A program made the translations under genes and the position numbers. From positions 531,713 through 595,712 of the forward strand of contig NZ_FCOU01000003.1 in assembly GCF_900046475.1 (NCBI RefSeq): a stretch of DNA of 64,000 bases, read 5' to 3'. The stretch comes from Collinsella ihumii. GTDB lineage: Bacteria; Actinomycetota; Coriobacteriia; Coriobacteriales; Coriobacteriaceae. Of this stretch, positions 1 through 64,000 are shown one piece after another (within the stretch, counting starts at the first letter, position 1; each line of letters opens with the position of its first letter). The notes beneath the pieces were generated by a model that was not told the DNA's origin, did not search any database, and saw nothing but the letters and a program-made list of their open reading frames with translations.

Positions 1-140
1 TATAGTCGTTATAGGACTTCATATCTTATATGTTCATTATGGAGGATACTCGAAGGGTCGCGATGTATGTACCCATAAGTCCCCTTTTCAGAATGGCGAT
101 GTATTTTTATGCTGTGTATACGCTGCCTAATATTAATATC

Positions 141-175
141 GGGGTGAAATGCCGGGATTTCCGGCATTTCACCCC
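141..175 (-). terminator. Hairpin terminator after dhaM
   Basis: A perfect 15-bp inverted repeat (141-155 with 161-175, 5-base loop) lies about 40 bases past the stop of the minus-strand gene. On the minus strand it is followed by an AT-rich tract rather than a pure T-run. The stretch 1-140 is AT-rich and shows no convincing gene. Confidence 0.6.
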
Positions 176-217
176 GCAGAAGCCCCAGCATCCATGCGCA
201 CGCCAGGCGCACCGCAC

Positions 218-598
218 TCAGAACTTGCGCAGATTGGAGAGGGACTTCAGCGACTCGACGATCACGTCGCGCTCGATGCCGGACTGTGCCTGAACGGTCG
301 CCTCGACGGCCCCCTCCACAAACGGGCAGTCGACCATGCGGACACCCTCGTCGTTCATATCGGCCAGGACCATCTTGACCACCATGGCGGCAGCGCCCAT
401 ATCGACGAGCACGATCGCCCCATCCGGCCCGTTCACCTCGTCGATCGCCTGGAACACCGACACGTAGCTCGTGCCGAACGAACCGTCGGACATGCCCCCC
501 GCCACCGCAACGGCAGCTTGGGGCGCGATCATCTTGGTATAGTCCCGCAGAGCCTCGACCAGCGCTCTTGAGTGCGAGACCAGCACAACTCCTACCAT
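218..598 (-). CDS. dhaM: Dihydroxyacetone kinase phosphotransfer subunit DhaM (EIIA-Man type)
   Basis: A protein of about 126 residues with the EIIA-Man fold signature of DhaM. The N-terminal strand VGVVLVSHS carries the phosphoacceptor histidine at about residue 8, and the DMGAAAMVVKM and PFVEGA motifs follow. In the family it takes phosphate from HPr and rephosphorylates ADP on DhaL for dihydroxyacetone phosphorylation. Only the single EIIA domain is present, without the HPr and EI domains fused in E. coli. Two adjacent ATG codons (601, 598) follow an AGGGGG Shine-Dalgarno; 598 has the better spacing. The expected partners dhaK and dhaL are not in the window. It is divergent from the SPFH gene. 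Confidence 0.85.
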   Translation of the reverse strand: MVGVVLVSHSRALVEALRDYTKMIAPQAAVAVAGGMSDGSFGTSYVSVFQAIDEVNGPDGAIVLVDMGAAAMVVKMVLADMNDEGVRMVDCPFVEGAVEATVQAQSGIERDVIVESLKSLSNLRKF

Positions 599-732
599 CA
601 TTCCCCCTGCTGATTCAATCTTATGTAGCCATAGTACCCAAATTATTCCCCCAAACGTATCAAGGGCAGGAGGAACGGTCCGTTTTGCCGGGCCAGCCCG
701 CACCGGCCGTTCGCCGAATCGGCAGACGGTAC

Positions 733-761
733 TTGACTGGATACTAATGTGATATCACAAT
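733..761 (+). promoter_or_regulatory. Promoter with palindromic operator before the SPFH gene
   Basis: TTGACT (733-738), a 17-base spacer and CACAAT (756-761) form a sigma-70-type promoter. A perfect 12-bp palindrome, TGTGATATCACA (748-759), overlaps the spacer and -10, where a repressor would block polymerase. The palindrome resembles GntR-type operators. The regulator is unknown. Confidence 0.5.
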
Positions 762-875
762 GCAATCAACGAGACCGATCGAGGCGCTCGTCGGGGTCTG
801 CCCTTCCCCGAGGCAATCCAGGGCAGCATCCGGGCTGTCACGCAAACGCGGATGCACGGTTCGAAAGGAACTACC

Positions 876-1895
876 ATGAGCGTGGAAAAGCAGATGCAGG
901 CCAAGTCCGGCTGGAGCATGCTTGTCATCACCATCGTCTTGTTCGCTCTGATCGTCGCGCTGTACGTCTTGTCGATCAGCGATATGGCCGCCTGCGACAG
1001 CGCAGGGGTGCCGGTGTCGCCCCTCTCCATCGCAGGACTCGTTCTCGCCATCGTGCTTTCCGTGGTGATCTGGATCTTCCCCGTCGCGGGCTTCTTCACC
1101 CTGCAGCCCGGGCAGGCGCGCGTCTGCATCCTGTTCGGCGACTACAAGGGCACCGTGCGCAGCGAGGGCTTCCATTGGGCGAACCCCTTCTACAGCCGTT
1201 CCATGGGAGGATCCGATAGCGGCCTCCGCGTCGAGCTCGACGCCGAGGGCGGTCTGAAAAACGCCAAGGCGAACGTGGGCGCAAAGGCGATCTCGACCAA
1301 GGTGAGCGTGCGCGCACGCACCTTGAACGGCGAGATCTTGAAGGTCAACGACAAGATGGGCAACCCCATCGAGATCGCCAACGTCGTGGTGTGGCACGTC
1401 GAGGACACCGCCAAAGCCCTGTTCGATGTTGACAACTACGAGCAGTTCGTGGCCACGCAGGCCGAGACCGCGCTGCGCCATGTGGCGAGCGTGTACGCCT
1501 ACGACCATCTGGAGGACAACTCCGACGACACGAACGCCATCACGCTGCGCAGCAATATCGAAGAGGTCTCGGAGGCGCTCAAGCGCGAGCTCACGCAGCG
1601 GCTCTCCCCTGCCGGTGTGAGCGTGGACGACGCGCGCCTGACGCACCTCGCCTACGCACCCGAGATCGCCCAGGCGATGCTGCGCCGCCAGCAGGCCGAA
1701 GCCGTCATCGCCGCCCGCAAGAAGATTGTCGAGGGCGCGGTGTCCATGGTCGACATGGCCGTAAAGGAGCTTGCCGACGGCGGCACCATCGAGCTCGACG
1801 AGGAGCGCAAGGCCCAGATGGCCTCGAACCTCATGGTCGTGCTCTGCGGCGAGTCCGAAGCGCACCCGGTTCTCAACACGAGCTCGATCTACTAA
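876..1895 (+). CDS. SPFH (band 7/stomatin-like) membrane protein
   Basis: A 339-residue protein with two N-terminal membrane segments (about residues 15-37 and 50-75), then an SPFH domain beginning around FFTLQPGQARVCILFGDYKG, and a C-terminal helical part (RRQQAEAVIAARKKIVEGAV) typical of stomatin oligomerisation. SPFH proteins form membrane scaffolds. The exact role of this subfamily is not known to me. ATG 876 is chosen because GAAAGGA precedes it; an earlier in-frame ATG at 852 has no ribosome site. The gene is followed after 80 bases by a ribbon-helix-helix gene on the same strand, which suggests joint expression. Confidence 0.85.
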   Translation: MSVEKQMQAKSGWSMLVITIVLFALIVALYVLSISDMAACDSAGVPVSPLSIAGLVLAIVLSVVIWIFPVAGFFTLQPGQARVCILFGDYKGTVRSEGFHWANPFYSRSMGGSDSGLRVELDAEGGLKNAKANVGAKAISTKVSVRARTLNGEILKVNDKMGNPIEIANVVVWHVEDTAKALFDVDNYEQFVATQAETALRHVASVYAYDHLEDNSDDTNAITLRSNIEEVSEALKRELTQRLSPAGVSVDDARLTHLAYAPEIAQAMLRRQQAEAVIAARKKIVEGAVSMVDMAVKELADGGTIELDEERKAQMASNLMVVLCGESEAHPVLNTSSIY

Positions 1896-1975
1896 TCCAG
1901 TTTGACACGCGTCGGGACGGGACCGAATCGATCGGCCCCGTCCCGCAACCACCCACCACCGAGCAGGTGACCACC

Positions 1976-2149
1976 ATGGCACGCAAGCAATACCCGCTCC
2001 GCATCGACCCCGCGATCTGGGAGGCAGTCCAGCGCTGGGCCGACGACGAGATGCGCAGCGCCAACAGCCAGGTGGAATGGATCCTGCGCGATGCGCTCAA
2101 GCGCTACGGCCGCCTCCCCAAATCCAAGGACCGCGACCGCACCGAGTGA
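1976..2149 (+). CDS. Small ribbon-helix-helix (Arc-like) protein
   Basis: A 57-residue basic protein. It starts ARKQYPLRIDPAIWEAVQRWADDE and continues SANSQVEWILRDALKR, the beta-strand plus two helices of Arc/MetJ-type DNA-binding proteins and of many antitoxins. The ATG at 1976 is preceded by GAGCAGG with 8-base spacing; a GTG at 1967 is an alternative. It lies downstream of the SPFH gene. No toxin gene is adjacent, so a regulator or SPFH accessory role is as likely as an antitoxin. Confidence 0.75.
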   Translation: MARKQYPLRIDPAIWEAVQRWADDEMRSANSQVEWILRDALKRYGRLPKSKDRDRTE

Positions 2150-2178
2150 TTTTTTAGGGACTGTCCCTAAAAAATCAC
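2146..2178. repeat. Palindromic spacer element with GGGAC core (type C)
   Basis: A perfect 16-bp inverted repeat (2146-2161 with 2163-2178) whose centre reads TTTAGGGACTGTCCCTAAA. The left arm overlaps the end of the RHH gene. The flanking T and A runs allow it to act as a bidirectional terminator. It shares the GGGAC/GTCCC core with the other spacer repeats in this window. Confidence 0.7.
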
Positions 2179-2226
2179 GCACCCCATCTCTCACCGACAA
2201 CCTCATCGAACCTTTTGGAGGCAGAC

Positions 2227-2985
2227 ATGAACGGCTCTGCTCTGACTACCCCTACCCCTAGTTCGCTTCCCGTCCTCAGCGTGGAGCATTTCCAAAAGCG
2301 CTACGGGGACACCATCGCGGTCCGCGACCTCTCGCTCGGCGTCGAAGCGGGCGATATCTACGGCTTTATCGGCCACAACGGCGCGGGCAAGACCACCCTC
2401 ATCCGCTCCATCGTGGGCGCGCAGGCCATCGACGGCGGCCGCATCCGCATCTGCGGGCACGACGTGGTCCGCAAGCCCCTGCAGGCAAAGAGCGCGCTGG
2501 CCTACGTGCCCGACAACCCCGACGTCTACGAGTTCATGACCGGCATGCAGTACCTGACCTTCATGGCCGACATCTTCCGCGTCCCCGACGACGAGCGCAC
2601 CCGTCGCATCGGCGAGCTTGCCGAGCGTCTCGAGCTCACCGACGCGCTCGGCGACACGGTGGGCACCTACTCACACGGCATGCGTCAGAAGCTCGTGCTC
2701 ATCGGCGCGCTCATCCACGAACCCCGCCTGCTCGTGCTCGACGAGCCCTTCGTGGGCCTCGATCCCGTGGCCTCCCACGAGCTCAAGGCGATCCTGCACG
2801 AGCTCGCTGCACGCGGCGGCGCGGTGTTCTTCTCGTCGCACGTGCTCGAGGTGGTCGAGAAGCTCTGCAACAAGGTCGCCATCATCCGCGGCGGAGAGCT
2901 GCTGACAAGCGGCACCACCGAACAGGTGCGCGGCGACTCCTCGCTCGAAGACGTCTTCCTCGAGCTCGTCGAGAAGGAGGCATGA
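2227..2985 (+). CDS. ABC transporter ATP-binding protein (ABC-2 export type)
   Basis: A 252-residue ATPase with Walker A GHNGAGKTTL (about residues 57-66), signature YSHGMRQKL, Walker B LLVLDEPFVGLD and a switch histidine in FFSSHVLEV. The short form with the GLDP region matches multidrug/antibiotic or lantibiotic exporters that pair with an ABC-2-type membrane protein. ATG 2227 follows TTTTGGAGG. The stop overlaps the start of the next gene (ATGA), so the two are translationally coupled. Confidence 0.9.
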   Translation: MNGSALTTPTPSSLPVLSVEHFQKRYGDTIAVRDLSLGVEAGDIYGFIGHNGAGKTTLIRSIVGAQAIDGGRIRICGHDVVRKPLQAKSALAYVPDNPDVYEFMTGMQYLTFMADIFRVPDDERTRRIGELAERLELTDALGDTVGTYSHGMRQKLVLIGALIHEPRLLVLDEPFVGLDPVASHELKAILHELAARGGAVFFSSHVLEVVEKLCNKVAIIRGGELLTSGTTEQVRGDSSLEDVFLELVEKEA

Positions 2986-4640
2986 TCGCCATGCGCGATA
3001 TGCTTACCCTGATGCATGTGCAGGTCCTCGGCCTGCTCAACTCGTTCGCCCCGAATGCCCAGGGCATGCCCCGCGCCGCCCGGGCGCGCAGGCTCGTGTT
3101 CGTCGCACTGCTCGCCCTGCTGCTCGTGACCGTATTCGCCGGCTACACGGCGCTCATGGCCATCGGTCTCGCCGTTTCGGGGATGGCGAACGTCATCCCG
3201 CCCTTCGCCGTGGCCGCAGGATCGCTCGCGGGCGTGTTCTTCACCTTCATGAAGGCGCGCGGCACGCTGTTCGGCACGCGCGATTACGACCTCATCATGT
3301 CGCTTCCCATCCCACGACGCACCGTCGTGATCGCCCGCATGGCGACGCTGTTCGGCAGCGCTATCGCCGTGGCGACCATCTTCATGGTTCCCATGTACGC
3401 GGTCTACCTCATCATGGCGGGGGCGAGCCCCGTCTCCATCGCCCTGGCGGCGCTCAGCGTCGTCCTTGCCCCGCTGGCGCCCACGGCACTCGCCACGTTC
3501 GCCGCCTTCGCCGTCACCGCGCTTGCAGCGCGCTTCCGTCATGCCGGCATCGTCTACATCGTGCTCGCCCTTCTGGCCATGCTCGCGTTCGTGATGGGCG
3601 CCTACGGCTTCTCGTTTACCGCCGGCGTTGATCATGAGGCAACCGTCGCAGCCACGCTGCAGGTCGCCACTGTGCTGGAATCGGCCATCACGAGCGCCTA
3701 CCCTCCCGCCGCCTGGGCAGCCGCCGGCATCGCAAGCCACGACGCGCTCTCCTTTGCCCTGTTCGCTACGGCGTCGATCGGCGTCACCGCAGCGTGCGTC
3801 GAGGTCATGCAGCGCTTCTACCTGCGCATCAACGGCATGCTGGCCGGCAGAAGGCGCCGGGCGCGCGGGCGCGCGGCCGTCGGGGCACGCCGTACCCCGT
3901 TCACGGCGATCGTCGTGAAAGAGTTCCGCACGCTGCTCGGCATTCCCTCCTATGCGTTCAACTGTCTGTTCGGCTACCTGCTCATGGTCGCCATCGCGAT
4001 CGCCCTGTCGGTCATGGGCCTGCGCGGCATACTGATGTCCGGCGCCATCGACGGAATAGACCAAGACGCGCTCGCCCACATGGGAGACCGCATCTACCTC
4101 GTGATTCCGTGGGTCTTCGCCTTCTGTGCCTCCACGGGCGCCAGCTCCACCATCTCCGTCTCGCTCGAGGGGCGCTGCGCATGGATCATGGCGAGCGCGC
4201 CGCTTTCGGTGCGCACGATTCTTTGGTCCAAGCTCGCCTCCAACCTCATTCCGGTGGGGTGCTCGCTGGTGCTGAGCACGGTCATCCTGCTTGTCTCCGG
4301 GCAGATCGAGCCCCTTATCGCAATCGAGCTGCTCATCGTGAGCCTGGGTTTGTTCCACCTGTGGGCCAACGTGGGTATCGCCATCGACGCCGCCCGCCCC
4401 AACTTCTCATGGACCTCGGCCAACGAGATCGTGAAGCGCAGCATGCCCATCACGGTGAGCGTGATCGGGGGCATGGTCTGCGAATTCGGGTTCGGAGCGC
4501 TCTGCGTGGCGCTGATTCCCGACATGGCCTCGATTGCTGCGGCGCACGCGACGGCGATCGGCGTCGGCGTCGTGGCCGCGATTCTGGGACAGCTGCTCTT
4601 CATGCGCACGGCCCGTACCGCCAGGCTCTATATCGTGTAG
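2982..4640 (+). CDS. ABC transporter permease, large polytopic membrane protein
   Basis: A 552-residue protein with about ten to twelve hydrophobic segments in two halves, separated by a basic loop around residues 285-305 (GRRRRARGRA). It lacks soluble domains. It starts on the ATGA overlap with the ATPase gene, so it is the membrane partner of that exporter. The substrate cannot be read from the sequence. Confidence 0.85.
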   Translation: MIAMRDMLTLMHVQVLGLLNSFAPNAQGMPRAARARRLVFVALLALLLVTVFAGYTALMAIGLAVSGMANVIPPFAVAAGSLAGVFFTFMKARGTLFGTRDYDLIMSLPIPRRTVVIARMATLFGSAIAVATIFMVPMYAVYLIMAGASPVSIALAALSVVLAPLAPTALATFAAFAVTALAARFRHAGIVYIVLALLAMLAFVMGAYGFSFTAGVDHEATVAATLQVATVLESAITSAYPPAAWAAAGIASHDALSFALFATASIGVTAACVEVMQRFYLRINGMLAGRRRRARGRAAVGARRTPFTAIVVKEFRTLLGIPSYAFNCLFGYLLMVAIAIALSVMGLRGILMSGAIDGIDQDALAHMGDRIYLVIPWVFAFCASTGASSTISVSLEGRCAWIMASAPLSVRTILWSKLASNLIPVGCSLVLSTVILLVSGQIEPLIAIELLIVSLGLFHLWANVGIAIDAARPNFSWTSANEIVKRSMPITVSVIGGMVCEFGFGALCVALIPDMASIAAAHATAIGVGVVAAILGQLLFMRTARTARLYIV

Positions 4641-4990
4641 AATCCCCGGCACCCGGGCGCAGGACCTGCCATCAGGGCGGGCTCGGCGCCCGGCCGCCTC
4701 AAAACGGACACATCCCGCCAAGGCGCCCACGCCGGGAAAAGAGCCCTCCGAACACCCCTGTCTACCTGCGGGAATGTATGAGTTTCCGCAGGTAGACACT
4801 GTATCCTCGAATCATCCACAACCTTGACCGCCCCCACCCGAAAAGGGACCGTTCGCGGCATGAAATCAACCTTAATCGGTTCTTCAGATTATTGTCCTCA
4901 CCCTGAGGTACATTTCTATTGGCGCACGTAACCGACCGTCGGATTGCTTAAGGATTTAAGCGCCGGCAACGCTGAACAGGAGATGATCGC
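4641..4990. other. Spacer with 13-bp hairpin and a promoter
   Basis: No gene is seen. A hairpin (4759-4771 with 4786-4798, 13 bp, 14-base loop, core CTACCTGCGG) lies 120 bases past the exporter. A candidate promoter for the next small gene is TTGTCC (4892-4897), a 17-base spacer and TCTATT (4915-4920). Confidence 0.5.
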
Positions 4991-5224
4991 ATGCGCGCCG
5001 CACCCGAGAGAAAAGAGGACCCTCACCTCGTGAAGACCGTGAAAACCACCGCTCAGAGCAAGGCAGCGACCGCGCGCCCCAAGCGCTCTAAGGACCAGCG
5101 ACTCAACCTTAAGCGTTCATACGAGGCGTTTCTGGAAGCAGCGAAGAAGGCGGGAAGCTCCGCCAAGAGCGTGCGTACCCCTTCCGAGACGTGGCCTATG
5201 CGTCCATACGCAGCATCCATCTAG
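4991..5224 (+). CDS. Small basic protein of unknown function
   Basis: A 77-residue, lysine/arginine-rich protein (KTTAQSKAATARPKRSKDQR, then NLKRSYEAFLEAAKKAGSSA). There is no membrane segment. It resembles no family I recognise; its composition would suit nucleic-acid binding. ATG 4991 follows AGGAGATG. A GTG at 5031 preceded by AAGAGGA would give a 64-residue form. A candidate promoter lies upstream and a strong hairpin terminator 55 bases after the stop, so it is an independent transcription unit. Confidence 0.6.
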   Translation: MRAAPERKEDPHLVKTVKTTAQSKAATARPKRSKDQRLNLKRSYEAFLEAAKKAGSSAKSVRTPSETWPMRPYAASI

Positions 5225-5278
5225 GCCCTCTTCAATCTATCTGCTCGCTGATAGCACGACTCGGTCTACCAACGGGCG

Positions 5279-5312
5279 CAGCGCCCCGCGCGATTGCTCG
5301 CGCGGGGCGCTG
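5279..5312 (+). terminator. GC-rich terminator after the 77-residue gene
   Basis: A 15-bp perfect hairpin (5279-5293 with 5298-5312, 4-base loop) followed by TTATGTGT. It closes the small upstream unit. Confidence 0.75.
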
Positions 5313-5640
5313 TTATGTGTGGGGCGTCTGCCACGTTTCGCAGTAGCACACATGTGTGAAGGAATTGTGATCATAGGCGGCAAAAACTGCCCCGCTGGCG
5401 CGCCCAGAGAGTAAAACGACGCACTCCATCGCTATCCCGCACTGGAGCGAATGCAGGCAAAATGAGCCTCTGACCTGCGGTTTATGTACGAATCTTGAAT
5501 CATTTCAGAATCGTTTCCAGACACCCTTGAAAGGCAAAAATCGACCGACTACACTTGCCATCAGCAAATCGGCGAGCGCGCTGAATCCCACTGTAAACGG
5601 CGCGCACGCAACCATAACACGCGATATGAAAGGAAGAACT
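5313..5640. other. Spacer before the 52-residue gene
   Basis: No gene is supported between the terminator and the promoter at 5527. The stretch is relatively AT-rich and holds no clear repeat. Confidence 0.5.
5527..5555 (+). promoter_or_regulatory. Sigma-70-type promoter for the 52-residue gene
   Basis: TTGAAA (5527-5532), a 17-base spacer and TACACT (5550-5555). It is about 80 bases upstream of the start codon at 5641. Confidence 0.6.
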
Positions 5641-5799
5641 ATGGCCGCCATCAATCTGCTCCAGTCCACCGCCAAGGCTATCGTCAACCTCTTCTCCAAC
5701 GAGATCAACGTCCCCGGCGTCTCCAACACCCCCTACCTCGGCCGCACCGCTCACGTCTCCCCCAAGGTCTCCTCTGAGTTCGGTCGTCTGGCCTGCTAA
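5641..5799 (+). CDS. 52-residue small protein of unknown function
   Basis: A short protein beginning MAAINLLQSTAKAIVNLFSN and ending SPKVSSEFGRLAC. The N-terminal half could form an amphipathic helix; the C-terminus carries a single cysteine as the last residue. Support for a real gene is structural: a promoter at 5527-5555, GAAAGGAAG five to nine bases before ATG 5641, and a terminator 22 bases past the stop. I recognise no family. A secreted or membrane-associated peptide, or a conserved small regulator, are both possible. Confidence 0.65.
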   Translation: MAAINLLQSTAKAIVNLFSNEINVPGVSNTPYLGRTAHVSPKVSSEFGRLAC

Positions 5800-5821
5800 A
5801 GAGCTTTCAACCCAAGTACCG

Positions 5822-5859
5822 AAAACGCCCGTCGGCATGAGCGCCGGCGGGCGTTTTTT
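5822..5859 (+). terminator. Intrinsic terminator with T-run
   Basis: A 15-bp stem (5822-5836 with 5843-5857, one G-T pair) ending in TTTTTT. It is a classic terminator for the 52-residue gene. Confidence 0.85.
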
Positions 5860-5946
5860 CTAGCTCGTTGTGATTGCAGGCTCTTCCTGCTATTTGCAGG
5901 TTGCGCAACCCGGGGCCATCTGAGCCGAAAAGCCCAAGCCCCTTGC

Positions 5947-6022
5947 GCGAGTGCAAATGTGGGGACGTACCTTCCGCGTGCAAAAATGCACGCGGAAGGT
6001 ACGTCCCCACATTTGCACTCGC
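5947..6022. repeat. Perfect 36-bp inverted repeat (type A palindrome)
   Basis: Arms 5947-5982 and 5987-6022 are exact complements around AAAA. The core is GGGGACGTACCTTCCGCGTG. It abuts the 3' end of the yxeA-like gene on the minus strand. The same core recurs near 6.5, 12.0 and 29.6 kb. Confidence 0.9.
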
Positions 6023-6024
6023 AT

Positions 6025-6411
6025 CTACTGCAGTTGGGTGCGCACGGTGTCGGGAAGGTCGTCGGCCTGCACCTCTTCCCAGGAGATCATGCCGCGCAGA
6101 AATGCCGCGTCGAAGCGCAGGTACGCGCCGTCACGCAGCTCTCGGCTCGTATGAAACACCGTGGTTGTCTGCGACCCGTCCTCTGCATACGCTGTAAGCT
6201 CGTAGCGGTACGGCATGTCGGAATCGGCATCGTCGCGCGTCACGCAGTCGTTGTCGATCTGCGTGTAGTACACACCGCCCGTAAGCGGTGCCGACAGCGC
6301 GACATCGCCGAACTGATCCCCAAACTGCTCGCCCAGCTTCGATACGGCAAACCCCGCGCCGCCAATCAGCAGGCAGATGGCCACAGTCACAACCGCAATA
6401 ACGCGTTTCAT
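6025..6411 (-). CDS. YxeA-family secreted protein (DUF1093)
   Basis: A 128-residue protein with an N-terminal signal or anchor segment (VIAVVTVAICLLIGGAGFAV) followed by a small soluble domain carrying GGVYYTQID, the YYxxI motif typical of YxeA proteins. ATG 6411 follows GAGAGGATACCG. It is the last gene of a transporter module: small TM protein, ATPase, permease, small TM protein, YxeA. YxeA-like genes are often found beside bacitracin-type transporters. The biochemical role is unknown. Confidence 0.75.
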   Translation of the reverse strand: MKRVIAVVTVAICLLIGGAGFAVSKLGEQFGDQFGDVALSAPLTGGVYYTQIDNDCVTRDDADSDMPYRYELTAYAEDGSQTTTVFHTSRELRDGAYLRFDAAFLRGMISWEEVQADDLPDTVRTQLQ

Positions 6412-6503
6412 CGGTATCCTCTCACATATCCTCCGGCGCCCCGCACGCCTCTGATGGGTCACCGCAGATACGGAGACCCGCCAGAGGCTCGTGCAAGAGC
6501 GCG

Positions 6504-6570
6504 CGCCGAAGGGGTGTCCCCAGCGTGCAAAAGTGCACGCGGAAGGTACGTCCCCACATTTGCACTCGCG
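6504..6570. repeat. Type A spacer repeat, asymmetric copy
   Basis: It reads GCGCCGAAGGGGTGTCCCC, then GCGTGCAAAAGTGCACGC, then GGAAGGTACGTCCCC. The right part matches the arm of the 5947-6022 palindrome. The left part is shared with the copies at 11983-12045 and, inverted, at 29566-29625. It sits between two genes of the transporter module. Confidence 0.8.
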
Positions 6571-6583
6571 GGGAGGGGCGGGG

Positions 6584-6709
6584 CTACAAGCGGCGCCACA
6601 GGCGGACGATGAGCCAGATGACGGCGCCGGCGGCGGCCCAGCCCATGAGCGGTAGCCACGTGTCGGTGATGCTCCGGATGACTGCCGCCCATGTGACATG
6701 GTCGAACAT
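6584..6709 (-). CDS. 41-residue single-TM protein beside the ABC permease
   Basis: It starts MFDHVTWAAVIRSITDTWLP, has one hydrophobic stretch (MGWAAAGAVIWLIV) and ends in the basic tail RLWRRL. ATG 6709 is 12 bases past the permease stop and is preceded by AGGGGG. The tight spacing, ribosome site and clear membrane topology support a real gene. The arrangement is like that of small accessory subunits of transporters. No family recognised. Confidence 0.65.
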   Translation of the reverse strand: MFDHVTWAAVIRSITDTWLPLMGWAAAGAVIWLIVRLWRRL

Positions 6710-6721
6710 ACGGTCAACCCC

Positions 6722-8920
6722 CTATTGCGCATGGCGCGTGCGGATCGCGTCGCGCACGATGCCCTTGCTCATGAGGTAGGTCACGCAGAAGTAGCCGCCA
6801 TAGGCGATCAGGAAGATCAGCGTGGTGAAGCCGACGGTGCCTCCGATCGTCAGGCCGCCGAACACCTCGACCAGATCGATGATGATCGACAGCGCCACGA
6901 TCGAGTGGGCGACACCCACCACCACGGGGAACACGAAGAAGATCGTCTGCTGCACCAGCACCGAATGCGAGATCTCGCGGTCCGAGGTGCCGAGCTCCGC
7001 CAGGATCCGGTAGTTCTTGCTGGCGTCCGACACGCCCGAGAGCTGCTGGATGGTGAGAATCGCCGCGCACGCCACCACCAGCACGAAACCGATGTAGATC
7101 GCCAAATACGAGATCAGGCCGTTCATGGAGTCCACGCTCTCGTAGGTCGAGGTGCGCGTCGCCTCGACGCCCCACGCACCGACGAGGTTGCCCGCGGTAT
7201 CGGTGATGTCGCCGTACTCACGGTACTCGCCGATGTAGGCGTCGGCGTCGTCGGGGTTCACCCCGTCGGCGTAGTTGAGCATGAGATAGCTCTGGTACGG
7301 CGGCAGGTCCAGCTGATCCACCAGGCTGTCGGGCAGCACGATCGTGCCGGAGTTCATGCCGAACATCGCGTTGACGAACGTGCTCGCGTCCTCGTTCACG
7401 CGGTCCTGCACCGGGTACAGCACGCGCCCGCCGATGGTCAGCTCAACGCCTTCGCCCAGCACCTTGTCGTAGATACGGTTCACGCTCTCGCCCATATCGG
7501 ACAGGATCGTATAGCCGTCCTCGCCCAAGACGATGGGGTCCATCCCGCGGAACCTCAGGTATTCGTTATAGTTGCTCTCACGCATCACCGTCAGGCCGAG
7601 TCCGGACACCCCGGTCTCGTCGATGCCCTGGGGAAGCTCCTCGTCCACCTCCTCGCAGAGGTCCAACAGGTTCACGACGGGCATGTCGGCGCCGCGCGGC
7701 GTGGATTCGAAGAGGTCCACCTGGATGGAGCTTCCGGCAATCGAGGCCAAATCGAAGGGCTGCGCATCGTCTGTCCCCGCGTTGACGGTCTGCCGGCGGC
7801 TCATCTCCATGACGTCCACGGGCTCCTCGGCCTCGGCGAACACCACGCCGCCCTCGCCGCCCGTAACCGTGGGATCGGCGTTCAGCTCATCTACGGTGGA
7901 ACCGCTGTAGTAGACGACTACCGTCGTGTAGTCGACCGGCGTGCCCCGCTCCACCGAGGTGTTCATCACGTCGGCGAGCGACATGCCCGCGGTCACCGAG
8001 GTGATGGCCAAGAACAGCAGCATCGCGATCATGGCCATCGAGAAGCTCACCGTATTCACCTTGGCGGCGAGCTGGCGCATGGTCACCATGTTCAGGCCGC
8101 GCCAGTACAGGCCGCGCGCCGCCTGCAGCGCCTTGAGCAAAAAGCCCGAGAGCCCAAAGAAGAACAGGATGGTGCCGATCACGACGGTCACGGTGGTGAT
8201 CAGGAACTTCTGCATCCCCTCGGGCGATCCGTCGTAGGGCAGGCCATCGTTCAGCAGGCGCACGTAGGCCACCACGATCGCCGCCAAGCCGACGAGGAAG
8301 ACCGCCGCGGCGACCCAAGGGTTGCGCGTCCGGATGGCCTCGTTCTGCCGCCCGGCGCTCATCAGGTCAATGACGCGGGCGCGCGCCACCACGCGCAGGT
8401 TGAACACGAGCGTGACCGCAAAAATCGCCAGCAGGCAGACCACCGTGATGAACAGGGCGCTGATCGAGAAGAAGAAATGGAAGTCGGCGATCTGGGTTTT
8501 GAAGAGCGAGGCCGTGAAAAACGTCATGAGCCATGAGAGCGCAAGCCCCAGCACGATGCCGAGCACAAGGGCCGCCGCCGACACGATGAAGGTCTCCAGC
8601 GCCATCACGCGCGCCACCTGGCCGCGGCTCATGCCCAAAACCTGATAGAGGCCGAACTCCTTCTTGCGTCGCTTCATGATGAAGTTGTTGGCGTAGACCA
8701 TGAGGAAGCCCATGACTATGGCCAGAAACACCGTCAGACCGCTGATGATGCCGCCGAGCGAGGTCGCCAGGCCCTCGCTGGCGATATCGGCCAGGTCGAC
8801 CTGGATGGAAATGGTGTTGAACGCGTAGAACACCGTGACGGCAAGCGTGAGGGTCAGCAGGTAGACCAGGTAGTCTCTTCCCGCCCGGCGCACGTTACCC
8901 AGCGCAAGCTTACAAAGCAT
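6722..8920 (-). CDS. BceB-type FtsX-like ABC transporter permease
   Basis: A 732-residue protein with about ten membrane segments and a large extracellular domain between segments 7 and 8 (roughly residues 320-590). This is the BceB layout for resistance to or sensing of peptide antibiotics. The FtsX-like motif KRRKKEFGLYQVLGMSRGQV follows the second segment. ATG 8920 is preceded by GTGAGGG; a GTG at 8932 is possible. It overlaps the ATPase gene by 11 bases. Such permeases usually signal to a BceS-type kinase, which is not adjacent here. Confidence 0.9.
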   Translation of the reverse strand: MLCKLALGNVRRAGRDYLVYLLTLTLAVTVFYAFNTISIQVDLADIASEGLATSLGGIISGLTVFLAIVMGFLMVYANNFIMKRRKKEFGLYQVLGMSRGQVARVMALETFIVSAAALVLGIVLGLALSWLMTFFTASLFKTQIADFHFFFSISALFITVVCLLAIFAVTLVFNLRVVARARVIDLMSAGRQNEAIRTRNPWVAAAVFLVGLAAIVVAYVRLLNDGLPYDGSPEGMQKFLITTVTVVIGTILFFFGLSGFLLKALQAARGLYWRGLNMVTMRQLAAKVNTVSFSMAMIAMLLFLAITSVTAGMSLADVMNTSVERGTPVDYTTVVVYYSGSTVDELNADPTVTGGEGGVVFAEAEEPVDVMEMSRRQTVNAGTDDAQPFDLASIAGSSIQVDLFESTPRGADMPVVNLLDLCEEVDEELPQGIDETGVSGLGLTVMRESNYNEYLRFRGMDPIVLGEDGYTILSDMGESVNRIYDKVLGEGVELTIGGRVLYPVQDRVNEDASTFVNAMFGMNSGTIVLPDSLVDQLDLPPYQSYLMLNYADGVNPDDADAYIGEYREYGDITDTAGNLVGAWGVEATRTSTYESVDSMNGLISYLAIYIGFVLVVACAAILTIQQLSGVSDASKNYRILAELGTSDREISHSVLVQQTIFFVFPVVVGVAHSIVALSIIIDLVEVFGGLTIGGTVGFTTLIFLIAYGGYFCVTYLMSKGIVRDAIRTRHAQ

Positions 8921-9800
8921 CGGAACCCTCACCGCCCATCATGGCAACGACCTCCATGATCCGCTCGAAGAACGCCTGACGGGTCGACGAGCCGCGGCGC
9001 AGCTCGGTGAAGATGCGGCCATCGCGGATGAACAGCACGCGATGCGTGTAGCTCGCCGCGAAGCTGTCGTGCGTGACCATGAGCACCGTCGCCTGGTAGT
9101 CGTGGTTCATGGTCTCGAAGCACTCGAGCAGCAGGCGCGCGTTCTTGGAATCGAGCGCGCCGGTAGGCTCGTCCGCCATGATGATGGCCGGATCGGTCAC
9201 GAGCGCGCGAGCGGCGGCGACGCGCTGCTGTTGGCCGCCCGACATCTGGTAGGGATACTTGTCGAGCACCTCGGCGATGGAGAGGCGCTGCGCGGTGGCC
9301 TCCACGCGGCGAAGCACCTCGGCGGCCGGCACGCGGCTGATGGTAAGCGGCAGCGCGATGTTCTCTCGCGCGGTCAGCGTGTCGAGCAGGTTGGAATCCT
9401 GGAAGATGAAGCCGAGCTGCTCGCGACGGAATTTCGTCAGCTTGGATGACTTCATGCCCGTAACGTCCACGCCGCCGACCAGCACGTTGCCGCTGGTCAC
9501 GGCATCGATGGTGGAGATGCAGTTGAGCAGCGTCGACTTTCCCGATCCCGACGCGCCCATAATGCCGACGAACTCGCCGCGCGCGACGGTAAACGAGACG
9601 TCCGCGAGCGCACGCGTCACGTTGTTGCGCGCGCCGTAGACCTTCTCGACGTGACGTACGTCGAGCACCGGCTGCGCCGTCGCGGCCGGTGCGGCGTGGC
9701 GGGGCGCCTCGGCACCCCCGCGCGGCGTGGTGGGCAGGGTCATGTGGACGCGCGGCGCGGTCGCATCGATGTGATCGGCCTGCACGGTCTGCTTTCTCAT
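8910..9800 (-). CDS. BceA/MacB-type ABC ATPase
   Basis: A 296-residue ATPase with Walker [12 protein letters not shown], signature [15 protein letters not shown], Walker [13 protein letters not shown] and switch VTHD. It has a nonconserved N-terminal extension of about 45 residues. ATG 9800 follows AAAGGAA. It is the second gene of the module and couples to the BceB-type permease through an 11-base overlap. Function in the family: powering removal or sensing of cell-wall-active peptides. Confidence 0.9.
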
Positions 9801-9824
9801 GGCAAACGTTCCTTTCACTCATTG

Positions 9825-9855
9825 CGGGCGAGCCGGCAACAGACCGGCTCGCCCG
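9825..9855 (-). other. Hairpin between the small TM gene and the ABC ATPase
   Basis: A 12-bp perfect GC-rich stem (9825-9836 with 9844-9855, 7-base loop) with no T-run. It lies between two genes of one apparent operon. It may tune relative expression by partial termination or by protecting mRNA ends. Confidence 0.55.
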
Positions 9856-9868
9856 AGAAGACGCACGG

Positions 9869-10030
9869 CTACCTGGAATTGGTCCAGAGCAGCCAGATCA
9901 TGACGATCGAGAGCGCTGCCATAACCAGCAGCCACAAGACCATCTCGAGCGCACTCATCCCAACACCCTGCTTTTTCTGCTTCACATCATACGGGTTGCG
10001 CTGATACGGGTTCATGTTCGTTGCCTCCAT
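9869..10030 (-). CDS. 53-residue single-TM protein leading the BceAB-like module
   Basis: A hydrophilic N-terminus (MNPYQRNPYDVKQKKQGVGM) is followed by one membrane segment (LEMVLWLLVMAALSIVMIWL) and a short tail. ATG 10030 is preceded by the very strong site AGGAGGTG; an internal ATG at 10015 also has GGAGG before it. It is the first gene on the strand before the ATPase. I recognise no family. Position and topology suggest a transporter accessory peptide. Confidence 0.65.
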   Translation of the reverse strand: MEATNMNPYQRNPYDVKQKKQGVGMSALEMVLWLLVMAALSIVMIWLLWTNSR

Positions 10031-10389
10031 GACAACCACCTCCTGACCCTATAGTCGCAGCACGGCCGAACGGGAGCCATCGATTTGGCTTACACCTTGA
10101 TTGCGGTTTTGTAAGGTTGGTTAAGGGAGGCTTAAGGAGGCGGCGGGGTTCGCGTTTCCAGGGAAACGCTGGTCAATTGCTTTCGCGGCGGCCGGTCCCG
10201 TGGCGAGGCGGATGCGCGCGAAGGCGAGGAAGGCGCAGTGGTGCTGCGCCGACGCAGCCTGAGCCCGCAGGCGCCCGGCACGGGGTCGGCCGGCGCGGAA
10301 TGAATTGATCAGCGTTTCCTGCGGCAGATGCGAGATGCCGCGTCGTGTACAATGGCCTTCGATCGATTGTTCGGATAGGATCGCATACG
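10031..10389. promoter_or_regulatory. Divergent regulatory spacer with three TAAGG direct repeats
   Basis: No gene is supported in this 359-base stretch. TAAGG occurs at 10112, 10122 and 10133, about one helical turn apart (GTAAGGTTGG, TTAAGGGAGG, CTTAAGGAGG). This phasing is usual for OmpR/PhoB-type response regulators. The repeats are about 90 bases upstream of the small TM gene on the minus strand. The rest is GC-rich without clear structure. Confidence 0.45.
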
Positions 10390-11382
10390 GTGAAAACAGT
10401 TCATGTAGCAGCAGGAATCATTCGGCGCGACAAGGGCGACGAGGTACTCGCCGTGCAGCGGGGATACGGTTCCATGCAGGGCCTCTGGGAGTTCCCGGGC
10501 GGCAAAGTCGAGCGCGGCGAGACGCCCGAGCAGGCATGCGTGCGCGAGCTGGCCGAAGAGCTGCAGGTGCGCATCGTCAGCCTGCGCAACTTCTATACCG
10601 TCGAGTACGATTACGACGACTTCCATCTGTCGATGGAGTGCTTCTTCTGCCGCATCGACGAGACGGGCGACAACACCGAACCGCAGCGCAACGACCGCCA
10701 GATGGACCTTCGCTGGGTAAGCCGGCGCTCGCTCGCAACGCTCGAATGGATGCCCGCCGACCAAGGGCTGGTACAGGCCCTGGTCGAGCTGGACGATACC
10801 GCCGAGGTGCCTCAGCAGCGCTCGGCGCAAGAGACTGAAGCTGCAGGGCGCACGCCGCGGCGCGCCTCCGGTCGCAAGCCGGGCAAGAAGCGCAAGAAAG
10901 ACCTGCTTGACGGCATCGACACCTCGGATCTGAGCGCTGCGGAGACCGAGTTGGTCCGCAGGCGCGCCGCCATCAAGAAATCGATGAAGGGCAACAAGCG
11001 GGCCGACACCAAACCCGAGATGCTCGTTCGCCAGCGCCTGCGCGCCGCCGGCCTCACCGGGTACCGCCTGCAGTGGAAGAAGGCGCCCGGCCGTCCCGAC
11101 ATCGCCTTCCCCGGCAGGAAGATCGCCATCTTCGTCAACGGCTGCTTCTGGCACCGGTGCCCGCACTGCCATCCCAGCACGCCGAAGCGAAACACGGAGT
11201 TCTGGGAGGCCAAGTTTCGCCGCAACGTCGAGCGCGACGCACGGGCCGTCGCCGAACTCGAGCAGATGGGGTGGCTTGCCATCACCATCTGGGAGTGCGA
11301 GCTCAAGCGCGACCGCATCGACGAGACGATGGCGCGCGTTATCGATCAGATCAACTCCGCAAGCCGAGGAAACGCCGATTGA
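10390..11382 (+). CDS. MutT-type Nudix hydrolase fused to a Vsr-type endonuclease
   Basis: A 330-residue two-domain protein. Residues 1-132 form a MutT-like domain with Nudix box GGKVERGETPEQACVRELAEEL (37-58); the family cleaves 8-oxo-dGTP. A basic linker (about 150-175, GRKPGKKRKK) leads to a Vsr domain at 200-325. This has E210, D237 in GRPD, H255, the zinc ligands around GCFWHRCPHCH, and C303 in IWECEL; all Vsr active-site elements appear present. Vsr nicks beside T:G mismatches made by 5-methylcytosine deamination. The start is GTG 10390 after GGATAGGA. No Dcm methylase gene is in the window. Each domain call is firm; joint action in DNA fidelity is inferred. Confidence 0.9.
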   Translation: MKTVHVAAGIIRRDKGDEVLAVQRGYGSMQGLWEFPGGKVERGETPEQACVRELAEELQVRIVSLRNFYTVEYDYDDFHLSMECFFCRIDETGDNTEPQRNDRQMDLRWVSRRSLATLEWMPADQGLVQALVELDDTAEVPQQRSAQETEAAGRTPRRASGRKPGKKRKKDLLDGIDTSDLSAAETELVRRRAAIKKSMKGNKRADTKPEMLVRQRLRAAGLTGYRLQWKKAPGRPDIAFPGRKIAIFVNGCFWHRCPHCHPSTPKRNTEFWEAKFRRNVERDARAVAELEQMGWLAITIWECELKRDRIDETMARVIDQINSASRGNAD

Positions 11383-11385
11383 TCA

Positions 11386-11430
11386 CCTGTGGGTGCAGGC
11401 GGCTCCGAGCGAGGCGCCTGCACCCACAGG
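11386..11430 (+). terminator. Hairpin after the MutT-Vsr gene
   Basis: A 16-bp perfect stem (11386-11401 with 11415-11430, 13-base loop) begins four bases after the stop. An ATTTTCTT tract follows ten bases later. Confidence 0.65.
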
Positions 11431-11640
11431 GCGCACACATTTTCTTGAGGTTCACATGAGGTAAGCAGCGATAATTTCGCCCGTTTTCGCACGTCAGATA
11501 CCTTGTCACAGAACGGACAAACAGTCGTAAGGACCTCTTAAGTCATGGTGTTGATGCCAGCTGGTCATAATGAGGACAACACATCCGAACCAGCAGCAAC
11601 ACCGGATGTGCCATTTGGTGGATGAGCGAGGAGGCCGAGC

Positions 11641-11868
11641 ATGCATCCTTCCCAAAGAGCAGCAAAAGCATGGTTACCATTGCAACCATCCCAACATGCA
11701 GACGGTTTCTCCTTCCCCCCGACACAGAGAACAGGCCTCCTCGGCTCCACCGTTTCTGATCAGAAGCATCATCGCTCTCAGGATCAAGGCGTCAACCTGC
11801 AGGATTCCTTCCATCGCCTCTTGGACGCCCTGGACGAGACGAACCTGCAGCAGTGCATCGTGGCGTAA
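11641..11868 (+). CDS. 75-residue small protein of unknown function
   Basis: It starts MHPSQRAAKAWLPLQPSQHA and ends DSFHRLLDALDETNLQQCIVA. There is no membrane segment; it is histidine- and glutamine-rich with a helical C-terminal part. ATG 11641 is preceded by GAGGAGG with 7-base spacing, and a terminator hairpin begins 26 bases after the stop. That combination makes translation likely. The codon usage is less GC-biased than neighbours. No family recognised. Confidence 0.5.
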   Translation: MHPSQRAAKAWLPLQPSQHADGFSFPPTQRTGLLGSTVSDQKHHRSQDQGVNLQDSFHRLLDALDETNLQQCIVA

Positions 11869-11893
11869 AGCCTAAACCGTGCCCCTACATGAA

Positions 11894-11930
11894 AAGGACC
11901 CCGAAGGGTTTCACACCCTTCGGGGTCCTT
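11894..11930 (+). terminator. Terminator after the 75-residue gene
   Basis: A 15-bp perfect stem (11894-11908 with 11916-11930), 7-base loop, then ATTGTATG. Its core is GACCCCGAAGGG. Confidence 0.75.
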
Positions 11931-11982
11931 ATTGTATGAACCTCTGTTAAGGCACCGTGGATACGGAGAGCTCGTGCTGGCG

Positions 11983-12045
11983 TGCGCCGAAGGGGTGTCC
12001 CCGGCGTGCAAACGTGCATGCGGAAGGTACGTCCCCGATTTGCAC
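11983..12045. repeat. Type A spacer repeat
   Basis: It has the same block order as the copy at 6504-6570: CGCCGAAGGGGTGTCCCC, GCGTGCAAACGTGCATGC, GGAAGGTACGTCCCC. The similarity appears to extend upstream (a shared GATACGGAGA). It is followed 30 bases later by a type B block. Confidence 0.8.
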
Positions 12046-12074
12046 GGGCGCCCGGCCGCCGCGGAGCCAGGCAT

Positions 12075-12096
12075 GGGTTGGAACGAACCCGTCCCC
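12075..12096 (+). repeat. Type B block (GGGTTGGAACGAACCC-GTCCCC)
   Basis: A 22-base block that recurs with at most one or two changes at 29655-29676 and in both arms of the 51148-51240 palindrome. It lies between the type A repeat and the 3' end of htpG. Confidence 0.75.
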
Positions 12097-12134
12097 GGCC
12101 AACCCGCGAACGCGGTCGATACGTGAGCCTCCGA

Positions 12135-14168
12135 CTACATCAGCTCGCAGACGCTCGCGGCAAACGCCACGGGATCCTCGGGCAGGATGCCTTCGACCAG
12201 CAGGGCCTGATTGTACAGCAGGCCGGCGTACAGCTTGACCTTCTCGGCGTCGCCATCCTTCTGGGCGGCGACGAGCTTGGCGAACACCGGATGCTTGGCG
12301 TTCAGCTCGAGCACGCGCTGCGTCTTGGGCAGACCGTCGAGATCGCCCTCGGGACCGCGCTGAAGCACCTTCTCCATCTCGAGCGACAGCGGGCCTTCCG
12401 TGGTGATGCACGCCGGAGACTCGCTCTCGCCCACCAGGCGCGCCGACACCGCGACCTTCTCGACCTTGTCGCCCAGGGCGTCCTTCATGGCCTCGAACAG
12501 GTCGCCGTTCTCCTTGGTCGCCTCCTCGGCATCCTTCTTCTCGTCCTCCGTCGCCAGGTCGAGGTCGCCCGTCGCGACGTTCTTGAGCTCCAGATGACGA
12601 TCCTCGAGCTCAGGCTCGGCACCATCGGCCACAGCCTTGGCGGCAGCCTCCTTGGCGGCGTCGTCCTCGTAGACCTTCGGCATGTCCTTCGCCACATACT
12701 CGCGCATGGCCTGGAAGGTGAACTCGTCCACATCCTGCGTAAGCAGCAAGACGTCGTAGCCGCGCGCCAGCACACCGGTCACGACCGGCATCTTCTCCAG
12801 ACGCTCGCGCGAATCGCCGGCAGCGTAGTAGATGGCCTTCTGCCCCTCGGGCATGGCGTGCGCGTACTCGGACAGCGTCATCATCTTCTTCTCGCGCGCG
12901 CTGTAGAACAGCAGCAGGTCGGCAAGCTCATCGGCCTTCATGCCGTAGCTCGAATAGATGCCGTACTTGAGGCCACGGCCGAAGTTCTCGAAGAACGTCT
13001 CATAGGCGTCGCGATCGTCATCGCGCATGCTCTCGAGCTCGCTCGTGATCTTCTTCTCGACACGGCGGGCGATGGCGCGCAGCTGGCGATCGTGCTGGAG
13101 CGTCTCACGCGAAATGTTGAGCGACACATCGGCCGAATCGACCACGCCGCGGACGAAGTTGTAGTAATCCGGCAGCAGGTCGGCGCACTTCTCCATGATG
13201 AGGACGTTGGAGCTGTACAGCGCCAGTCCCTTTTCGTAATCCCTGCTGTACAGGTCGAACGGCGCACGGCCGGGGATGAACAGAAGCGCGTCGTACTCGA
13301 GCGTGCCCTCGGCATGGAAGCTGACGGTGCGCGCCGGATCCTCAAAGTCGTGGAACGTGGACTTGTAGAACTCGTTGTAGTCGGACTGCTCGACATCGGA
13401 GGAATGCTTCTTCCAGATCGGCGTCATGGAATTGATGGTCTCGAGCTCCTGATAGTCCTCGTACTCGGGCGTGTAATCGTCGCCCGCGTCCTCGGGCTTG
13501 GGCTTCTGGCGACTCTTGGTGACCATCATCTGAATGGGATAGCGCACATAGTTGCTGTAGCGCTTGATCAGATCCTTCAGCCCCCACTCGGACAGATAGC
13601 GATCGTAGTCCTCGCCCGGCTCGCCGTTGGCGCCCTGCTCGTTGTCGCGCAGCGTCAGGATGATGTCGGTGCCGTGGCCATCGCGCTCGCCCGGCTCGAT
13701 GGTATAGCCCTCAAGGCCGTCGCTCTCCCAGACGTTGGCCTCGTTGGAACCGAATGCGCGGCTCACGACGCGCACGTGCTTGGCGACCATGAACGCCGAG
13801 TAGAAGCCCACGCCGAACTGGCCGATGATATCCACCGCGTCGCCCTGGCTCTCGGCGTTTTCCGCCTTGAACTCCTGGCTTCCGGAATGCGCGATGGTGC
13901 CGAGGTTCTTCTCAAGCTCCTCGCCCGTCATACCGATGCCGTTATCCGAGATGGTGAGCGTGCGCGCGTCCTTGTCAAACGACACGCGGATTGCCAGGTC
14001 CTCATCATCCAGCTTGACGCTTTCGTCGGAGAGGCTCTTGAAATTCAGCTTGTCGACAGCGTCCGACGCGTTGGAGATGAGCTCGCGCAGGAAGATCTCC
14101 TTGTTGGTGTAGATGGAGTTGATCATGAGGTCGAGCAGCTTTTTGCTCTCTGTCTTGAACTCGCGCAT
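12135..14168 (-). CDS. htpG: Molecular chaperone HtpG (Hsp90)
   Basis: A 677-residue Hsp90. The N-terminal ATPase domain has EIFLRELISNASDAVDKL, DNGIGMTGEEL and GQFGVGFYSAF. A middle domain and a dimerisation domain follow. It is longer than the E. coli protein (624) mainly in acidic insertions in the middle and C-terminal parts. ATG 14168 is preferred over 14174 because the GGAAAGG site then has proper spacing. It is a single-gene unit in a cytosolic protein-folding role. Confidence 0.95.
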   Translation of the reverse strand: MREFKTESKKLLDLMINSIYTNKEIFLRELISNASDAVDKLNFKSLSDESVKLDDEDLAIRVSFDKDARTLTISDNGIGMTGEELEKNLGTIAHSGSQEFKAENAESQGDAVDIIGQFGVGFYSAFMVAKHVRVVSRAFGSNEANVWESDGLEGYTIEPGERDGHGTDIILTLRDNEQGANGEPGEDYDRYLSEWGLKDLIKRYSNYVRYPIQMMVTKSRQKPKPEDAGDDYTPEYEDYQELETINSMTPIWKKHSSDVEQSDYNEFYKSTFHDFEDPARTVSFHAEGTLEYDALLFIPGRAPFDLYSRDYEKGLALYSSNVLIMEKCADLLPDYYNFVRGVVDSADVSLNISRETLQHDRQLRAIARRVEKKITSELESMRDDDRDAYETFFENFGRGLKYGIYSSYGMKADELADLLLFYSAREKKMMTLSEYAHAMPEGQKAIYYAAGDSRERLEKMPVVTGVLARGYDVLLLTQDVDEFTFQAMREYVAKDMPKVYEDDAAKEAAAKAVADGAEPELEDRHLELKNVATGDLDLATEDEKKDAEEATKENGDLFEAMKDALGDKVEKVAVSARLVGESESPACITTEGPLSLEMEKVLQRGPEGDLDGLPKTQRVLELNAKHPVFAKLVAAQKDGDAEKVKLYAGLLYNQALLVEGILPEDPVAFAASVCELM

Positions 14169-14344
14169 ATGCATCCTTTCCGGTTCCCAAACCTGATGTA
14201 TTCAGACTTAGATTTTATAACCATAGGGCGCGCAAGTATTCAGATCGAGCAGAAAAGGCGCAATTGAGCGCAACAGGGCGCAACAATCCAACTGATTTCT
14301 GGAGTTTTATCTATGCCAGGATAGCAACCGGACAAACCGGTCAA

Positions 14345-14995
14345 TTAGCGCATGTGGCGGCCGCGGATGAGGAACTTGGCGCGCGCTTCGGCGAGATAGC
14401 GGTAATGCTCGGGGATATGGGCATCGCTCGCGATGTAGGAGTACATGAACTCGTCGAACATGAGCTTGGCGGGACGCTTCTCGCGACCCAGGCGGCCGCC
14501 TGCGATAAAGTCCGCGGACGCCTGCAGCTTGCACCCCATGCGCATCAGGCGGACGGCGACGTTGAGGTCGTCCTGGATGGCCCGATACCGCTCGGGATGC
14601 GCGATGATGACCTCGTAGCCTCGACCCTGAAGCTCGTAGATCGTGCGCTCATACTCCTGGAACTCGAGTTTGCCCGCATGCGTCGACAGCTCGAGCAAGA
14701 ACTCGTTCGTTCCATCGAAGTGCAGATAGTCGACCCAATCCATGCCAAGGTCCATGAGCTTGGCATGGTTGACCTCGAATCCCATCTGCAAGGGAAATCC
14801 ATCCGCATGCGCGACGAGCAGCTCATAGGCATCCCACATGGCGTCGTAGTCGAAGTAGGGGTCGCGGCAGTGCGGCGTGCACACGATGCTGGTCACGCCC
14901 GCGGCCTTCGCGGCCTCGAGCATGGCAAGGCTCTCGTCGAGGTCCGCGGCCCCGTCATCAACTCCCGGAAGGATATGGCTGTGGATATCGCGCAT
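14345..14995 (-). CDS. CpsB/CapC-type PHP-domain tyrosine phosphatase
   Basis: A 216-residue PHP-fold protein with DIHSHILPGVDDGA at the N-terminus, CTPHCRDPYF, AHPERY and SDAH metal-binding motifs. In the family it is a manganese-dependent phosphatase that removes phosphate from the tyrosine cluster of the CpsD kinase and tunes polysaccharide length. It follows cpsD on the minus strand with a 17-base gap, giving the order cpsC-cpsD-cpsB. No glycosyltransferases follow. Confidence 0.9.
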   Translation of the reverse strand: MRDIHSHILPGVDDGAADLDESLAMLEAAKAAGVTSIVCTPHCRDPYFDYDAMWDAYELLVAHADGFPLQMGFEVNHAKLMDLGMDWVDYLHFDGTNEFLLELSTHAGKLEFQEYERTIYELQGRGYEVIIAHPERYRAIQDDLNVAVRLMRMGCKLQASADFIAGGRLGREKRPAKLMFDEFMYSYIASDAHIPEHYRYLAEARAKFLIRGRHMR

Positions 14996-15012
14996 GGTCG
15001 GGACAGGCTCGC

Positions 15013-15816
15013 TTACGAACGGCGAGATGTGCGGCTCTTAGAGGTGAGACCGGTCGACGGAACGACGCCCTGGGCGGCACCGCGCGTGTCGGCGGCAGCC
15101 CGCGCCGGAGCGGCCGCGGGCGCATCGGAGGTGTCGGAGGTGCGAACCTTCTTGCCGTCCTTGGTGTAATACGAATAGTAGTAGTCGCTGACCTCGGTCT
15201 CGCAGTAGTTCATGACCGTGCCGATGATGTTGACCTCGGCCTTCTTGAGCTGGTCGACGGCCGCCACGATCTCGGCGCGCTTGGTGAAGTTCTCGCGGAT
15301 GACGAACAGGAGGCCGTCGGACAGATGACCGACCTCGGCGGCGTCGATGAACGTGCCCACGGGAGGCGTATCGAAGATCACGTACTGGAACGTGGACTTC
15401 AGCGCCTTCACCAGATTCGCGAAGCGACGGGAAGCAATGATATCGGCGGGATTGGGGATATGCGGCTCGGAGTCCAGGAAGAACAGGTTCTTCTGGCTGG
15501 TCTCGACGACGGCATCCTCAAGACGCATCTGCTCGGAGAGCACGGCGTACAGACCGCCGCGCGAATGGACGCCGATCATGTCGGCCATGCTGCGGCGGCG
15601 CATGTCGCACTCGACCAGCACGACGCGCTTGCCGCTCGTCGCGATGGCCTGCGCCAGGTTGAGCGCAACCGTCGACTTGCCCTCGTTGGGCGCCGTCGAG
15701 GTGACCGTGATGACGCGAATCGGGTCGTCAAGGCTTGCGAAGCGGATATTGGCAAGAAGGGTCTTCGCCGCGTTCTGAACAACGAGGCGATCGGCAGTGG
15801 CTTTACTCCTAGGCAT
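15013..15816 (-). CDS. CpsD/CapB-type BY-kinase
   Basis: A 267-residue bacterial tyrosine kinase with Walker A TSTAPNEGKSTVALNLA, Walker A' VVLVECDMRR and Walker B YVIFDTPP. A tyrosine cluster (VSDYYYSYYTKDG) follows the catalytic core. Unlike pneumococcal CpsD, an Ala/Arg/Ser-rich tail of about 45 residues follows the tyrosine cluster. ATG 15816 starts one base after the stop of cpsC; a GTG at 15828 is an alternative. It needs the membrane protein CpsC for activity. Confidence 0.9.
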   Translation of the reverse strand: MPRSKATADRLVVQNAAKTLLANIRFASLDDPIRVITVTSTAPNEGKSTVALNLAQAIATSGKRVVLVECDMRRRSMADMIGVHSRGGLYAVLSEQMRLEDAVVETSQKNLFFLDSEPHIPNPADIIASRRFANLVKALKSTFQYVIFDTPPVGTFIDAAEVGHLSDGLLFVIRENFTKRAEIVAAVDQLKKAEVNIIGTVMNYCETEVSDYYYSYYTKDGKKVRTSDTSDAPAAAPARAAADTRGAAQGVVPSTGLTSKSRTSRRS

Positions 15817-15817
15817 G

Positions 15818-16480
15818 TTACTTACCACCCTTCATTGCAGGAATGCGACCGACCACGGGGATACCGAGCAGCTCCTCGGCGTCCTCGGCGCTGCGGACGC
15901 GCGTGTTGAGCATGTCCATGAGGACGACGATGGCGACAGCCAAAAACAGACCGGCCATGAAGGCGACGGCGATGTAGAGCAGGCGGTTGGGGCCGCTCGG
16001 CGCATCGGGGGCGACGGCCTCGTCGATCACGTTGATGCTGTCGGCGACCTGGACGTCCTGGGCGACGACGGAAACCTGCTGGGCCATCTCGTTGGCGACG
16101 CTGGCAGCGCTCTCGGCATCCGGACCGTCAACCGACAGGGTGATGACGCGGGTCGTCGTCTCGCTCGCAACGCTGATGTCGAAGTCATCGAGATCCTCGA
16201 GGCCGAGCGCCTCGGCGGCATCCTGCCTGACTCGATCGCTCTCGAGCAGCGCGGCGACGTCGTTGGCCAGAAGCTGGCTCGCCGTGAGCTCGTTGTAGTT
16301 GGTCGTCTGCCCCTGGGCCGCGCTCGAGCTCGCCAAGATGTACATGCTCGTCTGGGCCGTGTAGGTGTTGCGCATGACCGCGAAGCTGGCAACGGCCATG
16401 ACCAACGCACAGGCAACTGGAAGCACAATCACCAGCTGCATATGCTTCTTGAGCAGCTGGAACAGTTCGAGCAGTGTCAT
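15818..16480 (-). CDS. CpsC/Wzz-type polysaccharide co-polymerase
   Basis: A 220-residue protein with two membrane segments (about 16-36 and 178-200) flanking an extracellular coiled domain. It begins MTLLELFQLLKKHMQLVIVL, typical of Wzz-domain proteins, and ends in a cytoplasmic tail that activates CpsD. Start 16480 follows GAAAGG. It is the first gene of a three-gene regulatory set. The polymerase and transferases it would control are elsewhere. Confidence 0.9.
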   Translation of the reverse strand: MTLLELFQLLKKHMQLVIVLPVACALVMAVASFAVMRNTYTAQTSMYILASSSAAQGQTTNYNELTASQLLANDVAALLESDRVRQDAAEALGLEDLDDFDISVASETTTRVITLSVDGPDAESAASVANEMAQQVSVVAQDVQVADSINVIDEAVAPDAPSGPNRLLYIAVAFMAGLFLAVAIVVLMDMLNTRVRSAEDAEELLGIPVVGRIPAMKGGK

Positions 16481-16695
16481 CGAACGAACCTTTCACTATT
16501 CCCTTGCTCGCCGGGAGTCCTCGGCGCACACGACAGCTCGCCCACGCAGACCGTGCGGCCCGCGAGAACAGCTGCCATCTTGTAAACCTTCAACATGGTA
16601 TCGTAAACAATCGCATAAACGATGGGTTTATACATTACGGACGACGTTCTCGTTAAAAATGCAGAGATTATCAAATGCAACGTGCGGAGCGGTCG

Positions 16696-18126
16696 CTACA
16701 TCAGGTCCTCGATCTGCATGGCCTCCTTGGGAAAGCGCACCGTGATGGTTGTTCCCTCCCCCAGCGTGCTGTCGACCGAGATCGTTGCATCGTGGAACAT
16801 GGCGGCATGCTTGACGATGGCGAGCCCCAGCCCGGTGCCGCCGCGCGCCTTGGAGCGGCTCTTGTCCACCCGGTAGAAGCGCTCGAAGATCTTGTCCTGC
16901 TCCTCCGGAGCGATACCGATGCCGGTGTCCTCCACGCTGACATAGGGGGCGCCGTCCTCCATGCCGCAGCGCAGCGTGACCGAGCCGTGGGGTTTGTTAT
17001 AGCGGATGGCGTTGCTCGCCAGGTTGTACACCAGCTCGTCGAGCAGACGCGGCACGCCGAACACGATAGCCGGCTCGACGCGCAGCTGCAGCGTAATGCC
17101 GTTGACATCCGCGACGGTATCGAGACGGTGGTACACGGTGTCGATCGTGCGCGGCAGGTCGACCGGCTCGCGCGAACCCAGCACGCTGTTGGACACCTCG
17201 GCGTCGCCGCGCTCCGCCTCGTCGAGGCTCGACAAGGTCAGGATATCGTTGACGAGCGCCGTCAGGCGACCGGCCTCCTTGTGGATGCGGCGGGCGAAAT
17301 CGCGCTGATCCTCCTCATCGGCAACCATGCCGCTCGCGATCAGCTCGGCGTATCCCGAAATCGCCGTCAACGGCGTCTTCAGCTCATGCGTGATGTTGGC
17401 CGTGAACTCGCGGCGCATCCGGTCGTTGTCCGCCAGGACGCGCATCTGGCGCTTGAGCTCCTGGCGCTGCGTCTCGATCCGGTCGAGCATCGGGATCATC
17501 TCGCTGTAGGCATCCTGGATGTTGCGGACGGGATGGTCGAGATCGACTTCGAGCAGCGGCGCGATGATGACACGCGACTCCAGACGCGCGGCCACGACGG
17601 ACACGATCACGCCGAGCGCCACAAGGCCGAGCAGAGGCGGCATCATGCCGACCAGAATAGACAGGTATCCATCCTGCTCCTGCGCGAGGCGCAAAACCGC
17701 ACCGTTATCCAGGCGGACCGCCTCGTAGAGCATGATTTCGCCGAGCGTGGAGCTCGAGCGCTCAGAATCGCCGCGTCCGGTCTCGAACGCCTCGACGACC
17801 TCGGGCCGGCTGGCATGGTTGGGCATGTCCTCCACGTCCGCCTCGCTGTCGAACAGCACGGTGCCGTCGGTGTCGATCAGCGTGATGCGCGTATTGCTCA
17901 AGTCGAGGTGGTTCAGCAGGAACTTGTCGTCGGGCATGCTGTTGAGCGCCGCCGCCACGACGTCGGACTGGTTGTCGAGCTCCTCGTGCGCCAAAGTCAC
18001 CAACCTGCCCTGCACGTAGGCGGTGCCGGCGAGCGAGAACACGACCACGACGAGCATGGCCACCGCGAACACGGTGGCGAACACACGGCGGGACAGGGAA
18101 TGATGCGTGCTGTTTTTAGGCGTCAT
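16696..18126 (-). CDS. PhoR-like sensor histidine kinase
   Basis: A 476-residue kinase. TM1 is at about 16-37, an extracytoplasmic sensor at 40-155, TM2 at 156-181, a dimerisation domain with H247 in ITHELKTPL, an N-box around NLASNAIRYN, and G boxes DTGIGIAP and GGTGLGLAIVKHAA. The arrangement matches PhoR-type sensors. It follows the response regulator gene by 27 bases. Proximity to pstB and the phosphonate operon supports phosphate sensing, but the sensor domain alone does not prove it. Confidence 0.85.
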   Translation of the reverse strand: MTPKNSTHHSLSRRVFATVFAVAMLVVVVFSLAGTAYVQGRLVTLAHEELDNQSDVVAAALNSMPDDKFLLNHLDLSNTRITLIDTDGTVLFDSEADVEDMPNHASRPEVVEAFETGRGDSERSSSTLGEIMLYEAVRLDNGAVLRLAQEQDGYLSILVGMMPPLLGLVALGVIVSVVAARLESRVIIAPLLEVDLDHPVRNIQDAYSEMIPMLDRIETQRQELKRQMRVLADNDRMRREFTANITHELKTPLTAISGYAELIASGMVADEEDQRDFARRIHKEAGRLTALVNDILTLSSLDEAERGDAEVSNSVLGSREPVDLPRTIDTVYHRLDTVADVNGITLQLRVEPAIVFGVPRLLDELVYNLASNAIRYNKPHGSVTLRCGMEDGAPYVSVEDTGIGIAPEEQDKIFERFYRVDKSRSKARGGTGLGLAIVKHAAMFHDATISVDSTLGEGTTITVRFPKEAMQIEDLM

Positions 18127-18153
18127 GGAATCACGCGCCCGGCTCGCGAGTCA

Positions 18154-18834
18154 TCAGGCCTCTTGGCCGGCGAAGCGATAGCCCACGCCGCGCACGGTCT
18201 CGATGCAGGTGGCGCGGTCGCCAAGCTTCTGGCGCAGCGTCTGGACGTGCACGTCGACGGTACGCGAGCCGCCGTCGAAGTCCCATCCCCACACGCTTTG
18301 CAGCAGGGCCTCGCGCGAGAACACGATGCCGGGCTTGCGCATGAGATACTCGAGCAGGTCGAACTCGCGAAGCGTGAGCTTGACCTCTTCGCCATCGACC
18401 GTCACGCGACGATGGCTGGGCGACAAAACGATGCCGCCGGCGGACAGCACGTCGCTCACCTGCTTGGACATGCCGCCGCGGCGCAGCAGGGCGCGGCAAC
18501 GGCTGGTGAGCTCCATGAGCGAGAACGGCTTGGTGAGGTAATCATCCGCACCGCCATCGAGCGCCACGACCTTATCGAGCTCGGTGTCTTTGGCCGTCAG
18601 CATCATGATGGGCACGGTCGCCGTCTCGGGCATGGCGCGCAGGCGGCGCATGATCTCAAGACCGTCGGTATCGGGAAGCATGATATCGAGAAGGACGGCA
18701 TCGGGAACACGACGGGCCACGGCGGCTTTGAACTCGCTGTCGCACGAAAAGCCTTCCGCCTCGATACCCTGCTGACGCAGGGCATACAGCGTCAGCCCCC
18801 TGATGTTGTCGTCGTCCTCAACGTAATAGATCAT
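18154..18834 (-). CDS. OmpR/PhoP-family response regulator
   Basis: A 226-residue regulator. The receiver has the acidic pocket EDDD at 6-9, phosphoacceptor D50 (AVLLDIMLP) and lysine in MLTAKD. The winged-helix domain includes LTLREFDLLEYLM and RTVDVHVQTLRQKLG. ATG 18834 after GGAGACGCGCG is preferred over an upstream ATG at 18876. It is co-transcribed with the kinase. A role in the Pho regulon is inferred from context. Confidence 0.9.
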   Translation of the reverse strand: MIYYVEDDDNIRGLTLYALRQQGIEAEGFSCDSEFKAAVARRVPDAVLLDIMLPDTDGLEIMRRLRAMPETATVPIMMLTAKDTELDKVVALDGGADDYLTKPFSLMELTSRCRALLRRGGMSKQVSDVLSAGGIVLSPSHRRVTVDGEEVKLTLREFDLLEYLMRKPGIVFSREALLQSVWGWDFDGGSRTVDVHVQTLRQKLGDRATCIETVRGVGYRFAGQEA

Positions 18835-18920
18835 CGCGCGTCTCCGATTTCCGCTGCATTTACGAGTATCATACACCGCCGCGGGAAGAACACGGGTCGC
18901 CGCACCGCGGCGGCAGACAA

Positions 18921-19787
18921 TCAGCCAAAACGACCAGTCAGGTAGTCGGACGTACGGCTATCCTTGGGCGCGCTGAACAGCTCCTCGGTGGGCGCGTGCT
19001 CCACGAGCTCGCCGAGGAGGAAGAACGCCACCGAGTCGGAGATGCGCGACGCCTGCTGCATGTTGTGCGTCACGACCACGAGCGTGTAGTCCTTCTTGAG
19101 CTCCATGGCGAGCTGCTCGACCATGACAGTCGAGATGGGGTCGAGTGCCGAGGTGGGCTCGTCCATCAGCAGGACCTGGGGCTTGACGGCGATGGCGCGC
19201 GCGATGCACAGGCGCTGCTGCTGGCCGCCGGAAAGGCCCAGACCGGACTGCTTGAGCTTGTCTTTGACCTCGTCCCACAGGCCGGCGCCGGTCAGGGACT
19301 CCTCGACGATCTCCTCGAGCTCGGCGTGGTTCTTGATGCCGAGGCCGCGCGGACCGTACGCGACGTTGTCGAAGATGCTCATCGGGAACGGGTTGGGGCG
19401 CTGGAACACCATGCCCACCTGCTGACGCAGACGGGTGACGTTGTAGTCCTGGTAGATATCGTCGCCGTCGAGGGTGATCTTGCCCTCGATGCGACAATCC
19501 TTGACCATGTCGTTCATGCGGTTCAGGCAGCGCAGCAGCGTGGACTTGCCGCAGCCGGACGGACCGATGAACGAGGTGATCTCGCGGTCGCGGATGTCGA
19601 TGGAAACATCCTTCAGCGCCTGATGGTCGCCGTAGTACAGGTCGAGATGCTCGACCGACATGCGAATCGGGTTCTCGGGTTTGGGTGCCTGCGAGGGCAT
19701 CGTGCCCATTTCACGCTTGTGTGCCTCTTCGAGGGCCTGCGCCATCACGTCGGCCGTCGCGGAGCGCTCCTGATCCATTTCGTTCAA
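18921..19787 (-). CDS. pstB: Phosphate ABC transporter ATP-binding protein PstB
   Basis: A 288-residue ATPase with an approximately 40-residue N-terminal extension, then [17 protein letters not shown] typical of PstB. It has Walker [20 protein letters not shown], signature [14 protein letters not shown], Walker [14 protein letters not shown] and switch VVVTHN. The best start is TTG 19787 behind GAGGAGG; ATG 19778 is less well spaced. The partners pstS, pstC, pstA and phoU are not adjacent: upstream is the phn operon's hybrid gene and downstream the two-component system. They must lie elsewhere or be lost. Confidence 0.9.
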
Positions 19788-19906
19788 CCCGCTACCTCCT
19801 CAAGCAAGCTGTCATAGCTCGCTCTAGGATACGAGCCGCGTTTCATGCAGCTGAAAGCGAATTGTCAGGGAACTGTAAGCTGCCTGCCGGATCCGCCCGG
19901 CGTCCC

Positions 19907-20644
19907 TCACGCGTCGGGCAGGGTGATGGTGAACACGGTGTGCTCCGGCGTGGACTCGCAGGCGATGTTTCCGCCATGCGCCACGACGATCTCCTTGGCG
20001 ATCGCCAGGCCCAGGCCCGCGCCGCCGCGATTCGTCGCGCGTGCCGCGTCCAGGCGGTAGAACTTCTCGAAAATGACCTTGAGCTTCGGCGCCGGGATGG
20101 GGTCGCCCTGGTTCTCGAACCGGATATGCACCTCGGCATCCACGCGCTCGGCCGAGATGAGTATCGTCGAGCCCTCGTAGCTGTACGCGATCGCGTTCTT
20201 CATGACGTTGTTGAACACGCGCGCCATCTTGTCGCCATCCACGAGCACCGTGAGCCCTGTGGGCACCTCGATCCGCGCATGCTTGTCCTGCTCGGTCAGT
20301 GTGGGATAGAACTCGTCGACGACCTGCGCGAGCAGGCGGGCGCGCTCGACAAGGCGGGCGCCCAGCCCGGCCCCACGCTCGCCCGCAGAGACGATGAGCT
20401 CAAGGATCTCCGCCGTCGGACGCGCATGATGAATATGGTGATCGATGCGCAGGTTGAGATACCCGGCCACGCGCCCGTCCACCTCGAGCACCAGACAGTG
20501 CACGGCAGGATCGGAAAGCTGCGACGCAAAGGACCGAAAGAACGCGTCGTAGACGAACTGCTGGCCTTCAAGCTCGCATACCAACCGATAAATCGACGGC
20601 GCGTCGTCCTCGCGCGCCATGCGGATATCCCAGGCCTCGCCCAT
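19907..20644 (-). CDS. Hybrid gene: truncated GNAT acetyltransferase joined to a VanS-like kinase ATPase domain
   Basis: An open frame of 245 residues made of two unrelated parts. Residues 5-102 are a GNAT fold (MAREDDAPSIYRLVCELEG, GRVAGYLNL, acetyl-CoA loop ERGAGLGARLVE) that stops before the last strands. By position at the end of a phn operon it looks like PhnO, the aminoalkylphosphonate acetyltransferase. From about 103 it is a histidine-kinase catalytic domain of VanS type (DEFYPTL, RVFNNVMKNAIAYS, IFEKFYRLD, GGAGLGLAIAKEI) without sensor, membrane, HAMP or His domain. Start 20644 follows GGGGAGGTG. Probably an in-frame deletion scar; a functional fusion cannot be excluded. Confidence 0.8.
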   Translation of the reverse strand: MGEAWDIRMAREDDAPSIYRLVCELEGQQFVYDAFFRSFASQLSDPAVHCLVLEVDGRVAGYLNLRIDHHIHHARPTAEILELIVSAGERGAGLGARLVERARLLAQVVDEFYPTLTEQDKHARIEVPTGLTVLVDGDKMARVFNNVMKNAIAYSYEGSTILISAERVDAEVHIRFENQGDPIPAPKLKVIFEKFYRLDAARATNRGGAGLGLAIAKEIVVAHGGNIACESTPEHTVFTITLPDA

Positions 20645-20683
20645 GCGCACCTCCCCTGTATGCATCTGATGCGGCGGCGACTG

Positions 20684-21433
20684 CTAGCGCATCTCGCCGG
20701 CCTGCATATTGTACTCGCGGTCGCAGACGCCTTCCATGAACTCAAGGTCATGGAAGATGCCGAGCATCGTGGTGCCGCCTTCCTTGAGCTGCTCGATCAG
20801 ATCGCGGACCTTGACCTTGCTCGCGTTGTCCAGGCTCGCCGTCGGCTCATCGAGCAGCAGCAGGCGCGGACGGCGCACCATGGCGCGGGCGATGTTCAGG
20901 CGCAGCTTCTCGCCGCCGGAGAAGGTGTTGGGATACAGATCCCACAGCTCGCGGGGAAAATCGAAATGCTCGAGCATGCGCACGGTCTCGGACTCGATCA
21001 CCCGCGGGTCGTCGAACGCCTCGGCGGCGCTCGCCTCCACGATCTCGCGCGCCGTGGTGCGCGGCACGCAATCGAGGAACTGGGAGATGTAGCCGATCTC
21101 GTAATTGCGCAGGTAGATGACGCGGCGCTCATCAAGCCGCGCAAGGTCGACCATTCCGAACGCGGCCGAGTCGTACCAGATGGAGCCGGTCTCGGGCAGA
21201 TTCGTGCGGTAGATGCACTTGAGGATCGTGGACTTGCCCGAACCGGAGCGGCCGGTGATGCCCACGAACTCGCCGGGGGCGATGGAAAGCGAGATGCGCT
21301 CGCAGCCGCGCACGCGGCGGTCGGCGGCGTGCAGGGTAAAGCCCTTCGACAGGTCCTGGATGTCGAGCATGGGGCGCACGGCGTCAGCGGGCGCCGGAGC
21401 CTCGCCGGAAACGGCAACCGAGCTGATATTCAT
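20684..21433 (-). CDS. phnL: C-P lyase system protein PhnL
   Basis: A 249-residue ABC-type ATPase with Walker A GRSGSGKSTILKCIYRTNLP, signature FSGGEKLRLNIARA, Walker B LLLLDEPTAS and switch IFHD. The YRTNLPETGSIWY and RNYEIGYISQFL stretches are typical of PhnL. In the family it works with PhnGHI to attach phosphonate to ATP with loss of adenine. It starts directly after the phnM stop with GGAGGTGCG as ribosome site. Confidence 0.92.
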   Translation of the reverse strand: MNISSVAVSGEAPAPADAVRPMLDIQDLSKGFTLHAADRRVRGCERISLSIAPGEFVGITGRSGSGKSTILKCIYRTNLPETGSIWYDSAAFGMVDLARLDERRVIYLRNYEIGYISQFLDCVPRTTAREIVEASAAEAFDDPRVIESETVRMLEHFDFPRELWDLYPNTFSGGEKLRLNIARAMVRRPRLLLLDEPTASLDNASKVKVRDLIEQLKEGGTTMLGIFHDLEFMEGVCDREYNMQAGEMR

Positions 21434-22708
21434 CTAGCGCACCTCCAGATCGGTCACGGTCTCCTCGAGCGTCGCCGCGTCGACGGCGAAGCGCGCCGAC
21501 ATGGACGGCAGGGCGGGGTACCACATGCGGCTCACCACGCGGCCGTCGACCAGCGTCGCCGTGATGACCGGATAGGAGCGCTGGCCCTCCTCGACCTCGC
21601 GCACCACCAGGATGTCGGCCTTCTTGCCCTCCTCGAGGCTGCCCAGCATGCCGTCGATCTTGACCGCGCGGGCGGGATTGATGGTGAGCATGGCGAACGC
21701 CTGCTCGAGCGGCAGCTTGAAGTCGCGGTGCAGCACGAACGCGCTTTGGAGCATGGCCGTGGGATAGTAGTCCGAGCACAGGCAGCGGGCCACGCCGGCG
21801 CGCACCGCGTCGCGCGCGGACAGGTTGCCCGAATGGCTCTTGCCGAGCAGGATGTTCGGGGTGCCCATGACCGTGAACATGCCGCGCTCGACCGCGGCGG
21901 CGGCGACCTCCTGCGAGATGGGGAACTCGGAGATCGTGCAGCCGAGCTCGCGCATGAGATCGAGCTTGTCGATCGAGTCGTCATCGTGGCTCGCCAGCGC
22001 GATGCCCTGCTCGCGCGCGATGCCGGCGAGGTAGCTGAGCTGCTCGTAGCTCAGCTTGGGCGCGGCCTGGGCGTCGGCCGCCATGGCGGCGGCTTCCTGC
22101 TCGGAGAGCGACTTGCCGCGGAACGACTTGCGCCAGATCTCCATGTCGCGGTACTGGCCCTGGCCGGGCGTGTGGTCCATGAAGGAGAGCTCGTCGATCT
22201 CGCCGGCGCGCAGGTGGTGCTCGACCTGCTCGACCAGATTGACGTTATCGATCTCCAGACGCAGGTGCAGGCGGTGGCGGATCAGATGGGCGTTGCGGCC
22301 CTCGGTGCGCTTGGCGCGCGAGATGAGCGCCATGATCTGCTCGGTGCGGTCCCACTGGCGCACCGGCTTGACGTCCATCTTGTCGTTGCCGTACACCGAA
22401 AGGGAGTGGAACATCGTCGTGATGCCGTGAGCGAGCAGCTCGCGCTCGGCCTCGAACAGCGCGGTCGGGAAATCCATCAGCACCGTCGGGCGCGGTGAGA
22501 TCACCGTCTCGATGTAGTCGGAATGGATATCGATGAGACCGGGCACCACGTAGCCCCCGTGCGCATCGATGATACCGGCACCTGCCGCTTCGGCGTCGAG
22601 CGCCCCTTGGCGCTGGATCGCCTCGATGCGGTCCTCGACCACCACGAGCTCGTAGCCGAACAGCAGCCGATCGGGCTGCACGATGATTCCGTTGCGAATG
22701 ACGTACAA
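21434..22708 (-). CDS. phnM: Alpha-D-ribose 1-methylphosphonate 5-triphosphate diphosphatase PhnM
   Basis: A 424-residue amidohydrolase-fold enzyme. It has IDAHGGYVVPGLIDIHSDYIE at the metal site, a carboxylated-lysine region, LASHDDDS and LCSDYYP. In the pathway it releases pyrophosphate from ribose alkylphosphonate triphosphate. TTG 22708 is chosen because AAGGAGG stands 7 bases before it; the open frame runs on to 22753 without a ribosome site. In E. coli phnM follows phnL; here phnM precedes phnL. Confidence 0.92.
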   Translation of the reverse strand: MYVIRNGIIVQPDRLLFGYELVVVEDRIEAIQRQGALDAEAAGAGIIDAHGGYVVPGLIDIHSDYIETVISPRPTVLMDFPTALFEAERELLAHGITTMFHSLSVYGNDKMDVKPVRQWDRTEQIMALISRAKRTEGRNAHLIRHRLHLRLEIDNVNLVEQVEHHLRAGEIDELSFMDHTPGQGQYRDMEIWRKSFRGKSLSEQEAAAMAADAQAAPKLSYEQLSYLAGIAREQGIALASHDDDSIDKLDLMRELGCTISEFPISQEVAAAAVERGMFTVMGTPNILLGKSHSGNLSARDAVRAGVARCLCSDYYPTAMLQSAFVLHRDFKLPLEQAFAMLTINPARAVKIDGMLGSLEEGKKADILVVREVEEGQRSYPVITATLVDGRVVSRMWYPALPSMSARFAVDAATLEETVTDLEVR

Positions 22709-22740
22709 GGAACGACCTCCTTGGATCGCGTGATACGTTT

Positions 22741-22791
22741 GGGACGGGTTCAAAACGCGTCAGGCGCGCCGTCTGCCCCAGAACCCGTCCC
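22741..22791. repeat. Inverted repeat with GGGACGGGTTC arms inside the phn operon
   Basis: Arms 22741-22751 (GGGACGGGTTC) and 22781-22791 (GAACCCGTCCC) flank 29 bases between phnK and phnM. The arm matches the core of the type B spacer element. It could act as an intercistronic mRNA structure. Confidence 0.6.
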
Positions 22792-22810
22792 CCATGGACA
22801 GAAAGCTGGA

Positions 22811-23692
22811 TTACAGCAGGGAATAGACGAGCTCCTGCGTGTACGCGTGCTGCGGGTCCTGCATGATCTGATCGGTGAGGCCGTGCTCGATGACCTGGCC
22901 GTCGAGCATGACGATCGTGCGATCCGCGAGCAGGCGGATCACGCCCAGGTCATGGCTGACCACGACCATCGACACGCCCAGGTCGCGGCGCAGCTGCAAG
23001 ATCAGGTCGAGCACGCGCGCCTGAACCGACAGGTCCAGACCCGTGGTCACCTCGTCCAAGAACAGCATCGGCGGCTCGTTGGAGAGCGCCTTGGCGATCT
23101 GAACGCGCTGCTGCATACCGCCGGAAAACGCACGGGGCGGATCCTGCTTGCGCCGCAGGGGGATCTTCACGCGCTCGAGCAGCTCCTCGCCGCGCCTCAC
23201 CATGTGGTGCACGTCGCGCACGCCTGCCGCGATCTGCTTCTCGGCGATGTTGGAGAGGCTCGAGAAATTCATGCGCAGACCCAGGTAGGGATTCTGGTAG
23301 ACCATGCCGAAGATCCGGTCGCGGATGTAGCGCTGCTGCTGGCGCGACACGTCGAAGCAGTTCGCGGCGCCCCCGTCGAACGCGGCCACGCGCATATCGC
23401 CCTCAGTCGGGTCCTGGTCGAAGTAGAGGCACTGCATGAGCGTCGACTTGCCGGAGCCCGACTCGCCCACGATGCCCAGGATCTCGCCGGGATGCACCTC
23501 GAGCGACACGTTGCGAACCGCGTGCACCGTACCGCACACGGGGCAGATGTTGCGCTCGAGCTCGGCACGTGGATCGGCGCAATACGGGCAGCCGGCGCCG
23601 AAGCGCTTGGAGAGCCCGCACACCTTGAGCACGGGCGCATCATCGCAAAAGACGTGCTCGACGGGCACGGGAGTTGTCTGTGGCGTCACCAT
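22811..23692 (-). CDS. phnK: C-P lyase system protein PhnK
   Basis: A 293-residue ABC-type ATPase with Walker [18 protein letters not shown], signature FSGGMQQRVQIAKAL, Walker B FLDEVTTGLD and switch VSHD. PhnK binds the PhnGHIJ core complex. An insertion near the N-terminus carries four cysteines (C35, C38, C50, C53: GCPYC and CPVCGTV), which looks like a zinc ribbon and is absent from E. coli PhnK. ATG 23692 lies four bases after the phnJ stop. Confidence 0.92.
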   Translation of the reverse strand: MVTPQTTPVPVEHVFCDDAPVLKVCGLSKRFGAGCPYCADPRAELERNICPVCGTVHAVRNVSLEVHPGEILGIVGESGSGKSTLMQCLYFDQDPTEGDMRVAAFDGGAANCFDVSRQQQRYIRDRIFGMVYQNPYLGLRMNFSSLSNIAEKQIAAGVRDVHHMVRRGEELLERVKIPLRRKQDPPRAFSGGMQQRVQIAKALSNEPPMLFLDEVTTGLDLSVQARVLDLILQLRRDLGVSMVVVSHDLGVIRLLADRTIVMLDGQVIEHGLTDQIMQDPQHAYTQELVYSLL

Positions 23693-23696
23693 GGTC

Positions 23697-24545
23697 TCAC
23701 GCCTCGCTTTCTTGTTCGGCGGCATGCTGCGCGCAGAAATCGGTGTCGGAGCACTGCCACACCTGCTCACCGGTTACAGGGTCGACGGTCTGGGTGAGGT
23801 ACACGCCCGTCGCCCCGCACACATGGCAGCTCGCGCCCTCGAACTCCTCGGTCACGAAGGGATAGTCATCAAAGGCGAGCGACTCGACATGGGTGTAGGG
23901 CGGCACCGCGTAGATTTTCTTCTCGCGTCCGGCACCCAGCAGCGTGAGGTTCTCGGCCATGTTGAGCTTGGCGTTGTCGTAACGGGGAATGGGGCTCGGC
24001 GCCATGACGTAGCGCCCCTCGACCATCACGGGATGGTCGGCGCCCGTGGTCGTGGTGCCGTAGCGCACGATCTGCTCGAACAGCTCCAGATAGGCACCGG
24101 TGTACTCCGCCTCGGCGTGCAGGCGCTTGGTCACCGTCTCGCGCGCCTCGTAGGTGCGCAGCGGCTCGGGCGTGGGAACCTGCAGCACAAGCAGCTGGTC
24201 GCGGGTGAGCGGGCGCTCGGGGATACGGTGGCGGCTCTGGATGAGCGTGGCGTCCTGCGTGGCCGTCGTGGTGTCCACGCCGGTTGTCTCGTGGACGAGG
24301 CCGCGAATCGACACGGCGTTCACGCTCGCGTCGGAGCCCTGGTCGATGACCTTGAGGACGTCATCCGGCCCGATGCACGAGAGCGTCAGCTGCAGGCCGC
24401 CCGTGCCCCAGCCGCGCCCGATGGGCATCTCGCGGCTCGCGAACGGCACCTGGTAGCCGGGAATCGCCACGCCCTTGAGGATGGCGCGACGGATCTCGCG
24501 CTTGGAGCCCTCGTCCAAGAAGGCGAAGTTGTAGTTCTTACGCAT
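23697..24545 (-). CDS. phnJ: Alpha-D-ribose 1-methylphosphonate 5-phosphate C-P lyase PhnJ
   Basis: A 282-residue radical-SAM C-P lyase. The unusual cluster C240-X2-C243-X21-C265-X5-C271 matches the family spacing exactly and sits one residue earlier than in E. coli. The N-terminal glycine-rich stretch MPIGRGWGTGG holds the glycine expected to form the radical. It cleaves the carbon-phosphorus bond, giving methane or another alkane and ribose cyclic phosphate. Start 24545 overlaps the phnI end by 8 bases. All key residues are present. Confidence 0.95.
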   Translation of the reverse strand: MRKNYNFAFLDEGSKREIRRAILKGVAIPGYQVPFASREMPIGRGWGTGGLQLTLSCIGPDDVLKVIDQGSDASVNAVSIRGLVHETTGVDTTTATQDATLIQSRHRIPERPLTRDQLLVLQVPTPEPLRTYEARETVTKRLHAEAEYTGAYLELFEQIVRYGTTTTGADHPVMVEGRYVMAPSPIPRYDNAKLNMAENLTLLGAGREKKIYAVPPYTHVESLAFDDYPFVTEEFEGASCHVCGATGVYLTQTVDPVTGEQVWQCSDTDFCAQHAAEQESEA

Positions 24546-25668
24546 CGGCCTCGCCTCCCTTCTCGGCAACAGAGCGCAGCGCCGAGTCGAGCTTGCTCTG
24601 GAACGTCACGTAATGGGGCAGCTTGAGATGGGAGATGAAGCCGGTCGCCTCGACGCCGTCGATGTGGTAGAGGACGAACTCCTGGTCCTGCGTGGGGAAT
24701 CGCACGTCGTCCGCCCGCAGGCTGTGGTCGAGCACGCTCATGGCGATGGCCTTGCTCTCATCGGTGCCCACCACCAGACCGTAGCCCACGTCGAGCGCCG
24801 AGCGGTGCTCGCCCTGCTCGTCCACCTCGTCGGCCACGATCAGGCTCTCGACCTCGGTCACCGGGATGGAGCCCAGGTAATAGGCGTCCTCCGCCGGCGC
24901 GTCGGCCACGGCGCCGGGTGCGTCGATCTCGACGGCGACCGAACCGCGGCGCAGCTCGCCCACCGTGGGGTGCGACAGGCCGAAACCGCGAATCGCCGCG
25001 TAGCCGATCGCGATGACCGCCTGCGTGAGGCCGCGCGACAGAGCCTGCAGGATCACGCTGCGCGGCGCGGGAAACGACAGCGGGGTCTTGGTGATGTCGA
25101 CCGGCTCGGTGTCGTCGACCGGCCAGTCGCGCACCATGTCGATGGAGCGCAGGTAGGTCAGCACGCGGGGCACGCGGGCAAGCGCGTCGGGGGTAGCAGG
25201 CACGGCGGTGTCGGCCAGGCGCTCCGCCAGCTCGCGCGCCCGGTCGCGCACCGAGGCCTGCGTCTCGTCGGCCAGCTCGAACTCGATGAGACGATGCGAG
25301 TAATCGCGCGTGGCGCCGAGGATCTGGCCGCCCTCGATGTCCTTGAACGCAGCGGAGATGCGGCGGTCGACGCGCATCTCGTCGGTGTCGATCACGCGCG
25401 AGGTGTAGAGCCGCTCAAGCGTGGAGCGGTAGGCGCGCATGAGGAACACCGCTTCTTCCACCGATCCGCACGCCTGCTTGACGGCGGTCGCCGCGACCTC
25501 GGGCGCCCACAGCGAGCCCTCGGATTCCACCTGCTGAACCAATTCGGGCAGGCAGGACAAGATGGTGTCCACGTCGAGCGCGAGCCCGCCGGCCACGCGC
25601 TTGCGTTCGATGAGGTCGAGCGAGGTCGCGATGGCCTGCTCGCCTCCGGTCACCGCTACATACCCCAT
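24538..25668 (-). CDS. phnI: C-P lyase core complex protein PhnI
   Basis: A 376-residue protein beginning MGYVAVTGGEQAIATSLDLI, diagnostic of PhnI. In the family it is the nucleosidase subunit that exchanges adenine of ATP for the phosphonate, working with PhnG, PhnH and PhnL. It overlaps phnH by 13 bases and phnJ by 8, so the core genes are translationally coupled. Confidence 0.95.
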   Translation of the reverse strand: MGYVAVTGGEQAIATSLDLIERKRVAGGLALDVDTILSCLPELVQQVESEGSLWAPEVAATAVKQACGSVEEAVFLMRAYRSTLERLYTSRVIDTDEMRVDRRISAAFKDIEGGQILGATRDYSHRLIEFELADETQASVRDRARELAERLADTAVPATPDALARVPRVLTYLRSIDMVRDWPVDDTEPVDITKTPLSFPAPRSVILQALSRGLTQAVIAIGYAAIRGFGLSHPTVGELRRGSVAVEIDAPGAVADAPAEDAYYLGSIPVTEVESLIVADEVDEQGEHRSALDVGYGLVVGTDESKAIAMSVLDHSLRADDVRFPTQDQEFVLYHIDGVEATGFISHLKLPHYVTFQSKLDSALRSVAEKGGEADA

Positions 25669-26369
25669 GCGGCACCCCCTTCTTCTCGCGCCGCCTCATC
25701 CAGGCGACGGACGCGCGTCGTGCGCGGCAGGCACAGCACGTGGCCGGCCGCATCGACGAAGACCAGGTCGATGCCGCACGGGAACTCGTCGCCGCGCTCG
25801 AGGCGGGCCTCCACGATCTCCGTGCGGTCGAGTTCGATGCGCGCCGCCTCGCGGATGCCGGGGCCGGAAAGCTCCCAAGACGACACGTCCGCCCCGCCGG
25901 CACGCGCGCCCGTGAGGCAGCCGTCGCGGTCGGAGCCGAGCAGCGTGTCGCACACGACGATGCAGGTGGCGCCGAGCTGCGGGTCGAGCAGCGTTCCCGC
26001 AGACAGCGCCGTGACGAACGCCCGCGCCTGTTGCCCGCGAACCGATGCGGGCACGAAGCCGAAGGCCGCCGTCTGGGCATCGCGCATGGCCACATGGGTC
26101 CTGCGGGCGAGCACCGTCGCGGCGACATCCTCCGCGGGTCCCGCCACCGCGACCGATGTCGCCGCATCCAGCACCACATCGGCCAGCACCAGCGCGGACT
26201 CGGGAAGCCCGGAGGCGTCCGCATCCGCCACGTCGCCCTGCGCACGGGCAGCGAGCTCCGTCACCTCTCCGGGACGCGCCATGGCGTCGAGCAGCGCACG
26301 GAACGCGCGCTGCAGATAGAACGCGCGATCGTCGGCAGCGGACTCGCGCTCAAACACCTCGCGCATCAT
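25656..26369 (-). CDS. phnH: C-P lyase core complex protein PhnH
   Basis: A 237-residue protein with the N-terminal QRAFRALLDAMARPGEV motif of PhnH and FPCGIDLVFVDAAGHVLCLPRTTRV near the end. It is a structural subunit of the PhnGHIJ complex. Two adjacent ATG codons (26369, 26366) overlap the phnG stop. Confidence 0.93.
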   Translation of the reverse strand: MMREVFERESAADDRAFYLQRAFRALLDAMARPGEVTELAARAQGDVADADASGLPESALVLADVVLDAATSVAVAGPAEDVAATVLARRTHVAMRDAQTAAFGFVPASVRGQQARAFVTALSAGTLLDPQLGATCIVVCDTLLGSDRDGCLTGARAGGADVSSWELSGPGIREAARIELDRTEIVEARLERGDEFPCGIDLVFVDAAGHVLCLPRTTRVRRLDEAAREEGGAAWGM

Positions 26370-26827
26370 TTCGCCACCGCCTGCACGCTCATATCCTGAC
26401 CGCCCATCTCATCGAAGCTCACGCGCGAGCCCATGACGACTGCCGCCTCCTGCGCGCGACGCCGCTCTAGCTCGCGCCCGGCGTCGTCGATCCTGCGATC
26501 GATCTCGGCCACGACACGCGGCGTCGGCTCGACCGCATAGGCGGCGTCGATGGTCGCCAGGCTGCGCGCGAACGCGCCGTCGGCGCCCAGCACCACGCCG
26601 AGCCCCTCCACATCGCCGATGCGCACGCGGCACTCGCTCATGAGCGCCTCGCCCAGGTAAAACCGGCTGTTGCGCGCCGTCTCGCGCACCTGGTTCATCA
26701 CCAGCCCCTGGCGCGGCGGCACGACCACGCGCACCTCGAGCTCGCGCTCGATGGCACGCGCCGCGTCATGCGCCAGCGCGGGCCCGCTCTCCACGAGGAT
26801 CTCGGTCCTCGCCCGTCTCGATAACAT
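26366..26827 (-). CDS. phnG: C-P lyase core complex protein PhnG
   Basis: A 153-residue small subunit with PPRQGLVMNQVRETARNSRFYLGEALMSEC, characteristic of PhnG. It forms the core with PhnH, PhnI and PhnJ. It begins 63 bases after the second permease gene, starting the catalytic half of the operon. Confidence 0.93.
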   Translation of the reverse strand: MLSRRARTEILVESGPALAHDAARAIERELEVRVVVPPRQGLVMNQVRETARNSRFYLGEALMSECRVRIGDVEGLGVVLGADGAFARSLATIDAAYAVEPTPRVVAEIDRRIDDAGRELERRRAQEAAVVMGSRVSFDEMGGQDMSVQAVAK

Positions 26828-26890
26828 GTGCGGTTGTTCTCCTTACTTCTTAGTAGTCACGATGGGGACCTGCCCCGATCGACCGTGGGC

Positions 26891-27772
26891 TTACGAGTCG
26901 GCCAGGATGTAGCGCTTGCGCAGGCGCACGCTCACGAACTCGAGCACAAAGGCCACGATCAGGCAGACGTACACGATCACGCCGACTTCATGGAGGTTGT
27001 AGTAGCGGCTGCCCGCCTGATACAGCTGGAATCCGATGCCGCCCGCGCCGGCGAAGGCGCCCACGGCCACGGCATTGGTGAAATTGATCTCCAGGCGGAT
27101 GAAGGTCCACGACAGCAACTTGGTGATCGTCGCGGGCGTCACGGCCTGGAACACGACCTGCCAAAAGCTCGCGCCGCTCGCGCGCAGCGCCTCGATCACG
27201 CCCTCATCGATCTCCTCGAAGCTCTCCGAGTAGCTTTTCACCAGATAGGCGATGGAGTGGAACGAGATGCCGAGCACCGCGGCTTCCGAGCCGAGTCCGA
27301 TGGCGACCGTGAACACGAGCACCCACAGGATGGTCGGGATGGAACGGATGATGGCGACGAAGCCCTTCACGATGTTGGACGCGACCGGGCTCGAGAGGTT
27401 CGCCGCCGCGGCAAGCGCCAAGAAGAACGACACGATGGCCGACAGCACGGTGCAGATCGCGGTGATCGCAACGGTGATGACCGCGCTCTCGATCACGGTG
27501 CCCCAGGTGAAGTGGCCCGCGCCGAACGGCGGGTCGAGGGCGGGCTGCAGCATCATCGCCCCGAAATCGGCGAACGCCTGGCGTGCCGCCGCGAGCAGGT
27601 CGACCGTGCCGTACCCCATGCGCGCAAACGTCACCACGGTGAGCGTCACGAGCACGATGAGGGTGAGCTGCACCGAGAGGTTGCGCTCACGCACCGAGGT
27701 GAGGCGGATGTGTCCGCGCGCGTCGCGTTCGAGCACATCGGCCGCGCCCTTGGTCAGAGTTGCGCTCGCCAT
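26891..27772 (-). CDS. phnE: Phosphonate ABC transporter permease PhnE (second copy)
   Basis: A 293-residue permease with about six membrane segments and the EAA-like loop EALRASGASFWQVVFQAVTP that contacts PhnC. It adjoins the first permease gene (one-base overlap), so the transporter is probably a heterodimer. Confidence 0.9.
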   Translation of the reverse strand: MASATLTKGAADVLERDARGHIRLTSVRERNLSVQLTLIVLVTLTVVTFARMGYGTVDLLAAARQAFADFGAMMLQPALDPPFGAGHFTWGTVIESAVITVAITAICTVLSAIVSFFLALAAAANLSSPVASNIVKGFVAIIRSIPTILWVLVFTVAIGLGSEAAVLGISFHSIAYLVKSYSESFEEIDEGVIEALRASGASFWQVVFQAVTPATITKLLSWTFIRLEINFTNAVAVGAFAGAGGIGFQLYQAGSRYYNLHEVGVIVYVCLIVAFVLEFVSVRLRKRYILADS

Positions 27773-28605
27773 TAGATCATCGACCTCCTCGCCGCATTCG
27801 AAATCGCCTCGATGACCAGCACGAACACGATGGTCACCACGATGACCAGGCCGGCCGTGTCATAGCGAAACGACGTGTAGTACAGGTTGAACACGAAACC
27901 GATGCCCGTGCCCGTGAGCAGGCCGATGAGCGTCGCCGAGCGGATGTTGGTCTCGACCATGTAGAGCATCCAGCTCATGAGGTCGGCCACTGCGAGCGGC
28001 AGGCCCGCCTGGAACACCACCTGCCAATAGGAGGCGCCGCAGCTGCGCAGTGCCTCGACGGGTCCTGTGGGGATCTCGTCGAACGTATCCAAGAAGAAGC
28101 GCATGAGCTGGCCGAACGTCGTCAAGAACAGCGCGAGGAAGCCCGTGAACTCGTTCTGCTTGAACGACAGGAGCAGCAGCAGCGCCCAGGCGATCATCGG
28201 GATGTTGCGGAAGATGCTCGCGATCGCGCGGATCACGCCGCGCACGGGCGCGCACTCGACGCCGATCGAGGAGGAGCCCAGAACCGAGAACGCGATGCCG
28301 CAGACCGCGGCGATGACCGTGGCGGCCACGGAATCAAGCGCCGTCGAGACGGTCTGCTCCACCACCATCGGCAGGTTGGCGAGCGACTCGACCGTCGGCA
28401 CGAAGTTCTGGAACATCCACACGAACGCCGCCGGGATGGAGCTGACCGCGTAGCCGAGGCTGAAGTTGCAGATCAGCGAGCACAGCTGGAACAGCACGAC
28501 GATCGCGACCAGCACGGCGAGGGTGCGCGCCTGGCGACGGCGGAACCAAGACAGGTCGGGGGCCGCGGCGTCGCTTGTGCGCGCAGCCGCCTGCGCGGCG
28601 CTCAT
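27772..28605 (-). CDS. phnE: Phosphonate ABC transporter permease PhnE (first copy)
   Basis: A 277-residue permease with about six membrane segments and the loop EALRSCGASYWQVVFQAGLP. ATG 28605 follows GGGAGG and overlaps the phnC stop (ATGA). It is clearly paralogous to the following permease in the EAA-like loop. Confidence 0.9.
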   Translation of the reverse strand: MSAAQAAARTSDAAAPDLSWFRRRQARTLAVLVAIVVLFQLCSLICNFSLGYAVSSIPAAFVWMFQNFVPTVESLANLPMVVEQTVSTALDSVAATVIAAVCGIAFSVLGSSSIGVECAPVRGVIRAIASIFRNIPMIAWALLLLLSFKQNEFTGFLALFLTTFGQLMRFFLDTFDEIPTGPVEALRSCGASYWQVVFQAGLPLAVADLMSWMLYMVETNIRSATLIGLLTGTGIGFVFNLYYTSFRYDTAGLVIVVTIVFVLVIEAISNAARRSMI

Positions 28606-29483
28606 CGCGCGCCTCCCGCGGCCTCGGCGGACACGGCCATGCCCTCGCCGACAAGGGTCGGGATGGCCGCAGGCGCGTTGATGGAGACGTCGACGACCTC
28701 GTCCATCTGACCCTCGTAGATGCTGCGGATGACCTGCGGCGTCGCCTCGTCGGGCGTGCCCTCGAACACCTTCTGGCCGGCGCGCAGGCCGATGATGCGA
28801 TCGGAGTACTCGAGCGCGAAATCGACCTGGTGCAGGTTGACGATGCACGTGATCCCACGCTGACGGGTCAGGCGCTGCAGCGTCTCCATCACCATGCGCG
28901 AGCTCTTGGGGTCAAGGCTCGCGATCGGCTCGTCGCACAGCATGATCTTGGGCTCCTGCATCAGCGAGCGCGCGATGCCCACGCGCTGCTTCTGGCCACC
29001 GGACAGCTGATCGGCGCGGCGGTAGGCGAACTCGCCCAATCCGACCTCGTCGAGCAGCTCGAAGGCGCGCAGCTTCTCCTCCTCGGTGTAGAGGCCCAGG
29101 CTGCCCGCAAGCGCGTTTTTGTACCCAAGGCGACCGTGCAGCACGTTCTGGATGGCGGTCAGGCGATACACCAGGTTGTAGTTCTGGAAGATCATCGCGA
29201 TCTCGCGATGGACCTCGCGCAGCTTGCCGCGGCCGAGGTGGGTGATGTCGCGCCCATCGAAGGTGATGGTGCCCTCGGTCGGCTCGATCAGGCGGTTGAT
29301 GCTGCGCAGCAGCGTCGACTTGCCGGCGCCGGAAGGACCGATCACGGTGATGAACTCTCCGGGGTCCGCCGTGAAGCTCACGCCCGAAAGCGCGCTTGCG
29401 GTCCCCTCCGCAGTGCCGCGACGACGGGCTTCGTAGCTTTTGCCCAGATCGTCGATGACCAGCAGATGATTCGATGTGCTCAT
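28602..29483 (-). CDS. phnC: Phosphonate ABC transporter ATP-binding protein PhnC
   Basis: A 293-residue ATPase with Walker A GPSGAGKSTLLRSINRLI, signature LSGGQKQRVGIARSL, Walker B IMLCDEPIASLDP and switch NLHQ. FDGRDITHLGRGKLREVHRE is typical of PhnC. ATG 29483 follows GGAGAAGC. It is separated from phnD by a 203-base spacer carrying two repeat elements, unlike the tight spacing elsewhere in the operon. Confidence 0.93.
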   Translation of the reverse strand: MSTSNHLLVIDDLGKSYEARRRGTAEGTASALSGVSFTADPGEFITVIGPSGAGKSTLLRSINRLIEPTEGTITFDGRDITHLGRGKLREVHREIAMIFQNYNLVYRLTAIQNVLHGRLGYKNALAGSLGLYTEEEKLRAFELLDEVGLGEFAYRRADQLSGGQKQRVGIARSLMQEPKIMLCDEPIASLDPKSSRMVMETLQRLTRQRGITCIVNLHQVDFALEYSDRIIGLRAGQKVFEGTPDEATPQVIRSIYEGQMDEVVDVSINAPAAIPTLVGEGMAVSAEAAGGAR

Positions 29484-29565
29484 GCTTCTCCATCTCTTTT
29501 GCTCAGATACCTGCAGACCTGCATGCGAAAACGCGGGCGCCCGCCACGGGGCGCCCGGCGCAAAA

Positions 29566-29625
29566 TGCAAATTGGGGACGTACCTTTCGCGTGCACTTTT
29601 GCATGCCGGGGACACCCCTTCGGCG
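29566..29625. repeat. Type A spacer repeat (inverted orientation)
   Basis: Reading on the plus strand: GGGGACGTACCTTTCGCG, TGCACTTTTGCATGC, CGGGGACACCCCTTCGGCG. It is the reverse complement of the copies near 6.5 and 12.0 kb with a few differences. It sits between phnC and phnD. Confidence 0.8.
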
Positions 29626-29654
29626 TGTGCCTCTGCGCGAACCTCCGGGAGATG

Positions 29655-29676
29655 GGTTGAAACGAACCCGTCCCCA
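29655..29676 (+). repeat. Type B block
   Basis: GGGTTGAAACGAACCCGTCCCC, one base different from the block at 12075-12096. As at 12 kb it lies about 30 bases from a type A repeat. Confidence 0.75.
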
Positions 29677-29686
29677 ACCAACCGAT

Positions 29687-30808
29687 TTACGCAAGCGCGC
29701 GGATGGGGTCGTACCACTCGTCATCGACCGCGATGAAGCCGGCGGTGTCACCCTTGCTCCAGATAGCTCCGGTGCCCTCGGCGTCCTCGGGCGCGAACAG
29801 CTGCTCGTTGTCGGCGACCTCGGTGGAGGTCATGCCCTCGAGGATCTTGTCCTTGATGTCCTCGGGAAGCACGTCGGCGTTGTAAACGATGGGGCCGTTC
29901 AGGACGGGCGTGGACTGGATGATGCCGAACTCCTTGCCCTGGACGCGGTCGAAGGGCTGGGCGGCACCCTCGGCCACGCCGTAGACGGAGCCGGGCTGGT
30001 TCACGGCGTCGCGCTCGCCCTCGGGCACGGCGAGGTACATGTCGATGTCGATATCGTCGAAGGCGGCCACGTCGGCGTCGCCCTGCAGCAGATTCACGCA
30101 GGAACCGGGGTGGGAGTTGCCGAACAGGACCTGGGAGAAGAAGCCGGGCTGGGCCAGCTCGTCGGTGGAGGTCACGTCATCGGGGAACTCGGTCATGATG
30201 GCGTTGCAGGGAACCTTGAAGCCGGAGGTCGAGGTCTGGGAGACGAAGCTCATGCGCTTGCCCTTGATGTTCTTGATGGAGTAGCCGGTCTCGCTCTCGG
30301 CGTCCTCGTACTCGCTCATCTGGTCGGCCGGCACGGCGATGCGGCTGTAGTACTTGGCACCATCGAGCGTGCCCTCGGTGTCGGAGGTGGTGAACAGGGC
30401 GTGGACGTTCTCGTTCTTCTCCTGAGCCTGGATGTAGCCCTCGGCGCCGAGGTTGGCCATCTGGGCCTTGCCCGAGGAGATGGCCTCGATGGCGACGTTG
30501 TAGTCGGTGGTGGTCATGAGCTCGACCTCGACACCGGCGTACTCGGACAGGACGCGGCCAAACTCCTCGCGGCCGGCATCGAACTCAGCGGCGGACTCGT
30601 TGGGCAGCCACACCATCGTGATCTTGTCGAGCGTCTCGCCATCGGACGCAGTGCTGGCGGAACCGGAATCGGTGCCGGTGGCGGCGCCGCCCTTGCCAGC
30701 ATCATTACCGCCGCAACCGGCAAGGCCGAGACCGGCCACGACGGCGCTGGCGCCGAACAGGCCAAGGAAGGAACGACGAGACAGCTGAGTTTCGGTGAGA
30801 TTGCGCAC
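29687..30808 (-). CDS. phnD: Phosphonate-binding lipoprotein PhnD
   Basis: A 373-residue solute-binding protein. The N-terminus has a twin-arginine motif (LSRRSFLGLFG), a hydrophobic core and lipobox LAGC, so it is probably a Tat-exported lipoprotein. A Gly/Ser/Thr linker follows, then the PhnD fold (TTTDYNVAIEAISSGKAQMANLGAEGYI). Start GTG 30808 is preceded by AGAGGAG. It is the first gene of the operon and delivers phosphonates to PhnCE. Confidence 0.92.
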   Translation of the reverse strand: MRNLTETQLSRRSFLGLFGASAVVAGLGLAGCGGNDAGKGGAATGTDSGSASTASDGETLDKITMVWLPNESAAEFDAGREEFGRVLSEYAGVEVELMTTTDYNVAIEAISSGKAQMANLGAEGYIQAQEKNENVHALFTTSDTEGTLDGAKYYSRIAVPADQMSEYEDAESETGYSIKNIKGKRMSFVSQTSTSGFKVPCNAIMTEFPDDVTSTDELAQPGFFSQVLFGNSHPGSCVNLLQGDADVAAFDDIDIDMYLAVPEGERDAVNQPGSVYGVAEGAAQPFDRVQGKEFGIIQSTPVLNGPIVYNADVLPEDIKDKILEGMTSTEVADNEQLFAPEDAEGTGAIWSKGDTAGFIAVDDEWYDPIRALA

Positions 30809-31313
30809 TTCTTCTCCTCTCGGATGCCGGATGCCCGGCTGGCTGAATGCATGTTCTCGCGGGGCGCAAGGCCTCGTGAGTCGACGGAGAAGATGGTACG
30901 CACCGTTCGCAGCCCAAAGATCGCCGCACGCGATTCGTTGCAAAGCGCTGATTGATGTTTACGCGACTTCTGCGGGAGCGATAACACGCCCCTTGCTCAG
31001 TAGGGATTCAGGCAAATCGATGTCGGTTTTCGTAAGCGGAACGACGCGTTTTTTCATCTATGTAAGGGCCGGGGACGGCCGCGCAGCCAAAAGGCGCCCG
31101 TTTGTTGGCGCAGTGTTTGGAATGTCAGGGCATCGTCCAGAACATATTCGGGGCCGGTACGATTTGCGGAAACACCGATCGGCCGCCGTGTCTTGCGAAA
31201 GGGGCGAAGAGGGGTCTGATGACACAGAGCGGGCCGTTTGGCACGCTAAAGGGGGTCAGTAAAAGACTTTAGCGTGCCAAACGGTCCGCTCTGTGTCATC
31301 GGCCCCGAACGAC
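30809..31313. other. Leader region upstream of the phn operon
   Basis: No gene is supported. The stretch is mixed in GC content and should hold the phn promoter on the minus strand. I cannot assign a convincing -35/-10 pair or Pho box by eye. Its distal part carries the long inverted repeat at 31218-31300. Confidence 0.5.
31218..31300. repeat. 34-bp inverted repeat, probable bidirectional terminator
   Basis: Arms 31218-31251 and 31267-31300 match with one mismatch (GATGACACAGAGCGG and CCGTTTGGCACGCTAAAG) around a 15-base loop. It starts 13 bases past the stop of the minus-strand 101-residue gene. It does not share the GGGAC core of the other repeats. Confidence 0.75.
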
Positions 31314-31619
31314 TTACTGCCCGCGGCGCTCCCTCGTCAGCTTCTTTGCCTGAACACGGGCCACCACCAGCAAAAAGAAGGTCAGCGCGAACAGCACGTA
31401 GCTCGCCACGTGCCCATAGTGCTGAAGCGCGCCCACGCCGAACACCTCGCCCACATACGACAGCACGTACAGCACGATGGCGACGGCAAGCGCCGCAAGC
31501 ATCACCTTGGTCACCGGCAGCGAGAACAGGATGTCGTTATCCACCGAGCGCTCGCGGGCGTTTGCGCGCTCGCGCTCCTTCGCCTCGCGAATCTTGTCGA
31601 CATTGCTCTTCTTGCTCAT
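31314..31619 (-). CDS. Small two-TM membrane protein, paralogue 1
   Basis: A 101-residue protein. A basic N-terminus (KIREAKERERANARERSVDN) leads to SLPVTKVMLAALAVAIVLYV, a second membrane segment (VASYVLFALTFFLLVVARV) and the tail AKKLTRERR. It shares RSVD-DI-SLP-T and AK-LTRERR with its neighbour at 31642. Unknown function; probably two subunits of one membrane complex. Confidence 0.75.
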   Translation of the reverse strand: MSKKSNVDKIREAKERERANARERSVDNDILFSLPVTKVMLAALAVAIVLYVLSYVGEVFGVGALQHYGHVASYVLFALTFFLLVVARVQAKKLTRERRGQ

Positions 31620-31641
31620 GAGCCGTGGTCCCCCTTGCCGT

Positions 31642-31980
31642 CTAGCGACGTGCGTCCTGCTCGGCGCGACGCTCGCGCGTCAGCCGCTTTGCCGTTGTAT
31701 AGGAATGGAAATACGTAAGACCGCCGATGATCAGCAGGCTGAAGCACACCATGTTGCCGCCGCGGAACAGCAGATCGCTGTCGATCGCCGTGCCGACCAG
31801 CGAGAGCGCATAGGCGATGATCGCGCCGGCGATCATGCCGTACATCGCATACGTTCCTGGCAGGCTGCGCATGATATCGCGGTCGACAGAGCGCCGATAC
31901 GTCGCGTCGGCACCCGATGCCGTCTGGCCGCCAGCCGCGGCGCCATCCTGCTCGACAGCCTTCTTCTCGGTCTCGGCCAT
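31642..31980 (-). CDS. Small two-TM membrane protein, paralogue 2
   Basis: A 112-residue protein. A charged N-terminus is followed by RRSVDRDIMRSLPGTYAMYG, two membrane segments, and AKRLTRERRAEQ. It is a tandem duplicate of the downstream gene, 22 bases apart. ATG 31980 follows GAGGGGATG; an upstream ATG at 32016 lacks a ribosome site. No known family. Confidence 0.75.
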   Translation of the reverse strand: MAETEKKAVEQDGAAAGGQTASGADATYRRSVDRDIMRSLPGTYAMYGMIAGAIIAYALSLVGTAIDSDLLFRGGNMVCFSLLIIGGLTYFHSYTTAKRLTRERRAEQDARR

Positions 31981-32063
31981 GCCCGCATCCCCTCGTCTCG
32001 CCGGCCACCGCTCCATACGGCACCGACCGCCTGTTAACCCTTAAACTTAGTATGCATGCGCGC

Positions 32064-32966
32064 TCATGCGGTGTACTCAAAGTGCACGCGTAGCATCTCC
32101 ATGAAGGCAGCCATGGCGCGGGAGACGGGCTTCGCCTCGTGCGCGAACGCCTGAATCCACATGGGAATGGGCTCTATATCGCATGCGAGCTCGACCAGGC
32201 TCTTCCTGCGCAGGGAGCGCGCCACCGAGAAGCGCGGCAGGAACGCGATGCCCACACCCTGCTCCGCCAGATGGACCAGCGTCTCGGTATTGCCGGTTTC
32301 CACCACGGGATGCAGCTGCTCGTCGCGCTCCGCAAGCAGGCACTCGAGCTCGTGCCGATAGCTCTCGCCGCGCTCGGTCAGCACGAGCGGCAGCCCGGCC
32401 AGCTCATCGATGCGCACGGGCCCGATCTGCTGCGCCATCTGCAAGGACGCCGCGAACACGATGGGCTCCTCGCGCAATACGGTGCGCTCGAGCCGCGCGA
32501 TGCTGAGCTTGCGGTCCATGGTGAGCAGCACGTCGAGCGTGTTGTCGAGCACCCCTTCCGCGAGCCGCTCCAGACGAGCCGTCGACACGATGAGCTCCAC
32601 ACGCGGATGCCGCTCATAGAATCGGGCGAGCAGCGTCGGCAACAGGGCCGTCGCGACGGATTCGACGCTGCCGATACGCAGCGTGCCGACCAGCTGGTCG
32701 GCGTCCGCATCCGGGATGCGCACCGACGCGGCGGCGCGCTCGAGCGCCGCGATCGCCTCGCGCGCGTGGAAGGCAAACGCTCTCCCCCGGTCGGTCAGGC
32801 GCGCCCCGCGCGGCACGCGGTCGAACAGCCGGGCGCCCACTTCCCGTTCGAGCTGCTTGATCTGCATGGTGACCGCCGATTGCGTGTATCCGAGCCGTTC
32901 GGCAGCGCGCGAGAAGCTCCCGAGTTCGGCGACCTTAAGAAACGTCTCGATCTGTCGGAGCTCCAT
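32064..32966 (-). CDS. LysR-family transcriptional regulator
   Basis: A 300-residue regulator. The N-terminal winged helix is LRQIETFLKVAELGSFSRAAERLGYTQSAVTMQIKQLE, and a substrate-binding domain follows from about residue 90. It is transcribed divergently from the adjacent PLP decarboxylase gene with 120 bases between, the usual layout for a LysR target. Start 32966 gives the canonical MELRQ beginning. Confidence 0.92.
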   Translation of the reverse strand: MELRQIETFLKVAELGSFSRAAERLGYTQSAVTMQIKQLEREVGARLFDRVPRGARLTDRGRAFAFHAREAIAALERAAASVRIPDADADQLVGTLRIGSVESVATALLPTLLARFYERHPRVELIVSTARLERLAEGVLDNTLDVLLTMDRKLSIARLERTVLREEPIVFAASLQMAQQIGPVRIDELAGLPLVLTERGESYRHELECLLAERDEQLHPVVETGNTETLVHLAEQGVGIAFLPRFSVARSLRRKSLVELACDIEPIPMWIQAFAHEAKPVSRAMAAFMEMLRVHFEYTA

Positions 32967-33086
32967 CGTCCGCCCTCTCCCATCTGCCATCAAATTATTT
33001 GAACGATATATCAGAACTATGAATTGTACAAATAGCTTATCGGCTGCAACGATGGTCACCGTCACACATCGAGGGAAGGACGCCGC

Positions 33087-34514
33087 ATGTACGCAAAAGG
33101 AACTGCCACCGAGCCGGATGTCGAGCTCGCCGCCGTGCGCTTCGTCTGCGAGCTGTTCGCACGCAACCGCCACCTATCGGAGGGGCCCGTGGTCTGCGAA
33201 GCGCCGCAGGACACGCTCGACGCCATCCGTCGCCGCGGCATCCCGCACAAAGGACGCGAGCTCGACGACGTGGTGCGCGAGATGGAGCACGACGTCATCG
33301 GCTACGGCTACAACGCCGACCATTCGCGCTTCCTCGGCTTCGTCCCCGGCCCCACCACTGCCATCTCGTGGCTTGGAGACATCATCGCCGCAGGATACAA
33401 CCGCCACGCGGGCAGCTTTGCCAACTATCCGGCAGGATGCGTGGCCGAGGACACGCTGCTCGCCTGGTTCGCGGGCAAGGCGGGTTTTCCCGCCGAGACC
33501 GCAGGCGGCCTGTTCGTCTCGGGTGGCTCGATGGCCAATCTCACCGCGCTCGCGGCAGCGCGCGACGCCATGCTGGCAGATGAGGAGTGGGGCCGCGGCG
33601 TGGCCTATGTGTCGGAACAGACGCACAGCTCGGTCGCCAAGGGGCTGCACATCATCGGGATCCCGCGCGACCACGTGCACGCCATCCCCTGCGATAGCGC
33701 CTGGCGCATGGATACCGCGGCGCTCGAGCGGGCCATCGCCGAGGATCGGCGCACGGGCCTCATCCCGTTTGCCGTCGTGGGCACGGCGGGCAGCACCAAC
33801 ACGGGATCGGTCGACCCGCTGCGCGACATCGCGCGCATCTGCCGCGAGCAGCATCTTTGGATGCACGTCGACGGCGCCTTCGGCGCAAGCGTGCTCCAGA
33901 CGCGCTATCGTGACATGCTCGACGGCGTCGAGCTCGCCGACTCGCTGTCATGGGACGCGCACAAGTGGCTGTTCCAGACGTATTCGTGCGGCATGGTGCT
34001 CGCACGCGACCGCACGCATCTGCTCAAGACCTACAGCACGCACCCCGAGTACCTGCAGGACCTGGAAAGCGACGCCGATCTCGTCAACCCATGGGACCTT
34101 GGGCCCGAGCTCACGCGCCCCGCACGCGGGCTCAAGCTGTGGTTCACGCTTCAGGCGATGGGATCCGACGGCCTGGCCTCCGCCGTGGAGCACGGTTTCA
34201 CGCTCGCCCGGTGGGCCGAGGACGAGTGCCGCAAGGACCCCGACATCGAGATCGTCTCACCCGCCCAGATGGCCATGGTCAATTTCCGCTTCGCCCCCGC
34301 CGGCTATCCCGACGCCGAGCTCGACGAGCTCAATCGCGAGATCTCGCGGCGCGTCGTGGCGAGCGGATACGCGGGCGTCTTCACGACGGAACTCGCCGGC
34401 AAGACCTGCCTGCGCATCTGCGCCATCCATCCCGAGGCCAAAGAGGAGGACATGCGCGGCACGATCCGGCATCTGCGCGCCCACTGCCGAGACATTCTCG
34501 CAGAGCGGTCGTAA
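33087..34514 (+). CDS. PLP-dependent group II amino acid decarboxylase-like enzyme
   Basis: A 475-residue fold-type I enzyme. The cofactor lysine is K293 in SLSWDAHKWLFQ, with H180 (EQTHSSV), D262 (HVDGAFGAS) and the phosphate-binding FVSGGSMANL. This matches aromatic-amino-acid/glutamate/tyrosine decarboxylase relatives. The substrate cannot be fixed from motifs. ATG 33087 is preceded by GAGGGAAGGA. Regulation by the divergent LysR protein is likely. No antiporter gene is adjacent, which argues against a simple acid-resistance pair. Confidence 0.88.
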   Translation: MYAKGTATEPDVELAAVRFVCELFARNRHLSEGPVVCEAPQDTLDAIRRRGIPHKGRELDDVVREMEHDVIGYGYNADHSRFLGFVPGPTTAISWLGDIIAAGYNRHAGSFANYPAGCVAEDTLLAWFAGKAGFPAETAGGLFVSGGSMANLTALAAARDAMLADEEWGRGVAYVSEQTHSSVAKGLHIIGIPRDHVHAIPCDSAWRMDTAALERAIAEDRRTGLIPFAVVGTAGSTNTGSVDPLRDIARICREQHLWMHVDGAFGASVLQTRYRDMLDGVELADSLSWDAHKWLFQTYSCGMVLARDRTHLLKTYSTHPEYLQDLESDADLVNPWDLGPELTRPARGLKLWFTLQAMGSDGLASAVEHGFTLARWAEDECRKDPDIEIVSPAQMAMVNFRFAPAGYPDAELDELNREISRRVVASGYAGVFTTELAGKTCLRICAIHPEAKEEDMRGTIRHLRAHCRDILAERS

Positions 34515-34579
34515 GACGAGGCGGCCTGGGGCCCAAGGACGGGGTGAGCGGGATCGCCCCGTCCAAAACGCTCCGCCCG

Positions 34580-35632
34580 CTATCCGAACAGACGCTTCGA
34601 GTTCTCCCACGCGGCGTGCAGGATATCCTCTGCGCGCTCCCCGGTGCGCTCGGCGCGCGCCGCCGCCAGCGTCAAGGCGGTCTGACAGATCATAGCCGGT
34701 TCGCACTCAAGGCCGCGGATGGGCTCCGGCGCCATGTACGGGCAGTCCGTCTCGAACAGCAGGAGGTCAAGCGGGCAGGCGCAAAACGCCTCGCGGACGT
34801 CTTCGTTGCGCTTGAACGTCGCCGCACCGCCGAACGCGATGTAGCAGCCCAGGCCGGCAAAGCGCTCCATCGTGGCCCGATCCTCGCCAAAGCAGTGCAG
34901 CACGCATCCCGCCTCCGGGACGCCCTCCTCGCTCAGCACGCGATACGCATCCGCATGCGAGCTGCGCTCCTCATCGGCATCCTCATGGCGGAGATGGAGC
35001 TCGACGGGCAGCCGATGCTCGTGGGCAAGCGCAAGCTGGCGGACCATGGCATGGATCTGGATATCGTGCGGCGCCGCCTCGATGTCGTCGTCGGCGTCGA
35101 AATGGTAATCGAGCCCGATCTCGCCGATGCCGCGACACCACGGATCGTCAAGCGCCTCGGCAACCTGGGCGTGGACCGCATCGGTGTAGCGCGGCGCGCC
35201 GTACGGGTGGACGCCGGCGAGATACGAGATGTGATCGAACAGCTCGGGCATCGCACGAGCCTCGTCCACCGCACCCGCCGCCACGCCCTGCGCGAACAGC
35301 GCACGGGCCTCGGCGATCCAGCCCTCGAGCAGCACATGGAACTCGGCGGCACTCGATGCATGCCTGCCATCCGACAAAGGATCCCAGATGGTCGTCAGCT
35401 GGCCCACGCCCGCCGCCGCCGCGCGCGCAAGCGCCGACACGGGATCGACGCGCCAAAAGCTCATGAGGTGCGCGTGGGTGTCGGCCACAGGCGCCCCCGC
35501 CCAAGGCAGCTCGAACACCTTGCTTTTCTTCATATACGCCAGGCTCAGGCGAAGCGTCGGGTTGAGGCTTCCACCTTGCGCATCCTGCTCGACGAGCCCG
35601 ACCTGGCCCGACTGTCCGTGCCGCTTACTCAT
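34580..35632 (-). CDS. TatD-family metal-dependent hydrolase/DNase
   Basis: A 350-residue TIM-barrel hydrolase with DTHAHL, GIGEIGLDYHF, LPVELHLRH, CVLHCFGED and FETDCPYMAP, all TatD metal-site motifs. The family has 3'-5' exonuclease/DNase activity. A basic N-terminal extension of about 45 residues precedes the domain. It overlaps rsmA by 8 bases, a common tatD-rsmA pairing. Confidence 0.9.
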   Translation of the reverse strand: MSKRHGQSGQVGLVEQDAQGGSLNPTLRLSLAYMKKSKVFELPWAGAPVADTHAHLMSFWRVDPVSALARAAAAGVGQLTTIWDPLSDGRHASSAAEFHVLLEGWIAEARALFAQGVAAGAVDEARAMPELFDHISYLAGVHPYGAPRYTDAVHAQVAEALDDPWCRGIGEIGLDYHFDADDDIEAAPHDIQIHAMVRQLALAHEHRLPVELHLRHEDADEERSSHADAYRVLSEEGVPEAGCVLHCFGEDRATMERFAGLGCYIAFGGAATFKRNEDVREAFCACPLDLLLFETDCPYMAPEPIRGLECEPAMICQTALTLAAARAERTGERAEDILHAAWENSKRLFG

Positions 35633-36503
35633 TGTCTTCCCGCCACTTCCCGCTCAGGCACGCCGCGAGGCGCACGAAGTCCTCGACCCCGAGCGTTTCG
35701 GCGCGCGCCGTCGGCGCGATGCCGCACGCATTGAACGCGGCATCGAGCGCCGCCTTATCGAAACCCGATGCCGACATGGAGTTGCGGATCGTCTTGCGCC
35801 GCTGGGCAAACGCGGCATCGATGACCTCGCAGATGCGATCGACATCGGAGGCTTCCGACGCGAGCGGCACCTCATGGCGATCGAGGCGCACGACGGCCGA
35901 ATCCACATGGGGCGCCGGCATGAAGCAGCGCGGCGGAACCTCGAACCGGCCCGTCACGCCCGCATACAGGCCGAGCTTTGCCGTGTAGCCGCCATATGTC
36001 TTGGTCCCCGGGTGCGCGGCGATTCGATCGGCGACTTCCTTCTGAACCATGACGACGGCGCTGCGCAAGTCCGGCATGGTCTGGAAGAACTGCAGGATGA
36101 TGGTCGCGGCGACGTTGTAGGGCAGGTTGGCCACGAGTATCTCGGGCGCCCCGCCGCACGCCTCCGCGATCCGCTCGGGTGCGACGCGCAGCGCGTCTCC
36201 CATGATGTAGGCGAAGTTGTCGTGCTCGAGGGCATGGGTCCTCAGCACGGGTTCGAGCTCCCCGTCGGCCTCGATCGAGACGACCCGCGCCGCGTCCTGC
36301 AGCAGGGCCAAGGTAAGCGTGCCGATGCCCGGCCCGACCTCCACCACGCGCTCGGATCCTTCAAGGGCCGCCAGGTCCATGATCTTCTCGATCACGTGGT
36401 TATCGATCAGGAAGTTCTGGCCGAGCCTGTGCTTGGTCGCCAGGCCATAGGTCTCAAGAAGCGCCCGGGTGGCGCCGGGGTTTGCCAAAGGCGAGGTCGT
36501 CAT
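35625..36503 (-). CDS. rsmA: 16S rRNA dimethyladenosine methyltransferase RsmA (KsgA)
   Basis: A 292-residue Rossmann methyltransferase with HRLGQNFLID, SAM-binding VVEVGPGIGTLT, catalytic ANLPYNVA and QKEVADRI. It dimethylates A1518 and A1519 of 16S rRNA. ATG 36503 follows GGAGACGAC. It is the first gene of the rsmA-tatD unit. Confidence 0.95.
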   Translation of the reverse strand: MTTSPLANPGATRALLETYGLATKHRLGQNFLIDNHVIEKIMDLAALEGSERVVEVGPGIGTLTLALLQDAARVVSIEADGELEPVLRTHALEHDNFAYIMGDALRVAPERIAEACGGAPEILVANLPYNVAATIILQFFQTMPDLRSAVVMVQKEVADRIAAHPGTKTYGGYTAKLGLYAGVTGRFEVPPRCFMPAPHVDSAVVRLDRHEVPLASEASDVDRICEVIDAAFAQRRKTIRNSMSASGFDKAALDAAFNACGIAPTARAETLGVEDFVRLAACLSGKWREDNE

Positions 36504-36865
36504 GTCGTCTCCGTCGTCATCATGCCGGTGTATCCCGCCTATTATCCCCCACGAACCGCAGGCCCACAAAAGCCCGATGAGCCCGCTGCACGCGCGGGCC
36601 GTTGCCGCTTGACCCGGGGATGCAAAACGAACTGGCCGGCGGCTCCTTGGCCCCAGGCTCCGCTTATTCATGAATCAGCGGAGCCCTTTTCGGCGTTTGC
36701 CCAGGATTCGTTTATTTGACCCACCCGCTCATTCATGAATGAACGAACCGACGGCACCCGCGACGGGCGCGAACCCCCGCGGCATGCAAAAAGCACCCGC
36801 CCGCACCCCGGGCTCTAGGCCATACGGGGTGCGGGCGGGTGCGAAGCGAATTGAGCGATGTCGTT
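36504..36865. other. Spacer with two ATTCATGAAT palindromes
   Basis: No gene is seen. ATTCATGAAT occurs at 36666-36675 and 36731-36740, 65 bases apart. The first is in the loop of a 9-bp hairpin (36656-36664 with 36677-36685) followed by CTTTT. The metG terminator is at 36793-36842. Confidence 0.5.
36793..36842 (-). terminator. Terminator of metG
   Basis: An 18-bp perfect GC-rich stem (36793-36810 with 36825-36842). On the minus strand it is followed by CTTTTTGC. It begins 24 bases past the metG stop. Confidence 0.85.
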
Positions 36866-38467
36866 CTAGTCGACCAGGCGCGGGAACAGCGCGTCGCCCT
36901 TCTCGACCGGCTGGCCGCCGGCAAGGCCGCCCCATGCGCACGCTGCGACCAGATCGTCGGTCGCGGCCTCATCGGCGCACGAGATGCGACGCAGGGCCTC
37001 GGCGCTCGTGGTGGGCATGAACGGCGCGAGTAGATGGGCGGAGATGCGGATCGCCTCGAGCAGGTTATAGATCACGAACGCCAGCTCATCGGCGCGCGCC
37101 GGATCCTTGGCGAGCGCCCAGGGCTCGGAATCCTCGATGTAATGGTTGGCCGCGTGGATGAGCTCCATGGCCTCGTTGACCGCCTCGCCGTAGGCGAACG
37201 CCTCCATCTTGGCCGCATAGCGCTCGACCAGGCCGTCGGCGACCTGCGCGAGCGGGTTGGCGAACGCGTCGGCCGCGGCGGGCTTGGCCGGAGCGCAGCC
37301 GTCGAAGTACTTAGCGCTCATGTTCAGCGACCGCGACACGAGGTTGCCCCAGCTGTTGGCAAGGTCCGCGTTGTAGACCTGCTTCATGCGACCGAACGAG
37401 ATCGCGCCGTCGGAGCCGGGCACCACGTCGGTCATGAAGTAGTACCGGTAGCCCTCGACGCCCATGAGGTCGATGACCTCGCGCGGAGCGATGGCGTTGC
37501 CGCGGGACTTGGACATCTTCTCGGCCTTGCCGGTCTGCTCGTTGCGGACGGTCAAGAAGCCGTGGGCGAACACGTGCTCGGGCAGGGCCTCGCCGATAGC
37601 CATGAGCATGGCCGGCCAGATCACGCAGTGGAAGCGGATGATGTCCTTGCCCACGATATGCGTCTGCGCGGGCCAACGGTACGCGAGCTCGGCGCGGGCC
37701 TCGTCGGTATCCACGCCGTAGCCGACCGCCGTCATGTAGTTCAGAAGCGCGTCGAACCACACGTAGGTCACATGGCCGTCGCCAAAGGGCAGCGGGATGC
37801 CCCAATCGATGTTGTTGCGGGAGACGGACAGATCCTGCAGGCCGCCCTCGACGAACGTGCGGACCTCGTTCATGCGGAAATCGGGCTGCACGAAATCGGG
37901 GCGCTCGTCATAGAGCTTGAGCAGGCGGTCCTGGAACTCGGAGAGCTTGAAGAACCAGCTCTCCTCCTGAATGCGCTCGAGCGGACGGCCGCAATCCGGG
38001 CACAGGTGCTGGCCTTTGGTGCCGCGCTCCTCGTCGGCCTTCTCGACCTGGGTCTCGGTGAAGTAGGTCTCGTCGGGCACGCAGTACCAGCCGTCGTAGT
38101 TGCCCTTGTAGATGTAGCCGGCCTCCTTCATGCGCTCCCACAGGTACTGGACCGCATGCTCCTGGCGCTTCTCGGTGGTGCGGATGAAGTCGTCGTTGGA
38201 GATCTCGAGCTCCTCCCACAGCGCGTGGAACAGCGGAGCCTGGGAGTCGCACCACTCCTGCGGCGTCAGGCCGTGCGATGCCGCGGCCTCGGCGACCTTC
38301 TGGCCATGCTCGTCCATGCCGGTCAGGAACATGACGTCGTAGCCCATGGCGCGGCGGAAGCGCGCCTGGACATCGGCCATGATGGTAGAGTACGCCGTGC
38401 CCAGATGCGGGGCGGCGTTCACGTAGTAGATAGGCGTGGTGATGTAATAGGACGGTTTCGTGCTCAT
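36866..38467 (-). CDS. metG: Methionine-tRNA ligase
   Basis: A 533-residue class I synthetase. The HIGH-type motif is PHLGTAYS near the start, KMSKSRGN lies in the middle, and one zinc knuckle CPDCGRPLE is visible. It ends after the anticodon-binding domain and lacks the C-terminal EMAP-like tRNA-binding domain. ATG 38467 begins STKPSYYITTPIYYVNAAPH. Confidence 0.95.
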   Translation of the reverse strand: MSTKPSYYITTPIYYVNAAPHLGTAYSTIMADVQARFRRAMGYDVMFLTGMDEHGQKVAEAAASHGLTPQEWCDSQAPLFHALWEELEISNDDFIRTTEKRQEHAVQYLWERMKEAGYIYKGNYDGWYCVPDETYFTETQVEKADEERGTKGQHLCPDCGRPLERIQEESWFFKLSEFQDRLLKLYDERPDFVQPDFRMNEVRTFVEGGLQDLSVSRNNIDWGIPLPFGDGHVTYVWFDALLNYMTAVGYGVDTDEARAELAYRWPAQTHIVGKDIIRFHCVIWPAMLMAIGEALPEHVFAHGFLTVRNEQTGKAEKMSKSRGNAIAPREVIDLMGVEGYRYYFMTDVVPGSDGAISFGRMKQVYNADLANSWGNLVSRSLNMSAKYFDGCAPAKPAAADAFANPLAQVADGLVERYAAKMEAFAYGEAVNEAMELIHAANHYIEDSEPWALAKDPARADELAFVIYNLLEAIRISAHLLAPFMPTTSAEALRRISCADEAATDDLVAACAWGGLAGGQPVEKGDALFPRLVD

Positions 38468-38949
38468 GACGCGCGGACCTCCCCCTCATTGACGTTGCAG
38501 TGGGTTCACAATCAATTCGCCATTGTAACGCAAACAGCACGGGCCCCTTCGGCTTGGGCAGAAAAAGGAGAGACCGCGGATGTTGCGGGACATGCGCGCC
38601 GTTAAGTGGGTGTCGTGCGCTATCTTTTCGGAATCGTGGTCAATTTACCCATCGAACCGGAGCTCGTCATCTAAGTGCTTAATATTAGACGTTATTATTC
38701 CGCCTGCTTCCAGAAGAGTACTGTGCCCTCTTGCCAGCCCTGCGGGAAAAGACGTCCCGAGCGCGCCAGTTCGATATATATTATATTGTCTTTTTCTGCA
38801 GTCCAGAACGAACTTCCCGGTTCGACGGGTAAATTGACCACGATCGGGAATCTATACCGAAAACTGCGCGACACGAACGGCCGAGAAACGCTGCTCGGCC
38901 GCCTTCTCGCCCGACAGGCACCCCGCGGGCGCCCGCAGCCCCAGTTTTC
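38468..38949. other. 482-base spacer containing a MITE-like element
   Basis: No gene is supported. Apart from the element at 38633-38844 the stretch has no clear signal. The interior of the element is AT-rich compared with the flanking coding DNA. Confidence 0.6.
38633..38844. mobile_element. 212-bp MITE-like element with 28-bp terminal inverted repeats
   Basis: The ends 38633-38660 (ATCGTGGTCAATTTACCC and TCGAACCGG) and 38817-38844 are inverted copies with one mismatch. The 156-base interior is AT-rich (TTCGATATATATTATATTG) and has no open frame. No transposase is nearby and no clear target duplication is visible. A non-autonomous transposable element is the best reading; a structured RNA is an alternative. 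Confidence 0.65.
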
Positions 38950-39828
38950 CTACCGCTGTTCGTCCATCTGCAAGATCAGGTTGTACACGTCGCGCTTCTT
39001 GCGGGAATACTGCTGCGCCAGACGCTTCGAGAGCGCCGAAGTCGACTCGCCAGCGGCAAGCGCCTGCTCGATGTCAGCGCGAAGCGCCTCGTCGGGGTCG
39101 ACATGCGCATCCGCCGCGACGGCGCAGCGCAGACCGGGCAGCTCGTCTGCCGTGGGCGGCGCCACGACGACGACCATCTCCCCTCGCAGCTCACCGCGCT
39201 CGCGCACCGCATCGGCAAGCTGCGGGGCCTTATCGCGCAGAACCTCCTCGTGCAGCTTGGTGAGCTCACGGCACAGCGCGACCGTGCGCGCGGGAAACAC
39301 CTGCGCGATGGCATCGAGCGACGCCGCGACGCGGTGCGGCGACTCATAGAACAGCAGCGCGCCCGGTACCAGCGCAAGCTCTTGCAGGCGGCGTATACGC
39401 TCGCCGTTCTTGCGCGGCAAGAACCCCTCGAAGAAGAAGTGCTCGCACGAGATGCCGCTCGCCACGAGCGCCGTCACGCACGCGGAGGGACCGGGGATGA
39501 CCTCCACATCCGCCCCCGCCTCGCGCGCGGCATCGACCAGCACCTGACCGGGATCGGACACGCTCGGCATGCCCGCATCGGAGGCGAAGGCGACAATCTC
39601 CCCCGCAAGCACTCGCTCCACGATCTCCGGGGCGCGCGCCGCGATAACGTTCTCGTCGCACCGGATGAGCGGGCGGGAGATCTCCAGGTGGGCCAAAAGC
39701 TTCGCCGTCACCCTGGTATCTTCGCAGCATATGGCGTCGGCCGCGCGGAACGCGTCGGCCGCGCGCGGAGTCAGGTCTCCGAGGTTGCCGATGGGAGTGC
39801 CCACGATATAGAGGCGCCCGGACTGCAT
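38950..39828 (-). CDS. rsmI: 16S rRNA (cytidine-1402-2'-O)-methyltransferase RsmI
   Basis: A 292-residue SAM enzyme of the tetrapyrrole-methylase fold, with LYIVGTPIGNLGDLTPRA, CEDTRVTAKLL, SDAGMPSVSDPG and VIPGPSACVTAL. It modifies C1402 of 16S rRNA. It lies 15 bases after the GH5-family gene on the same strand. Confidence 0.95.
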   Translation of the reverse strand: MQSGRLYIVGTPIGNLGDLTPRAADAFRAADAICCEDTRVTAKLLAHLEISRPLIRCDENVIAARAPEIVERVLAGEIVAFASDAGMPSVSDPGQVLVDAAREAGADVEVIPGPSACVTALVASGISCEHFFFEGFLPRKNGERIRRLQELALVPGALLFYESPHRVAASLDAIAQVFPARTVALCRELTKLHEEVLRDKAPQLADAVRERGELRGEMVVVVAPPTADELPGLRCAVAADAHVDPDEALRADIEQALAAGESTSALSKRLAQQYSRKKRDVYNLILQMDEQR

Positions 39829-39843
39829 GCCGAATACCCCCGC

Positions 39844-40908
39844 CTAGTCGATCATCGCGCGCTCAAGCGGCGAGAGCGCGACGCGCGCGTCCCACGCGGG
39901 GATGCGCTTCTCGGTCTTCCACGTCTGGAAAAACCAGCCCGCCGCCTCGCCGAAGCTGGCCAGCTCGCTCGAGATGAAGACGCGTTCGTACGCGTCGCGG
40001 CCCTCCGGGGTCACCGTCGAGCTCGACATCACGGCGGCAGCGGACCACTCGCCCACGATCACCGGGAACCCGCAGGAGCGCGCTTCCTTGATGAGACGGC
40101 GGTTGCGCGCGACGGCCTGGGAGATGCCCTTGGGCGACGTGATGTCAACCGCGGTGTCGTCGCGGTAGTGGTACAGGTGCAGATCCATGTACACGTTCTG
40201 GTACTTGGCACCGCTCATGAAGCGCTTCCACATCTCGGGATGGCCCGAATCGGAGAACACCACGATCTTGTCCTCGGGCATGTGGGCGCGCACGAGCTCG
40301 TAGGCATCGCGGTAGTAATTGCGCAGGTAATGGCTCGGAATGCCCTGCGTCACGTTGAAAAGGCCGCGCCGCACGCTCATGATCGGGGAGTCGAGCAGCT
40401 CGATGCCGAGCAGCGCCGGAGATGTGCCGTAGCGCTCGGCGAGCTTACCCAGAACGTTCAGGGCGACATGGCGGCCGTTGGACGTCGAGTGCCAGTCCGC
40501 CGTGGTCTCGGGCGTGGTGGCGCTCTCGTTGGAGTCACCCTGCCCGCCGGGCACAGTCGCCAGGTCGAGCAGGACGGTCATGTCGTACTTCTCGGCCCAC
40601 TCCATGGCGCGGTCCACGTAATCGACCGCCGGGATGTGCGCGAGCGCATCGCTTTGCGAACCGAACACGTACCACGGCACCGGCAGGCGAACGGCATTGA
40701 AGCCGATGGCGGACATGCGGTTGAAATCGAATTCGCTGATGAACGTCTCGTAGTGCTGGCGCAGGCGGTCGCTGTACGTCGCAGAACCCATGGCCTGCTG
40801 CAGCTCGACGTCGTTCGAGGCCCCCGTTGCCGCGTACAGCGACGGGGTGACCCAAGGCTCAGGGATAAACCAGCCGGACAGATTGACGCCGCGGATTCTC
40901 TCTGCCAT
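39844..40908 (-). CDS. GH5-family (exo-beta-1,3-glucanase-like) protein lacking the usual acid/base glutamate
   Basis: A 354-residue cytoplasmic-looking TIM-barrel protein. RGVNLSGWFIPEPWVTPSLY, GFNAVRLPVPWYVF, HLYHYRD and GEWSAA (E287, nucleophile) follow the GH5 exo-1,3-beta-glucanase pattern. Where the family has LNEP this protein has L172-D173-S174-P175, so the acid/base Glu is Ser. There is no signal peptide. ATG 40908 follows AAGGAGGGG. It may be an altered enzyme or a binding protein. It is co-transcribed with rsmI. Confidence 0.8.
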   Translation of the reverse strand: MAERIRGVNLSGWFIPEPWVTPSLYAATGASNDVELQQAMGSATYSDRLRQHYETFISEFDFNRMSAIGFNAVRLPVPWYVFGSQSDALAHIPAVDYVDRAMEWAEKYDMTVLLDLATVPGGQGDSNESATTPETTADWHSTSNGRHVALNVLGKLAERYGTSPALLGIELLDSPIMSVRRGLFNVTQGIPSHYLRNYYRDAYELVRAHMPEDKIVVFSDSGHPEMWKRFMSGAKYQNVYMDLHLYHYRDDTAVDITSPKGISQAVARNRRLIKEARSCGFPVIVGEWSAAAVMSSSTVTPEGRDAYERVFISSELASFGEAAGWFFQTWKTEKRIPAWDARVALSPLERAMID

Positions 40909-40938
40909 CCCGACCCCTCCTTGCGAGCGGAATAAAAA

Positions 40939-40964
40939 AGCGTCCGGCGTTTCCGCCGGACGCT
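40939..40964 (-). terminator. Terminator of tRNA-Phe
   Basis: An 11-bp perfect stem (40939-40949 with 40954-40964). On the minus strand it is followed by a run of six T. It lies 14 bases past the tRNA. Confidence 0.85.
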
Positions 40965-40978
40965 CATCAATCAAAGGG

Positions 40979-41051
<73 letters not shown>

Positions 41052-41118
41052 ACATCGCCTGTCGCAAGCGACGGCTAGTACAGTTTAGCAAATGCCGAAA
41101 TTGGGTCAAGGGGAAAAT

Positions 41119-41604
41119 TCAGAAATTTCGGCACGGCGGAACCGTTCGCCATCTCTGCAGGTCAGCGAGCATGCTTCCCCATGCACCGTCTCCGAGCGCC
41201 CCTGGCGGGGTTGCGCCCGCACATGCTCGCGGCGCCTCGTCTTGAACGCGGCACCAAGACACCCGCCCGCCGTCGGCCCCGAGCAGCGAGGCGCGCTCGA
41301 GCACCGCCACCGCCCCGGGGCACGACACCATCCGCCACGGACGCACGCCCTCGTACAGCGCCAGCACGCGCCCGTGCACGTCCACGCAGGCGATGTCCAG
41401 CGGGTAGCGCATGAAGCACGTATGGACCGACCGGCACGAGGGAAACGCCATGACCAGCGGCAGGCCGCCCCTCCCCACAGGGTCCCTCACCGTCATGCCG
41501 AGCAGCCTTGGCGCGAATCCACGCGCCACCACCAGCTCCGCGGGCCTCCAGCCCAGCTCATCGAGCGCGCGCTCGAGCGCTTCACGACCCTTCTCTCCCC
41601 GCAT
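41119..41604 (-). CDS. DUF192 protein at the end of the Tad locus
   Basis: A 161-residue protein whose middle part matches DUF192 (PLVMAFPSCRSVHTCFMRYPLDIACVDVHGRVL then VRPWRMVSCPGA). The first 45 residues and the Cys/Arg-rich tail are nonconserved. It starts two bases after the stop of the second TadE-like gene, so it is co-transcribed with the pilus genes. DUF192 function is unresolved. Confidence 0.8.
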   Translation of the reverse strand: MRGEKGREALERALDELGWRPAELVVARGFAPRLLGMTVRDPVGRGGLPLVMAFPSCRSVHTCFMRYPLDIACVDVHGRVLALYEGVRPWRMVSCPGAVAVLERASLLGADGGRVSWCRVQDEAPRACAGATPPGALGDGAWGSMLADLQRWRTVPPCRNF

Positions 41605-41606
41605 CG

Positions 41607-42080
41607 CTACATCACCACCCCGGGGCGCCATGGATCGATGACGACCGCGCGCTCGTGCTCCAGATACAGCGGCGCCCCCATGTCCACGCCGGCGATCGTC
41701 AGCGCGGACGGCCAGGGCGCATAGCGCATCACGCACCGGTAGGTACGCGTGACGCCCACGAGCGTCAGCAGCGACCCCAGCCCCTGGTCGTCCTCCCCCT
41801 CGAGCACGACCTCGACCTCGACGCCGCATCCCGCCATCGCCTGTGCGAGCTGCTCTTCCACCGTCGTCGTCACGGCATCGGCGCCCCCGTCGCCCACCGG
41901 CGAGACGGCGTGCGCGAGCACCACGTCGGGCGCCACGCGGTCGAACCGCGCCACGGCCGAAGCGAACATCATCGCGTTGTAGGCAACCAGCGCGAGCACG
42001 ATCAGCACGGGCGCGACGATCGCCATCTCCACGGTCGCCTGCGCCCGCTCCTCGCCCATCCAGCCCTTGAGCCCGCTCAT
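41607..42080 (-). CDS. TadE-like pseudopilin (second)
   Basis: A 157-residue protein. GEERAQATVEMAIVAPVLIVLALVAY is the TadE-type prepilin region, with E at the +5-like position and a hydrophobic helix, then a soluble domain. ATG 42080 overlaps the upstream stop (ATGA). It is probably processed by a TadV-type peptidase, which is not in this window. Confidence 0.85.
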   Translation of the reverse strand: MSGLKGWMGEERAQATVEMAIVAPVLIVLALVAYNAMMFASAVARFDRVAPDVVLAHAVSPVGDGGADAVTTTVEEQLAQAMAGCGVEVEVVLEGEDDQGLGSLLTLVGVTRTYRCVMRYAPWPSALTIAGVDMGAPLYLEHERAVVIDPWRPGVVM

Positions 42081-44101
42081 CCTCCCACCGCCTCTATCAC
42101 GTCTTTGACCCGAATCGTCAACGGGATCGAGCCGCCCCACGGGAACTCGATCTCGCCCAGGCTGAACTCGTAGGAGGTGATCTCGGCCACGGGCATATAC
42201 GTCAACGCCTCGGCGATGTCGCCGGGATCGGTCGTGCCGACCGGGATCCTGCGCACCAGCGACTGGACGTTGGACAGCGCGGGAATATCGGAGCGCGCGA
42301 GCACGTTCGTCGTGTCCGTGAGCACCGGCTTCTTGAGGCTCATGTCGACAGGCTGCAAGCCGAGCCCCTCGATCGCAGCGCCCAGGAGATCTTGCAGAAA
42401 CGTGGCGATGGGACCCAGCCCGATTCCTCCTGCACCGGCTACGAACTGGTCGAACAGCGAGGTGAGTCCCTCGCCGGCGGCGCTGTACCCCACGAGCAGG
42501 ACGCCCCACAGGTCCATGACGGCGCCGAGGATGCCCGCCACGCCGCCGAGCACGGCATTGCGCTCCAGCGAGGAGAAGAAGCTCGCGAGCACGTTGTTTT
42601 GCAGCGTCGCCTCGTCGCGGGCGAGCGCCGCCGCCGACACCGCCCCGCGCTCCCCCAGCTCGACCGCCTCCGAGAAATCGGTCTCGAGCAGCTCGGGCGA
42701 CACGATCTCGCCCGAGCCGACCACCCCGATGCAGCCGTAGCGTCCTGGCGGGGCGATCTTGGGTCTAATCACGCTCAGCTCGTCGGCGATGTCCTGAAAG
42801 ACGTTGCCCGCGTTTTCGGCCTCGTCCTTCGTTTGGCGCTCAAGCTCGAGCTCCCGGTTCCGGCACTCGACGTACGCATCGAGCGCCTTGGTGAACGCGC
42901 GCAGATGGTATTCGAAGCCGTTGTCGATCGACGTCGATGCCGCAGGGGTCTTCCCCACGTCGCCCACGCCGAACGCGCATTCCGGGCACTCGACCGCGTT
43001 GCCGAGCTCGACATCTGCCAGCGAGAGCTGCGGCCCCGCGTCCCCCTTGGCGCCCGGGCAGTCGGTTCCGTAGTGCAGCGTGACGCCGCCGTCCTCTATC
43101 GTCGAGGGCCACATGGCGCGCCGGTACAGGGAGCTCTGACGAATCTCCTCGGTGTTTCTCGGCAGCAGCGGCACCGTCGAGACCACATGGTCGCCGCGCA
43201 GCTCGACCGCGGCATCGCGCAGCTCATCGCACGCGAACTGGTAGAACGCCCGACGCGCCGCCGAGTTCGCCTTCTCTTCGGTCGAGTTGTTCTTGGGCTT
43301 CTCGTTGCTCAGGCGCCAGCGGTAGTACGCACGCGCGCGGTCGAGCGCGATTTTTGGCTGCCAGCTCACGCTCGACTGGTAATCGGGATTCTCCATGGCG
43401 GACAGGCCCGAAAGGCTGGCCGCGCGCTCCTGCATGTTTTTGCCCGCCTTGCCGCAATCGGCGCGCCACGCCTCCTCTTTGGCCTCCGCGGTCTTCTTCG
43501 CGGCCTCCTGCATCTCCTGCGCCGATTCCTCGAGCTTCTCGCCCGCCTCCTCGAGCTCATCGGTCTCGACATCCTCCTCGAGCGCGCCGAAATCGGAATC
43601 GGACTTCCACGGCACGGGAATCGCGGTCCCCATATACGCGACCGCATCGGTCGTCTGCGCCATGCACGTCTTCGTCCCGTTGGCGGCGATGATCGCCGGC
43701 AGGACCTTCTCGAGCTTCATGAGCGCCTTGCCCACGCTTTGCGAGAACTTGTTGCGCGTTTTCAGAATCTGTATCCCCTTGTGCAGCGTCTCGGCACCCG
43801 CCGCCTCCGCGCCGGGGATCAGCGTGAGCACGAGCCCCGTCCCCGAGGTGATGAACCCGGCGAGCCCCAGGCTCAGCACGCACGCGTCCATCACCGTCGC
43901 CGCCGTGCAGTACGATGACACCACGTTGGCGCCAGCGAGCGCGGTCGCGTCAGCGCTGACCTGCACGTCTCCCGCACGCGACATGCTCCATGTCGCCGTG
44001 AGCGAGGAGAACAGCAGCGTCAGCACCACCAATATGGTGACCGCCGCTGCAAGCGTCGTGTACGCGCCGTCCTCTATGAACAGGTCGATGCCCCAGCGCA
44101 C
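42077..44101 (-). CDS. Large TadG-like Tad-locus protein
   Basis: About 674 residues. One N-terminal membrane segment (EDGAYTTLAAAVTILVVLTLLFS) is followed by a long soluble region containing an acidic coiled coil (EEDVETDELEEAGEKLEESAQEMQEA) and paired cysteines (CPEC). GTG 44101 after GGGGGAG is the likely start; ATG 44203 would overlap the upstream gene by 74 bases and add a very basic N-terminus. It has TadG position and topology, but no von Willebrand domain was recognised. Presumably surface-exposed. Confidence 0.65.
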   Translation of the reverse strand: MRWGIDLFIEDGAYTTLAAAVTILVVLTLLFSSLTATWSMSRAGDVQVSADATALAGANVVSSYCTAATVMDACVLSLGLAGFITSGTGLVLTLIPGAEAAGAETLHKGIQILKTRNKFSQSVGKALMKLEKVLPAIIAANGTKTCMAQTTDAVAYMGTAIPVPWKSDSDFGALEEDVETDELEEAGEKLEESAQEMQEAAKKTAEAKEEAWRADCGKAGKNMQERAASLSGLSAMENPDYQSSVSWQPKIALDRARAYYRWRLSNEKPKNNSTEEKANSAARRAFYQFACDELRDAAVELRGDHVVSTVPLLPRNTEEIRQSSLYRRAMWPSTIEDGGVTLHYGTDCPGAKGDAGPQLSLADVELGNAVECPECAFGVGDVGKTPAASTSIDNGFEYHLRAFTKALDAYVECRNRELELERQTKDEAENAGNVFQDIADELSVIRPKIAPPGRYGCIGVVGSGEIVSPELLETDFSEAVELGERGAVSAAALARDEATLQNNVLASFFSSLERNAVLGGVAGILGAVMDLWGVLLVGYSAAGEGLTSLFDQFVAGAGGIGLGPIATFLQDLLGAAIEGLGLQPVDMSLKKPVLTDTTNVLARSDIPALSNVQSLVRRIPVGTTDPGDIAEALTYMPVAEITSYEFSLGEIEFPWGGSIPLTIRVKDVIEAVGG

Positions 44102-44129
44102 GCGGGCCGCTCCCCCATCGGAGCCCTCC

Positions 44130-44675
44130 TCACGCCTCTTCTTCCTCCCACATCTCCATCCACGTCTCGTAATCGCCCTCCAGCCAGCTCGGACGTCCTT
44201 CATATGCCACCGTCACCTCCATCTCCACATCGCCGTAGATGTTCGTCTTGCCGAACGCCGAGGCGAACACGCCGAGCACCGGCAACGGCGTCACGTACCC
44301 CTTGATCGACACGCCGACCGCCCCGCCGGTGTCCTCGGCGCGCGTGAGGCGGACGTCCCACGAGGCGGGCCCGCCCGCATGGAAGATGTCCAGATCGGGC
44401 ACGGCCTGGAGACGACGCACCGCGAACGCCTTCAGCGTCATGTCGTTGTCCTCCTGCGCCGTGACCATCAGGCGCGCGGTCTCGGAGGCGGCCGACTCCA
44501 TCACGCTGCGGGTGTAGAGCATGCACACCGGCTGCAGCGCCAACAGCAACAGCACCAGAAACGTCGGCAGCAGGAAGGCGGCCTCGACGGTCGCCTGCGC
44601 CGACCGCTCGCGCGCAAGCTCAGTACAGCAAGATGTCCAAGACGCCGAGCGGGTCGAGGCCGTGCGAGGCCGCAT
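44130..44675 (-). CDS. TadE-like pseudopilin (first), overlapping the upstream pilin gene
   Basis: The conserved part starts ERSAQATVEAAFLLPTFLVL, a TadE prepilin helix, and continues about 150 residues. The nearest in-frame start is ATG 44675, inside the preceding pilin gene, giving 181 residues and a 56-base overlap in a different frame. No start codon exists between 44675 and the conserved region. A frameshift joining the two genes is an alternative. The protein call is firm, the start is not. Confidence 0.75.
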   Translation of the reverse strand: MRPRTASTRSASWTSCCTELARERSAQATVEAAFLLPTFLVLLLLALQPVCMLYTRSVMESAASETARLMVTAQEDNDMTLKAFAVRRLQAVPDLDIFHAGGPASWDVRLTRAEDTGGAVGVSIKGYVTPLPVLGVFASAFGKTNIYGDVEMEVTVAYEGRPSWLEGDYETWMEMWEEEEA

Positions 44676-44859
44676 CCTCGACCAAACGGGCGAACAGGCC
44701 CTGCTCGCCCGCTTTCCAGATGGCCGCCAGACCCAGCACGATCGCGAGCAGCATGCAGAACACCAATGCGTACTCGAGGGTCCCCTGGGCCCGCTGCTCC
44801 CCTGCGGCGCGCACGGCGAGACGCCGGATTTCGCGAACTCCGCGGTCGATTGCCCCCAT
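44620..44859 (-). CDS. Second Flp-type pilin-like protein
   Basis: A 79-residue protein. Its leader ends EQRAQGTLEYALVFCMLLAIVLGLA, with the G/xxxEY prepilin cleavage pattern of Flp pilins. The mature part is longer than typical Flp (tail FARLVEDAASHGLDPLGVLD). It has an AGGAGGG ribosome site overlapping the end of the previous gene. It may be a minor pilin. Confidence 0.8.
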   Translation of the reverse strand: MGAIDRGVREIRRLAVRAAGEQRAQGTLEYALVFCMLLAIVLGLAAIWKAGEQGLFARLVEDAASHGLDPLGVLDILLY

Positions 44860-44876
44860 CTCCTCATCCCGCCCTC

Positions 44877-45410
44877 CTAGCTATCCGGTATCTCCGCCCG
44901 CAGGCGGACGATATGCACATCCGTCTCGCTTCGCTCCTCGTTGGACGCCAGATACACCATGTCGACCCACTCCCGGCCGCCCTGGACCAGCGCCACCCAG
45001 ACGTTCCCCGCGAGGTCGAGGTATCCGCTGCTCATGAGCTCGGCCTCGGGAAGCTCCGCATAGGCGTACAGCACATCCTGCGCGGGCCCGACCAGATCGC
45101 GCTGCTCGGACCATTGCACCGCCGCGCCCTGGGCTCCCTTTTCGGCACCGGCGCCAAGATCGGATATGAACGAATCGACGGATGACTCGACGGCCTTCTC
45201 CATCACGACCTCCGCCCGCTCGAACATCCGCTCGACATCGGAATCGACCGTCTCGACGGCACTCCGCTCGTCTGAGACGTCCTCAGCCCGCTGCCCGGTC
45301 GCTTCAGACGAGGAGGGCGCGACGATATCCGCCACGCCCTGAGTCCACCACAGCGCCCCAAGCGCCACGGCAAGGCATGCGGCCGGCAGCGCGAAAAGCG
45401 CCCACCGCAT
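44877..45410 (-). CDS. Single-TM protein of unknown function in the Tad locus
   Basis: 177 residues from ATG 45410 (or 188 from GTG 45443, which overlaps the flp stop). An N-terminal membrane segment (WALFALPAACLAVALGALWW) is followed by an acidic helical region (SDVERMFERAEVVMEKAVES) and a compact C-terminal domain (GYLDLAGNVWVALVQGGREWVDMVYLASN). It resembles nothing I recognise. Placed between two pilin genes, it is probably a pilus-assembly accessory factor. Confidence 0.65.
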   Translation of the reverse strand: MRWALFALPAACLAVALGALWWTQGVADIVAPSSSEATGQRAEDVSDERSAVETVDSDVERMFERAEVVMEKAVESSVDSFISDLGAGAEKGAQGAAVQWSEQRDLVGPAQDVLYAYAELPEAELMSSGYLDLAGNVWVALVQGGREWVDMVYLASNEERSETDVHIVRLRAEIPDS

Positions 45411-45429
45411 GCGACGAGGCCCGACGCCC

Positions 45430-45654
45430 CTATCCGACCGCACCGGTCGCTCTCGTGACGCCGTCCTCGATCGCCGTCCACATGTCGCCGATCATGGGGC
45501 CGACCGCCGTTATCGCAGCGATGGCCACGACCACCAGCACCGCGACCAAGATCGCGTACTCCATGGTGCCCTGCGCCCGCTCCTCGCGAAACAGCGTCCC
45601 GACCTCGGCCGCCTGCGCCCGCACGCATCCGATCAGCTTCGTCATCCGTTCCAT
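45430..45654 (-). CDS. flp: Flp-type major pilin
   Basis: A 74-residue prepilin. The leader ends REERAQG and the mature part starts TMEYAILVAVLVVVAIAAI, the Flp signature with glutamate at +3 and tyrosine at +4. A short C-terminal part (WTAIEDGVTRATGAVG) follows. ATG 45654 is preceded by AAGGAGGG, the strongest ribosome site in the locus, fitting a major structural subunit. Confidence 0.9.
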   Translation of the reverse strand: MERMTKLIGCVRAQAAEVGTLFREERAQGTMEYAILVAVLVVVAIAAITAVGPMIGDMWTAIEDGVTRATGAVG

Positions 45655-45670
45655 ATGAACCCTCCTTACC

Positions 45671-46276
45671 TCATGCCGCCCCGCTCGATGCGATGAGCGG
45701 CCCCACGATAGACAGCAGCAGCGCCGGCAAGATGAGCACGCCGGTGGGGATCAGCATCTTGACCGGAGCCCGCTCGATCTCGCGCTCCACGGCCGCACGG
45801 TGTGCCGCGCGCATCTCGTGCCCCTGCCGTGCCAGCGTGTCGGCAAGCGGCGCCCCCAACGCATGGGCCTGCCCGACCGACACCGCAAACGACTCGAGCT
45901 GCCGCACCTCGACGTCGCGCGCCACGGCCATGAGGCCCTCCTCCCTCGTCTCCATGCCCATCTGCCAGCCCAGGCGGGCGCGCGCCATACGCGACGCGAG
46001 CGCGTCGCGGCTGTGCTCGCAATACATTCCCAGCGCGGCATCGAACGACAACCCCGCGGACAGCCCGAGCCTGATCACGTCGACCATCTCGGATACCTGC
46101 CCCAGCGTCACCGTCGCACCCGCCGCCTTTCCTCTGCGCGCCGCACGCAGCGCGTCCACGCGCGCGGCGCCCGCCCGCATCGACCCCAACAGCTTCCGCC
46201 CATCCAGCTCCAGCACGAACCACGCGCAGAGCGCAACCGACAAACCGACAGCTCCCACCCATAGAACCTGTTGCAT
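45671..46276 (-). CDS. tadC: TadC-like inner-membrane platform protein
   Basis: A 201-residue T2SF-domain protein (LGQVSEMVDVIRLGLSAGLSFDAAL, then RQLESFAVSVGQAHALGAPL) with a C-terminal membrane pair. It is shorter than typical TadC (about 300). With TadB it forms the membrane platform for pilus assembly. It starts 12 bases after the tadB stop. Confidence 0.85.
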   Translation of the reverse strand: MQQVLWVGAVGLSVALCAWFVLELDGRKLLGSMRAGAARVDALRAARRGKAAGATVTLGQVSEMVDVIRLGLSAGLSFDAALGMYCEHSRDALASRMARARLGWQMGMETREEGLMAVARDVEVRQLESFAVSVGQAHALGAPLADTLARQGHEMRAAHRAAVEREIERAPVKMLIPTGVLILPALLLSIVGPLIASSGAA

Positions 46277-46288
46277 ACCGACCCCCTC

Positions 46289-47242
46289 TCACAGCTCGAC
46301 CTTCATGATCTTGCGGATTACGACAAGCGCCGCCACGTTGAGCACCAGCGCCAACGCAACCGATGCCGCACCGATCGGCATCGCCAAGCCGGCGCGGAAA
46401 TCCTGGGAGATCAGCGAGAGCACCGCCAGCATCCCGACCGGCATGCAGGCGACCAGCCGTGCCGACAGACGTGCCTGCGACGTCTTGACGTCCAGCATCC
46501 GGCGCAGCTCGATGCGCGCGCTGACCATACGCGTCGCCTCTGCGAGCAAATCCTTCAGCGGGGCTCCCGTTCTCTGGGAGACCTTGAGGGCGAGCACTAC
46601 CAAGTCGAGCCCCGGGGCGCGCAGGCGCGTCAGCATGGCGTCGAGCGCATCCACCGCCGAGATCCCGCAATCCACCGCGAACGAGACGCGCATGAACTCC
46701 GAGCGGACGGGCTCCTCGGCATGACTCCCCACGTAGCGCATGGCCTGCGACAGGGAGTGACCCGACCCCAGCGATATGGCGAGCGCCCCGAACGCCTCGG
46801 GCATCGCCTCCTCCAGACGGCCCGCCTCGCGATGGGCCCTGCGCGATGACAGCACCACCAGGACCACCGAGGGCAGCGCCAACCCGATCGGCAGCGCCGG
46901 CAGCGCATGCGCCACCACCGATACGACCACGCCGGACACCGCGCTCATCATCACGACCAGCCCCAGAAGCGTCGCGTCGTCCGCGCTCCCAAGCGGACGC
47001 GTCCGGCCCCACGCCGCAAAGCGCAGCTCGCCCAACGCGCGCGCAACGGGCGCTGCGGGGACGCTCCTGCCGCCCAGCAGCGCCGACCCCAGGCGTCGGG
47101 CCATCCCGCATAAGGATTCGAGCGGCGTGGCGGCCGCCTGGGGCACATAGGGGGTGGCGGCACTCGCACCTGCCGGCACCAGCGCCATGCCCGTGCTCAC
47201 CATGGCGAGCGCGCCTACGCAGCAGGACACAAGGACCTCCAT
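46289..47242 (-). CDS. tadB: TadB-like inner-membrane platform protein
   Basis: A 317-residue T2SF-domain protein (MPEAFGALAISLGSGHSLSQAMRYV, LALKVSQRTGAPLKDLLAEA) with membrane segments at both ends. ATG 47242 follows GAGGAGGTGGAG and overlaps the cpaF end by 28 bases. Confidence 0.88.
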   Translation of the reverse strand: MEVLVSCCVGALAMVSTGMALVPAGASAATPYVPQAAATPLESLCGMARRLGSALLGGRSVPAAPVARALGELRFAAWGRTRPLGSADDATLLGLVVMMSAVSGVVVSVVAHALPALPIGLALPSVVLVVLSSRRAHREAGRLEEAMPEAFGALAISLGSGHSLSQAMRYVGSHAEEPVRSEFMRVSFAVDCGISAVDALDAMLTRLRAPGLDLVVLALKVSQRTGAPLKDLLAEATRMVSARIELRRMLDVKTSQARLSARLVACMPVGMLAVLSLISQDFRAGLAMPIGAASVALALVLNVAALVVIRKIMKVEL

Positions 47243-48558
47243 CGCTCCACCTCCTCCCTGCTCAACAAACCCGACCGCAACCCCTCCTCGATAAACGGCG
47301 GCTCGCATACGAGCTCCCACGTCCGCGTCGCCGCATCGAAGGCCACGTACTCGGTCAGCTCCACGCCGCCGCCCTCCGCGCGCGACACGCCGGCAAACGA
47401 GGAGACGTAGCGCCGCCCGCCCGGCAGGCGCGCCGACATGACGATGCCGTCGAGGGCCATCGCGATCTGCTCTTCGATCAGGTCCCCCGGCAGGTCGATG
47501 CCGTAGCGCGCCAGAAGCGTCAGGCGCACGATCGCCTCGCGGGCGGAGCCCGCGTGCAGCGTCGTCAGCGAGCCGTCGTGGCCCGTGCTCATGGCCTGCA
47601 GCATGTCGATGCACTCGGCGCCGCGCACCTCTCCGACCACGATGCGGTCGGGCCTCATGCGCAGCGCGTTGGTCACCAGGTCGCGGATGCTCACCGCGCC
47701 CTCGCCCTCGATCGACGCCTCGCGCGCTTCCAGACGGACCACATGCGGGTGCCGCGAGAACTTGAGCTCGGCGGAATCCTCGATGGTCACGATGCGCTCC
47801 CCGAGGCCGATCTCGCACGACAGCGCGTTGAGCAACATGGTCTTGCCCGAGCCGGTACCCCCTGCCACCGCCAGATCCTGCCTGAGCGACACCGCGCACG
47901 ACAGCAGCCTTGCGTACCAGTCGGGCAGCGAACCCATCTCGACGAGCTGAGCCAGCGAGCTGATGCGGTCCGAGAACTTGCGGATCGTCAGCGTCGGACC
48001 GTCGATGGCGATGGGAGGGATGACCGCGTTCACGCGGTAGCCGCTCGGCAGGCGGGCGTTCACCAGCGGGCTGCGCTCGTCCACGCGCCTGCCGAGCGGC
48101 GAGATGATGCGATCGATGATGATGCGGATCTGCTCGTCGTTCTCGAACACGTCGGGCATGGGGTGCAGCGTTCCGCCGCGCTCGAAAAACGCCGACGTGC
48201 AGCCGTTCACCATGATCTCGGTCACGCTCTCGTCGTCGAGCAGCGGCTGCAGGGGGCCGAGCCCCACCACGTCGTCAAGCACCTCGTTGATGATGCGCGC
48301 GCGGTCCGCCGCGTCGACCTCCGCCGTCTCGCTCGTGTTGAGCACCGCCTCGATCACCGGCCGAAGCTCCTCGCGCGACCGCGCGGCATCCGCCGCGTTG
48401 GCCATGCGCGCGACCTCGGCAAAGCCCATGCGCTCCATCATCTCGCGCTTAACCGTTCGCTTGACCTCGCGCAGGCGCTCGTCCATCAGGCCTTCCAGGC
48501 CCTCGACGCCCTCGTCGTCGAAGCGCTCCGCGCGCCTCACGCGCTCGAGAACGCTCAT
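47215..48558 (-). CDS. cpaF: CpaF/TadA-type pilus assembly ATPase
   Basis: A 447-residue secretion ATPase with Walker [20 protein letters not shown], Asp box TIEDSAEL, Walker [21 protein letters not shown] and a His box TLHAGSA. It powers Flp pilus extension from the cytoplasmic side. The start overlaps the cpaE stop (ATGA). Confidence 0.93.
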
Positions 48559-50126
48559 TGCCCCGCCCCTTCCTCATGCTTCCAGGGCAGTTTGATGCGA
48601 GAGCGCGAGCCGTTCTGCGCACCGAGCGCCTGCTGCTGGCCCTCCCAGCCCTCCAAGGGGCAGCCGAGCTCCTTGAGCAGGCCGTAGGTCGTCGTCTGCA
48701 CGTCGCGGGTAAATGGGTTCGAGGTGGCCATGAGGTCGCCGAGCTTGCCGAACGACAGCAGGTCGTGCACCGTCTGGCCCCCATCGGAAATGCGCGCACG
48801 CGAGCGCAGGGCGACCGCCATCTCAAAGCGCATGGCGCGCTCCTCGTCGCAGCCGGGAGCTCCGAACCGATTGAACAGGCATGTCATGCGCGTCTTGGGC
48901 ACCCCGATGCGCGTGGCCAGGGCGACGGCGCGCACCGTGGAGGTCTCCGCCGAGACGCTGCCGCTCCCCACCACCAGGCAGCGGTTGCAGCTCGACACGG
49001 CCGACGCCACCGCATCTCCCCAGAATACCGACGTGTCGGCGAAGATCACATCGGCCTCATGGCGCAGCACGCCGATCAGCTCCTCGACGGGAGCCGCCAT
49101 GAGCTCCGCGTACTCGGGGGCAAAGCACGGCCCCCACAGGGTGAGTCCCGGGGCGATCCGCATCGCCGTCGCCTCGATCATCTCCTGGGAGCACATCGGC
49201 TTGCCGTCGGCATCGACCAGTCGCCCCAGGTCGCACACCCGCTCGACCCCCATGAGGTTGTGCAGGTTTCCAAACATCAGATCAAGATCGACGACCGCCG
49301 CGCGCAACCCCATCTGCGCAGCCTGCCACGCCATGGCCGAAACAACCGTCGTCTTTCCGCACCCACCCAAACCGGAGATGGCGACCACCAACGGTGCGCC
49401 GCCGACCTCCGCCCCGCCAGTTCTTGGCGAAAACGTCACCGCGTCCGGCGCCGGTCGCGACGCCGTCGCATCCTCCCCGGGCTCCGCGGCACCGCCATCT
49501 GCAGGCTTGGGCTCGCAGGCATCTCGCGCAACGGGCTTTCCGCCCCCATCGGCCCGGTCGGGCGCGTCCGACGCCGTCGGTCCGGCCGAGACGGATCGCG
49601 CATCCGCACCTTCCGTCTTCTTGTCATCGGAATCACCCGGCGTCCGCGCATACGCGTCTTCTCCGATATCCTCGCGCGCAGGCTCGGCACGCTCCCACGG
49701 CGGAACTTCGAGCTCGAGGTCATCGCCGCTTGCACGCTCCGGCCGCAGAACTGACTCGGGACCCTCTCCCGCACACGCCCTTTCGCCGTCGCCGTCAACA
49801 CACACGTCTCCAACAGCGATGACCTCGGTTGCTCCTGCAAAAAAGAGGCGGGCGATAAGCCCCGCATCCGCCTCGTCGACAAACGCCAGAACGGTCTCGG
49901 CGCACTCCAGGCGCACCAGGTTCTCGATAGCGCCCTCGGCGTCCTCGCCATCATGCACGCAGACCGCCGCACCGGCGGCGATCCCCGCCATGACCTGCGC
50001 CACCGCGAGCAGACTCGCCGCATCATCGACGCGCAGCAGCCGTGCGCCCGCATCGCGCGCCTCGATCTCGTGCCGAACCCGGGGCGCCTCGCTCCCGTTG
50101 CAGCACGCCAGCCACATCGATCCCAT
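48555..50126 (-). CDS. cpaE: CpaE/TadZ-like MinD-family localisation ATPase
   Basis: A 523-residue protein. The N-terminal 120 residues resemble a degenerate receiver domain; a long low-complexity acidic linker (about 125-240) follows, then a ParA/MinD ATPase with deviant Walker A GLGGCGKTTVVS and DLDLMFGNL. In the family it places the pilus machine at a pole. ATG 50126 shares a TGATG overlap with cpaB. Confidence 0.85.
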   Translation of the reverse strand: MGSMWLACCNGSEAPRVRHEIEARDAGARLLRVDDAASLLAVAQVMAGIAAGAAVCVHDGEDAEGAIENLVRLECAETVLAFVDEADAGLIARLFFAGATEVIAVGDVCVDGDGERACAGEGPESVLRPERASGDDLELEVPPWERAEPAREDIGEDAYARTPGDSDDKKTEGADARSVSAGPTASDAPDRADGGGKPVARDACEPKPADGGAAEPGEDATASRPAPDAVTFSPRTGGAEVGGAPLVVAISGLGGCGKTTVVSAMAWQAAQMGLRAAVVDLDLMFGNLHNLMGVERVCDLGRLVDADGKPMCSQEMIEATAMRIAPGLTLWGPCFAPEYAELMAAPVEELIGVLRHEADVIFADTSVFWGDAVASAVSSCNRCLVVGSGSVSAETSTVRAVALATRIGVPKTRMTCLFNRFGAPGCDEERAMRFEMAVALRSRARISDGGQTVHDLLSFGKLGDLMATSNPFTRDVQTTTYGLLKELGCPLEGWEGQQQALGAQNGSRSRIKLPWKHEEGAGQ

Positions 50127-50962
50127 CAAGCATCACCACGCTTCTCTTCCACGGAGACCCCCTCGTCTTCAGACGAACCGGCAGAGCCCCCATCCTTACT
50201 TTCTTCACGGTGCGCATCCTCATCAGCCTGATTCGAGGACGCCTCACTGACCGCATCGCCACCAGATGCCCGCTCGGTATCGCCCGCATCGGTTGCCGCC
50301 GAATCGTCCTCGTCAGCGGCGTCGTCCGATACGCCACCGTCCCGTCCGGGAGCGACCAGCGTGATCTGGCCGGCGGACATCGCCGCGAGCACCTCGGACA
50401 CCCGCCCGGGATCGACCGCCAGCGTCACCCAGCTCAGATCGCCGCCGCCCTGGGCGAGCGCGCTTGTGTCCAGCACGCGCGCCGACAGCAGGCGGTCGGC
50501 GATCTCGGCGTCGGACACGTACACATCCACCGTGTCGCCGCGCGCGAGCGATCCGCCCACCGCATGCTGCGGATCGCTCGCCACGCACACCGCGACCTTG
50601 TCGGCAGGGATCTCCAGCGAGCCGGATTGCGTCTCGAAATAGACCGGTGAGAGTACTGCCCGCTCGGGGATGTGCGAGGTCGCGACGCGACCGGCGACAT
50701 CGCCCAGAGAAGTCATGGCCTCGGGAGGCAGCAGGCTGGTCACCCACTCCTCGACGACCACGTTCCCCTCGTCGATCATGTCGCCCGGTTCGATGTCGCG
50801 CGAGGCCACACAAACGGCCACGAGCTCGCCGCCATAGCGCGCGAGGGCCTCCTGCTGCGCAGCCTGCGCCTCCTGTCGCACCGACGAGGCGTAGGCCAGC
50901 GCTACGACAGCCGCCGCGATTCCCGTAACCACGCTGATCGCGAGCCTGACACTGCGTTTCAC
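50126..50962 (-). CDS. cpaB: CpaB/RcpC-type pilus assembly protein
   Basis: A 278-residue protein. One N-terminal membrane segment, then a SAF domain (VAVCVASRDIEPGDMIDEGNVVVEEW) and an RcpC part (GGSLARGDTVDVYVSDAE). The C-terminal 70 residues are a Ser/Asp/Glu-rich disordered tail. It is the first gene of the Tad operon. No secretin is present, as expected without an outer membrane. Confidence 0.88.
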   Translation of the reverse strand: MKRSVRLAISVVTGIAAAVVALAYASSVRQEAQAAQQEALARYGGELVAVCVASRDIEPGDMIDEGNVVVEEWVTSLLPPEAMTSLGDVAGRVATSHIPERAVLSPVYFETQSGSLEIPADKVAVCVASDPQHAVGGSLARGDTVDVYVSDAEIADRLLSARVLDTSALAQGGGDLSWVTLAVDPGRVSEVLAAMSAGQITLVAPGRDGGVSDDAADEDDSAATDAGDTERASGGDAVSEASSNQADEDAHREESKDGGSAGSSEDEGVSVEEKRGDA

Positions 50963-51082
50963 GAAGCGCTCCCCTCATCGGCACCTGCTGGGTATCCGCC
51001 ACGCGCATCGCCTGTTCGGTCCTGCCGTGCGGAACGATTCAATTGTCCGAGGGGATCGAAGGGTCATCTGAATCGAAAAAAG

Positions 51083-51112
51083 AAAGTCCCTCGCCATCTG
51101 ACGAGGGACTTT
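51083..51112 (-). terminator. Terminator of rsgA
   Basis: An 11-bp stem (51083-51093 with 51102-51112) followed on the minus strand by CTTTTTTC. It lies downstream of the long palindrome. Confidence 0.8.
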
Positions 51113-51147
51113 CCCATATCAAACAGACGTGTTAGATGTCCGTAAGC

Positions 51148-51240
51148 AATGGGTCATTTGGGGACGGGTTCGTTCCAACCCATCGGCGGCTTGCGCTGCC
51201 GCCGATGGGTTGGAACGAACCCATCCCCAAATGACCCATT
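51148..51240. repeat. 43-bp inverted repeat (type B palindrome)
   Basis: Arms 51148-51190 and 51198-51240 match with one mismatch around a 7-base loop. Each arm contains the block GGGGACGGGTTCGTTCCAAC found singly at 12.08 and 29.66 kb. It sits 18 bases past the rsgA stop. Confidence 0.9.
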
Positions 51241-51257
51241 CATTGGTCGGTATTTCC

Positions 51258-52427
51258 CTAGAGCTTGATGTCGGGGTCGAGGCTCTGCGCGCTGACGCGC
51301 ATCTCGGATGCGAGCGCGAGGAAGGCCTCGAGGCGGATGCCGTCGATGTCGCCGGCCTGCTGGGCCTCGCGCACGGCGCAGCCCGGTTCATGCGTATGCG
51401 TGCAGTCGTTGAACCGGCACGCGCGAGCCGCCACGACGATCTCGGGGAACGCGCGGGCAAGGCCGCGTTCATGCCCAACCAGCGGAAGGCTGCGCAAGCC
51501 GGGCGCATCGGTCATCACGCCGCAGGGTTCGGGCAGCGCCACCATCACGCGCGCGACGGTGGTATGGCGTCCCGCATCGTCGCGCTCGCGCACCTCGCCC
51601 GTAGCCATGGCCTCGTGCCCGAGCAGCGCGTTGAGCAGCGTCGACTTGCCCGCACCCGATTCGCCCAGGATCATGGCGCAGGTGCCGTGCGGCACGCAGA
51701 GACGAATCTCGTCCAGGCCCGTCCCCTCCATCGAGGACGTGACGATGACCCGCACCTCGGATCCAACAAGACGCCTCGTATCGGCCAAGATGGATGAGAG
51801 CTCGTCCGCGTCGCAGCGATCGGCCTTGGTGAAGACGACCACCGGATCGGCGCCGCAATCGTAGGCGAGCACAAGGGAGCGGGCGATACGATCGCGGACG
51901 AGCGCCGAGGTGTCGCGGGAGGCGCCGAGCGGTTGCACGATGAAGATCGTATCGACGTTGGCGGCGAGCACCTGCCTCTCACCGCGGTTTTTGCCCCGCC
52001 AGCGCTCGAATGAGGTCCTGCGCGGGAGCACGCGCTCGATCACGCCCATATCGTGGCCGGGGGCCAGCCGAACCGTCACGACGTCGCCGACCGCAGGAAG
52101 CAGGCGCTCCCCCTCGGAGCGCCCCTTGGCGAAGCTCACCGCGTGCTCGGCGCGGAACACGCGCTCTGCGGTCGCGACGAGCGGGAACCCGCGGTCGAGG
52201 CGCACGACGCATCCCATGTGCATCTCGGAGGCCGCCTGCGCATCCGTCGCCGCGAGCGCAGCGCAGAACGACTCGTGCGCGGCCCGCTGCGCATCGTCGA
52301 TATGCATGTCGGCGAAGGTGGGCACATCGTGCAACGCATCGACCTGCGGCAGCGTCGCCATCATGGCAGCCGTGTCGACGGGCGTTGCATGCGACCGGCG
52401 CTTGCCCTTTGCCTTGTTCTTGCCCAT
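51258..52427 (-). CDS. rsgA: Small ribosomal subunit biogenesis GTPase RsgA
   Basis: A 389-residue circularly permuted GTPase. It has an N-terminal OB fold (GDVVTVRLAPGHDMGVIERVLPR), G4 FTKAD, then G1 GESGAGKSTLLNAL and G3 TDAPGLRS, and a zinc domain CRFNDCTHTHEPGCAV. It checks late 30S maturation. ATG 52427 follows GGAGGGGC. Confidence 0.93.
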   Translation of the reverse strand: MGKNKAKGKRRSHATPVDTAAMMATLPQVDALHDVPTFADMHIDDAQRAAHESFCAALAATDAQAASEMHMGCVVRLDRGFPLVATAERVFRAEHAVSFAKGRSEGERLLPAVGDVVTVRLAPGHDMGVIERVLPRRTSFERWRGKNRGERQVLAANVDTIFIVQPLGASRDTSALVRDRIARSLVLAYDCGADPVVVFTKADRCDADELSSILADTRRLVGSEVRVIVTSSMEGTGLDEIRLCVPHGTCAMILGESGAGKSTLLNALLGHEAMATGEVRERDDAGRHTTVARVMVALPEPCGVMTDAPGLRSLPLVGHERGLARAFPEIVVAARACRFNDCTHTHEPGCAVREAQQAGDIDGIRLEAFLALASEMRVSAQSLDPDIKL

Positions 52428-52977
52428 AGGAGCCCCTCCGCTCGAAAGACGACATCGCCCAGTGTAACGCAAGGGAAGCACTGATTAACTGCGTTCGCGC
52501 CGGGCTGCCGCGCCTACCCATGGGGACGGGCGCGTGAGCATCACTCCTGCCGCCCAGGCACCCATGTGGGCGGACCTATGAGCGTTCCCCGCCTGCTCAG
52601 TGGAGCCTCCACTCACGGTCCGTTGGCGGACGCTTTGATGTGATCGTAGGCTAAACACGCGGACCTGCAGAACGCAAAAAGGCGGGCGGCTTCAGCCTTT
52701 TCGCCATGAAAGGAGGAAAAGTGGCAAAAAAGCTGAGGTCCGCCCGCCTCAGGGGAGAGAAAGCAGGTTCTGGGAGACGCCTTGTCTCGCTGCCTCTATG
52801 GTAGGAGCTTTATCGTGCTTCTTCGTGTCCTTACGGTGTGCACGTGTCCTTGCGGTGTTCTTGATTCCCGTATCCGATCATGGTTCAGACTATAGGCGGG
52901 CGACACGCCCCGTCCCATGGTCTGCAAACCATCTTTATGCACCCGTGGAATGTTCCCTCATGCGACTCAACGGTGTC
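52428..52977. other. Spacer with a structured leader-like segment
   Basis: No established gene. The segment 52681-52748 folds into an imperfect hairpin of about 25 bp (GGCGGGCGGC pairs with GTCCGCCCGCC) with loop ATGAAAGGAGGAAAAGT. The rest shows no clear signal. Confidence 0.45.
52721..52804 (+). CDS. Possible 27-residue basic peptide
   Basis: GTG 52721 is preceded by AAAGGAGG at good spacing and opens a 27-codon frame (VAKKLRSARLRGEKAGSGRR...). The ribosome site lies in the loop of the hairpin at 52681-52748. It could be a leader peptide or chance. No gene follows on this strand. Confidence 0.25.
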   Translation: MAKKLRSARLRGEKAGSGRRLVSLPLW

Positions 52978-53838
52978 CTACGCACGCTGAAGCTCCTGCG
53001 GACCCGGGTCGTATTCGCGAATCTGACGCACGCGCTCGCGCAGGAAGTCTCCCCAAACCGTCGTATCCCGATAGGGCTGGCCCTTATCCGTATAGGTTCC
53101 CGCGCGATCCATGATCTCGATCTGGTTGGGGTGGCTCGGCAGCGCGATATCGACCGGAATGTCAGCGATGCGCTCGGCATCGTCGATGAAGCGCGTGCGC
53201 AGCGCCGGGGTGAGGTAGGCGCTTGTCCGGTAATAGTCGTCGTTCATGGTGTTCGCGCCCACGCCGCCATGCATGGCGACGGTATACCGCTCGCCGTTCG
53301 CGGGGTTTTCGACTTCCCAGAAAAACGACGTGCAACCGCAGGTGTGGCCAGGCGTCAGCAGCGTGCGCACCGATATGTCCCCCAGATCGACGGGATGCTC
53401 GTCCGAGAAGTAGCCGTCAACCTCAAACGGCTGCGCATGCAGGCGCGCATCGAGATGCGTCGTCTCCTCGGGGCAGGCGCGCATGAACTCGGTGTCCTCG
53501 CGGCTCATGAGGACCTTGGCACCCGTGAGATGCGCCAGCATGCCGGCCGCGCCGCAATGGTCGACATGCACGTGGGAGATGAGGATGAGCTTGATATCGG
53601 AGAGCTGGTATCCCAGCTTGTGGACCGAGTCGATCAGCAAAGGACAGGTCTCCGACACCGCCGTGTCGATCAGGATGCATCCCGCGCCCGTATCGATGAG
53701 ATAGCAGCCGACCCAGCGCTGACCGGCTACATAGTACGTACGCGGGGCAACCTGGAACGGCTCGACCGCAAGCTCCCATGGACGCTCGGATGCACAGGCG
53801 AACACGCCCGGAATCGGCGGCGTGCAACGAAACGGCAT
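52978..53838 (-). CDS. MBL-fold metallo-hydrolase
   Basis: A 286-residue metallo-beta-lactamase-fold protein with SHVHVDHCG (HxHxDH), TPGHTCGC and LPSHPNQ metal ligands. The layout resembles subclass B3-like and other broad MBL hydrolases, without a signal peptide. Substrate unknown. It is a single-gene unit next to the sugar-diacid cluster, with no evident link to it. Confidence 0.85.
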   Translation of the reverse strand: MPFRCTPPIPGVFACASERPWELAVEPFQVAPRTYYVAGQRWVGCYLIDTGAGCILIDTAVSETCPLLIDSVHKLGYQLSDIKLILISHVHVDHCGAAGMLAHLTGAKVLMSREDTEFMRACPEETTHLDARLHAQPFEVDGYFSDEHPVDLGDISVRTLLTPGHTCGCTSFFWEVENPANGERYTVAMHGGVGANTMNDDYYRTSAYLTPALRTRFIDDAERIADIPVDIALPSHPNQIEIMDRAGTYTDKGQPYRDTTVWGDFLRERVRQIREYDPGPQELQRA

Positions 53839-53894
53839 AGGGCCCTCCCCCTCATAAGCAGGCGGAACATGCCGCCTGCTGCCTTAAGAAAAAA

Positions 53895-53921
53895 CCGGGC
53901 GCCCCGATGCGGGGCGCCCGG
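53895..53921 (-). terminator. Terminator after garR
   Basis: A 12-bp perfect stem (53895-53906 with 53910-53921). On the minus strand it is followed by TTTTTTC. It ends the catabolic cluster. Confidence 0.88.
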
Positions 53922-53949
53922 CAGACGGCAAAGACGTCTTGATCGACAC

Positions 53950-54834
53950 TTAGCCCTGGAGCTTCATGTCGTTGACCATCTCGTACCACTCGGCGATACC
54001 GGAGTGGTCGTCCTTCTCGTGGCCATGAGCCTTGAGGGACTGCATGATCTCCATCGCGAGTGAGGAGAACGGCACGGAGACGTTCACGCCGTGAGAGGTG
54101 TCCATGACGTTCTGCAGGTCCTTGATGTGGAGCTCGATGCGGAAGCCAGGGGTGAAGTCGCCGTCGAAGATCTTCTGGGACTTCTGATCCATGACCGTGG
54201 AGCCGGCCAGACCGGAGCGGATGGCCTGGTAGACGCGGGAAGGATCGACACCGGCCTTCTTGGCGAGGGAGTAGGCCTCGGCGACACCGGCGATGTTGAT
54301 GGCGACGATCATCTGGTTGGCGAGCTTGGTGATGTTACCAGCGCCGACCTCGCCCACGAGGGTGACCGTGGAGGACATGGTCTTGAGCAGGTCCTCGTAC
54401 TTGGCGAAGACCTCCTCCTTGCCGCCGACCATGACGGCGATGGTGCCGTCGATGGCCTTGGGCTCGCCGCCGGAGACGGGGGCGTCCAGGAAGTCGACGC
54501 CGATCTCCTCGAGGCGCTTAGCGAAGTCGCGGCTCGCCAGCGGAGCGATGGAGCTCATGTCGATGACGCACTTGCCAGCGGAAAGACCCTCGGCGATGCC
54601 GTTCTCGTTGAAGAGCGCGGCCTCGACGTGCGGGGAGTTGGGGAGCATGGTGATGATGACGTCGGACTTCTCAGCGACCTCCTTGCCGCTTGCGCAGGCA
54701 ACGCCGCCGAGCTCGACGAGGTCGTTCGCGCGCTCGATGTTGAAGTCGAACGCATAGACCGTGTGACCAGCCTTCTGGACGTTGATGGACATGGGCTTGC
54801 CCATGATACCCAGACCGACAAATCCTACATTCAT
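53950..54834 (-). CDS. garR: Tartronate semialdehyde reductase (2-hydroxy-3-oxopropionate reductase)
   Basis: A 294-residue beta-hydroxyacid dehydrogenase. It has the NAD(P) motif VGFVGLGIMGKPM, substrate site DAPVSGGEPKA and catalytic lysine in GNITKLANQM. It reduces tartronate semialdehyde to glycerate. ATG 54834 follows AAAGGACAG. In context it is the step between the aldolase and glycerate kinase. Confidence 0.92.
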   Translation of the reverse strand: MNVGFVGLGIMGKPMSINVQKAGHTVYAFDFNIERANDLVELGGVACASGKEVAEKSDVIITMLPNSPHVEAALFNENGIAEGLSAGKCVIDMSSIAPLASRDFAKRLEEIGVDFLDAPVSGGEPKAIDGTIAVMVGGKEEVFAKYEDLLKTMSSTVTLVGEVGAGNITKLANQMIVAINIAGVAEAYSLAKKAGVDPSRVYQAIRSGLAGSTVMDQKSQKIFDGDFTPGFRIELHIKDLQNVMDTSHGVNVSVPFSSLAMEIMQSLKAHGHEKDDHSGIAEWYEMVNDMKLQG

Positions 54835-54933
54835 ACTGCTGTCCTTTCTTTTCATTACAACAGCCTGCCTATGTTCACGCCCGCAAAACGCGGGCGGGAA
54901 CCCCAAAGGGATTCAGAGAGCCTGCAGCACCCG

Positions 54934-56127
54934 TTATGCTGCAGAAAAGATCGCGGACGCTTCCTGGGACTCGTGCTCGGCGCGGAGTTTGGATCCCAGC
55001 AGCAGCGCGCGAATGGCGTTCTCGCCCGCAATCGGCACGAGCGTATCGGCGTGCGCGATGCTCTCGGCGAGCGTGATCGGGCCCGTGGCGATGGAGAGCA
55101 CCAGGTCGATGCCCTCGTCATATACGGTACCCAAATCGTCGGCACGTCCGCCGACGACCGCGACCACCGGGATGCCGTGGCGCTTGGCGCGCTTGGCCAC
55201 ACCTATGGGTGCCTTGCCAAACGCCGATTGGGAGTCCATGCGGCCCTCGCCCGTGATCACCAAATCAACACCGTCCATAGCGTCCTCGAGCCCGATGAGA
55301 TCGAGCAGCGTCTCGATGCCGCGCTGGATGCGCGCTCCGCAGAACGCGACGAGCGCCGCCCCGAGGCCGCCGGCAGCGCCCGAACCGGGCACCGCGTCAA
55401 CCGCACGGCCGACCGTGGCGTTCATGATCTCGGCATAGCGGGCCATCCACGCATCGAAGTGAGTCGTCTGATCGGCGGGGATGCCCTTCTGCGGACCGAA
55501 CACGCACACGGCGCCATCCGGGCCCGTCAGCGGGCTCGTCACGTCCGTCAGGGCGATGACCTCGACGCCGTCGAGCTTATCGGTCATCTGGGAGCAATCG
55601 ATCGACGCGAGCTCGCCCAGCCCGACCAGACCGCAAGGAATGTCCTCGCCGTCCGCGTTCAAAAAGCGAATGCCGAGCGCCTTGGCCATGCCGGCGCCGC
55701 CGTCGCTTGTAGCCGAACCGCCCAAACCGATATAGATACGCTTGGCTCCATGGTCGATGGCATCCAGCATGACCTGCCCGACGCCCCAAGTGGAAGCGCG
55801 CAGGGCGTTGTCGCTGTTCTGCTCGATGAGCGTGATACCGCTCGCCTCAGCCATCTCCAGAATCGCGGTGTCCTCGCCGATGAAGCCGTAGTGGGCGCAC
55901 ACGGTGTCGCCCAGCGGTCCGGAGACCTCGACCTCGCGCATCTCGCCGCCCACGCCGGAGACGATGGCCTCGACCGTGCCCTCGCCGCCGTCGGCGATGG
56001 CGAACTTGCGGACCTCGCAGTCGGGAACGACGCGATGGATGCCCTGCTCGAGCAGATCGGCGATGCCGAGGCTCGAAACGGATCCCTTGAACGAGTCAGA
56101 CGCGATCAGAACGGATAGCTTGTCCAT
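54934..56127 (-). CDS. garK: Glycerate kinase (GarK/GlxK family)
   Basis: A 397-residue family-1 glycerate kinase with ASDSFKGS at the N-terminus, ADGGEGTVEA, GLGGSATSDGGAGMAKALG and TGEGRMDSQSAFGKAP. It phosphorylates glycerate to 2-phosphoglycerate, which enters glycolysis. ATG 56127 follows GAGAGGAGG. Confidence 0.93.
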   Translation of the reverse strand: MDKLSVLIASDSFKGSVSSLGIADLLEQGIHRVVPDCEVRKFAIADGGEGTVEAIVSGVGGEMREVEVSGPLGDTVCAHYGFIGEDTAILEMAEASGITLIEQNSDNALRASTWGVGQVMLDAIDHGAKRIYIGLGGSATSDGGAGMAKALGIRFLNADGEDIPCGLVGLGELASIDCSQMTDKLDGVEVIALTDVTSPLTGPDGAVCVFGPQKGIPADQTTHFDAWMARYAEIMNATVGRAVDAVPGSGAAGGLGAALVAFCGARIQRGIETLLDLIGLEDAMDGVDLVITGEGRMDSQSAFGKAPIGVAKRAKRHGIPVVAVVGGRADDLGTVYDEGIDLVLSIATGPITLAESIAHADTLVPIAGENAIRALLLGSKLRAEHESQEASAIFSAA

Positions 56128-56289
56128 GGAAACCTCCTCTCGAAAGTTGAAGCTGTGCTTGAGCCTATGTACCGGCCAAAGCGGCCGCAGGAACATCAAA
56201 ATGCGCGGGGCGCCATATAGGCAGGGACACGCCCCGCGCTAGATGAGGAAGGCCGGTCGCCCAAGGCGACCGGCAAGGAAAAGGGGGAG

Positions 56290-57207
56290 CTAGTCGAGGT
56301 AGCCACCGGCGCGCATGGCCGCCTTCATGCCCTCGAGCACAGCGCCGTCGGCGGGCTCGGTGGGCAGCACGGACGGACCGGCGTTCATGCCCATGAGGTT
56401 GGCCATGTCCTTGGTGGCAGCCGGGAAGCTGGCGGCGTCCTGGGACAGACGGATCGGGTTGAGCTTGGTCTGGTTCTCAAGGGCGCCCTTGTAGTCGCCC
56501 TCCACGAACTTGTCGTAGATGCCGCAGACCAGCTCGGGGTACATGTTGGACGTGGAGCACACCGCGCCCACGGCGCCGCAGCACAGAGCCGGGAACACGA
56601 CGGTGTCCTTGCCGGCGAAGACAGCGAAGTCGATGTCGTCGGTCAGGCGGATGAGCTCCTGGAGGTTCGTGATGTCGCCCGAGGAGTCCTTGATGCCCAC
56701 GATGTTCTCGCAGTCATGCGCGATGCGGGAGATGGTGTTGCGCGTCATGGCGTAACCGGCGCGACCGGGGTTGCTGTAGATGAGCACCATCGTGTCGGGG
56801 ATGGCGTCGGCAACCGCCTTGAAGTGGTGGTAGTTGGCCTCCTCGGTGGGATGGATGAACATCGGGGTGAGCACGGAGACCGCGTCGACGTTCAGCTCGG
56901 CGGCGCGCTTGGCGAGCGCGACGGCCTTGGAGGTGCGGATGTGGCCGACACCGAAGAACACCGGCACGCGACCGGCGGCGCGCTCGACGATGGCGCGGGT
57001 GGCCTCGATCATCTCGTCGTCGTCGAACATGTAGAACTCGGAGTTGGATCCGAACGCCAGGATGCCGTCGACACCGTGCTCGATGACGTAGTCGACCTGA
57101 TCGCACAGGCGCGCGATATCGATCTTGCCGTCATAGGCATCGGTAACCGGGGTGATGATGGGGACGACGATGCCCTTAAGGCGCTCGACATCGAACTTAC
57201 TTGCCAT
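56290..57207 (-). CDS. DapA-family aldolase, probable 5-keto-4-deoxyglucarate aldolase
   Basis: A 305-residue class I aldolase of the DHDPS/NAL family. Schiff-base lysine is in NIVGIKDSSGD and tyrosine in VLIYSNPGRAGY; SNSEFYMF replaces the usual GTTGE. E. coli splits this substrate with the unrelated class II enzyme GarL. Here the context (dehydratases making 5-keto-4-deoxyglucarate, GarR using tartronate semialdehyde) points to the same retro-aldol step. A dehydratase/decarboxylase of the same fold is the alternative. ATG 57207 follows GGAGCACGA. Confidence 0.8.
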   Translation of the reverse strand: MASKFDVERLKGIVVPIITPVTDAYDGKIDIARLCDQVDYVIEHGVDGILAFGSNSEFYMFDDDEMIEATRAIVERAAGRVPVFFGVGHIRTSKAVALAKRAAELNVDAVSVLTPMFIHPTEEANYHHFKAVADAIPDTMVLIYSNPGRAGYAMTRNTISRIAHDCENIVGIKDSSGDITNLQELIRLTDDIDFAVFAGKDTVVFPALCCGAVGAVCSTSNMYPELVCGIYDKFVEGDYKGALENQTKLNPIRLSQDAASFPAATKDMANLMGMNAGPSVLPTEPADGAVLEGMKAAMRAGGYLD

Positions 57208-57387
57208 TCGTGCTCCAATCTCGGGCACTTACCGAAAAAATGACGGTTCGTGCTTGACACATCTAGTTATATGGGATATTCGCCTCCCGAACTATGGTAT
57301 ACGCGACGAGAGGCACAGGGCGCCGGCACCGGAACCGTGTTCCGCGTACCAGTTTGGCGCGCCGCGCGGCGCCGGCGCCCCGAGCGG

Positions 57388-58713
57388 CTAGCGAACCAGG
57401 CAGGGGCGCTTGCCGTCGAACTTCCAGCCGGGGATGAGGTACTGCATGGCGATGGCGTCGTTGCGCGTACCGAGGTCATTCTCGACGTAGAGCTGATGCG
57501 CCTTCTCGAGCGCGTCGCGATCGATCTCGATGCCGAGGCCGGGCACGTCGTAGGGCACCGCGATCTCGCCGCCCTCGATCTTGGGCGGGTTCTTGGTGAG
57601 GAACTGGCCGTCCTGCCAGATCCAGTGCGTATCGCAGGCGTTGTAGAAGCCGGGCGCGGCGGCGGCGCAGTGGGCGACCATCGCGAGCGAGATGTCGAAG
57701 TGGTTGTTGGAGTGGACGCCCCAGGTGAGGTCCATGTCGTGGCAGAGCTGCGCGACGCGGGCAGCGCCCTGCATGGTCCAGAAGTGCGGGTCGGCCAGCG
57801 GGATGGACACGGAGTCGAGACGGATGGCGGCCTTCATCTCGCGCCAGTCGGTCGCGACCATGTTGGTCGCGGTGGGCAGGCCGGTCAGACGATGGAACTC
57901 GGCCATGGTCTCACGCGCGGAGAAGCGGCCTTCCGCACCGCAGGGATCCTCGCAGTAGGTCAGGATGCCGACCATGTCCTTGCAGTTCTCGACGGCCTCG
58001 GCGAGCGACCAGGCGCCGTTGGGGTCGAGGTCGATGCGGGCGTTCGGGAACTCCTTCTTGAGGGCGCGGATGGCCTCGAGCTCCTCGGGGCAGGAGAAGA
58101 CGCCGCCCTTGAGCTTCCAGTCCTTGAAGCCGTAGCGCTCGTAGGCTGCCTTGGCGAGCTCGACGATGGCCTCGGGCGTGAGGGCCTCGTCGCGGCGGAT
58201 GCGGCCCCAGGCGTCGGAATCGTCGTCGTCATGGATGTAGGGCAGGTCGGTCTTGTTGCGGTCGCCCACATAGAACAGGTAGCCGAGGAAGCGCACGGAG
58301 TCGCGGACCTGGCCGTCGCCGAGCAGGGAGGCCACGGGCACGTTCAGGTGCTTGCCGAGGATGTCGAGCAGCGCGGTCTCGATGGCGGTCTGGACGTGCA
58401 CGGTGGTGCGCAGGTCGAACGTCTGGTCACCGCGTCCGCCGGCGTCGAGCGAGGCGTACTTGTCGTGGATGGACTTGACGATGTTCTTGTACTGACCGAT
58501 GGGCTGGCCGATGACCAGGTCGTCGATCTCGTTCAGGACCTCGGTGATCTTGGTGGAGCCGGGGACCTCGGAGATACCCTCGACACCCTCGGAGTCGGTC
58601 AGGATCACGATGTTGCGCGTGAAGTACGGACCATGGGCGCCAGAGAGGTTCAGCAGCATGCTGTCGTAGCCGGCAACGGGATAGACTTCGATTTTCTCAA
58701 TTGTGGGTACCAT
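57388..58713 (-). CDS. gudD: Glucarate dehydratase (first copy)
   Basis: A 441-residue enolase-superfamily enzyme with DWKLKGGVF (KxK motif), [24 protein letters not shown] and [15 protein letters not shown] (catalytic His). All catalytic residues are present. It converts D-glucarate, and usually L-idarate, to 5-keto-4-deoxyglucarate. ATG 58713 follows GGAGGAG. Confidence 0.93.
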
Positions 58714-59011
58714 AAGGACTCCTCCTGTTCGGCGACCGGGATCACTGCCGGTCGAGATGATGGTTCTAAATCTACCGTCCTGGTGCAGGCGCTCCCATAT
58801 TCGATAGGACATAAGCCGCAGATGCAGCGCGACACAAGATGTTCTGCGTACTATTCTAGCAGGTCATCAGGGGTAAAATTGCCCATCGGGAGCGGGCGCG
58901 ACACGTCTTTGGGAACAGAGGCGGGACCGTTCGCGGAAAAATGCGGCCCCTCCCCGATTGGGTCGCCCCGCGCCGCCTGGACGACGCGGGACGACCGTTT
59001 CCGCATGCGTG
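58714..59011. other. Spacer between the two dehydratase genes
   Basis: A stretch of 298 bases without a gene. It may hold a separate promoter for the downstream half of the cluster. I see no repeat or clear hairpin. Confidence 0.4.
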
Positions 59012-60355
59012 CTAGCGCACCATGGCCGGACGATGCGGGTCGTAGGTCCAGCCGGGGATGAGCGCGTTCATGCCGCGCGCGTCATCGCGCGTGCCGCAGC
59101 CGTTGTCCACATAGAGCTTGTGGGCGGCGTCCAGCTTGGCGCGGTCGAGATCGATGCCCAGGCCGATGCTGTCGCGCGGCACCGTGAGGCAGCCGTCGTG
59201 GAACTGCGGGGCCGTCTTGCCCAGATGCTGGCCGTCCTGCCACATGTAATGCGTATCGCAGGCGTTCACGAAGCCAGGCGCCGCGGCGGCAGCGTGCGCG
59301 ACCATCATGAGCGAGATGTCGAAGTGGTTGTTGGAGTGGACGCCCCAGGTGAGGTCCATCTCATGGCAGAGCTGCGCCACGCGCACGCATCCCTGCATGG
59401 TCCAGAAGTGCGGGTCTGCCAGCGGGATCGTGACGGAGTCCAGGCGGATGGCCGCCTTCATCTCGCGCCAGTCGGTGTCGATCATGTTGGTGGCCGTGGG
59501 CAGGCCCGTCTGACGATGGAACTCGGCCATGGTCTCGCGACCGGAGAAGCGGCCTTCCGCACCGCAGGGATCCTCGCAGTAGGTCAGCACGCCCACCAGG
59601 TCGCGGCAGACCTCGACGGACTCGGCGAGCGACCAGGCGCCGTTGGGGTCGATGGTGATGCGGGCCTCGGGGAAGCGCTCCTTCAGGGCGCGGATGGCGC
59701 GGATCTCCTCGCGCGCAGGGAACACGCCGCCCTTGAGCTTGAAGTCATGGAACCCGAAGCGCTCGGCTGCAGCCTCGGCCTGGTGCACGATGGCCTCGGG
59801 CGTGAGCGCCGGGTCGCGGCGGATGCGGCCCCACTCGTCGGAGTCGTCATCGTCGTGCAGGTACGGGCCGCCCACGACGTTGCGGTCTGCGACATAGAAC
59901 AGGTATCCGAGGAAGCGCACGTCCTCGCGCACCTGGCCGTCACCGAGCAGCGCGGCGACGGGCACCTCGAGATGCTTGGCCAACAGATCGAGCATCGGGG
60001 TCTCGATGCCGGTGATGACGTTGGTGACCTTGGAGAAGATCTGGGCGTGCGCCGTCTGGGCCCCGCCGGCGGCGGCAGCGGCGGCCATGTTGGCGCTCAG
60101 GAACTCCTGGGCCTCGAGCAGCGTCTGCTTGAAGCGGCCGAGTGGCTTGCCCTCGACAAGCGGGATCAGGCTCTCGAGACGCTTAGTGATCACCTCGCCG
60201 CCGGGGACCTCGCCCACGCCGGTGTAGCCGGCCGAGTCGGTCAGCACCACGATGTTGCGCGTGAAGAACGGCTCGTGCACGCCGGCGAGGTTCAGAAGCG
60301 GGCTGTCATAGCCTGCGACCGGCACGACCTCCATTCGTTCGATCTTGACGTCCAT
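59012..60355 (-). CDS. Glucarate dehydratase-family protein (second copy)
   Basis: A 447-residue paralogue of the neighbouring gudD with the same motifs: [32 protein letters not shown] and [15 protein letters not shown]. It differs by an alanine-rich insertion near residue 110 (NMAAAAAAGGAQTA). E. coli also has a gudD/gudX pair. Both copies here look catalytically complete, so they may differ in substrate preference or form mixed oligomers. ATG 60355 follows AAAGGAG. Confidence 0.9.
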   Translation of the reverse strand: MDVKIERMEVVPVAGYDSPLLNLAGVHEPFFTRNIVVLTDSAGYTGVGEVPGGEVITKRLESLIPLVEGKPLGRFKQTLLEAQEFLSANMAAAAAAGGAQTAHAQIFSKVTNVITGIETPMLDLLAKHLEVPVAALLGDGQVREDVRFLGYLFYVADRNVVGGPYLHDDDDSDEWGRIRRDPALTPEAIVHQAEAAAERFGFHDFKLKGGVFPAREEIRAIRALKERFPEARITIDPNGAWSLAESVEVCRDLVGVLTYCEDPCGAEGRFSGRETMAEFHRQTGLPTATNMIDTDWREMKAAIRLDSVTIPLADPHFWTMQGCVRVAQLCHEMDLTWGVHSNNHFDISLMMVAHAAAAAPGFVNACDTHYMWQDGQHLGKTAPQFHDGCLTVPRDSIGLGIDLDRAKLDAAHKLYVDNGCGTRDDARGMNALIPGWTYDPHRPAMVR

Positions 60356-60485
60356 GCGATACTCCTTTCCTTGCAGAAGGACCCGGCGCGGCCAAACACC
60401 CTCCCGCGCCCGCCTTCCGCGAAACAAAAAGGGCCCGATCTCGATGACTCGAAACCGGACCCTCCCAACTCATGTCGATGGTTGA

Positions 60486-61853
60486 CTACACGATACCAAT
60501 CGATGCCAAGAAGACGCAGAAGAACGAGTTGATGAACGGGAAGATAGCTCCCAGGATGAACTCGTGGATGTAGCCGCGCTTGTAGTCGAGGTTGGTGTAG
60601 TTCAGGCGGTTGATGGCCGAGCCGTTGTAGGGCATGGAGTCCAGGCCGTAGCAGGACACGGCGACAACACGGTGCACGACGTCGGGGTTGATGCCCATGT
60701 CGACGAAGCGCTGAGCGAACAGGTTCAGGGCGATGGCCTCGCCGCCGGAGGCGGAGCCGGTGATGCCGGCAACGAGGTTGGTGGCCAGGCAGAGCTGGAT
60801 GAGCGGGGTGCCCGGGATGGCGTTCAGGTTGTCGACGACGTACTGGAAGCCGGGGGCGAGCTCAACGGCAGCGCCGAAGCCGACGACCGCGGAGACGTTC
60901 ATGATGGACTTCATCGTGGAGGTGCAGCCGGCGCCAAGCGTCTTGCCGATGTTCTGGAACTTGTTGAAGTACAGGGCATAGCAGACCAGGCAGCCGATGG
61001 TCAGCGAGATCCACGGATCGTAGTCGACGAGGATGACGTTCATGCAGACCAGCAGCACGATGGAGGGCAGCAGGGCCTTGATGAACTCCCAGTTGGTGCA
61101 GGTGTCGCCCAGGATGGAGGTGTCGAGCTCGCTGGAGTTCTCCTCCATGAGCTTACCGGTGGGCAGGTAGCCCTCGCCGCGACGCTCGTTGCGACGCAGG
61201 ACGAACCAGATGTACCAGGCGCCGAACACGATGCAGGTGAGCGTGGTGACGATGGCCAGGACCGGAGCCGCGGTGGCCTCGGTGCCCAGGTAGCTCATGG
61301 GCATGAGGTTCTGGACGGACGGGGAGCCCGGCAGAATAGCGGTCCACATGGAGCCGCCGTAGACGGCGACGGCGATGACGAAGTGCCAAGGAATGTCCAT
61401 CTTCTTGAAGATCTCGCGGCAGATCGGCGCGATGGTGAAGATGACGACGAAGCCGGAGACGCCGCCGAAGGACAGGATGGCGGTGATGAGGGACAGGCCC
61501 ATGATGACCAGGTACTTGGACATCATGTCGTTCTTGCCGCCGCCCAGACGCTGGGCGACGTCGCCGATCTTGATGGCGATCTTCTGAGCGGCACCGCAAT
61601 CGCCCAACATGGCGCCCAGGATGCACGCGGGCAGGAAGAGCAAGAAGTTGCTCTGCGAGAAGCCGGCGAAGTCCTCAGAGTAGGCACCGGCCATGTTCTC
61701 CAGGATCTCTGCGGGACCCATGCTCGAGAACGCGAAGACGATGATTGCCGACACGGGGCCGACGACCAGAATAGGAAGACCCTTGATCGAAGCGATGATC
61801 AGGAAGGCCATGGCTACGAGAATGCCAATCAGACTAAGAAGTCCTGCATCCAT
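60486..61853 (-). CDS. GntP-family permease, probable sugar-diacid importer
   Basis: A 455-residue permease with about 12 membrane segments. PACILGAMLGDCGAAQKIA and SYGLDSMPYNGSAINRL are reminiscent of the GntP/CitM-like superfamily. As first gene of the minus-strand catabolic cluster, it probably imports glucarate or galactarate with protons. Transport specificity is inferred from context. Confidence 0.8.
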   Translation of the reverse strand: MDAGLLSLIGILVAMAFLIIASIKGLPILVVGPVSAIIVFAFSSMGPAEILENMAGAYSEDFAGFSQSNFLLFLPACILGAMLGDCGAAQKIAIKIGDVAQRLGGGKNDMMSKYLVIMGLSLITAILSFGGVSGFVVIFTIAPICREIFKKMDIPWHFVIAVAVYGGSMWTAILPGSPSVQNLMPMSYLGTEATAAPVLAIVTTLTCIVFGAWYIWFVLRRNERRGEGYLPTGKLMEENSSELDTSILGDTCTNWEFIKALLPSIVLLVCMNVILVDYDPWISLTIGCLVCYALYFNKFQNIGKTLGAGCTSTMKSIMNVSAVVGFGAAVELAPGFQYVVDNLNAIPGTPLIQLCLATNLVAGITGSASGGEAIALNLFAQRFVDMGINPDVVHRVVAVSCYGLDSMPYNGSAINRLNYTNLDYKRGYIHEFILGAIFPFINSFFCVFLASIGIV

Positions 61854-62264
61854 ACTCTTTCCTCCTTACAGATGCATGCGTTGGAACTAGATGTGTTCTC
61901 CCCCTCTCCTTTCTCTCCTTCAGGGTACGCAGCACACAACTCGATCGCGTCGGGCAGACTGGCAGCCGACGGCCCGCACCTCGTTGCGCCCACGTGCGCC
62001 CAAAACTAAAGCACCGATACGCTCGCTCATCCTGCTGCCTGCGGCCTGCGCGGACCGCGGAAGCGAAAGATCGGGCATATCGCCGCTCGCTTGCTTATGG
62101 AGAAATGATGAGCTAACCTGCATACCCTTTTAAGAGTCCAAATACCATCGCTTGAGCAGGTGAATTGGCCGTTTGGTGGTACAGAAAACATTTTTTAGAC
62201 ATTGACACACCGATAGAGTAAAGCGCGTAGAGAAAGCTGCCTTTATATGGAAAGGAGCTGGTAT
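61854..62264. promoter_or_regulatory. Divergent control region of the sugar-diacid cluster
   Basis: 411 bases between the permease and garD, transcribed apart. No gene is seen. TTGACA occurs at about 62202-62207 on the garD side, but no good -10 follows at standard spacing. A CdaR-type activator site is expected here. Confidence 0.45.
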
Positions 62265-63791
62265 ATGGCCGCATCGCTGTACGTCAAGATCAACGAGATC
62301 GACAACGTCGGCATCGCGCTGCACGACATCGCAGCCGGCACCGACGTGGGCGGCGGGGTCATCGCGCAAAGCGATATCCCCCAGGCGCACAAGATCGCGT
62401 TGGCCGACATCCCCAAGGGCGGCAACGTTGTCCGCTACGGCGTGGTCCTCGGTTACGCCAAGCAGGACACCCCTGCGGGCACGTGGATCAACGAGACGTC
62501 GCTCGACCTTCCCACCCCTCCCCCGCTCGACGAGATGGAATGGGGCACCAACATCGTGACCGACCTGCCCACCCCGCCGGTCACCACCTGGGAGGGCTAC
62601 GCGCCCGTCGAGCCCGGCGGCTACGGCGGCACGCGCAACTACCTGGGCATCCAGACCACAGTGCAGTGCGCCGCCGGCGTGGTGAACAAGGCCGTCGAAC
62701 GCATCAAGCGCGACATCCTGCCCAAGTACCCCAACGTGGACGGCGTCGTGGCGGTCAGCCATGCGTACGGATGCGGCGTCGCCATCAACGCGACGGACGC
62801 CTACATCCCCAAGCGCATCATCCGCAACATCGCCAAGCACCCCAACTTCGGCGGCGAGTTCATGCTCGTGGGCCTCGGGTGCGAGAAGTTCTCGCCCGAG
62901 ATGTTCTGCGAGGACCGTCCCGAGGACAACAACCCCGACAACGTCATCATTCTTCAGGACTGCCATGGTTTTGAGGACATGATGGACAAGATCTGCGCCA
63001 TGGCCGAGACCAAGCTCAAGCGCCTGAACGAGCGCCGCCGCGTCACGCTGCCGCTGTCCGACCTGCTGATCGGCGCGCAGTGCGGCGGATCGGACGCCTT
63101 CTCCGGCGTGGCTTCGAACCCCTCGATCGGCTACTGCGTCGACCTGTTGGTCGCCGGCGGCGGCACGGCCATGTTCTCCGAGGTCACCGAGGTGCGCGAC
63201 GGCGTGTACCTGCTGGCCCACCGCTGCGTGGACGAGCCGACCGAGAAGAAGCTCGCAGCCGAGATGCGCTGGTACGACGAGTATCTGGACCGCGGCGGCG
63301 CCGACCGCTCCGCGAACCCCACGCCCGGCAACAAGAAGGGCGGCCTGTCCAACATCGTCGAGAAGGCCATGGGCTCGATCGCCAAGTCCGGCCGCTCCCC
63401 CATCGTCGAGGTCCTCTCGCCGGGCGAGCGCCCCACCAAGCACGGCCTCATCTACGCTGCCACCCCGGCGAGCGACCTGTGCTGCGGCCCCTGCCAGCTC
63501 GCCAGCGGCATGGGCGCCGAGCTGTTCACGACCGGTCGCGGCACCCCCTACTCGCTGGCGGCCGCACCCGTCCTCAAGGTCTGCTCGCGCAGCGAGGTCG
63601 CCGCGCAGTGGCCCGACCTCATCGACGTCAACGCCGGCCCCGTCTCGAGCGGCGAGCGCACGATCGAAGAAGTGGGCACCGAGCTGTTCTTGCTGCTGCT
63701 CGACGTGGTGAGCGGTCGCAAGAAATCGCACGCCGAAGAGCACGGCCTCGCGAACGATCTGTGCGTCTTCAATCCCGCGCCCATTACCTAA
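62265..63791 (+). CDS. garD: Galactarate dehydratase
   Basis: A 508-residue UxaA/GarD-family enzyme. The N-terminal SAF-like part (SLYVKINEIDNVGIALHDI) is followed by the core with VSHAYGCGVA, GLGCEKFSPE, LIGAQCGGSDAFSGV and GCGP-like DLCCGPCQLASG cysteines. It converts galactarate to 5-keto-4-deoxyglucarate, the same intermediate as GudD produces. ATG 62265 follows AAAGGAG. Confidence 0.92.
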   Translation: MAASLYVKINEIDNVGIALHDIAAGTDVGGGVIAQSDIPQAHKIALADIPKGGNVVRYGVVLGYAKQDTPAGTWINETSLDLPTPPPLDEMEWGTNIVTDLPTPPVTTWEGYAPVEPGGYGGTRNYLGIQTTVQCAAGVVNKAVERIKRDILPKYPNVDGVVAVSHAYGCGVAINATDAYIPKRIIRNIAKHPNFGGEFMLVGLGCEKFSPEMFCEDRPEDNNPDNVIILQDCHGFEDMMDKICAMAETKLKRLNERRRVTLPLSDLLIGAQCGGSDAFSGVASNPSIGYCVDLLVAGGGTAMFSEVTEVRDGVYLLAHRCVDEPTEKKLAAEMRWYDEYLDRGGADRSANPTPGNKKGGLSNIVEKAMGSIAKSGRSPIVEVLSPGERPTKHGLIYAATPASDLCCGPCQLASGMGAELFTTGRGTPYSLAAAPVLKVCSRSEVAAQWPDLIDVNAGPVSSGERTIEEVGTELFLLLLDVVSGRKKSHAEEHGLANDLCVFNPAPIT

Positions 63792-63870
63792 TGATCTATG
63801 AAGGCATGCGTCGGGTACCATAAGGCGTGCGCCTTCAGCGCCAGATCGCATGCCATGTACGAATTCCGAT

Positions 63871-63896
63871 GGGGGCCGTCCGCACGGAGGGCCCCC
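63871..63896 (+). terminator. Hairpin after garD
   Basis: A short GC stem (GGGGGCC 63871-63877 with GGCCCCC 63890-63896), then TCTCCTC. It may separate garD from the regulator gene or act as a weak terminator. Confidence 0.45.
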
Positions 63897-63916
63897 TCTC
63901 CTCATGAGGAAGCGCT

Positions 63917-64000
63917 ATGAACCTCGATCCGCAGATTGCCGAGAGCATCGTCACCAATCTCAAGGACGTCATCAACCACGAGATCAATCTCTTCGACACC
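63917..64000 (+). CDS. CdaR-like sugar diacid regulator (5' part only)
   Basis: The first 28 codons (MNLDPQIAESIVTNLKDVIN, HEINLFDT) match the start of the diacid recognition domain of CdaR-type activators. ATG 63917 follows GAGGAAG. The gene runs off the window edge. It presumably activates the surrounding glucarate/galactarate genes. Confidence 0.75.
   Translation, partial: MNLDPQIAESIVTNLKDVINHEINLFDT

Follow-up and report, generated by a model that had tools for sequence, protein, structure and literature searches.

A chimeric phnO–vanS-like gene in a Collinsella-like genome, most likely the inactive scar of a single deletion

Introduction

The last gene of a phn operon in a Collinsella-like genome encodes, in one open frame, the N-terminal part of a PhnO-type GNAT acetyltransferase followed by the CA (HATPase_c) domain of a VanS-type histidine kinase, which raises the question of whether this unusual combination is a working protein or the remnant of a rearrangement. 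We examined the locus by domain profiles, comparison with related genomes, structure prediction, and estimates of selection. The chimeric ORF is best read as the scar of one deletion in this lineage and is most likely inactive, and we put the probability of this reading at roughly 0.82. The genes that disappeared together with the intervening DNA turned out to be more telling than the chimera itself.

Layout of the chimeric gene

The source genome consists of 2.84 Mb in 35 contigs and is 98.4% complete. Coordinates without a contig or locus name refer to the window, the whole 64-kb stretch of DNA that was analyzed. The features around the chimeric ORF are as follows.

16696..18126, minus strand: phoR/pnpS-like histidine kinase (profile match)
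18154..18876, minus strand: phoB-like response regulator (profile match)
18921..19787, minus strand: pstB, right flank of the deletion; also 3' of the kinase gene in relatives
19907..20644, minus strand: chimeric ORF of 245 aa, PhnO-type GNAT N-terminal part and VanS-type CA (HATPase_c) domain
19907..20334, minus strand: VanS-type CA domain, residues ~104–245; N, F, and G2 boxes kept
20325..20337, minus strand: deletion junction zone (CGCCTGCTCGCGCAGG)
20338..20644, minus strand: GNAT part, residues 1 to ~102/103; RGAGLG present; no later strands, motif B Tyr, or C-terminus
20684..21433, minus strand: phnL, left flank of the deletion (conserved order; profile match)
21434..22753, minus strand: phnM (profile match)
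22811..23770, minus strand: ABC ATPase in the PhnK position (profile match)
23697..24569, minus strand: phnJ, C–P lyase (profile match)
24538..25668, minus strand: phnI (profile match)
25656..26369, minus strand: phnH (profile match)
26366..26827, minus strand: probable phnG, intact ORF (by position and sequence)

The chimeric ORF is real: it starts with ATG, stays open over 738 nt (245 codons), and is preceded by a strong ribosome site, aGGGGAGGtgcgcATG. It begins 39 bp past the phnL stop codon and ends 119 bp ahead of pstB. The N-terminal part matches the Pfam Acetyltransf_1 profile only partially (residues 33–102, columns 18–84 of 116), whereas the same profile covers columns 8–116 on the intact PhnO of C. 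tanakaei An791; the acetyl-CoA pyrophosphate loop (R/QxxGxG/A) is present as RGAGLG at residues ~89–94. The C-terminal part gives a complete match to Pfam HATPase_c (residues 136–244, columns 2–109 of 111) and aligns with the final 146 columns of the NCBIfam VanS profile (residues 98–243, profile 148–293 of 293). It also matches the isolated CA domain of VanSA (PDB 8DVQ) over residues 103–243 with an E-value of 2e-40 and shares 85–90% amino acid identity with the nearest orthologous intact kinases.

From TGCTCGCGCAGG (20334) onward the kinase similarity is clear, and similarity to PhnO peters out at that spot; the break coincides almost exactly with the N-terminal boundary of the CA domain. 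A preliminary description of this DNA had put the junction near 20338 (residue 102-103), within a few bases of the zone given above, and the domain matches bear out its statements that the GNAT part ends after the acetyl-CoA loop and that the kinase part is devoid of sensor, membrane, and His domains. A short microhomology of a few bases at the junction is plausible.

Ancestral gene order and the deletion

The nearest relatives of the source genome are C. tanakaei strains and 'Ca. C. stercoripullorum'. In C. tanakaei An791 (G049, L041) and 'Ca. C. stercoripullorum' (G013, L028, L029), the genes are arranged as phnL–phnO–PHP–S11 carboxypeptidase–response regulator–kinase–pstB–phoB–phoR, with phnJ-K-M-L ahead of phnO and with the S11 D-Ala-D-Ala carboxypeptidase gene on the opposite strand. 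The regulator in this interval is of the VanR/OmpR type, and the adjoining VanS-like kinase is full-length. C. tanakaei An368 (G058, L042) keeps the same order (phnO–PHP–carboxypeptidase–kinase–pstB), though without phnJ. Its phn locus (L042:3600-5600) has decayed, leaving a partial phnL, phnO, and the PHP gene, and phnJ is missing from the whole genome. In one alignment, the row L042:8911-9346 was disregarded, its translation being out of frame. The window DNA is ~80–88% identical to both sides of the relatives' interval and skips the middle, which amounts to 4.5 kb in An368, 4.8 kb in An791, and 8.8 kb in 'Ca. C. stercoripullorum' (G013). Therefore, the deletion probably removed about 5 kb, a size favored within a range of about 4.5–9 kb that comes from related species.

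The intact arrangement at the same locus and between the same flanks in related species supports the earlier proposal that phnO and a kinase gene were brought together by a deletion, and the intact phnO followed by an intact kinase gene and its regulator, by which that proposal was to be checked, is present in An791 and 'Ca. C. stercoripullorum'. The further suggestion that Pst genes were also taken had to be dropped: the relatives' interval holds the genes for the PHP phosphodiesterase, the S11 carboxypeptidase, and the response regulator, and the lone pstB 3' of the kinase gene is the ancestral state. Intact pstC- and pstA-like permease genes lie side by side on contig C12.

The deletion that we propose had one end within phnO and the other within the VanS-like kinase gene. 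It cost phnO its final ~45 codons, removed the genes for a PHP-type cyclic phosphodiesterase (probably PhnPP), the S11 D-Ala-D-Ala carboxypeptidase, and the VanR/OmpR-type regulator, and stripped the kinase gene of its sensor, membrane, and phosphoacceptor part. The frame was kept across the join by chance (about 1/3), and translation of the chimera, now the final product of the phn operon, probably starts from the ribosome site that once served phnO. With half a GNAT fold, this product would be expected to fold poorly; its CA domain may still bind ATP, with neither a histidine to phosphorylate nor a cognate regulator.

That the ORF is instead an ancient or horizontally acquired two-domain gene with an architecture of its own is hardly tenable. 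We found no evidence in support of it and no second occurrence, and the synteny refutes it: both halves sit in their ancestral places and each is closest to a separate gene of the sister species.

Fate of the lost genes and distribution of the fusion

When the response regulator and the N-terminal part of the kinase were used as queries against the source genome, only paralogs were found (best match 47%), so that an ortholog of the cognate regulator is missing. The PHP and S11 peptidase queries gave no match in the source genome, and the same queries matched all 44 other genomes of the genus as a positive control; the S11 Pfam model PF00768 likewise found nothing in the source genome. These searches reject relocation of the lost genes to elsewhere in the genome.

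The lost genes are well kept in the genus. The S11 carboxypeptidase occurs in 44/44 other genomes, and the kinase ortholog is full-length in 42 of the 44, and in 37 of the 42 it sits at most 10 kb away from the S11 gene, as judged from coordinates. The PHP gene is within ~5 kb of phnJ in each of the five other phnJ-positive genomes. In one genome lacking phnJ (G008), a PhnO-like GNAT gene adjoins the S11 carboxypeptidase gene (L030:1493-3238), and the GNAT gene thus persists there without the C–P lyase operon.

The fusion was found in none of the 44 other genus genomes and in none of 55 GTDB loci, and a recurring architecture is thereby rejected. Among those searched, the two halves are always separate elsewhere and the source genome alone has them fused, an outcome that the preliminary description had named as speaking against a functional fusion.

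An assembler or binner could also have joined phnO to the kinase gene and lost the middle, and the draft state of the assembly as well as a GC-rich junction with possible short microhomology would fit such an error. However, a piece of at least 4.5 kb should have formed a contig of its own, and yet its genes are absent from the assembly despite the completeness given above. Moreover, the junction lies inside a contig of >595 kb, and the two ends carry no long repeat that could cause a collapse. We therefore consider an artefact unlikely and regard the chimera as the product of a genuine deletion.

Functional capacity of the two halves

The GNAT domain of the chimera is incomplete by comparison with PhnO. 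Among the 23 columns that are invariant in 11 intact PhnO-like proteins, 11 fall beyond the junction, and the motif B region HRFYExxGM, including the FY of FYExxGM, likewise lies beyond it and is absent. For reference, the intact An791 PhnO scores 110 bits (1e-31) against NF007530, whose cut-off is 142. In AlphaFold predictions, the intact PhnO reached an overall pLDDT of 91 with its strands in place on a similarly thin alignment, whereas residues 68–102 of the fusion stayed below 50 and beta-4 was not formed; the GNAT rows of the fusion's alignment were truncated, so that this comparison lends support without settling the matter.

The kinase half is better preserved. The predicted CA model superimposes on the VanSA CA domain with a TM-score of 0.91 (normalized to the target), 1.3 A rmsd, and 46% identity, and in light of this model the CA part may bind ATP. 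On the other hand, the chimera gives no HisKA profile match, although the intact ortholog does, and the membrane and sensor part is absent because kinase similarity begins only at residue ~104. A working acetyltransferase or kinase function of the chimera is thus unlikely as judged from its sequence and predicted structure, because the GNAT part is defective, HisKA is absent, and the partner regulator is gone. The idea of a functional ATP-binding acetyltransferase-like regulator, with which the preliminary description had ended, finds no footing in a fusion that occurs in no other genome searched and misses the second half of the GNAT fold.

Selection was estimated for the CA part, the GNAT half being too divergent and short and its bootstrap uninformative. 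In three-taxon NG86 estimates, which are rough given that dS is high and the method crude, dN/dS of the CA part was 0.07–0.10 on the source branch versus 0.10–0.18 on intact branches, and the fraction of the branch spent under neutrality was estimated at or below 0 (upper 95% limit 0.03–0.10). The CA half carries one unique residue change among seven genomes, and none of the residues conserved in >90% of 47 distinct sequences from related loci is altered. The CA half shows no excess of amino acid change, which fits constraint and recency equally. Without accelerated change, either the deletion is recent or the CA part is still constrained, and both fit a single genome. That every phn gene in the window still has an unbroken frame favors a young deletion.

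These observations bear on a functional chimera, i.e., a new ATP-binding protein in which the GNAT part serves as a dimerization or ligand platform, perhaps one that disturbs the VanRS-like pair remaining on contig C12. The open frame, the ribosome site, the intact N, F, and G2 boxes, the absence of relaxed evolution in the CA part, and the paralogous VanR/VanS pair beside a VanY carboxypeptidase in the same genome would accord with such a role. We nevertheless judge it quite improbable, since the fusion was found in one genome only, the phosphoacceptor His is missing and the cognate regulator deleted, the GNAT part is predicted to be disordered beyond residue ~67, and recency explains the low divergence equally well. 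A young gene already under selection, encoding a CA-only ATP-binding protein on a GNAT-derived module that is expressed with phn and may act on VanRS-like or PhoR signaling, appears very improbable. Taking these results together, the locus most likely holds a genuine deletion-made chimera that is a non-functional scar and occurs only in this genome among those searched.

Consequences for phosphonate and cell-wall metabolism

PhnO transfers acetyl groups to aminoalkylphosphonates and detoxifies (S)-1-aminoethylphosphonate, an analogue of D-Ala; 2-aminoethylphosphonate can be used without it (PMC3463581, PMC10574752). We infer that PhnO acetylation has been lost in the source strain.

The PHP protein of the relatives follows phnO in both An791 (L041:11056-11955, minus strand) and 'Ca. 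C. stercoripullorum' (L028:10242-11183, plus strand). The deleted protein matches PF02811 above the cut-off and scores 234 bits (2e-69) against NF041661, whose family cut-off is 500; on account of the proximity of its gene to phnJ in all five other phnJ-positive genomes, we take it as a probable PhnPP. PhnPP can take the place of PhnP (PMC8774927), the enzyme that hydrolyses the phosphoribosyl cyclic phosphate; in E. coli phnP strains, ribosyl 1,2-cyclic phosphate (Rib1,2cP) builds up and phosphonate phosphorus becomes unusable (PMC3463581). Replacement of the PHP enzyme by PhnP was rejected, the source genome giving weak metallo-beta-lactamase matches only (26 bits against a cut-off of 272). 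Judging from its gene content, the C–P lyase route would halt at 5-phosphoribosyl 1,2-cyclic phosphate unless another enzyme steps in. Because the C–P lyase operon looks intact while the PHP enzyme and a good PhnP are both absent, the source strain may take up and cleave phosphonates and yet fail to recover the phosphorus. The block is put conditionally because the source genome encodes one 2H-phosphodiesterase-like protein, which could in principle substitute for the PHP enzyme; the 2H family has been discussed for operons without phnP (PMC10574752).

In relatives, a gene on the opposite strand stands between phn and pstB-phoB-phoR. The deletion took this gene as well, so that across 19788-20644 the phn operon might now read through into pstB.

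The VanRS-like circuit of this locus would likewise be lost. A second VanS/VanR-like pair adjoins a gene for a D,D-carboxypeptidase of the VanY type (PF02557) at L111:8501-11300 (C12:194500-197300), and relatives of its kinase, at ~37–43%, occur in only a few other members of the genus. This VanY-type locus might partly cover the cell-wall loss. With the S11 carboxypeptidase and the neighboring VanRS-like pair missing, the strain offers a natural knock-out for probing the role of this conserved Collinsella circuit; together with the late phosphonate enzyme, these losses are what gives the locus its weight.

Comparison with known systems

Like PhnO of E. coli and Salmonella, the chimera occupies the last place in the phn operon and has an N-terminal GNAT sequence with the acetyl-CoA loop, but unlike PhnO it stops after that loop, without the later strands and the motif B Tyr. 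Its second half resembles the CA domains of VanS-type kinases (PDB 8DVQ/8DWZ for VanSA and 8DX0 for VanSC) in having a complete HATPase_c domain with N, F, and G2 boxes; in contrast to these kinases, it has no sensor, membrane, or HisKA domain and no phosphoacceptor His, and its partner regulator gene is deleted. The PHP protein, whose closest known counterpart is PhnPP (NF041661, the PHP-type phosphoribosyl 1,2-cyclic phosphate diphosphodiesterase), is encoded next to phnO in the phn operons of the sister species; its score is under the curated cut-off and its gene is missing from the source genome. As in other deletion-made chimeric genes and pseudogenes of bacteria, two truncated neighbors have been joined in frame after loss of the DNA between them; the kind of event is ordinary, and the notable part here is the set of genes that was lost.
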